Source: Bacillota bacterium (lineage in GTDB: Bacteria; Bacillota; DTU030; DUMP01). From it: a DNA stretch of 32,088 bases. The position numbers and the translations under genes were made by a program. The DNA is taken from NCBI GenBank assembly GCA_030153805.1, contig JASKLG010000012.1, positions 1 through 32,088 of the forward strand, read 5' to 3'. Below the pieces are notes generated by a model. The model saw only the letters and a list, made by a program, of their open reading frames with translations. It ran no database searches and was not told where the DNA came from. Positions 1 to 32,088 of the stretch are shown here, piece after piece; the first letter of the stretch is position 1; every line of letters begins with the position of its first letter.

Positions 1-249
1 ACCCCGACGAAAAGGGGACTGAAAGTTTACCTGTTTTTAAAGATTCTCTGGGCAATCCCATGTTGCACTCTTAACCCCGACGAAAAGGGGACTGAAAGTC
101 TCTCGTTCGTAATCAACAGGGGTGTCGTCTGGGACTGTTGCACTCCTAACCCCGACGAAAAGGGGACTGAAAGCAGGGATTGTTTTTGCCTGCCGGCGCA
201 AGGATGCTCCTGGTTGCACTCCTAACCCCGACGAAAAGGGGACTGAAAG
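1..249 (+). CRISPR. CRISPR array 1 (trailer end, 37-nt repeat)
   Basis: One partial repeat at the window edge (1-25) and three full 37-nt repeats (62-98, 137-173, 213-249) flank spacers of 36, 38 and 39 nt. The repeat begins GTTGCACTC and ends ACTGAAAG. It contains a CCCC/GGGG stem with loop GACGAAAA, so cleavage just 3' of the stem would leave the 8-nt crRNA tag ACTGAAAG. That orientation means transcription on the plus strand, with the leader outside the window to the left. Position 10 of the repeat is T at 62-98 and C in the next two copies. A short stem with an 8-nt tag suits Cas6 processing. The array is probably used by the III-D system about 12 kb to the right, but this is inferred from repeat style only. 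Confidence 0.97.
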
Positions 250-381
250 CTATGGCCTGGCCCGGCTGCTCGGGGACGTATCCGCCGCAAGCAAGGGGCC
301 GAAAGCCGCGCTCAAGCGGCTCGGCAGGCGGGCGGGGGGAAGGCCGTGGGCAGGCCGTTGGGGAAGCTGTTGAAAAAGTGA
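250..381 (+). pseudogene. Remnant of a small basic protein gene abutting array 1
   Basis: Directly after the last repeat, a frame runs YGLARLLGDVSAASKGPKA and then into a Lys/Arg-rich stretch. At the G6 run 334-339 the frame changes, and the continuation reads KAVGRPLGKLLKK before a stop at 379-381. No start codon or ribosome-binding site belongs to it, because the upstream side is repeat sequence. It therefore looks like the C-terminal end of a small basic protein cut off by the CRISPR array and also frameshifted. From memory it resembles short Lys/Arg-rich clostridial proteins of unknown function, but I cannot confirm the family. From 382 to 532 I see no gene. A ribosome-binding site GGAGG at 521-525 serves the next gene. 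Confidence 0.3.
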
Positions 382-532
382 CGTCCCCAGCAGCTGAATA
401 ACCTGCCTCTACTGCAGCACTAATTGGCAGGGTGTCAGTTGGTCAGGAATACTAGGCTGCTTACCTGTTCGGGCCAGTCTTTCCCGCCATGTTGACGTTC
501 CAGAATGTGGCAGCATCCATGGAGGATTGCGC

Positions 533-3500
533 ATGTTCGAAGGCTGCCGAGATCTGCTGGAATGTGAGGCACGCTTAAACGCCTACCTTGAGAGGCAACA
601 AGTGAGTCTACTCGGGGAACTGCCCCTGTCGCAACAGGACGTTGACTGGCTGGATACTGCTATTGGGGAACGACTCGGCCAGGACCCCCGGCTGGGCACG
701 CAGTTCCTGGTACGGAAGACGCCCCTTGCCTTCGGGGTGTATCTAGTTTGGCAGGGCATCCGTTTCTACCGGGACGGCGACTACTGGTCGGCGGTGCACG
801 CCTCAACGGGGGTGGCGGACCCCCGCTACCAGTCAATATGGGGGACATGTTTTCTCCGGATTTTGCGGAAACACAAGCTACTGACCAGGGTGACCGCGGA
901 CCTACGTTTGTGGGGCCGATCCTTTTCCATGGCGGGGTTCCCGACTCATGTTTGCCAGAGTACTTTCGCGAGGTGGCTTGGAAGTGGTTTGTGAGCAAAA
1001 GGTTGGTAAGGTCGGAAGAGATACGTAGCGCCATCAAGCGGTGGCGTGACGAAGCGAAACGCGCTAGTACCCTCCAGCGGGATCTTGAAGATCTGGACGC
1101 GCAGATCCGACAATACCGCCGCTTCGTTGAGCTGTGCACTGGCTATCTTAATCTCGACCACAGACTGGGTGTCATCCGGAAGCAACGCGACGTCCTGGTG
1201 CAGGCAGTTTCCGTCGCAACGGAAATCTTAGACCTCCGGTGCCAGCGGGAGAATCTCTTCAGTCGCTTGCAAGCCGCAGAACGGCGGGTCGTCGAGTTTT
1301 CTCAGCGGCATCGGGAGTTGCTCTCAACAAAGGCTATGGCCTTTGAGTATCGTACCAACTTGGACGATCTGCAAGCCGAACTGCATGAACTGAGGGAGCG
1401 TCTTCTCGCATGCGATGCGGAGCTGAATAAACTCAGTCAAAGGCGGTTGGGTCAAGCGTGGCAGGAATCCTTCTCGGAGCCAATCTTGGGACTTCCACCT
1501 GACGTACTAAGGGAAACTATTGTTCGTCTTAACGAGTTGCGTACATTAGACCGGGGGGCGCGACGCAGGAGCGTCGGGCTGGCCGCTGCGGGCACCGTAG
1601 TCGGGGCTGCTGGCCCGTTGCTCGCTTGCCTGGGCGGCCCATGGGGGTCTGCGGTGGTGCTCTCTGCAGGCGGCGTTGCCTTGCTAGTGACTGCGGTGTT
1701 CTCGTTGGCTAGGCTGAAGCGCTTCGTACAGACGGAGGAGCATCGCATTCGTGCCCCGCTGGAACAGTTTCCGGGCGTGGATGAGATGTTGCGTGGCGGT
1801 GACGACGCTGTGACTGACCTTGAGGGCCTGCAGCACGTGTTGGTCGAGCGCAAGACCATTCAGCGAAAGTTGCAGGAACTCGATGACAGGCTCGCCGACA
1901 TCGACAAGCGGACCTTTGGACTTATGCCGGGTGCAGGAGTCCCCTGCCTCGGGGAGGTGGCGGCCGGGTTATGCAATGGGCCGCAGGCTGGCAACCATCC
2001 AGACCTCTTTGATGGCCTTCTGCTTCGCCTGGGGGTGATCCGCGAGATGGTGGACAGCTGGTGCAAAGAAGTTGAAGAGGCTGAGCGTCGTCGGTGGGAG
2101 GCCGAGACGGCGAAGCCGGAAGTGAATGAGATTCATCGCCAATTGGACAACTTGGCGGCTACGATTGACCAAGAGGAGCGTCGCCTGGAATGTCTGGTAG
2201 GAGTCATGTCGGATCTGGGCCTCAATGCCTTCCAATTTCAGCCGGACCGGGTGTCTGAGTTGCGGAGTAGGATATTGGAGCAAGATAGGATACTGCAACA
2301 AGAAGAGATGGAAGTGGTACGGCGACTGCAGAGCATTGAGGCCGAGCTTGCAGGCCACCTGGGGAACGGGGTGTCCGCGAGCTACATTCAGGAGCGAAGA
2401 GAGGCCGCAGTAGAAAAGCTGGAGGCGGCGGAAAAGCGATGGAGAGCTGCGGTGGAGAGCGCGGGTGTCGCTCCCCCTTACCGGGAGGTTGATCGCCCCA
2501 CACAGCGCTTCCTGCTGCACGGAGAGGAATGGGCGGATGAATTCGTGAGCCGGACAGTATCGCTGTTGGCTCTTTCCTGCCATGTGGGGTGCCCCCACGT
2601 TCCCGCTCGACTGGCCATCGACGTACCGATACCAGCGTATCAAGGAAGCGTTCGAATCGTGGTGGGCGAACGAGGGGCGGGTACTCTGCAAGGAGCAGAT
2701 CCGACATCTCCCCGGGCCGCGACTGGTGTGCTGGAAGGAAGGCGGGGAGTGGATGGTGGGGATTCAGGTACCGGAGTCGTTGGTCGGCCAGCGGGAGCTC
2801 CAGATCATGCAGGACGGAGAGGAGCTTGAGCCGTCGCCGCGGCAAGCGTGCTGGTACCTGGCTCGGGTTGGGGGAGAGGTGGTGCTGAGATGCACGGATT
2901 ACGGGGAGATCACCCTAAATGTGGACCGCTGGCTGTACCGGAACCTCCCGGTACTTGTGTTTCAGGGCTGGGAGGGATACCACAAGCCATTGCCAGCTGT
3001 CAGAAAAAGCGGGCGCCGGAAGGTGCTCGTGGTCGTGCCGGATTGCTGGCGCTTTGGTGATCCGCAGCCAGCACCGGAGCCGCTGGGCAGACCGGCCGGC
3101 TACCAAGCGTACTGCCTCGATTTGGCCGAGCGTAGCTTCTTCTATTTCCGTGACGGCGAGGGCGCCGTAGTGAGAGTGAACCTCGGGGGAAGGTCCCACT
3201 TCGAACTAGTGGGCAGTGTCCTGCCGATCGACCGTGATAACGAGCAGGGTCCCATCTTCATTGGCGAACCCCCGGTACTTAGGTGTCTGGAAGCGGAAAC
3301 CCTCGATGAAGTGGGTTGGGTAGAAGTCCTTCCTGGCGGTCACGTATTGCAACCCTCCTCTGAGTGGCTGTCCAGGGGCGCGGCTATCGGCGTTAGGGAG
3401 CCTAGCGGGTGCTTTGAAGTGGTCGTGTATGGCAGGGACCAACTGGAGATGGAGAGGCTGCCGTTTCGGTTCGCCGCTTACCTGAGTGGTGTGGAGATTC

Positions 3501-4522
3501 TTCCGGACCCCCTTGGCGTGTTCCCAGAAGTTGGCGGCCATCCCAAAGTGCGCATCAGATTCCTGGCACAACCTGGGTGTCGGGTGGAACTGAAGACCGC
3601 CGATCCGCGGACAGGAGTAGTTCCGCCAGTGACAGGGGGAGAGGTGTGCCTGCCGCCCGCGCCGACCTGGGACTGCACGTTGTGGGAAGTGTGCTGCGAA
3701 GGTGGCAGGCCTGTCCCGGTTGAGGTTACGCTCCAGCGCGTCTGGTGGGTCCTGGGGCGATGTGGGGAAGTCCCGGACCAATGGACGGATCAGATTGTCG
3801 AGTTTGACCTGTCGTGGCTGCAAGCGACTTCGGACAAAGCAATCTGGCTAAGATGCCCGCTGTCTGCAGTGCTACACGAGGTTCGGGCCGGGTTCGAGGA
3901 CGACTGGCGATCGTACCGTCTCAATAAGGTCGGCCTAGTGGAGATCCCGCTAAGGAATTACTGTGACACCATCGCCGCCCCAACGGCTGACCAACGGGCC
4001 TTCAAGGTATGGTTGTGCGGACGGGATGGGGCCGAGGCGATTGGCCGCATCGGGGTTTACCGTCAGCCAGCCTCAGCTTCTCCAGAAGACGATTGCTACT
4101 TCTGTTCCCGGGAAAAGGAGGGGCTATTGCCGGAGGAGCAGTCGAGGTGCTGCGCCACGTGCAGCTTTTGCCGGACCCACAGGAGAAATTATTTTTGCAT
4201 CTCCGGGGGATGGAAAGAGACGCGTCTGAGCGAGCGCGACTTTGTGCGGCTTAGAGCCAGCAATGTATGCTCCCAATGGCTGGGAGAGTATCCCGGACAG
4301 CCTTTCGAGTGGGAAGCGATGCGTCTGATCGACGCTCGCGTATGCATTCCAGTGAGTCTGCCTGAACATGGTTTCGCCAGTAAAGTGAGAGGGGTCGTGG
4401 TCGGGGTGGCTGGGGGAAAGATCCGTGTGCACTGGGATTGGAGCAGTGAACCCGGGGTGCCCGAGACATGGCTATGCAAGTTCCATTTCGACAAGTACTG
4501 TCGCGAGGAGAGACTTCGGTGA
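533..4522 (+). pseudogene. Large coiled-coil/zinc protein, DruH-like, with two frame changes
   Basis: One gene of about 1,330 codons is split over three overlapping frames: about 533-908, 908-2595 and 2595-4522. ATG 533 follows GGAGG by 7 nt. The first section ends in a segment that, read across the first break, gives DLRFVGPILFHGGVP. The middle section is a long coiled coil interrupted at about 1558-1715 by two hydrophobic stretches (GTVVGAAGPLLACLGG, then VVLSAGGVALLVTAVFSL). The last section is beta-rich and ends in a cysteine cluster (CYFC, then CCATCSFC, about 4094-4180), probably zinc-binding. A missing T in the T3 run near 906-908 and an extra C in the C5 run 2592-2596 would explain both breaks. 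The gene lies directly upstream of a DUF1998 helicase. That pairing suits Druantia type III (DruH), but the assignment rests on context and size, not on a recognised domain. As sequenced it would not give a full-length protein. Confidence 0.6.
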
Positions 4523-7303
4523 GGGGAAGTATCATGGTAGCCAACCCACCTGACTTCCTGAAGATGAGCGAAATCATAGGTGCGCGTTACCGGGGTTACC
4601 TGGAGACCATGTTTTACTTCCGGGATCCTGTGCTACGGGACTCGTTCCGCGAGGCGCTGGCTTCGGAAAACTTGATTAAGGGGCCTTACCTGGAGGCCAC
4701 TCCGGTTTTCGTACGGAGTGTCACCCCTCGGCAGCTGCTAGCGGAGCTGGGGATGCGCCCGGACGAGGGTTTTCTGCGTGCGGTGCAAGGAGACCGACCG
4801 CTTTACCGTCATCAGGAAGAAGCCATACGACGGATCGTCTCCGGGAGGAATGTGGTGGTCGCTACTGGCACCGGCAGCGGAAAGACGGAATCGTTTCTGC
4901 TACCCATCCTTTTCCACCTTTACCGCGAGTTTACCGCGGGATCACTGTGCCCCGGCGTGCGGGCACTCATCCTGTACCCCATGAACGCTCTTAGCAATGA
5001 TCAACGAGACCGGCTAGGGGAGATTGCGAGACGCCTCGAGGAAGCAGGATCCCCTTTTCGCTTTACATTTGGCCAGTACACTGGCGAGACCCCCGAGGAT
5101 GAGAACGACAGCGCGCGCAACGCCAAGGAGCGAGGGCGGGAACGGTTGCCGGGAGAACTGGTGTTTCGAAAGGAAATGAGAAGTTCCCCGCCTCACATCT
5201 TGCTGACGAACTACTCCATGCTCGAGTACTTGTTGATACGCCCAGACGACAGCCCCCTGTTCGACAACGGGAGGGCGTGCTGGTGGACCTTCCTGGTGTT
5301 AGACGAGGCCCATCAATATCGAGGCACCCGTGGCATGGAAATGGGAATGCTGCTGCGCCGCCTAAAGCAGCGACTCCGGCAAGGTGGACGCGGTTTGCCC
5401 TTTCAGTGCATTGCTACCAGCGCCACCCTCCTCGGCGGCGAGGCAGACCGCGGCGGGGCTGCGGATTTTGCTTCCGCTCTCTTCGATGAGCCGTTCACGC
5501 CGGACGACGTGATCATGGGGGAAGCGGAGCCGGTGAGGGGCCAAGGGCGGTACACGCTGTCGCAGGATGACTACCGTGTGATTAGAGAAGCACTGGCCGC
5601 CGAACTCCAGGAAACTCCTCCCGCTCTTCTGGCTTTGGCAAACCGGTGCGGAGTGCAGCTGTCTCCGAACGTGGACCCGCTGCGTGCTGCAGGGCACATT
5701 CTCGCTGCGGACACGAGGTCGGTCGGCCTCCGTAAACCCCTCTCGGCGGGGCCAGCGGATGTGCGCGCCATCGCGGAGGAGATCTTCCCGGACGTGCCAG
5801 CCGGAGAGCGGCTGTCTGCGCTGGGGACCTTGGTCCATATACTGTCTGTAGCCTCAGATCCCGGGGCGGCGGATGGCGACACGGGGATGCGGCCCACGTT
5901 GTTGGCTCCCCGCTACCACGTTTTCCTTCGTTCGCTGGAAGGCGCGTTCATATCGTACCTGCCCGAAAAGCGCATCTTCCTGAACAGGCGGCAGGGCGGG
6001 GAAGGAGCTAGCTTTGAGGTAGCCCTATGCCGTGAGTGCGGGCAACACTACTTGGTAGGCAAAATGGGAGGAGAGTCTCGAGCCGGTTACTTCCTTGAGG
6101 CTGTGCGTGATCCGAGCCACAGTGAGTTCGGGGTCGATTTCCTGCTTCCACTAGAGGATCAGGGGGCTCAACCCGAGGGGGAGGAGGGCGAAGGGGGAGA
6201 TGAAGAAGAGCCTCGCCGCCCATCCTCTGACCAGGAGCAGTTGTTTAATCTTTGCCTGCGCTGCCGAGCCTACTGGCGGGAGGGGTTACCCCCGTCGTGC
6301 GAGCACGGAGCGAACCCTGGAGCGGTTCTCCGCGTGATCCGACAACCGGTCACCGAGGGACAGGATGCCCTTCGTCGTTGTGGAGCTTGCGGGTACAGGG
6401 GGCCGGACCCCGTGCAGGAGGTGATCCACGGTGCTGACGGGCCTAGTGCCGTGATCGCGACAACACTGTACGAGGTGCTTCCGCCCGAGACCAGAAAGGT
6501 GCTGGCTTTTGCTGACGGCAGGCAGGAGGCCGCCTTTTTCGCCTGGTACCTGCAGCGTACCTACGAGGACTTGTTTTTCCGGAACCTTATGCTGAAGGCT
6601 GCCAGGCGTCTCATGCCCCACTCGCCGGAAGGGTTGTCTTTGAGAGATCTTGCCGACGAGTTACAAGCGATCATGAGCCGCGAGGGGATTGCTCCTGCGC
6701 ATACCTCGCCCATTGAACTCCGCCGACAGGCATGGCGGGCCGTCTTCCGAGAGTTCCTGACCACAGAAAAGAGAATCTGCTTAGAAGGTACCGGCTTGAG
6801 CCACTGGTCCATCCGCTGGCCTCCCTGGTTCCGCGTACCACCTGTGCTTCTCGGCGAACCGTGGCACCTGAGCGAGGACGAAGCCTGGGACCTTATGTTT
6901 ATGTTGCTGAACTCCATGAGGGAGACCAGGGCCGTCGAGCTGGTAGCTGATACTGCGCTCACCCTGACCTGGGAGCAGTTTAGCCTGCCCCTGCCCACAC
7001 GCTTCCGGATTGGCGCACCTGGAAAGCAGAAACGCGTAATAGCGTGGGATGGCCCGCGAGGCGCCCGAGCAAAGCTGCTGAAGAAGATACTGATCCACCG
7101 CGGCCTCGGCGCTGAAGAGGCGGAAAGCTGGGCGCTTCGCACTTTACGCGAGCTGTGGCAAGCCTTCGGAGATTTCGATCGCATGATTCCGGACAGCAGT
7201 CAGGGATTGCTTCTCGTCGCGGGGGGTGACGGCCGTCGCCTGAACCCGAACTGGTGGCGCTTCCGCGCGCTCGACCCCTCCGACCCCGTACTCCAGTGCG
7301 AGC

Positions 7304-7317
7304 GGTGCGGGGTGCGG
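7304..7317 (+). repeat. 7-bp tandem duplication GGTGCGG x2 inside the helicase gene
   Basis: Two perfect adjacent copies of GGTGCGG occupy 7304-7310 and 7311-7317. With both copies, the helicase frame leaves its zinc ribbon and stops at 7380. With one copy removed, the reading is CERCGRLQFSSVGG followed by LCARSACPG. This is a normal four-cysteine ribbon that continues into the second helicase lobe. Confidence 0.9.
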
Positions 7318-9058
7318 GAGGCTCCAGTTCTCATCGGTTGGTGGACTGTGTGCCCGGTCCGCTTGTCCCGGGACCGTTAGGAAGACGCGACTTGACCAAC
7401 TGCCTTTTAACCATTACCGGAAGATGTACGAGACCGCCCTGCCTGGGTTGCTCCGCGTTGAGGAGCATACGGCCCAGCTCAGCAGGGAAAAGGCACGGGA
7501 ATTTCAGCGGGCTTTCAAAGATCGGGAGATCGCTGTGCTCAGTTCTTCCACCACGTTCGAGCTGGGGGTCGATCTGGGGGATCTGGACGTCGTTTTTCTC
7601 AGGAACATTCCGCCGGAGGCCTTCAACTACGCCCAGCGCGTTGGTCGTGCGGGCCGCCGCCCCGGACGCTGTGGCTTTGCGATTACCTACTGTCGCCGGT
7701 CACCCCATGATCTTTACCACTTCGCGCGGCCGGATCGTATGCTCAAGGGTCACACTACTCCTCCCATTTTGCGGCTGCGCAATGAGAGAATCCTGCTGAG
7801 ACATATGACAGCGGTAGTGCTGGGGCGGTTCTTCCGTGCACACCCCACTCGCTTTGGCGAAGTAAGGCACTTCTTCGTGGATTTGCTTGAACCGCGGGCC
7901 GTGAGCGATGTCAGACGTTTCCTGGAAGAAAGGAAGCCCGATTTGGAAGCAATTCTACGCACGGTGGTGCCCTGGGATATGTGGGCGGCGACCGGACTCA
8001 ATGACGGCACATGGGTTGATCTTATTGCGGGCAGGGATGCGGGCGGACAGCCAAGTAGGCTACTGGACGCTGAGGCGGAGCTTGCCAGCGACTACCGGCG
8101 GGTTCGCCAACTCGAAAGGGAGTCTAGTGAGCAGCGTGACCACGGCAGGGCGGAATGGGCGAAGCGGCGAGCGCGCGATTTGGAAAAGGAGGACGTGCTT
8201 TCCTTCCTCTCCCGTAAAGCAGTCATCCCTAAGTACGGCTTTCCTGTGGACGTGGTTGGGCTCGATACTCAGGGGAAAGGGAGCGAGGTTGACTTGCAGC
8301 GGGATCGCGGAATCGCTATCACCGAGTACGCGCCGACGGCGAAAATCGTGGCCAACAAAAAGCTCTGGGAGTCGTACGGGGTGAAGCTCGTTCCCGAGCG
8401 TGCATGGCCGAGACGCCGCTATAGGAAGTGTACCGTTCACAACCGATTCGATGTGTGGGATGAAGCTGAAGGGGAAAAGGCCCCGGGCCCGCCCTGCTGT
8501 GATCGGATGACTCGCCCTAAGACGTATATAATACCGTGGTTCGGCTTCGTCAGCAGTATTGACGGGCCCAAGGAACCGGAACAGAGGCCCGAGAAGATGT
8601 TCAGCAGCCGCCCGTTCTTCATAGGCCTGGCGGGCGCAGACCGCGGATTCATCGACCTACCAAGCGGAAGACCCTTGATCCGGCTTACTAAGGCGTGTCC
8701 GGGCAAAATGGGGGTGATCTGCGAGGGCCGCCGAGGAAATGGGTTTTACGTTTGCCCCGCTTGCGGGGCAGGGTTCCGAGACCGTAAGGTGCCTCACAGG
8801 AGCCCGCAGGGGCTCGAGTGTCGCACACCCCCTGATCTGGTGATGCTCGGTCATGAGTTCACTACCGATGTTGTCCGGGTGGATTTCCTCTGCACACCCC
8901 CGTTGGGTATACCCGATCTCATCTGGTTCACGTACTCCGTAGCGTATGCGCTCGCCGGAGGAGCGAGCGAGGTGCTTGAGGTTCCATCTACTGATCTCAG
9001 CGCCACCGTCGGACACCCCGAGGGAAGGGATCTCCCGCCGATCATCTTGTACGACAAT

Positions 9059-9072
9059 GTTCCGGGTTCCGG
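9059..9072 (+). repeat. 7-bp tandem duplication GTTCCGG x2 inside the DUF1998 region
   Basis: Two perfect adjacent copies of GTTCCGG occupy 9059-9065 and 9066-9072. With both, the frame stops at 9169. With one copy removed it reads DNVPGGAALVARLEEE, the expected DUF1998 motif, and continues through the terminal cysteine cluster to the stop at 9291-9293. Confidence 0.9.
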
Positions 9073-9293
9073 GTGGCGCGGCTCTCGTAGCTCGCCTGGA
9101 AGAGGAAGGCATAATGCGGAAGTGCCTGGAGGCTGCTCTAGCTCGGGTAGACGGCAGGTGCGAGTGTAGCTATGGTGATAGTTGCTATGGCTGCCTCCGT
9201 GGCTATTCCAACCAGTTTGCACATACCCATCTAAAACGAGGTCCGGTCCAACAGTTCCTGTCGGAGGTGCTCGCGCAGTGGCGGTCACAATAA

Positions 9294-9654
9294 CCGCCAG
9301 TGCATGATTGAGCAGGAGGAGGTGCAGCCATTAGTGCTAAACAGCGAAGCTTGACAGTTGGATTAGCTTTTTAGTCCGGTTTTAGCCCTATTAAAAATGC
9401 TCAGATAAACTCTGTCAACTCCACGAAGACAGGCAAAGGCTTTACGGCGGAGGTTACCACGCAGAATACGAGGTGGAACCTTTGAAAGGAGACGATTCAC
9501 CCACCATGCCCGAGTATCTAAGTCCGACAGGTTGCATTGCATTATTCCCTAGGAAAACGCCCCCCGATCTGCAAAAACTTTCGCTGCGGCATGTGGCGCG
9601 ACATGGTTTACCGGAAAAAGAGCAGCATGAGGCCCTAAGGACCGGAACCTGCCG
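9294..9654. other. Intergenic stretch between helicase and kptA, no supported gene
   Basis: No convincing gene is present between the helicase stop and the convergent kptA stop. A weak stem AAGCT/AGCTT followed by TTT lies near 9347-9375 and could be a poor terminator for the helicase transcript. TTGACA at 9352-9357 lacks a matching -10 at the right distance. A 61-codon frame from 9473 has no ribosome-binding site at a sensible distance and no recognisable features. Confidence 0.5.
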
Positions 9655-10188
9655 TTAAAATTCGATATACCTGCCAGGGATGGCGTCGGCCAGCCAGACC
9701 TGGTCATTCCCCCGGAAAAAACAGATTCCCTCGTTCCATGCCCTTTTGGCGTCGATCTTGAGCACAACCGGCCGGGGATCGTGCCTCTTGCCGACCTGTA
9801 GTGTGGTCTCAACATCTACGGAAAGGTGAATGTACTGGCGCCCCCCGGGCAGCAGGCCCTTTTCCCTGATGGCGGGAACGTAACGCCTGGCGGTCCCGTG
9901 GAACAGAACTTCAGGCGGGGGGACGGGTTCCCTGACAATCCTTTGGGGGATGGAATGGCCGTACAATGCCCTGATTCTGTTACCGGCTATCTCAAAACGC
10001 TGTTTGTCTGAAAGGCGGATCATGTTCTGCAGATCCGCTTCGGTCAGGCCGCGCCAGCCCCTTGCCTGCAGGGCCTTTAGCAGTTGCCGGAGGTTCGCCC
10101 ACCCTTCCCCGTCCAGTTCAAGGCCGTACTTCCACGGGGCATGCCTCAAGGCGTAGGAGATCTGTTTACTGAGCTTTTTGTAATCCAC
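9655..10188 (-). CDS. kptA: RNA 2'-phosphotransferase (Tpt1/KptA family)
   Basis: The 177-aa product has the usual KptA length and layout. The N-terminal winged-helix part begins DYKKLSKQISYALRHAPWKY, with the conserved Arg-His of family members (LRHAP). The C-terminal NAD+-binding part contains LFHGTARRYVPAIREKGL and IHLSVDVETTLQVGKRH. KptA/Tpt1 enzymes move an internal RNA 2'-phosphate onto NAD+, giving ADP-ribose 1'',2''-cyclic phosphate. In bacteria without that kind of tRNA splicing the natural substrate is uncertain. I chose the GTG at 10188 because GGGGGAAGG lies just upstream. The in-frame TTG at 10227 has no ribosome-binding site and adds 13 residues. The gene stands alone, convergent with the helicase gene and divergent from the CRISPR accessory operon. 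Confidence 0.93.
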   Translation of the reverse strand: MDYKKLSKQISYALRHAPWKYGLELDGEGWANLRQLLKALQARGWRGLTEADLQNMIRLSDKQRFEIAGNRIRALYGHSIPQRIVREPVPPPEVLFHGTARRYVPAIREKGLLPGGRQYIHLSVDVETTLQVGKRHDPRPVVLKIDAKRAWNEGICFFRGNDQVWLADAIPGRYIEF

Positions 10189-10235
10189 TGAAACCTTCCC
10201 CCTTTCGGAGATTTTCGGCAGCAGCAATCGAGTCT

Positions 10236-10263
10236 ATTATAGCACTCCGCTTCTTCTGAGCAA
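10236..10263 (-). promoter_or_regulatory. Probable kptA promoter with extended -10
   Basis: On the minus strand, a perfect TATAAT (10236-10241) is preceded by TG one base upstream (TGCTATAAT), an extended -10. Sixteen bases further upstream is TTGCTC (10258-10263), a weak -35 match. The start codon at 10188 would follow a leader of about 40 nt. The -35 lies inside the 15-bp tandem duplication described separately. Confidence 0.6.
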
Positions 10264-10287
10264 TCCCGCAAGGAGCAATCCCGCAAG
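10258..10287. repeat. Perfect 15-bp tandem duplication at the kptA -35 region
   Basis: The unit GAGCAATCCCGCAAG occurs at 10258-10272 and again, without a gap, at 10273-10287. Each copy contains the TTGCTC used as a candidate -35 on the minus strand. It may be a slippage product or a doubled protein-binding site. Confidence 0.85.
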
Positions 10288-10550
10288 CGGAAAAAGCAAC
10301 CGCCCCAGTTTGCGTCTAATCAGCTGGGTTCAGCTTGCGCAGCCCCCGGTTTTGCCCGTTTAAAGCTGCCATATCATGCCCCGTCATAACCGTTGAATTT
10401 ATTGCTCCGGTGTGCTGAAATATACTTCGCAAAAATATTGCTGGCCAGAACTTCAAGGCTTACTCAGCAAAAGGAAAGCAGGCAGGCGGGAACTTGAAAG
10501 TTCGGGAAACTTGAAAATTTATGAAGAGTTAGCAGGAAATAGCCGATATG

Positions 10551-10557
10551 TGTCGAA
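10551..10557 (+). promoter_or_regulatory. Spo0A-box-like motif TGTCGAA
   Basis: TGTCGAA matches the core of the Spo0A DNA-binding box of endospore-forming Firmicutes. It lies in the context AGCAGGAAATAGCCGATAT just upstream. An inverted copy lies about 200 nt downstream. Binding is inferred from the motif only. Confidence 0.35.
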
Positions 10558-10710
10558 CAAGTATACCTGAACAGGATATTTGTCAGGATGTGGATGCCAT
10601 TAGCCCGACAGCTCCTCAAAGAACACTTCAAAGTATTAAAAGAATATTGAAAAAAGGGCCGGAAAAAATGCTTGCTGAAAGGATGGCCGCAAAAAGCAGG
10701 GATGTAAACA

Positions 10711-10737
10711 GGCAGGGGAAGAATTCCCTGCCTTTTT
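10711..10737 (+). terminator. Rho-independent terminator
   Basis: A perfect 7-bp stem GGCAGGG (10711-10717) / CCCTGCC (10726-10732) with an 8-nt loop is followed by TTTTT (10733-10737). It ends a plus-strand transcript for which no coding gene is visible. It also insulates the CRISPR accessory operon from transcription coming from the left. Confidence 0.8.
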
Positions 10738-10750
10738 CATTTCGCCTTTT

Positions 10751-10757
10751 TTCGACA
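10751..10757 (-). promoter_or_regulatory. Inverted Spo0A-box-like motif TTCGACA
   Basis: TTCGACA is the reverse complement of the TGTCGAA box at 10551. It sits 14 nt after the T-tract of the terminator and about 205 nt before the Csx14-like start codon, so it could act on either transcript. Confidence 0.35.
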
Positions 10758-10963
10758 CTATTCGCATTAAGCTTTGCCACCTCTTTGCTCTAGAAATTTA
10801 TTAACGCCACATCTTAAACCGCCCGCTGGTGACGGACTCCCTGTGCTGTGCTTTTCGAAAGGGGTGCCGTTGCGGTGAACAGAGACGTGTCTGGTATTCC
10901 ATTACTGTTAAAAAGAGTAATCAGGGGCCTGGCCGTACCCTACCGGCCCGGGAGAAGATAAGC

Positions 10964-11851
10964 ATGAGGGGCAATGCGGCTTTTAAGGGTGAGAACGCGG
11001 AGGTTCTGATTGCTACCCTCGGCGTGGAGCCCCAGGTGGTGACCATCACCCTCGACCGGCTTCTGGCTCATGGGCGCTTCATCGGCGAAGCCGCGGTGGT
11101 TTACACCCTGGGCCCCGGCGTGGGGGAGGCGCTGGCGGCAGTCGAGGCTGAGTTCGCGAAAGGCTTCTATCCGGACGTGCAGTTGCGGAAAGCGCCCGTC
11201 GTTTCCGCCAGGGGGCCGGTCGTTGACTTCTGTAGTGAAGACGACCTGCGGGCGCTGCTGCGCACCCTGTACGTGGAGGTCCGGCGCGCCCGCCAGCGTG
11301 GTGTTACGGTGCACCTGTGCGTTTCGGGTGGCCGCAAGGTCATGGGAATTATAGGGATGGTAATCGCCCAACTGCTTTTCGGCCCTGAAGATTGCGTCTG
11401 GCACCTGGTCACCGAAGGCTGGCACCCGGGCGCAGAACGCCGGTTGCACCTATCGCCTGCGGACAGGGTCTGGCTGGTCCCGGTACCGGTGCTGCGCTGG
11501 GCCGAGGCCGGCACCCTTGTACGGACGGTGGCGGAGTTAGACGAGCCGGCGGAGGTGGTGGCCTGGTACGAGCGGCTAAGCCGTAATGCGCAGATGAAGC
11601 GGAAAAAGGAGTTCGTTCGTTACTGGCTCACCAGAGCCGAGCGTGAGGTGGTCCGGCTGGCGTGCCGGGGCCTTGACAACGCCAGTATCGCTAAAGCACT
11701 CGGCAAAAGCGAGCAGACCGTAGCCAACCAGCTCCGCAACGTTTACGAAAAGCTCAGGGAATGGCTCGACTACCCGGCGGGCAACGTGGACCGCAGCGTG
11801 CTGATCGCTGAATTTGCGCCCTACTTCGCTCTGACGGAATTGGGAGGGTGA
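10964..11851 (+). CDS. csx14: CARF-LuxR HTH regulator, Csx14-like
   Basis: This 295-aa protein has an N-terminal CARF domain (about 1-180). It starts EVLIATLGVEPQVVTITLDR and carries the ligand-loop signature CVSGGRKVMG at 119-128. A LuxR/GerE-type helix-turn-helix follows at about 222-267 (LTRAEREVVRLACRGLDNAS, then a recognition helix near QTVANQLRNVYEKL). CARF domains bind cyclic oligoadenylates made by Cas10, so the protein is expected to switch transcription of the neighbouring locus when the III-D complex fires. Start ATG 10964 follows GGAGAAG; an upstream in-frame extension of 45 codons lacks a ribosome-binding site. The arrangement matches Csx14 as I remember it, and the CARF part is NE0113-like. 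A ring-nuclease activity is an alternative to regulation. It is the first gene of a run of plus-strand cas genes. Confidence 0.82.
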   Translation: MRGNAAFKGENAEVLIATLGVEPQVVTITLDRLLAHGRFIGEAAVVYTLGPGVGEALAAVEAEFAKGFYPDVQLRKAPVVSARGPVVDFCSEDDLRALLRTLYVEVRRARQRGVTVHLCVSGGRKVMGIIGMVIAQLLFGPEDCVWHLVTEGWHPGAERRLHLSPADRVWLVPVPVLRWAEAGTLVRTVAELDEPAEVVAWYERLSRNAQMKRKKEFVRYWLTRAEREVVRLACRGLDNASIAKALGKSEQTVANQLRNVYEKLREWLDYPAGNVDRSVLIAEFAPYFALTELGG

Positions 11852-11852
11852 G

Positions 11853-11945
11853 GTGGGAGTTGTTCCTTCGGCGCAAAGCGGAGAGTTGTCGGAAGAAGAC
11901 GCAGAAAAGCTGTTACAGACGGTGAAAACAGAACTGGGAGGGTAA
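11853..11945 (+). CDS. Small acidic ORF, 30 aa, between csx14 and csx15
   Basis: A GTG at 11853 opens 30 codons, MGVVPSAQSGELSEEDAEKL and a further ten residues ending LGG. It starts one base after the csx14 stop, and GGGAGG at 11842-11847 is usable as its ribosome-binding site. Its own 3' end supplies the GGGAGGG that serves csx15. It has no recognised domain. It may be a genuine micro-protein or simply a translational bridge that couples csx14 to csx15. Confidence 0.35.
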   Translation: MGVVPSAQSGELSEEDAEKLLQTVKTELGG

Positions 11946-11951
11946 AAAACC

Positions 11952-12332
11952 TTGATTCTCCTCAACTTTTCCCATCCCCTTACTGCGGAGCAGTTGCAGC
12001 AACTGGAAGAGCTTGCCGGGAGAAAGGTGGACCGGGTGGTCGAAATCGACGCCCAGATCGACCCCCAGCAGCCCATAGCCCCCCAGGTAGCGGCCATGGC
12101 CGACCGGGCCGGGCTTACGCCGGAGGAGTGGCAGACGCTGCCCTTACTAGTCAACCCGCCGTCTCTGAACTTCAGCGCGGTGACGCTCCTGGCCGAGCTG
12201 CACGGGCGCTGCGGCTATTTCCCGGCGGCGGTGCGCCTGCGCCCCGTACCCGGCTCCGTACCGCCCCGCTTCGAAGTGGCCGAGATCGTAAACCTCCAGG
12301 CGGTGCGCGAACGCGCCCGGGGGAAGCGGTAG
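11952..12332 (+). CDS. csx15: CRISPR-associated protein Csx15
   Basis: The 126-aa product begins [20 protein letters not shown]. Its core carries [20 protein letters not shown] followed by [19 protein letters not shown], which I recognise as Csx15. The family sits beside type III systems, and members have been described as binding cyclic tetra-adenylate, which would make it a sponge or modulator of the signal. This role is family knowledge recalled here, not visible in the residues. The start is TTG 11952, about 10 nt after GGGAGGG at the end of the preceding 30-codon frame. It is cotranscribed with the CARF regulator upstream. Confidence 0.82.
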
Positions 12333-12343
12333 GAGAAGGGGAG

Positions 12344-12667
12344 GTGAAAACCTTGCTTTTTGTCAACTGGTTGAGGGATGTGTGTGACCCATTGGGGGAT
12401 CCGGAACTGGTACCAGAAAACTGCCTGCCTTCAAAGGCGCTTCTCTGGGTGCATCCGGTCACTGGAACCCGCTAATACCTCGAAACGGACAAGGTTACTG
12501 AAATCACTCGTTGCGGGTTGGTTTGGGTAGAGGTTTTGAGAAAAAATAGAGCATTGGGCCCTGCTTTGGGAAACCAAGTACTTTGGGCTTCCGGCATCAC
12601 CATAACCGCAAAAACGGTAAAGATGCACGGCGATCAGCGGAAAAAATACCCTGAGGATAAAGAATGA
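12344..12667 (+). pseudogene. 107-codon gene interrupted by an in-frame TAA, unknown family
   Basis: From GTG 12344 (ribosome-binding site GGGGAGG) the frame reads MKTLLFVNWLRDVCDPLGD and reaches TAA at 12473-12475 after 43 codons. The same frame then stays open for 63 more codons (YLETDKVTEITRCGLVWVEV onwards) and stops at TGA 12665-12667. That stop overlaps the ATG of the next ORF as ATGA. The precise coupling at the distal end suggests one cistron with a nonsense mutation, or stop readthrough, rather than a chance frame. I do not recognise the family. The N-terminal beta strand LLFVN and the position between csx15 and cas6 suggest a CRISPR accessory protein, but no function can be assigned. 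Confidence 0.45.
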
Positions 12668-12819
12668 GCGGGAACAGGCCATACAGGGGAACTCGGGGGA
12701 ATACGGCTATGGCAAGAAAAAAGATCCCAGATGACATTGGTAAGATTGACCCGCGACCGGCCGTACTTAAAAACTGGTCCGGCTTTAAAAACGCAATAAA
12801 CCGGGGGTTGGATACCTGA
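12664..12819 (+). CDS. Small basic ORF, 51 aa, coupled to cas6
   Basis: The ORF starts at ATG 12664, overlapping the preceding stop as ATGA, and ends at TGA 12817-12819, overlapping the cas6 start as TGATG. GAGG at 12653-12656 is correctly spaced. The product is very basic at the N-terminus (MSGNRPYRGTRGNTAMARKK) and ends with VLKNWSGFKNAINRGLDT. It resembles no family I know. An alternative internal start is ATG 12709. Its double overlap with neighbours is the main evidence that it is translated. Confidence 0.5.
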   Translation: MSGNRPYRGTRGNTAMARKKIPDDIGKIDPRPAVLKNWSGFKNAINRGLDT

Positions 12820-13574
12820 TGCAGCTCACTATCTTCTTCACCGCCCCGGAGCAGGTGGCCGTTCCCGTTCAGTACGGTCATTTGCTCCAGGGGCTGATCT
12901 ATCGCTATATGGATAATCCGGTGCTCAGGAGCTATCTGCACGAGCAGGGCTTTGCTCTGGAGAAGCGCCGGTTTAAGCTCTTTACCTTTTCGCGGCTCTT
13001 GGGGCGTGAGGTGCGTTACGACCAGGCAGCCGGCCGGCTGGTGCTCACCCCACCGCTGCGCTTAGTTGTCTGTTCCCCCATCCCCTTCATTCTCCAGGAG
13101 CTCGGTACCGGTTTTCTCCGTAAGGGGCAGGTGCGGCTCGGAGATGCCCAGTTGGAGGTGAAAGAGTTCGCAACTGCAGCCCCTCGGGTGAGACAAGATA
13201 CCCTTCAGGTGCGGATGCTGTCGCCGGTGGTTGTTTACAGTACCCTTTCCGGCGCTGACGGGCGGAAGTTTACGTATTACTATTCGCCCTTTGAGCCGCG
13301 CTTCACCGAGCTGGTGGCAAGTAACCTGGCAAAAAAACACCTTCTGGTCTACGGGCGCCCGGCACGAGCGGATGGGTTCACCATCCGGCCGGTGCGGGTG
13401 GAAGACCGGGACCTGAAGGTGACCCGTTACAAGGAGACCGTCGTCAAGGGCTGGATGGGCGAATACGAGCTTTCCGGCGACCCGGTGCTCTTGCAGCTCG
13501 CCCTGGACGCCGGCCTGGGGGCAAAAAACTCCCAGGGCTACGGCTGCTGCGAAATCATAGAGAGAACTAAATAG
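12819..13574 (+). CDS. cas6: Cas6 crRNA endoribonuclease
   Basis: This 251-aa protein has the Cas6 two-ferredoxin layout and the C-terminal glycine-rich loop GLGAKNSQGYGCCEI (from about 232). A His in the first helix region (YGHLLQGLIYRYM, His21) is a candidate catalytic residue. It cuts pre-crRNA within repeats to leave an 8-nt 5' tag. It is the only Cas6 visible in the window, yet there are two arrays with different repeats and two effector complexes, one of them I-B without its own cas6. It may therefore serve both, unless another copy lies elsewhere in the genome. The start ATG overlaps the upstream ORF stop as TGATG. Confidence 0.92.
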   Translation: MQLTIFFTAPEQVAVPVQYGHLLQGLIYRYMDNPVLRSYLHEQGFALEKRRFKLFTFSRLLGREVRYDQAAGRLVLTPPLRLVVCSPIPFILQELGTGFLRKGQVRLGDAQLEVKEFATAAPRVRQDTLQVRMLSPVVVYSTLSGADGRKFTYYYSPFEPRFTELVASNLAKKHLLVYGRPARADGFTIRPVRVEDRDLKVTRYKETVVKGWMGEYELSGDPVLLQLALDAGLGAKNSQGYGCCEIIERTK

Positions 13575-13628
13575 GCGGCTTCGATCTAAGCTCCGAATTT
13601 TAGAGGTTAAGGCAAGGAGGGTTGATTC

Positions 13629-14894
13629 GTGGAGATCTCGAGAGTGCAACACCTGATTCTTTTAATCGGCAGTAACCCGCTGCCTAATGCTGTTGCCGGA
13701 AAGCTTCTCGTCCAGCCTGAGGGGGTAATTACTTTAGTTCACTCAAGTGATACTTTTTCTGTTGCGCAGCGATTGAAAGAATGGCTGGAAGAGGACCACA
13801 AAAAGAAGGGCATGGTGGAGCTAAAAGAGGTGGAAGAGTCTGAGCCATCTTCAATTTACCAGGGTGTGTGGAAGCGCCTTGAAGAGATCCAAGCTGAAAG
13901 CATTGGGCTCAACTATACCGGCGGCACGAAGATGATGTCGGTTCACGCTTACCGGGCGGTGGAACAGTGGACTGAAGATAAAGGCATTACGCCTGTATTC
14001 AGCTATCTTGATGCTCGCACCTTACAGATGGTTTTTGATCCACCTGACGGCTATTTGAGCGAGCGAAGGGTTTATGTTGGGCGGAAGGTGGTGTTGAGGC
14101 TCAAGGATTTCCTGGCTTTGCACGGCAGGAAACTCGACGAAAACCGTAAGCCGAACTGCGAACCCGTGCTTCCTAACACTGCTAGGGCCCTGGCGGAATT
14201 TTGTTGCAAAATTGATGGTTTTTGCAAGAAGTGGAATAGCTGGGTTAGTAGCGAGATAAGGAAGAAAACCGGTTGCTTAAGCGTACCGGAAGATGAGAAT
14301 CTCAAAGAACTACTTGAAGACGTCAAAGATGAGGCTCGCAAAGAGGCTTTCAAGACGGCTATCAAAAAAGTTTATCGAACACTCTGCGCCGAACTTAGCC
14401 AGCCGGAGGGAGATATTACTCTTAAACAGCCTACTTTTCAAAATACTCGCCAAGATTTTTCTAAATGGTTGACCGGTACGTGGCTCGAGCACTACGTACT
14501 TGATGTTCTCAATGGACTATCTAAAAATTTGCAGTTGCATGAACGGATTCAAAACATCCAAACAGGTGGAGTTCAATTTGAAGTGGACGTAGTCGCTGTT
14601 CGTGGTTATCAGCTCTTTGCCTTTTCCTGCAAGGCAAAATCTGATGAATCAAAGGATGGTAGAGGTGAACTCAAACTGGCACTTTTTGAAGCCTATGTCC
14701 GCGCCCAACAATTAGGAGGTGACGAGGCGCGGGTAGCCTTGGTGTGCTGTGCTGAAGATCCTGCCGGTTTAGAACAGGAAATTCGACGTGACTTCGATCG
14801 CGAAGGACGCGTTCGGGTATTTGGGCGTAAGCACCTTGCGGATCTAGCCTTTCATATCGAAGATTGGATTAAGTCTCAAAGCGGAGAGGAGTGA
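13629..14894 (+). CDS. CARF-PD-(D/E)XK nuclease, Card1/Can2 type
   Basis: A CARF domain fills the first half of this 421-aa protein, with the signature YTGGTKMMSVHAYRAVEQW (96-114). The C-terminal half (DUF1887-like) is a PD-(D/E)XK nuclease: Glu at 287 in TGTWLEHYVLDVL, then FEVDVVAVRGYQLFAFSCK, giving Asp320 and Lys335. Card1/Can2 enzymes bind cyclic tetra-adenylate and then nick or degrade DNA and/or RNA, so this is the likely effector of III-D signalling here. Start GTG 13629 follows AAGGAGGG by 8 nt, and the next gene, cas10, starts 7 nt after its stop. Base composition is more AT-rich than in the flanking cas6. The choice between Card1 and Can2 as a name is not resolvable by eye. Confidence 0.85.
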   Translation: MEISRVQHLILLIGSNPLPNAVAGKLLVQPEGVITLVHSSDTFSVAQRLKEWLEEDHKKKGMVELKEVEESEPSSIYQGVWKRLEEIQAESIGLNYTGGTKMMSVHAYRAVEQWTEDKGITPVFSYLDARTLQMVFDPPDGYLSERRVYVGRKVVLRLKDFLALHGRKLDENRKPNCEPVLPNTARALAEFCCKIDGFCKKWNSWVSSEIRKKTGCLSVPEDENLKELLEDVKDEARKEAFKTAIKKVYRTLCAELSQPEGDITLKQPTFQNTRQDFSKWLTGTWLEHYVLDVLNGLSKNLQLHERIQNIQTGGVQFEVDVVAVRGYQLFAFSCKAKSDESKDGRGELKLALFEAYVRAQQLGGDEARVALVCCAEDPAGLEQEIRRDFDREGRVRVFGRKHLADLAFHIEDWIKSQSGEE

Positions 14895-14901
14895 TAAGCC
14901 C

Positions 14902-16587
14902 GTGCAGCTAGTAATAACAGAAGTCTCCCAGATTCAGCCGTATATTTTTGCCAGCAACCGGATGCGAGAGAATGTCGGAGCTTCGTACCTGGTCGTACAG
15001 GCTACAGAAGACTGGGCGCTAAGCATTGTTAATGAGGTTGCTCCTCGCAATAACATAAGCTCAAAGGACGGGAAGAGCCTCGAAGACAATAACCGTATCG
15101 AAGACCCGGCGGCCCAGCTTGATGCTGAGGTTCTTTATGCAGGCGGAGGAAATTTCGTAGTATTGTTTCGCAGTGAAGACTTTGCCTTAGATTTTGTCCG
15201 GAAACTGTCACGCAAAATACTGACCGACGCGCCGGGCCTCCAGCTGGTTGCTACCCAAGAGCTTTTCGAATGGACGGAGTCACTTTCCCAAAAGGTTAAG
15301 GCTACTCTGGAAAAGCTGGAGGAGAAGAAACGCGCCTGGGTACCATCTGCTCCACTACTGGGGTTAGGTGTGACAGTTGTGTGCCGCTCAACGGGATTGC
15401 CAGCGGTCGGAGTTACACCTCCAATAGGTGTTGATCCAGGCTATCCGGCTTCACCAGAAGTTTTGGCCAAAATCGAGAATGTTGAACGGGCACGTAAAAG
15501 ATTAAAAAAGTTCAACCCCCCTCCTGAGGGCTATGAATACCCAGAAGATCTGGACCATTTAGGCCGCTCTCCCGGGGAATACAGCCATATTGCCGTCGTT
15601 CACATAGACGGCAATGATATGGGGCAGCGCAAAAAGAAAATAGGGGAGGAATATAAAGATCCCCGGCAGAACCGCGAGTACATCAAGGCCATGCGCGCCT
15701 TTTCTGATGGAATTAAAGAAGCTGCCCAACAGGCGCTAAAAAACGTAAATGATAAGTTAGTAAAGCGACTGAAGCAGAATGGCGGAAATCGCATTGTTCT
15801 TTATTCCAAGGATAACGAAGGCAGAATTGTTAAGGAGATAACGAAAATTGAATTGAAACCAGCTGAAAACGGAAAATGGTATCTTCCTATCCTTCCCATT
15901 GTGTACGGTGGAGATGACGTAACATTCATCTGCGATGGGCGACTTGGGCTTTCACTGGCCATCGAATATATCCGCGTCTTTGAAAAAGAAACTGCTAAGC
16001 GGCCTGATTGCCGGGGTAAGGTTACGTCCTGTGCAGGTATTGCCATCGTGAAATCTCACTATCCTTTCGTTCAAGCATATAAGCTGGCAGAAGAACTATG
16101 CAAGTCCGCCAAAAATTATCGACGCAAAAATGGGATCGAAGGTTCTTGTCTTGACTGGCACTTTGCTTTAAGTGGCTTTGCTGGAAGTATCGAGGAAATT
16201 CGCGATCGGGAATACAAGATTGAAAAAATTGGAGAGCGCAAGGGTAAAGTTAAAACACGATGGCTCACTCTCCGGCCGGTCACATTGGATGAAAACCCCA
16301 AAGAACCGCTTCGTGCCTGGCCGGTAGTAAGAAAGGGCATTGAAGAATTTCGGGGACCGAATTGGGTCGGACGCCGCAACAAATTAAAAGCATTACGTGA
16401 GGCATTGCGCTTCGGCCCTGACTCTGTAAAGCAATTCATGCTGAGGTATGAAATAGAAAGGCTTCCCGTGGTAGCACCATCAATGACAGACTTGCCTGAA
16501 AAAGGCTGGCAAGGCGACTACTGCGGCTACTTTGATGCCCTCGAGCTTTGCGATTGGTTTATTCCGCTGGAGGAGGATGATCAATGA
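14902..16587 (+). CDS. cas10: Cas10 (III-D), HD-less, cyclase site intact
   Basis: The large subunit of the III-D complex, 561 aa, begins directly with a palm-like domain (TEVSQIQPYIFASNRMRENV). No HD nuclease domain precedes it. The active palm carries VVHIDGNDMGQ (232-242) and the cyclase motif YGGDDV with GGDD at 336-339. This enzyme should therefore make cyclic oligoadenylate from ATP on target RNA binding but should not cut DNA itself. The usual paired-cysteine zinc finger is also not apparent: one Cys remains at about 161 (VVCRSTGLPAVG). Start GTG 14902 lies about 10 nt after GGAGAGGAG. The stop overlaps the next start as ATGA. The adjacent Card1-type nuclease and CARF regulator fit a signalling role. 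Confidence 0.92.
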   Translation: MQLVITEVSQIQPYIFASNRMRENVGASYLVVQATEDWALSIVNEVAPRNNISSKDGKSLEDNNRIEDPAAQLDAEVLYAGGGNFVVLFRSEDFALDFVRKLSRKILTDAPGLQLVATQELFEWTESLSQKVKATLEKLEEKKRAWVPSAPLLGLGVTVVCRSTGLPAVGVTPPIGVDPGYPASPEVLAKIENVERARKRLKKFNPPPEGYEYPEDLDHLGRSPGEYSHIAVVHIDGNDMGQRKKKIGEEYKDPRQNREYIKAMRAFSDGIKEAAQQALKNVNDKLVKRLKQNGGNRIVLYSKDNEGRIVKEITKIELKPAENGKWYLPILPIVYGGDDVTFICDGRLGLSLAIEYIRVFEKETAKRPDCRGKVTSCAGIAIVKSHYPFVQAYKLAEELCKSAKNYRRKNGIEGSCLDWHFALSGFAGSIEEIRDREYKIEKIGERKGKVKTRWLTLRPVTLDENPKEPLRAWPVVRKGIEEFRGPNWVGRRNKLKALREALRFGPDSVKQFMLRYEIERLPVVAPSMTDLPEKGWQGDYCGYFDALELCDWFIPLEEDDQ

Positions 16588-17264
16588 AAATGTACATCCA
16601 TATCACCCTTAAAAGTGATGCCACCTTCGGGCGCGGCGAGGGAGTTGCCGGGCTTGTAGACGAAGAAGTGGAGCACGACCCGGAAACCGGCCTGCCTTAT
16701 TTGCGGGGCCGTACGCTCAAGGGATTGCTGGTAGAAGAGTGCGCGAATATCCTGTATGCGCTGGAAAGGCAAAATTCGAAGGCCCTGGCTAGATTGCAGC
16801 AAGCTGCCGGCTTTCTCTTCGGACGGCCGGGCAGCACCCTGGACGACGACGCCCGTATGCATGTGGGTCCGGCCCTTTTGCCGGAAGAACTCCGCCAGGC
16901 GGTAGAAGCGCACATCAAACATAAGAAGCTGACCCCATCTGAAGTCCTGGAATCACTCACTGCTATTCGGCGCCAAACGGCGGTTGCTGAAGAAACGGGT
17001 GCGCCCGAAGAAGGCAGTCTTCGCTCAATACGTGTTGTGCTGCGGGAGACTACTTTTATTGCCTCGCTGGACTTTGACGAAGACCCGGATGAAGATGCAA
17101 AAGCGTTACTCGCAGCTTGCGTGTTTTGTCTGCGCCGCGCCGGTCTCGGGCGCAATCGCGGGCGCGGCCGCTTGAAGGCGCGGCTGCTGGATGAAAATAA
17201 AAAGGACATTACGGAGGCTTGCTTCGAGCGTTTTCGCCAATTGCTGAGAGGTGGGGCGTCATGA
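16584..17264 (+). CDS. Cas7 backbone RAMP, Csm3-like (III-D)
   Basis: A 226-aa RAMP begins with the ferredoxin strand MYIHITLKSDATFGRGEG. The conserved Asp26 in GLVDEEVEHDPETGLPYLRG aligns with the target-RNA-cleaving Asp of Csm3. The RAMP motif GRTLKGLL follows, and a glycine-rich loop (LGRNRGRGRLKARL) lies near the C-terminus. In III-D complexes such subunits bind the crRNA and cut target RNA at 6-nt steps. ATG 16584 follows GGAGGAGG and overlaps the cas10 stop. A second in-frame ATG lies two codons later. Confidence 0.85.
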   Translation: MKMYIHITLKSDATFGRGEGVAGLVDEEVEHDPETGLPYLRGRTLKGLLVEECANILYALERQNSKALARLQQAAGFLFGRPGSTLDDDARMHVGPALLPEELRQAVEAHIKHKKLTPSEVLESLTAIRRQTAVAEETGAPEEGSLRSIRVVLRETTFIASLDFDEDPDEDAKALLAACVFCLRRAGLGRNRGRGRLKARLLDENKKDITEACFERFRQLLRGGAS

Positions 17265-18898
17265 ATGTCATCTCTTATCGCATTACCCTGCTCGAACCGG
17301 CCCTTTTGACAGCTCTGGAAGGCGACCCGAACGAAAGCGTTTCTTTTAACTATATTCCGGGCAGCGTGCTGCGGGGCGCAGTGATCGGGAAATACATGCG
17401 CGCCAGAAACCTGAAAACTCTGGATGCTGCGGAGGAGCCGGTAAGGAGGCTCTTCTTTGACGGCACCACGCGCTACCTCAACGGCTACCCCCTCCACCGC
17501 CAGGAAAAGCGCACATTGCCCGTAGCGCTGTCCTGGCAGCAGGACAAGAAAGCTGTGTCCATACAGACAGATGATGCTCCGGCTCCTATTTACGATTTCG
17601 CCATTGATGAACACCCAGAGGAGATAGACCAACCCCAAGGCATAAAGGCGCCGTTTTGCACCTTGTCTGAAGACAGCGTTCGCCTTGTAAGTCCCGAACG
17701 CCAGCTATCCATACATACCGCCCGGAATCGCCGTTACGGCCGGGCGATACGGCAATTTTCCAGTGCGGCTGAAGGACCTTCAGGAGCGGTGTATCGTTAT
17801 GAGGCTCTGGCTGCCGGGCAGAGCTTTGAGGCTTTGATACTTTGCGATCACGATGAAGACGCTGAACTCCTCTTGCCGCTGCTTGAGGGAGAGGTCTTCC
17901 TCGGTGGCTCGCGGAGTGCTGGCTACGGGCGGGCGAAGATTCATGATGTAAAACTAGCCCCTGCAGGCTGGCGCGAAGTGGGCGGGGAGTTGGTAATTAG
18001 TGGGGATGGCAAACTTATCGTCATGTTTTTAAGTGATGCTTTACTGAGAGACGAAAACGGGCAGTTTACAACAGATCCCAGCGTGGTAACCGCTACTTTA
18101 GAAAAGAAATTGGGAATGAAGCTTAAGATGCAAAGGGCTTTTATTCGCTCAGAACCTGTAGGCGGTTTTAACCGGAAGTGGGGTCTTCCACTACCGCAGG
18201 CGCTGGTAATTAAAATGGGGAGTGTTTTTGTTTACCAGTTGATTGGTGGTTCTTCTTACGACGTGACAAAGCTTCTAGAACTGGAAGCCAAAGGGATAGG
18301 CGAACGCCGGGCCGAGGGTTTCGGGCGCCTGGCCTTTAACTGGCATACAGAAGAAAGGTTAGAGGTAGAGCCCAAGGTTTCCGCTGAAGCTCTGGTGCGA
18401 ACTATTAGCGGTGAGGAAAGTAAAACCATAGCGGAGCGCATGGTAGCGCGGATGTTTGAGCGGCGATTAGAAGGCAAGCTGGTTGCCAGGGCTGTTGAAG
18501 TTGCAGATCTCCTGGCCGGCAAGAGGGAGCTACCGAGCAATGCCCAAATATCCAGATTGCGTAGCATAATCCGTAACGAGCTTATGAAAAAAAATCCGGA
18601 TCCGCAGCGCGTGAAGGACTTTTTGAGAGACATTGAGAGCCGCAAGCCGGCGCGGAAGCAGTTTGAGAAAGCGAGAGTAGGGGGGCGGTCTCTACTCGAG
18701 TGGCTGAAGGATACCTTAAATCAAGTCGACCTTGGTCGCTGGGAGCAATTGTTCGGTATAAGCGGACAGGACATTCCAAAGCTGGGTGGGGTCGAACCGG
18801 ATATTAACGAGTCTTTCCGTATCCGCTATATATTACATTATATAGATGCCGTTCTGGCATGTGCGCTTAAGCAAAAAAGAAGAAAGGAGGGAAATTAG
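17261..18898 (+). CDS. csx10: Csx10, Cas5-group RAMP of III-D
   Basis: The 545-aa protein starts MNVISYRITLLEPALLTALE and carries the Csx10-type motif FNYIPGSVLRGAVIGKYM at about 29-46. Two glycine-rich RAMP loops follow, GSRSAGYGRAKI near 220 and GERRAEGFGRLAF near 347. The C-terminal 180 residues are helical and charged. Csx10 takes the Cas5 place and holds the 5' tag end of the crRNA next to Cas10. ATG 17261 overlaps the previous stop as ATGA and has GAGAGG upstream, which excludes the longer frame from 17219. It is diagnostic of subtype III-D. Confidence 0.88.
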   Translation: MNVISYRITLLEPALLTALEGDPNESVSFNYIPGSVLRGAVIGKYMRARNLKTLDAAEEPVRRLFFDGTTRYLNGYPLHRQEKRTLPVALSWQQDKKAVSIQTDDAPAPIYDFAIDEHPEEIDQPQGIKAPFCTLSEDSVRLVSPERQLSIHTARNRRYGRAIRQFSSAAEGPSGAVYRYEALAAGQSFEALILCDHDEDAELLLPLLEGEVFLGGSRSAGYGRAKIHDVKLAPAGWREVGGELVISGDGKLIVMFLSDALLRDENGQFTTDPSVVTATLEKKLGMKLKMQRAFIRSEPVGGFNRKWGLPLPQALVIKMGSVFVYQLIGGSSYDVTKLLELEAKGIGERRAEGFGRLAFNWHTEERLEVEPKVSAEALVRTISGEESKTIAERMVARMFERRLEGKLVARAVEVADLLAGKRELPSNAQISRLRSIIRNELMKKNPDPQRVKDFLRDIESRKPARKQFEKARVGGRSLLEWLKDTLNQVDLGRWEQLFGISGQDIPKLGGVEPDINESFRIRYILHYIDAVLACALKQKRRKEGN

Positions 18899-18900
18899 CA

Positions 18901-20379
18901 GTGGCTGGTGCGTTGTGGGCGGGAAAAGAATCGCGCAAGATAGTTTCCCGGATAGTCGTCGAGGGTGATCTGGTACTGCAGACGCCAGCGCACTTTGGCA
19001 ACGGTGACACCGATGAGCTGGTGGACATGCCGCTGCTGGTGGACCCGTTGGATAGCCGGACGCCGCTCTTGACTGGCGCCTCGGTAACGGGAGCTTTACG
19101 CAGTTACTTGCGCGAGCGGGAACGGGGTTACGGTCAGCGTGCTGATAATGAGTCCGCAAGCGTCCTTTTATTCGGGGCGCTGAAAGATAATAAAAATAAC
19201 AATGAAGAAGGCGAACAAAGCTCGCTGATCGTTGAGGATGCGTTGGGTAAAAACTTTGGAATCGAAATCCGCAACGGCGTGGTCATTGATCCCAAAAGTC
19301 GCACCTCCCGGGAAGACCGGCTTTTTGACCTTGAACTTTGGCAGGCCGGCACCACCTTCCCTCTGCGTTTTGAGTTGGTAATCCGGGAGGGCGACGACGA
19401 AGTCAAGCTCAAGCAGGCTCTGGCAACGGCACTGGAAGGTTTTAACGATGGAAGCATCACACTGGGTGCCCGCAAACGGCGCGGTTACGGGCGAGTTCAT
19501 GTGCCCGGGTGGCGGGTCAAAATATACGACTTAACCACCCCCGAGGGCCTTCTCGACTGGATTGAGAACGGAGATAAACCGCTCGATGACGTCGATCCGG
19601 TTTCGGACATTAAGACGGCGCTCGGGGTTGAGGAGCTGCTTCCCGATAAGCGCCGGTTCTTGCGTCTCAGTGCAACTTTTTCCCTTGATGGTTCGCTTCT
19701 TATTCGCTCTGGCAGTGGGCAGGACGACCGGGGCCCCGATATAGTCCATTTACATGCAAGACAAGCCGATGGCAGTATTAAGCCTGTTTTATCCGGTACG
19801 AGCGTGGCCGGGGCATTACGCGCACGGGCTTTGAAAATAGCCAATACGATAGCTAACGGGGATCGCGCCTGGAAACTGGTTGAGGAGATGTTTGGACCTG
19901 AGATTAAGCAGGGAGTTGTGCCCAGGTCCAGTCGCGTCACAGCACATGAAACGGCCATAGAAAATGCAAGGACAGACTTAGTGCAGAACCGGGTCAGCAT
20001 CGACCGCTTCACGAGCGGCGCGCGGGAGATTGCACTCTTTAATGAGCAGCCGGCCTTCGGCGGCGATGACACCGTACTTACGCTTGAGGTGCGTCTGCTG
20101 AACCCGCAAGTCCACGAAATTGGCCTCCTTTTACTTTTGCTAAAAGACCTCTGGACGGGAGATTTGCCGCTGGGCGGTGAGGTCAGCGTTGGACGGGGAC
20201 GATTGAAAGGCGAACGGGCGACATTGACCTTGCAACGAGATGGCGCGGATCAGGAATGGAAAATTGTGGCCAACGGGCAAGGTTTGACGGTCGATGATAG
20301 AGCCCGTGGCGTCTTGGAACAGTTCGTGAGTGCCTTAACCAAGTACCTAAAGGAGGGGTGGTATGAAACGGGAGATTAA
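18901..20379 (+). CDS. Double Cas7 (two Csm3-like domains fused), III-D
   Basis: Two RAMP units lie in one 492-aa chain. Unit 1 (about 15-205) has NGDTDELVDMPLLVDPL with Asp42 in the target-cleavage position, then LLTGASVTGALRSYL and the glycine-rich loop LGARKRRGYGRVHV. Unit 2 (about 252-470) has GQDDRGPDIVHLHA with Asp280 in the equivalent place, PVLSGTSVAGALRARA, and GGEVSVGRGRLKG. Both units thus seem able to cut target RNA. Fused Cas7 subunits are known in III-D and culminate in the single-chain III-E effector. GTG 18901 follows AAAGGAGGG, 2 nt after the csx10 stop. Confidence 0.85.
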   Translation: MAGALWAGKESRKIVSRIVVEGDLVLQTPAHFGNGDTDELVDMPLLVDPLDSRTPLLTGASVTGALRSYLRERERGYGQRADNESASVLLFGALKDNKNNNEEGEQSSLIVEDALGKNFGIEIRNGVVIDPKSRTSREDRLFDLELWQAGTTFPLRFELVIREGDDEVKLKQALATALEGFNDGSITLGARKRRGYGRVHVPGWRVKIYDLTTPEGLLDWIENGDKPLDDVDPVSDIKTALGVEELLPDKRRFLRLSATFSLDGSLLIRSGSGQDDRGPDIVHLHARQADGSIKPVLSGTSVAGALRARALKIANTIANGDRAWKLVEEMFGPEIKQGVVPRSSRVTAHETAIENARTDLVQNRVSIDRFTSGAREIALFNEQPAFGGDDTVLTLEVRLLNPQVHEIGLLLLLLKDLWTGDLPLGGEVSVGRGRLKGERATLTLQRDGADQEWKIVANGQGLTVDDRARGVLEQFVSALTKYLKEGWYETGD

Positions 20380-20959
20380 ACCGTATCCTGCCGTAGTCGC
20401 CCCCATAGCCACTGACGGAATCAGCAGCGATATTAAAAAATGGTTACAGAGGCAAGCCACCCAGTACGGCCTTAAATGGCTCCTGGCCCACGCTGATGAT
20501 GGGGTGATTTGGGGCAAGGCGGACCAAGGGGAACTCGTTACGTCAGACAGCATTACCCCGGAGGTTTCGCCGCCTTTGCGAAGAGAGACATTGCAGCAGG
20601 TGCGACTATTCGCCCCCTACGCCGAACTCCTGCTGTGGCGCGACGGGGATGACCAGTGGCACGCCCGTCTGATACGTGACGCGAAAGAAGTGGAGACTCC
20701 AGTTTGGCGGGAAGCAATCGATGAATATCAAATCCTCTGGGGAACTCATGCAGAACCGCTTTCTAACGGCTTTACCCTAATGACCGACGGCCTTCAAGGA
20801 TTGCGCCATGCCGTGCCCCTTGAAGTGAGAGGAACGTTTAAAGAAGAGTACCGTCCCTTGCGTCTTTGGGTAAGGCATTACATCAAAGAAGATGAGGACG
20901 GCTTTGCGCGCATCGTCGCCAGCCGGTTGTTAGACCTAAAAATGGAGGGAGTGAAATGA
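20363..20959 (+). CDS. csx19: CRISPR-associated protein Csx19 (III-D)
   Basis: A 198-aa protein with no catalytic motif. The N-terminus reads MKREIKPYPAVVAPIATDGI. Later stretches LRLFAPYAELLLWRDGD-like (actual VRLFAPYAELLLWRDGDDQW) and DEYQILWGTHAEPLSNGFTL are characteristic of the Csx19/TIGR03984 family found only in III-D loci. In III-D complexes it is an accessory subunit contacting Cas10 and the Cas7 line. ATG 20363 has AAGGAGG directly upstream and overlaps the previous gene by 17 nt. The stop overlaps the next start as ATGA. Confidence 0.82.
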   Translation: MKREIKPYPAVVAPIATDGISSDIKKWLQRQATQYGLKWLLAHADDGVIWGKADQGELVTSDSITPEVSPPLRRETLQQVRLFAPYAELLLWRDGDDQWHARLIRDAKEVETPVWREAIDEYQILWGTHAEPLSNGFTLMTDGLQGLRHAVPLEVRGTFKEEYRPLRLWVRHYIKEDEDGFARIVASRLLDLKMEGVK

Positions 20960-23373
20960 GCAAAAAAACCATTTTAAATCTGCCCAAACACCGCAATCCC
21001 GGTCCCAACCGCACTGCCAGCGCCCCCTACAATTTCGTGCCCTTGCCGGAGGTTGTCGTGACGGCGGTCAACAGTGCGAATGATCTTCCGGACCACGACC
21101 GATATGAACCGGATAAATATACAGGGTATTTCGACGTTACACTGACAACCAGATCACTGCTCTACATCCGTTGCCCTTTTACCCTGGAAGAATTTTTGCA
21201 GCAGGAGCGCGGTGAGGATAGTGACGCACCATTTCGCCAGCAGGTCAAAAACACCCCGCACTTCTTCTACACGCGTGATCCGAGCCAACCGGTCATTCCA
21301 GGCAGCAGCCTTCGCGGCATGCTCCGCAGCCTGCTGGAGATTGTCAGTTACGGCAAAGTGCAGTGGGTGAGCAATTCTTTCAAGATCTTTTATCGTGCAG
21401 TAGCAGCGGCGAAGGACGATCCTCTTAGAGAACCCTATAGGCAGATAATAGGTAAATTTGGTGTTAACGTCAAAGCTGGCTACCTAATTAAAAAGGGTGA
21501 GGAGTGGTATATCAGGCCTGCAAAGAAACCTGCAGACATGGGATGGCCTGAGAAGGGAGCCTATATTAGTATAAAAGAGAACGATATTCCCAAAGGTGCC
21601 ATCCCCGGATTTATTCCTTTTAACTCGACCCAGTATAGACCCCAATATCACCCCGTAAGTTTTGATATCGAAATTCGTAAAGGTAAACGTGGTGAATTTG
21701 TTAAAGTAACAAAAATTGGTCCACTCGATGCTGGATATTCGTACCGAGGTTTCCTGGTATGTTCTGGAAATATGATTGAAACCGGAGATAACAGAAATAC
21801 TCCGTCACCTCGTAGGAGGCACGCACTTGTATTAGAGGCAAATGATGACGCAAAACTTCTTAAAATCAACAGGCAGGCAGTGGAGGACTATCTGGATGCA
21901 TTGACCCCATTTCAAACTGAGCCACCTTTCGATGAAAAGATGGGATGTCTGGTAGAAGGGCGCCCAATTTTCTACATCGAGAGGGATGGGGAAGTGTTCT
22001 TTTTCGGACACTGTCCTAACTTTAGGGTACCGGCATTTGAGGAAGATAAGAAAAGGGCTGTTACACCGTTCGATTTTGTTCCCGAAGAGCTCCGTCGGCC
22101 GGAGGACATTGACTACGCTGAGGCACTTTTTGGCTTTGTCCGCACGCGTGAAGAACTGGATGACATGAAGCGGCGCCGCATTATCCAGGAAATACCCCAA
22201 CAGGGCGATAAAAGGCGCGCCTATGCCGGTCGCGTGTTTGTGACGGATGCCGTGCTCGTGGAAGGTCAAACCGGCATCTGGCTGTCGGACAGGCCCATTG
22301 TCCCCAAGATTCTCGCCTCGCCCAAACCAACGGCTTTTCAACATTATCTCGTTCAGACAAGCAGTGAAAAAAGTGAGCTTAAACATTACGACAGCAAGAC
22401 ACCCCAGGAGACGGTCATTCGCGGGCACAAACGCTACTGGCTGCAAGGGGAGCGGAGCGTAGAGGATATCCGAGAAACCAACGAGATACCAAACAGCAGC
22501 ACACAACATACCCAGTTTAAGCCCATTAAGCCCGGCGTCAAGTTTAAGTTCCGCATTTATTTTGAAAACCTCTCCGAGCGAGAGCTGGGTGCCCTTTGCT
22601 GGGTACTGCACCCGCTGGGCGGCCCGAACAAGGAATACTGCCACCAACTCGGCATGGGCAAACCCTTGGGCATGGGCGCGGTAAAGTTGGAAGCGACCCT
22701 CTATCTAACCGACCGCACCAAGCGCTATGCTTCGCTGTTCGACGGAGATAGTTGGCAAACGGGAATATCCGGCTCAGGGCAGGCACTGTCCGATCGTGCT
22801 ACGTTGGAGCAGCTTACTAGAGAGTTTGAAAAGCATGTGCTGGGTGTGCTCAATCCGAGTAAGCCCTGTACCCATTTATATGAACTAAAGCGTATCGCTA
22901 TGTTGCTAAAGATGATGGAGTGGCCCGGCTATCCACCTGTACCCAATGGCCCGATATTTTTGGCGCATGAGAACCGCCCCAACACCCGTTACATGAGAAT
23001 TCAGCCTGAAAATGAGTACAGCAATCGCCCCGTGTTGCCCGATCCGTCTGCTTTCGGCTGTTTAACCGGAGATGCAGAGCCATCAGCAACTTCTGGCGAG
23101 GTTTCACCTAGCTCGGAGGAAAGAAAAGAAGTGCCTTCTCCCACCGTATCCGCGGAAACCGTTTACAGATCAATCATGGCCTTACGCGGACCAGGGGATG
23201 TAAGTCGTGTCCCCCAGATCGTCAGGCAAATTGAAAAAATGAATGATCCCGCGGGGCGCCGTGAGTGCGCCGAGATGCTACGGCAATGGCTACATAAGCA
23301 AAAACTCTGGAATAAGGAACCTCATGCAAGCGCTGAATGGCGCAAGCGGGTTGAACAATGGCTTAAAGACTGA
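20956..23373 (+). CDS. Large Cas7 RAMP of the TIGR03986 family (III-D)
   Basis: The 805-aa subunit starts MSKKTILNLPKHRNPGPNRT and carries the RAMP motif PVIPGSSLRGMLRSLLEI at about 113-130. The family signature AGYLIKKGEEWYIRPA follows near 175. A glycine-rich loop KPLGMGAVKLEATL lies near 568. The last 100 residues are a Pro/Ser linker and a helical tail that I do not recognise. It is the terminal Cas7 subunit of III-D. The stretch 21360-22080 is visibly richer in A+T than the gene ends. ATG 20956 follows GGAGGGAG and overlaps the Csx19 stop. It ends the III-D operon. Confidence 0.88.
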   Translation: MSKKTILNLPKHRNPGPNRTASAPYNFVPLPEVVVTAVNSANDLPDHDRYEPDKYTGYFDVTLTTRSLLYIRCPFTLEEFLQQERGEDSDAPFRQQVKNTPHFFYTRDPSQPVIPGSSLRGMLRSLLEIVSYGKVQWVSNSFKIFYRAVAAAKDDPLREPYRQIIGKFGVNVKAGYLIKKGEEWYIRPAKKPADMGWPEKGAYISIKENDIPKGAIPGFIPFNSTQYRPQYHPVSFDIEIRKGKRGEFVKVTKIGPLDAGYSYRGFLVCSGNMIETGDNRNTPSPRRRHALVLEANDDAKLLKINRQAVEDYLDALTPFQTEPPFDEKMGCLVEGRPIFYIERDGEVFFFGHCPNFRVPAFEEDKKRAVTPFDFVPEELRRPEDIDYAEALFGFVRTREELDDMKRRRIIQEIPQQGDKRRAYAGRVFVTDAVLVEGQTGIWLSDRPIVPKILASPKPTAFQHYLVQTSSEKSELKHYDSKTPQETVIRGHKRYWLQGERSVEDIRETNEIPNSSTQHTQFKPIKPGVKFKFRIYFENLSERELGALCWVLHPLGGPNKEYCHQLGMGKPLGMGAVKLEATLYLTDRTKRYASLFDGDSWQTGISGSGQALSDRATLEQLTREFEKHVLGVLNPSKPCTHLYELKRIAMLLKMMEWPGYPPVPNGPIFLAHENRPNTRYMRIQPENEYSNRPVLPDPSAFGCLTGDAEPSATSGEVSPSSEERKEVPSPTVSAETVYRSIMALRGPGDVSRVPQIVRQIEKMNDPAGRRECAEMLRQWLHKQKLWNKEPHASAEWRKRVEQWLKD

Positions 23374-23498
23374 TCCAATGCTGGCCTGACCAATTTCTTA
23401 CCGGTAATGGGTGAGGCGGAGATTTTCGATCGCCGAGTGTGGTGAAGCAGTGCGAAATGGTTATCTTGTGGCTTAGCCATCGCCGAGGAGGTGTGTAA
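23374..23498 (+). promoter_or_regulatory. Spacer between the III-D and I-B operons, with a palindrome
   Basis: This 125-nt gap is the only clear break in the long cas run and is the natural place for an I-B promoter. It holds the perfect 10-bp palindrome TTACCGGTAA (23398-23407), a possible operator. No convincing -35/-10 pair was found. GAGGAGG at about 23488-23494 is the cas8 ribosome-binding site. Confidence 0.35.
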
Positions 23499-25022
23499 AT
23501 GGTTCGCAAGAATGCTTCCCAGAAGCAGCCGAACATTCAGGTCCAACTCGACCTGGAGCATCCTACAGGGAATTTCTGGGTAGACAACGGTTTGGTGGCT
23601 TTGTGCGATTTGGTGGGCGAAGGAGCCTATCCGGTTGATAAAGTCCTGGAAGAGGTCCAGCAGCGTCTATTGCAGAAGACGGGCAACAAAGGCGAATACC
23701 TCGACGAAAATACAGGGGAATTGACGGAGTATGAGAAGGTAAATTGGGTTTACCCTACCAATCTTTTTATCAAGGTTTCAGGCAACGCGCCTAAAAAGAA
23801 GTTCCGCAGTAAAGAGTATCCCACTCACCCTCCCCGCTTCGAACTGGGCCTCCGGTTCAGTAAAAATCAGAAATACTGTGACATTTGCGGGAACCTTGCC
23901 CCTGTAACCGATGCCAAAATGTGGATGTTCCCTTTTATCGTTGATCCTGGCAAATTTGGCACTTTTTATTCCAAAGGAAAACGAGGCATCTATTTATGTC
24001 CTCGATGCGCCGTGGCAGGGGCAGCAGGGTATCTAAACTGGCTTTGGGTGGCTCAGGGAAGGGACGCGCTGCATTTTTTCCTCTTCCACAGCGATTTAGA
24101 CGAAATATCCCGTCTCCAGCGGGAAGTATTGCACCCTTTAAGCTTATTAAGAGAAGGCAGAGGAGGCAATATTGGTCTTCCTTTCTCCGGCCCTTACCTG
24201 CACGAGACAACTTTAGGTTTGCTGCTGGAGCTCTTTTCCCACGTGCAGCGCTCAGAACACCTTTCTGAAGAAGGAAGAAAATTGCTGGCCTCCCTGCTGG
24301 GGGCGGAGGATTCTTTGCCTCCAGCTCCTCTCACCCTGTATGCAATTACGGGAAAGCCAGGACAGGCATTTAACATGCAAGTCTTCCGCGAGTTTTCCCA
24401 TCTCCACGCGCTTTATCGCCTTTACGAAGCCTGGATAAAGGCATTGGGGGGCGACAACCCGCAGCGTACTCTGACGAATGTCTTCCGCCAATTTCAGACG
24501 AGGGAGGGGAACCAGTACAACACTTTGTGGCGGGAAAAGATAGCCTGGGCCGTGCTGGAATTTAGTGATCCCTTACCCTACGTGGAGGCCTTCCTGTTTG
24601 ACGCCCGGGCCAAAGAGAAGAATCCGTTCCCTCTGTCCTGGGGGACGGAACCTGTATTAGACCATTATGTCAAGGAGGTATTGAATGTGGATGAGAATCT
24701 GCTAAGGGTGCTGGGGGGCTTTGGCCACAGCCTCGGGAATGTGGCCCATGAAAAAAATGAGATGGGGCTCCTCTATGGGCTGCGGAATGCCAAGAACCTC
24801 GAGGAATTCTTGCGTGTCTTGAATGACATTCAATTCCGGCTTGAACTGACAGTTCCCGAGAAGCTGCTGGAGATAGGGCAGGGAGAGCGCGTCGCTGGCA
24901 GCCCGTGGGTGCGGGTTAAAACTATGCTTTCCATATATGCCATGAACAACTATCTCCGGGCCGAGAAAGGCCCTAAACCTGAACAAGGAGGAAGTGCCAA
25001 TGAGCAATCTGCAGGCGAGTAA
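23499..25022 (+). CDS. cas8b1: Cas8b1/Cst1, large subunit of type I-B Cascade
   Basis: The 507-aa protein has the Cst1 layout. The N-terminal WVDNGLVALCDLVG lies near 27-40. A four-cysteine zinc site follows, with Cys127 and Cys130 in YCDICG and Cys167 and Cys170 in YLCPRCA. The rest is a long helical C-terminal half. Cas8 recognises the PAM and recruits Cas3 in the I-B complex. GAGGAGG precedes ATG 23499, and the 3' end overlaps cas7 by 23 nt. The gene set that follows (cas7/cst2, cas5, cas3, cas4, cas1, cas2) is the Tneap-type I-B order without its own cas6. Confidence 0.9.
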   Translation: MVRKNASQKQPNIQVQLDLEHPTGNFWVDNGLVALCDLVGEGAYPVDKVLEEVQQRLLQKTGNKGEYLDENTGELTEYEKVNWVYPTNLFIKVSGNAPKKKFRSKEYPTHPPRFELGLRFSKNQKYCDICGNLAPVTDAKMWMFPFIVDPGKFGTFYSKGKRGIYLCPRCAVAGAAGYLNWLWVAQGRDALHFFLFHSDLDEISRLQREVLHPLSLLREGRGGNIGLPFSGPYLHETTLGLLLELFSHVQRSEHLSEEGRKLLASLLGAEDSLPPAPLTLYAITGKPGQAFNMQVFREFSHLHALYRLYEAWIKALGGDNPQRTLTNVFRQFQTREGNQYNTLWREKIAWAVLEFSDPLPYVEAFLFDARAKEKNPFPLSWGTEPVLDHYVKEVLNVDENLLRVLGGFGHSLGNVAHEKNEMGLLYGLRNAKNLEEFLRVLNDIQFRLELTVPEKLLEIGQGERVAGSPWVRVKTMLSIYAMNNYLRAEKGPKPEQGGSANEQSAGE

Positions 25023-25971
25023 AGCTGTTGCCCTGGGTTATTTGATGAAGGTGTCGGCGGGCAACATCAATGCTTCGCACACAGAAGGCAATGTGATGGT
25101 GGCGAAGAAGGTCACCCTGCCCGACGGCAGCTCTGTCCCCTATTTTTCCGGACAGGCACAGCGGAGGATGCTGCGCGACCGGATGGAAGAGCTGGGCTTT
25201 ACCTTGTCGGAGACCTCGGCCCTGGTTAGCGGGCAGGAGGTTACCCCGCCTGTTCGCCCGTGGGAGTTTATAGACGAGGACCTGTTCGGGTATCTGGACC
25301 CCTCCGGTGGCCGTCGCCGGACTTCCCCCGTGCGGGTTTCAGCAGCTGTAGGTCTTTTCCCCTTCCAGGGTGACCGGGACCTGGGGACCCGCTCCTTCGA
25401 GCGCTTTGGTCAAACCATGGAGGCGGGGGGCAACATGTTCGAGACCGAGCTCTACGCCAATTTGTTTAAAGGAAATATGCTGGTGGAACTGGACAGGATA
25501 GGCATATTCAGCGACCTGGAGGTAGGGAAGCAAAAGGAAGTACCTGAAGGGGCAGAAAAGATGGAGAAAAACGGCCGCCAGTTCTATATCCTTTCCGCAG
25601 CGGAGCGGCAGCGCCGCCTCCAGGCCCTTCTTGAGGCCTTGGGCCTCCTCTGGGGCGGGGGGCGAACGGCCCGGATGCTCAGCGACCTTTCGCCGCGCTT
25701 CCTCGCCTACGCACGGCTGAAGGTAAAGCATCCGGTTTTCTTAGAGGCTTTACAGGCTCGTTTTGTTGAGGGTTCTTTTTACCTCAACCCTGAACCGTTG
25801 CTGGGTGCTTTGGAGAAGTTCAAAAACTATCAGGAAACAATTATATTCGGGCTGGAAAGCGGATTTTTCGGCAATGAGGCGGAAATTCGGCAGCAACTTC
25901 AGGATTACGGTCCTGTGTACACCGTCCATGGGGCGATAGCTAAGGCGAAGGAGGATTTAGGAAAGCTATGA
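25000..25971 (+). CDS. cas7: Cas7/Cst2 (DevR), I-B backbone subunit
   Basis: A 323-aa Cas7 of the Cst2/DevR family: LGYLMKVSAGNINASHTEGN, then KKVTLPDGSSVPYFSGQA and QRRMLRDRM at the N-terminus are the usual family signature. Six or so copies would coat the crRNA spacer in Cascade. ATG 25000 is preferred over the GTG at 24994 because AAGGAGG (about 24985-24991) is optimally placed for it. It overlaps cas8 upstream and cas5 downstream (ATGA), indicating coupled translation. Confidence 0.92.
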   Translation: MSNLQASKAVALGYLMKVSAGNINASHTEGNVMVAKKVTLPDGSSVPYFSGQAQRRMLRDRMEELGFTLSETSALVSGQEVTPPVRPWEFIDEDLFGYLDPSGGRRRTSPVRVSAAVGLFPFQGDRDLGTRSFERFGQTMEAGGNMFETELYANLFKGNMLVELDRIGIFSDLEVGKQKEVPEGAEKMEKNGRQFYILSAAERQRRLQALLEALGLLWGGGRTARMLSDLSPRFLAYARLKVKHPVFLEALQARFVEGSFYLNPEPLLGALEKFKNYQETIIFGLESGFFGNEAEIRQQLQDYGPVYTVHGAIAKAKEDLGKL

Positions 25972-26726
25972 ACGTCCTCTGGGTAAAGGTGGCTGCGCCT
26001 GTAGCCTCCTTTCGCCGGCCGCTGGATCATAACTACCAGCGGACGTTACTTTTACCGCCTCCTACTACGCTTTTGGGCCTGGCAGGGGCGGCCCTTGGCC
26101 TCTCTGAAGGGGAGCTCTGGCACAAGGGTCCTCCCTTGCAGGGGCTGCTCGTCGCGGCCCTCGCTTTGCAAAAGCCTGGTGGTGCCCGGGACATGTGGAC
26201 AGTAATGAAGATCAAAAACAATAAAATCACGGAACGTTCTCCCTATTTTCGCGAACTCCTTTTCTTTGCTCGCTACATGTTGCTTTATGGTGGCCCGACT
26301 GACCTGCTAGAGGCTTTGCAGGCTGCCTTTACAGACCCTGTATACCCTCTATCCTTAGGGCGCGAAGATGAATTAATTATTCTGGAAGATATGGGCCTGG
26401 AAAGGGCAGTCGCAGGGGAAGCCCGCTTTTTTGGCACCGTTATTCCAGGGGATCTCCGGCAGCTTGATTTTCGCTGGCTGCCCCGGCCAGGGATTATTTT
26501 CGAGCCTCCAGTTGTAGAAGTTTTGCCTTTGGGTTTCGAACTTGACCAAAGGGGGATGCGTCATCCGGTGGGGGCCACGCCCTTTACTTTCCTCCCCTTT
26601 GATTTAGAAGTCGAAGTCCCCGGGCAGAAAGAGGTTTTTACCCTGGAGGCGCTGGAAGGGAGGAGCTTTACGTGGATGAATTCACCCTCCTTGGCAAACC
26701 GGATACCCCTCTCCTGGTCCACCTGA
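25968..26726 (+). CDS. cas5b: Cas5b, I-B Cascade subunit
   Basis: This 252-aa Cas5 begins MNVLWVKVAAPVASFRRPLD and has the family feature LLLPPPTTLLGLAGAALGL at about 27-45, followed by FYR-like strands. Cas5 caps the 5' tag end of the crRNA in Cascade. There is no sign that it is a nuclease as in I-C. Its start overlaps the cas7 stop as ATGA, and its 3' end overlaps cas3 by 55 nt. Confidence 0.9.
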   Translation: MNVLWVKVAAPVASFRRPLDHNYQRTLLLPPPTTLLGLAGAALGLSEGELWHKGPPLQGLLVAALALQKPGGARDMWTVMKIKNNKITERSPYFRELLFFARYMLLYGGPTDLLEALQAAFTDPVYPLSLGREDELIILEDMGLERAVAGEARFFGTVIPGDLRQLDFRWLPRPGIIFEPPVVEVLPLGFELDQRGMRHPVGATPFTFLPFDLEVEVPGQKEVFTLEALEGRSFTWMNSPSLANRIPLSWST

Positions 26727-28834
26727 GGGAGGTGACGGAACAGGGGAGAATACTGGTCCAGCGCTTGGGTCTTTCCTCTGAGTTAAAGAAAAGAGCGGTC
26801 CTCGCGTGTGCTTTCCACGATTTAGGTAAAGCGACCAATAGTTTTCAGGCTCATGTTCGGGGGCGGAGGGGCAAGGCCTATCCCCATGCTCTGGCCTCTC
26901 TGCCCTTTGTGCTCGTTGCGGAGTTGCGTGCTTTTAAAATGCAGCCCCTTGCGGCAGCGGCTGTGGTTAGCCACCATTCTCCCTTAGGGCCGGAAGTTTA
27001 TAAAGGATACCGCAGCCCGGATTATCACGGCGAGCTGTCTGCCTTTCTCGAGTCCCTTTGGGAATACTTGAGAGAAGTGGGACTGGAAGAAGTCTTACCG
27101 TTCTTGGAGGAATGCCTCCTCTTTTACCATCGGGGGGAGTCTCCTGCTGCCCTGCTGGACGCAAGCCTTCCTCTCGAGTCAACGAGAAAGAGCCTGCGAG
27201 GGGTATTTAAGGAACTTCCACCAAAGGACTTCGCCGACGTAAAAGCAGTTCTTCACCTTGCCGACTGGCTGGCATCTTCGAAAGAGCAGCAGGCTGCCGC
27301 TCTCTTTTTGCAGCAAGGCAAAGAAGCTGTCTCCGCATTTATCAGGGGAAAGGCCATCAGCCTGCGAACTTTTCAACAAAAGGCGAGTGAACACTGGGGA
27401 AACAGGCTTTGGCTTCGGGCGCCTACAGGCACAGGTAAAACTGAGGCTTTGCTTCTCTGGGCCGGGGATACGGAGCGCCTCCTTTATCTTCTTCCTACCC
27501 AGGCGACCGCCAATGCCATGTGGCGCCGCTTGCGTAAAATCTATGGCGAGGAAAAGGTGGGCCTGGCTCACGGCAAGGCGGGGTATATCCTGCGCAAGGA
27601 GTCGGAGGAGGACCCTCTGGACCTGCGCCTCTTCGCTTCGGTGTTCGCTAAACCTGTAGTGGTCGGAACTCTGGACCAGTATCTATTGGCTCACCTCCAC
27701 GGGCGGCACTGGGAGGAACGGCGGGCCCTTGCCCGCAGGGCCACGGTCGTGTTAGACGAGATTCATAGCTACGATCCCTATACCCTAGGTCTCCTTTTGG
27801 AAGCCTTAGCTAAGGAACCGCCGGCCCGTCTGGCATTGGCCAGTGCTACATTGCCCCAGATTTTAATGGAGCTCTTTGGTTCCGGGCCCCTCCTGGAGGC
27901 GGAAGGCCCTCTTTGGGAGCGCCGGCGCCATCGGCTTCACCTGCGTTCGGAGGCGTTAGATGATGCCCTGGAAGAAATTTTATCTTCCGCCGGGCAAGGG
28001 AAGACCGTTCTTGTTATAGCCAACACGGTAAGGCGGGCCCAGGGGATTTATCAAGCACTGCGGGAACGCGGCGGCAAACGGGTGCACCTGCTCCATTCCC
28101 GCTTTGCCTTCCGGGACCGCCAGAAAAAGGAAGAGCAACTCGAACAGGCAGAACCGGGAACTATTCTCGTGGCCACCCAAATTGTGGAAGTAAGCCTGGA
28201 TATTTCTTACGATTCCCTCTTTACCGAGGTGGCCCCTGTGGATGCTTTAGTGCAGCGTATGGGACGAGTTAATAGAAAGGGGACAAACTCTGCAGCACCG
28301 GTTTTCGTATTTCAGCAATGGGACGAGGGCTCAGAAAAAATATATGGCAGGGAAATTCTAACCTGGAGCTGGGACCTTTTAAATGAATTGCCTGCGCTGC
28401 CGAGCGATAGGGATTGGGTTGCTGTTACCAATCGCCTTTATGAGGAATTAGCTTCTACCCGTTCCTACCAGCAAGATATGGAAGAAGGGCGCAAAACATT
28501 GCGCGAGGTGCAAGAAATATTAGGCTGCTACACTATAGATCTTTCGGACGAAGAGATGCGGGCCAAATTCACCACCCGCCGCGGGCAGCTTTCCCTTGAG
28601 GTTTTGCCTGGAGACCTGAAAGATGAGGCTTTTGAATTCATGGAAAGAAACGAGCGTTGGCGGATTGTGGAACTACTGGTGCCTGTTCCGATCTATTGGC
28701 TGGCAGCTTTTTCTGAATGGTTCTCTCCTCTGCCCGATTTAGGATGTTTTCTTACAGAGCTTCCCTATAGTAAAGAAATAGGTCTGGCGCCGCCCGGTAA
28801 AGAGGAAGCCCCTTCGGGTATGGAGATGTGGTAA
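26672..28834 (+). CDS. cas3: Cas3, HD nuclease-helicase (I-B)
   Basis: The 720-aa single-chain Cas3 has an N-terminal HD domain: His17, His49-Asp50 in FHDLGKATNSFQAHV, His72, His101-His102, and Asp198 in LADWL. The SF2 helicase follows with Walker A APTGTGKTE (about 250-258), DEIH at 362-365, SAT at 391-393 and QRMGRVNR at 529-536. All key residues look intact, so it should unwind and degrade the DNA strand displaced by Cascade. GTG 26672 follows GGGAGGAG and lies inside the 3' end of cas5. Confidence 0.95.
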   Translation: MDEFTLLGKPDTPLLVHLREVTEQGRILVQRLGLSSELKKRAVLACAFHDLGKATNSFQAHVRGRRGKAYPHALASLPFVLVAELRAFKMQPLAAAAVVSHHSPLGPEVYKGYRSPDYHGELSAFLESLWEYLREVGLEEVLPFLEECLLFYHRGESPAALLDASLPLESTRKSLRGVFKELPPKDFADVKAVLHLADWLASSKEQQAAALFLQQGKEAVSAFIRGKAISLRTFQQKASEHWGNRLWLRAPTGTGKTEALLLWAGDTERLLYLLPTQATANAMWRRLRKIYGEEKVGLAHGKAGYILRKESEEDPLDLRLFASVFAKPVVVGTLDQYLLAHLHGRHWEERRALARRATVVLDEIHSYDPYTLGLLLEALAKEPPARLALASATLPQILMELFGSGPLLEAEGPLWERRRHRLHLRSEALDDALEEILSSAGQGKTVLVIANTVRRAQGIYQALRERGGKRVHLLHSRFAFRDRQKKEEQLEQAEPGTILVATQIVEVSLDISYDSLFTEVAPVDALVQRMGRVNRKGTNSAAPVFVFQQWDEGSEKIYGREILTWSWDLLNELPALPSDRDWVAVTNRLYEELASTRSYQQDMEEGRKTLREVQEILGCYTIDLSDEEMRAKFTTRRGQLSLEVLPGDLKDEAFEFMERNERWRIVELLVPVPIYWLAAFSEWFSPLPDLGCFLTELPYSKEIGLAPPGKEEAPSGMEMW

Positions 28835-28892
28835 GGCCGAGTTATTTGCCATGTTGAGGAACGCCTCTATTTGATAATCTTAGGACGAAGGT

Positions 28893-29576
28893 ATGAGGGT
28901 ACAGAAGATGGCAGAGCAAACGCCGGGTTATCCTGGTGATAGTGAGCAAGGTGAGTCCTCAAGAGACCAAGAAGAGGAAGAGGAGGTTCTGCTGGAAGCC
29001 CACAGCTGCCCAAGTTTCTCGTGTGGGCGTAACCAAGGAATGGAAGAACAGAGCTCCCTTATGGCAGGTCGGCCCGTCCATGTGCCCCCGGTTGTGGGGA
29101 GTTTAGTCAACGCCTATGTGATATGCCGTAGGAAGGCCTGGCTCATGTACAGGCAGATATCCCCGGATGAAGACAACGTGTTTTTACATATGGGGCGGCT
29201 TATCCAGGGCCAGAGCTATGGCCGCGAGCGCAAAGAAGTGCGCCTGGAACATTTGAGCCTTGACCTTATCCGCAGGGACGATGAGAACCTGATAGTGGCG
29301 GAGGTCAAAAAGTCGTCCCGGGCCCGGGCGGCTGCGCGGATGCAGCTTGCCTTTTATCTCTACGAGCTGCGGGAGATGGGGATCGAGGCCAAGGGCGAAT
29401 TGCTCTTTCCCGAAGAGCGACGGCGGGAGCGGATGGTCCTGGACGAAAGCCTGGCGCAGCAGGTGGAACACCTGAAAGAGAGCGTCCTGATGCTGGTTTT
29501 GCAGGAACAAGCTCCGCCGCCAGAAAGGACTTCTTTTTGCAATAAGTGCGCCTATACTGAATTTTGCTGGGCATAA
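28893..29576 (+). CDS. cas4: Cas4, RecB-like exonuclease with 4Fe-4S cluster
   Basis: The 227-aa product carries Cys78 in YVICRRKAWLMYR, the nuclease E-x-K in LIVAEVKKSS (Glu137, Lys139), QLAFYLYEL, and C-terminal Cys216, Cys219 and Cys225 (FCNKCAYTEFCWA). These four cysteines bind the iron-sulfur cluster. Cas4 trims prespacers and selects for the PAM with Cas1-Cas2. The first 50-60 residues are an unusual acidic extension (a run of five Glu at 27-31) not normal for Cas4. Starts at ATG 29040 or 29061 would give the usual length but lack a usable ribosome-binding site, whereas 28893 and 28908 have one. I keep 28893. Confidence 0.88.
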   Translation: MRVQKMAEQTPGYPGDSEQGESSRDQEEEEEVLLEAHSCPSFSCGRNQGMEEQSSLMAGRPVHVPPVVGSLVNAYVICRRKAWLMYRQISPDEDNVFLHMGRLIQGQSYGRERKEVRLEHLSLDLIRRDDENLIVAEVKKSSRARAAARMQLAFYLYELREMGIEAKGELLFPEERRRERMVLDESLAQQVEHLKESVLMLVLQEQAPPPERTSFCNKCAYTEFCWA

Positions 29577-29598
29577 AAAACGGCCAGGGGGGACTACT

Positions 29599-30594
29599 TT
29601 GCAGAAAACGTTATATCTTTTCGCGAGCGGCCGGCTCCGGCGCAAAGACAATACTATCTGCGTAGAGAGCGACGAGGGAACAAAGTACTTTCCGGTCGTG
29701 AGTCTGCGGGATATCTTCGTTTTTGGCGAAGTTGACCTGAACAAGAAGCTGCTCGAGTTTATGGAGGAGAACGAAATTATCCTCCACTTTTTCGGCTACT
29801 ACGGAAACTACGTGGGAAGCTTCTACCCGCGGGAGCATTACAACTCCGGGTACGTAATTCTGCGGCAGGTGGAGCACTACCTCGACCCCGCACGCCGCCT
29901 GGAGCTGGCCCGGAAGTTCGTGGACGGCGCGCTGGCCAACATCTTGCAAGTTTTGCGCTATTACCAGAACCGGGGCAAAGAACTGGCCCCCTATGTCGAG
30001 CCGATTACCCGCCTTGCAGAGGAAAGCCTACCCGCCTGCGGCAGCGTGGAAGAGCTGATGGCCGTTGAGGGGAACGCCCGTGGCTACTATTACGAGAGCT
30101 TTAACACCATCCTGGAGGGATTGCCTTTTGCCATTACCGGGCGGAGCAAGCGCCCTCCTGCCGACCCTTTAAACGCTCTTATAAGCTTCGGCAACTCCCT
30201 GGTCTACGCCAAGGTCCTGACAGAAATCTACAAAACGCATCTCGACCCCCGGATCGGCTACCTGCACGCCACCAATTTCCGGCGGTTCACCCTCAACCTC
30301 GACGTGGCGGAAATCTTTAAACCCATCCTCGCCGACCGCGTGCTTTTTAACCTCGTGGGGAAGAAAATGGTGGGGCTTGAGGACTTCGAACGCCGCGGCG
30401 GCGCCTATCTCCTGAAAGAACGGGGCCGGCGCCTCTACGTTCAAGAGCTGGAAGAAAAGCTTCAGGCCACCTTCCACCATCGGCGTCTCAGACGCAACGT
30501 AAGCTACCAGACCCTTCTGCGCCTGGAGCTTTATAAGGTGGAAAAGCACCTTATGGGCGAACAACCCTATGAACCCTTCGTCAGCCGGTGGTAG
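29599..30594 (+). CDS. cas1: Cas1 integrase (I-B)
   Basis: The 331-aa Cas1 has the type I-B pattern. The N-terminal beta domain starts QKTLYLFASGRLRRKDNTI. The catalytic metal ligands are in the helical domain: Glu157 in AVEGNARGYYYESFN, His223 in GYLHATNFRRF, and Glu238 in LDVAEIFKP. With Cas2 it inserts prespacers at the leader end of the array. The start is TTG 29599, about 9 nt after GGGGGG, 22 nt past the cas4 stop. All catalytic residues are present. Three nt separate it from cas2. Confidence 0.96.
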   Translation: MQKTLYLFASGRLRRKDNTICVESDEGTKYFPVVSLRDIFVFGEVDLNKKLLEFMEENEIILHFFGYYGNYVGSFYPREHYNSGYVILRQVEHYLDPARRLELARKFVDGALANILQVLRYYQNRGKELAPYVEPITRLAEESLPACGSVEELMAVEGNARGYYYESFNTILEGLPFAITGRSKRPPADPLNALISFGNSLVYAKVLTEIYKTHLDPRIGYLHATNFRRFTLNLDVAEIFKPILADRVLFNLVGKKMVGLEDFERRGGAYLLKERGRRLYVQELEEKLQATFHHRRLRRNVSYQTLLRLELYKVEKHLMGEQPYEPFVSRW

Positions 30595-30597
30595 CAT

Positions 30598-30861
30598 ATG
30601 TACGTTATTCTCGTCTACGACGTTAACGTATCCCGCGTGGGCAAGGTGCTGAAAACCGCCCGCCGGTATCTTACCTGGGTGCAGAACTCGGTGCTCGAAG
30701 GCGAGCTTACCGAAGCCACCTTTCGCGCCCTGCGAAGCGATCTGGCACGCGTTATCGACACCAAGGAGGATTCCGTGCTTTTTTACATTTTGGGGCACGA
30801 AAAGTACGCCAGAAGAGAACTTATGGGTGTTCGCAAAGGCGGCGAGGATTGGGTTTTCTGA
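30598..30861 (+). CDS. cas2: Cas2, integration complex subunit
   Basis: The 87-aa ferredoxin-fold protein starts MYVILVYDVNVSRVGKVLKT, with the conserved Asp8. It contains YLTWVQNSVLEGELTE and DSVLFYILGHEKY, all standard for Cas2 of the Cas1-Cas2 spacer-insertion complex. It is the last cas gene and lies immediately before the array leader. Confidence 0.96.
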   Translation: MYVILVYDVNVSRVGKVLKTARRYLTWVQNSVLEGELTEATFRALRSDLARVIDTKEDSVLFYILGHEKYARRELMGVRKGGEDWVF

Positions 30862-31128
30862 CAGGAGCCGGATGTTTTTTTCCGGCTTCCGCGCGAGAAA
30901 GTGCTGGAGATGGGGCGGGCGGCTCTGCGCTGTGCAAAGTTTCGGAGCCCGGCAGGAATTTTGTCGTCGATGTCCAATAATGCAAAAAAGCCCGGAGTTC
31001 GACGACAACCTGCCGGCGGACAAAACCCGCACCCGGCGCGGCAGGGACAGCTTTCGGCCCGAACAGATGCAAGGACAAGGGAGCGCACGGCGGGAAGAGG
31101 AATCCTTAATCTATGCGCCCCAAATGGG
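30862..31128 (+). promoter_or_regulatory. Leader of CRISPR array 2
   Basis: These 267 nt between cas2 and the first repeat are on the correct side for a leader, given that the repeats end in the 8-nt tag ATTGAAAC. A 6-bp hairpin AGCCGG/CCGGCT (30866-30887) with a T-rich loop follows cas2. A long inverted repeat occupies 30949-31016. Just before the first repeat is GGAATCCTTAATC (31099-31111), nearly complementary to part of spacer 1. No clear sigma-A promoter was identified. Confidence 0.75.
30949..31016. repeat. Extended inverted repeat in the leader
   Basis: The left arm is CCGGCAGG (30949-30956), a 4-nt bulge AATT, then TTGTCGTCGA (30961-30970). The right arm is TCGACGACAA (30999-31008) directly followed by CCTGCCGG (31009-31016). 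All 18 pairs are perfect. The 28-nt loop contains an A6 tract. Confidence 0.9.
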
Positions 31129-32020
31129 GTTTCCAGCCTACCTACGAGGGATTGAAACTCTTGATTAAGGAATCCTATGATTTCCGCAACTTCTTGTGTC
31201 CAGCCTACCTACGAGGGATTGAAACTCCACCAAGCGGAACCCGTCATCCTCCAGTTCCCCGGTTTCCAGCCTACCTACGAGGGATTGAAACTCCCGAATA
31301 TCTCTTCCTCAACAAATTTCACGAATTCGTTTCCAGCCTACCTACGAGGGATTGAAACTTCACGACAGCAGTGCTTTATATTTTCCGGGAAATGTTTCCA
31401 GCCTACCTACGAGGGATTGAAACAAGTACCTGCAAGATGAAGGGGTTATCAAGTCACCGTTTCCAGCCTACCTACGAGGGATTGAAACGCTTGTTATATT
31501 CTTTTTCCGGTAAATAAACTGCAGGTTTCCAGCCTACCTACGAGGGATTGAAACATCTTGTATCCCCCCCGAATTACACGAACGGGGGGAAGTTTCCAGC
31601 CTACCTACGAGGGATTGAAACAGAGCAAAGAAAGACCTATACGCTTCCCGTACCTCAGTTTCCAGCCTACCTACGAGGGATTGAAACACGCTTCCGCAGC
31701 ATACGGCAGCGGCTCAACGTCCCGTTTCCAGCCTACCTACGAGGGATTGAAACATATGGTGGACGTCGGTGGCCGGCACCACTCTTCCGTTTCCAGCCTA
31801 CCTACGAGGGATTGAAACTGCATTTCGTTGAAGGACGTGACCTCCTCCCACCCCGTTTCCAGCCTACCTACGAGGGATTGAAACCAAGAACGGAGATATA
31901 GTTGGTGCGGCAGGAGTACTACGGTTTCCAGCCTACCTACGAGGGATTGAAACCGGTACTTCAACATCATACTCAACCTCCCTCAAAATGGTTTCCAGCC
32001 TACCTACGAGGGATTGAAAC
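31129..32020 (+). CRISPR. CRISPR array 2, 14 repeats of 30 nt, 13 spacers
   Basis: Repeats begin at 31129, 31196, 31262, 31329, 31394, 31459, 31525, 31592, 31658, 31724, 31789, 31855, 31924 and 31991. Each starts GTTTCCAGCC and ends GGGATTGAAAC. Spacers are 35-39 nt. The 8-nt tag ATTGAAAC at the 3' end sets plus-strand transcription, consistent with the leader and cas2 on the left. All copies are identical except the second (31196), which has GTG instead of GTT at its first three bases. The last repeat is intact and no further repeat occurs in the final 68 nt. This repeat family suits I-B. None of the spacers showed an obvious match elsewhere in the window by eye. Confidence 0.98.
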
Positions 32021-32088
32021 GATATGACCGGCTCCCTATCCGGGGCCGTCAGGGAAAAGATGTTAAGCCGGGTGGCCCTGGGCCGCTT
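32021..32088. other. Flank after array 2, nothing recognised
   Basis: A further repeat would be expected by about 32060 if the array continued, and none is seen. The stretch is therefore probably the trailer end of the array. No gene can be called in this short sequence. Confidence 0.5.

What the first reader, a model, noticed from the sequence alone, without database searches (positions are those of the whole stretch)
30949..31016. Long bulged inverted repeat inside the array 2 leader
Arms of 8+10 bp are perfectly paired with only a 4-nt bulge, about 115 nt before the first repeat. It could be a binding site for the integration complex or a host factor, an RNA element at the start of the pre-crRNA, or a regulatory hairpin between cas2 and the array.
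Basis: seen in the sequence. Interest (0 to 1): 0.52.

Follow-up and report, generated by a model that had tools for sequence, protein, structure and literature searches.

The report
Phased DNA docking element in CRISPR leader
The hairpin-like sequence in front of this CRISPR array is a 46-letter DNA signal, shared by many bacteria and kept at distances of whole helix turns from the first repeat, which suggests it helps bend the DNA so that new virus memories are inserted at the right spot.

Summary
The inverted repeat is real (8+10 bp, AATT bulge, 28-nt loop; 0 of 200 shuffled windows have one). Its inner part is a conserved 46-bp element, TGTCGTCGAcctccRRTARYGYAAAAAccccyGGrgrTCGACGACA (window 30962-31007), in the leader of essentially every array with the repeat GTTTNNAGCCTACCTATRAGGRATTGAAAC next to I-B cas4-cas1-cas2, mainly in Firmicutes. 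The arms are conserved as sequence, with little compensatory change and no G.U preference: a dyad-symmetric DNA site rather than an RNA hairpin. Distances from element to first repeat are quantised near 97, 109, 120, 132, 144 and 155 bp: period 11.7 bp (95% 11.3-12.1), close to the 11.60 bp/turn fitted for Lac-repressor loops in vivo. Distances to the cas2 stop or predicted promoters are not phased. Leaders with other repeats carry the element inverted, mostly at 52-54 bp, near the same register. Three virus-derived contigs carry it. Best reading: an upstream docking site for the Cas1-Cas2 adaptation complex or a partner, working through a phased loop. Binding is untested. Intact elements also occur in genomes lacking cas1, so a transcriptional role stays open. 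A leader-motif survey that I could not read may already list the motif.

The parts
30962..31007 (+). conserved 46-bp dyad-symmetric leader element (the feature)
   Evidence: profile and BLAST matches in 60 of 80 cas1 neighbourhoods plus further genomes; alignment A1
30962..30970 (+). left arm TGTCGTCGA
   Evidence: positions 5-7 of the 46-mer (window 30966-30968) are 60/61, 61/61 and 61/61 identical
30976..30988 (+). conserved non-palindromic core AATAATGCAAAAA (RRTARYGYAAAAA), gives the element its direction
30999..31007 (+). right arm TCGACGACA
   Evidence: G, A, C at positions 40-42 (window 31001-31003) 61/61 identical
30949..30956 (+). outer left arm CCGGCAGG, nearest relatives only
   Evidence: flanking columns not conserved
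31009..31016 (+). outer right arm CCTGCCGG, nearest relatives only
31108..31128 (+). leader-proximal part with weak conserved pattern (T-rich -20..-16, GCG-like -13..-11, AAYGG at -5..-1 before the repeat)
   Evidence: column information in 96 leader representatives
31129..31158 (+). first CRISPR repeat GTTTCCAGCCTACCTACGAGGGATTGAAAC (the phase reference)
31129..32020 (+). CRISPR array, 14 repeats, running towards the contig end
   Evidence: window is the whole contig
30598..30861 (+). cas2
   Evidence: TIGR01573
29599..30594 (+). cas1, type I-B
   Evidence: TIGR03641, 445 bits against a cut-off of 304
28893..29576 (+). cas4
   Evidence: TIGR00372

Best explanation
The element is a long-range cis signal for spacer acquisition, acting as double-stranded DNA. 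A two-fold symmetric protein binds the two TGTCGTCGA half-sites; most likely this is the Cas1-Cas2(-Cas4) integration complex through its symmetric Cas2 core, or else a dedicated bending partner. The leader between element and first repeat is bent or looped, and the complex touches element and leader-repeat junction together, so that the first integration happens only there. The loop must close with both sites on one helix face, so allowed spacings come in steps of one apparent helical turn (about 11.7 bp). SHOWN here: conservation; dyad-symmetric but hardly covarying arms; phasing to the repeat; nearly the same register with the core inverted; association with this repeat family and with cas1 TIGR03641. 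INFERRED: that protein binding and looping cause the phasing, that the bound protein is the adaptation complex, and that the output is spacer integration.
For: Spacing comb: 67 loci, Rayleigh R 0.70 at 11.6 bp against a maximum of 0.44 in 2000 jittered controls; one per leader cluster (45, 80 or 113 clusters) mean R 0.55-0.61, 0 of 2000 controls as high each time, period 11.7 with bootstrap 95% 11.25-12.10. Later loci: 13 of 14 measurable distances inside bands written into that script; two were already known, leaving 11 of 12. Controls: cas2 stop to element not phased (max R 0.34) where element to repeat in the same 35 loci is (0.82); element to predicted -10 box not phased (max R 0.22). Inverted class: 11 of 13 at 52-54 bp, others 64 and 123, offsets of about 1-3 bp from the forward comb. 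Fixed 46-bp size and conserved core. Association: genomes with 3 or more copies of the repeat pattern have the element in 61 of 64, other genomes 60 of 334; element and cas1 TIGR03641 together in 93 genomes, one without the other in 28 and 28 of 398. Precedent: type I-F Cas2 contacts conserved inverted-repeat leader motifs in an IHF-folded leader (PMC12259127, passages). Period: the helical repeat fitted to Lac loops in vivo is 11.60 bp/turn in one data set and 11.08 in another (PMC1762422, passages).
Against: No binding or acquisition data. Of 28 genomes with the element but without TIGR03641, I tested 15 for any Cas1 (PF01867): 11 have none at E 1e-10, among them the single-contig G158 (also no cas2 or cas3 hit), G300 and G385, yet their elements score well; selection for acquisition alone would need recent loss there. 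28 genomes have TIGR03641 but no element at E 0.001. Three genomes have the repeat at 3 or more copies but no element hit (G022, G038, G180). Some distances fall between the bands (e.g. 114, 126-128, 135). The new-only clusters alone (n 16) were not significant when the period was left free (596 of 3000 controls as high). No IHF-like partner was identified.
Confidence: 0.6

Rival explanations
1. Upstream activator or repressor site for array transcription: a dimeric regulator binds the element and controls the pre-crRNA promoter between element and array, through a loop or by contact.
For: Strong sigma70-like promoters lie between element and array in many AT-rich relatives (for example TTGACA-17-TAAAAT starting 20 bp after the element in L046 and L059). 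Intact elements persist in genomes without any detected Cas1, where arrays may still be expressed for interference.
Against: Phasing is to the repeat, not to predicted -10 boxes (R 0.04 at 11.6, max 0.22), though promoter calls are noisy. The inverted class sits mostly at 52-54 bp, leaving little room for a promoter between. No regulator gene was identified.
Confidence: 0.2
2. Structured RNA: the hairpin is part of a cas2-array read-through transcript or the 5' end of the pre-crRNA and binds Cas6 or another protein, or controls stability.
For: Very stable fold in the window, z -6.6. Some pairs change on both sides: cells with a change on both sides 32 against a shuffled mean of 18.4, 0 of 500 shuffles as high. 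Outer GC arm partly kept in near relatives.
Against: RNAalifold covariation term -0.06. Watson-Crick pairs barely exceed independence; departures in the outer nine pairs are A.C 27 and G.T 13, expected 35 and 19, where an RNA stem should favour G.U. No Rfam match to E 1. Quantised spacing and an inverted class are not expected of an RNA. Promoters downstream of it in many relatives.
Confidence: 0.07
3. Conserved boundary or transposition scar without a role in acquisition: the spacing comb reflects stepwise insertion or deletion of roughly 12-bp units.
For: Multi-array genomes copy leader and element together (G158).
Against: Leaders between element and repeat are otherwise little conserved, and the same comb appears across 45-113 leader clusters and, within about 1-3 bp, in the inverted class with other repeats.
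Confidence: 0.05

Closest known systems
Type I-F CRISPR leader inverted-repeat motifs bound by Cas2 in the IHF-folded Cas1-2/3 integration complex (PMC12259127, passages read)
   Same: An inverted-repeat leader motif upstream of the first repeat; by our inference part of a folded leader; a symmetric Cas2 dimer could read dyad symmetry.
   Different: Different subtype; no sequence comparison made. Here a single 46-bp element with a conserved core, many allowed spacings from 52 to 155 bp, and no IHF partner identified.
Phased upstream motifs of IHF-dependent leaders (Santiago-Frangos et al. 2021, Curr Biol, PMC8552246; citation seen, content recalled, not held)
   Same: Leader motif whose helical phase to the repeat matters (recalled).
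   Different: Those depend on IHF, as recalled. I do not recall the I-B comb over five to six turns from that work, and I could not check it.
CRISPR leader motif survey (Buyukyoruk et al. 2025, CRISPR J, PMC12171695; citation only, not held)
   Same: Catalogues leader motifs by subtype; may already list this motif.
   Different: Cannot be judged.
Sulfolobus islandicus I-A leader: Csa3a distal motif and Cas1-bound proximal stem-loop (PMC9456107, abstract and passages read)
   Same: Distal and proximal leader signals both matter for acquisition.
   Different: Archaeal I-A; the distal factor is Csa3a; no homologue was sought here.

Membership tests
CRISPR leader upstream motif for adaptation (works-like class) | lies in the leader at a set place upstream of the first repeat | tested here: met
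CRISPR leader upstream motif for adaptation (works-like class) | conserved with one repeat family and adaptation-gene family | tested here: met
   61 of 64 repeat-bearing genomes; 93 of 121 element genomes with cas1 TIGR03641
CRISPR leader upstream motif for adaptation (works-like class) | helical phase relative to the repeat | tested here: met
CRISPR leader upstream motif for adaptation (works-like class) | bound by Cas1-Cas2 or partner and needed for spacer acquisition | not testable with these tools
   needs EMSA or footprint and an acquisition assay
IHF-dependent leaders | IHF site between motif and repeat; IHF genes in the host | not tested
   core only compared by eye with a recalled IHF consensus
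Structured RNA leader or Rfam family | compensatory base changes supporting a stem | tested here: inconclusive
   covariation term -0.06, no G.U preference, but some double changes above shuffles
Structured RNA leader or Rfam family | match to a described family | tested here: not met
   no match to E 1 in 30840-31140
Intrinsic terminator of cas2 | GC hairpin with loop 3-8 and a T run | tested here: not met
   no site at 30949-31016

The most novel reading that the evidence does not exclude
An orientation-tolerant DNA docking element for CRISPR adaptation, shared by several repeat families and copied onto virus-borne short arrays, whose natural spacings across many species record the in vivo (supercoiled) helical repeat near 11.6-11.7 bp. 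Firmicutes I-B integration would then need a phased leader loop without IHF, and virus arrays bearing the element could be fed by the host's integrase.
Probability: 0.4. Interest if true: 0.8.

Novelty: new variant of a known kind. Interest (0 to 1): 0.63.

Why it matters
How I-B Cas1-Cas2 finds the leader end in bacteria is, to my knowledge, open. A defined 46-bp signal with a sharp spacing rule turns it into a direct experiment: shift by half a turn or a full turn and measure acquisition. The comb is also a comparative read-out of DNA looping in living cells across many lineages. The element marks leaders, array orientation and virus-borne arrays, so it is useful for annotation.

Tried and rejected
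RNA hairpin: tested by pair statistics, RNAalifold, pair counts, G.U against A.C, and Rfam; not supported, though some double changes exceed shuffles. Terminator: none at the site. cas2-bound 3' UTR element: the spacing to cas2 is not phased and the element also fronts cas-distant arrays. Promoter-bound site: not phased to predicted -10 boxes, but the predictions are weak and none was found upstream of the array in the GC-rich window. Named plasmid and phage collections: no match with the window element; virus contigs: 3 matches to a strict pattern.

Dropped or corrected rows. One search left out L062, L078, L099 and L100 and repeats of identical cores. One search set L042, L063 and L085 by hand and left out L013 and L081 (contig end before any repeat). 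L082, L085 and L063 re-set; L192 (203) and L216 (198) left out; repeat starts of L014, L027, L079, L129, L140 and L228 set by a typed motif; the bands were drawn; 162 of 179 inside, and L082 and L085 among the 17 outside are regex errors. The 60-percent clustering was uninformative (3 clusters; shuffled leaders reach 0.63 identity). One search filtered elements on arm letters at positions 6-7 and 40-42, so invariance there is partly by construction (not). One search used inverted-class distances typed by eye; one search recomputed or re-read them (L237 is 123, not 122). One search's repeat count failed (my pattern); distances for G158 come. In one search, 18 new loci: 14 with a repeat, 4 without (L254, L255 and L267 cut by the contig end; L272 no array downstream); L270's repeat is not of the family. 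In one search the handle lists were copied by hand.

Full report
Observation. The bulged inverted repeat exists exactly as described (30949-31016) and is not a chance feature: 0 of 200 shuffled windows contain one of that geometry, and the folding z-score is -6.6. It lies between cas2 (ends 30861) and the first of 14 repeats (31129). The locus is type I-B (cas7/Cst2, cas5, cas3, cas4, cas1 TIGR03641, cas2) beside type III genes. The window is a whole contig of a draft genome of 1.7 Mb.

Conservation. A search with Cas1 gave 80 loci. A profile of the inverted repeat hits 60 of those 80. Of the other 20, a de novo array search found arrays in only three: L043 and L048 upstream of cas1 with the leader outside the stretch, and L065 downstream, where a diverged copy can be read by eye at 5279. 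Every downstream array found in the set therefore has the element, L065 by eye. What is conserved is a 46-bp unit of constant length in nearly all (30962-31007 here): arms TGTCGTCGA and TCGACGACA and an asymmetric core RRTARYGYAAAAA.

DNA or RNA. In 61 distinct elements the numbers of Watson-Crick pairs are about those expected from independent columns; in 168 elements likewise for most pairs, with A.C mismatches (27) outnumbering G.T (13) in the outer nine pairs. RNAalifold's covariation term is -0.06. Against this, pair counting finds more double changes than shuffles do (32 against 18.4), and a few lineages changed both arms together, which a symmetric protein reading both half-sites would also cause. 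No Rfam family matches. I conclude that this is a dyad-symmetric DNA site.

Spacing comb. Measured from the end of the 46-mer to the first repeat, distances fall into bands at 96-100, 105-110, 117-123, 129-134 and 141-146 bp. In 67 loci the concentration at a period of 11.6 bp is 0.70; the best of 2000 jittered controls is 0.44. To limit relatedness I took one leader per similarity cluster: 45, 80 or 113 clusters give 0.55-0.61 with 0 of 2000 controls as high, and a period of 11.7 (bootstrap 11.25-12.10). In the enlarged set 162 of 179 lie in the bands. New-only clusters (16) were not significant with a free period, whereas all 111 new loci were (R 0.687, 0 of 3000), though these include relatives of known leaders. 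In a later draw from two classes, 13 of 14 measurable distances (11 of 12 not already in hand) lie in bands fixed in that script, which cover about 55% of 90-160 bp by my count. The window's value is 121. The controls are flat: cas2 stop to element (max R 0.34, against 0.82 for element to repeat in the same 35 loci) and element to the best predicted -10 box (max R 0.22).

Meaning of 11.7. Free B-DNA would give about 10.5; the concentration there is weak (0.26-0.27 over clusters at thresholds 0.65 and above). A fit of Lac repressor loops in living E. coli gave 11.60 bp/turn for one data set and 11.08 for another, put down to negative supercoiling (PMC1762422, passages). The comb is what a loop between element and leader-repeat junction in supercoiled DNA would leave behind.

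Second architecture. Some leaders carry the element with its core reversed. They belong to other repeat families (GTTTTAATNGAACCATTGTGGGRTGGAAAS and GTTTNTGACCCGRCTATAGGGGACGGAAAC types, among others). Of 13 with a measurable distance, 11 are at 52-54 bp, one at 64 and one at 123, about 1-3 bp off the forward comb. One such locus sits next to the same cas1 family (G097). Arms, not core, therefore seem to set the register.

Distribution. In 398 genomes of the phylum, 121 have the element, 121 have cas1 TIGR03641, and 64 have at least three exact copies of TACCTATRAGGRATTGAAAC. The element is in 61 of those 64 and in 60 of the other 334; with cas1 it is shared by 93, with 28 and 28 one-sided. 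G158 has ten elements in 22 kb, and the distances read there are 120 bp. A strict pattern hit three virus-derived contigs: L285 has the element 121 bp from a short array beside phage genes (Sipho_Gp37, Amidase_2); L286 has an inverted one 53 bp from three repeats beside a gene with a Cas12f1-like TNB domain; L287 begins inside the same leader. Named phage and plasmid collections gave none.

Mechanism. The closest precedent is type I-F, where Cas2 contacts conserved inverted-repeat leader motifs in an IHF-folded leader (PMC12259127, passages). By analogy the I-B element would dock the symmetric Cas2/Cas1 core, or a bending partner, while the same complex engages the first repeat. Shown: conservation, dyad symmetry, phasing, association. 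Inferred: binding, looping, effect on acquisition. The strongest contrary result is that 11 of 15 element-bearing, TIGR03641-negative genomes have no Cas1 at all, including single-contig genomes with well-scoring elements; in G300 the gap between the cas3 reading frame and cas2 (about 560 bp) is too short for cas1. Recent loss, or a role in array transcription, could explain this.

Novelty. My searches for a printed description used the arm letters, leader plus inverted repeat, upstream motif plus IHF, phasing, and leader motif. None of the listings showed this motif, but the most relevant survey (Buyukyoruk et al. 2025) and the phasing paper (Santiago-Frangos et al. 2021) are not held, so the motif itself may be listed there. 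I file it as a new variant of a known kind: a leader upstream motif, in a subtype and with a spacing rule that I have not seen described.

Noticed in passing
   Followed up: no
window 31163-31176 against 31098-31111: The first spacer carries a 13-of-14 inverted match to the end of the leader (I2): chance, or a spacer taken from the leader.
   Followed up: no
window 31196-31225: The second repeat differs by one base (GTGTCC instead of GTTTCC) while the other 13 are identical.
   Followed up: no
L285 3050-3602 (minus strand): Virus-derived contig with a short I-B-type array, leader element in register (121 bp), next to an N-acetylmuramoyl-L-alanine amidase gene and phage structural genes.
   Followed up: partly
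L286 3870-5597: Virus-derived contig with an inverted element, three repeats and a flanking gene with a Cas12f1-like TNB domain.
   Followed up: partly
L165 and L166 (G158, 22 kb): Ten elements, most fronting arrays, in a one-contig genome with no detected cas1, cas2 or cas3.
   Followed up: partly
L051:6725-6749: Sequence directly after a repeat matches the right half of the element (CTGGAGATCGACGACA): perhaps a spacer taken from a leader.
   Followed up: no
L241, L243, L244: Elements with no array or only one decayed repeat beside them, possible leader fossils.
   Followed up: partly
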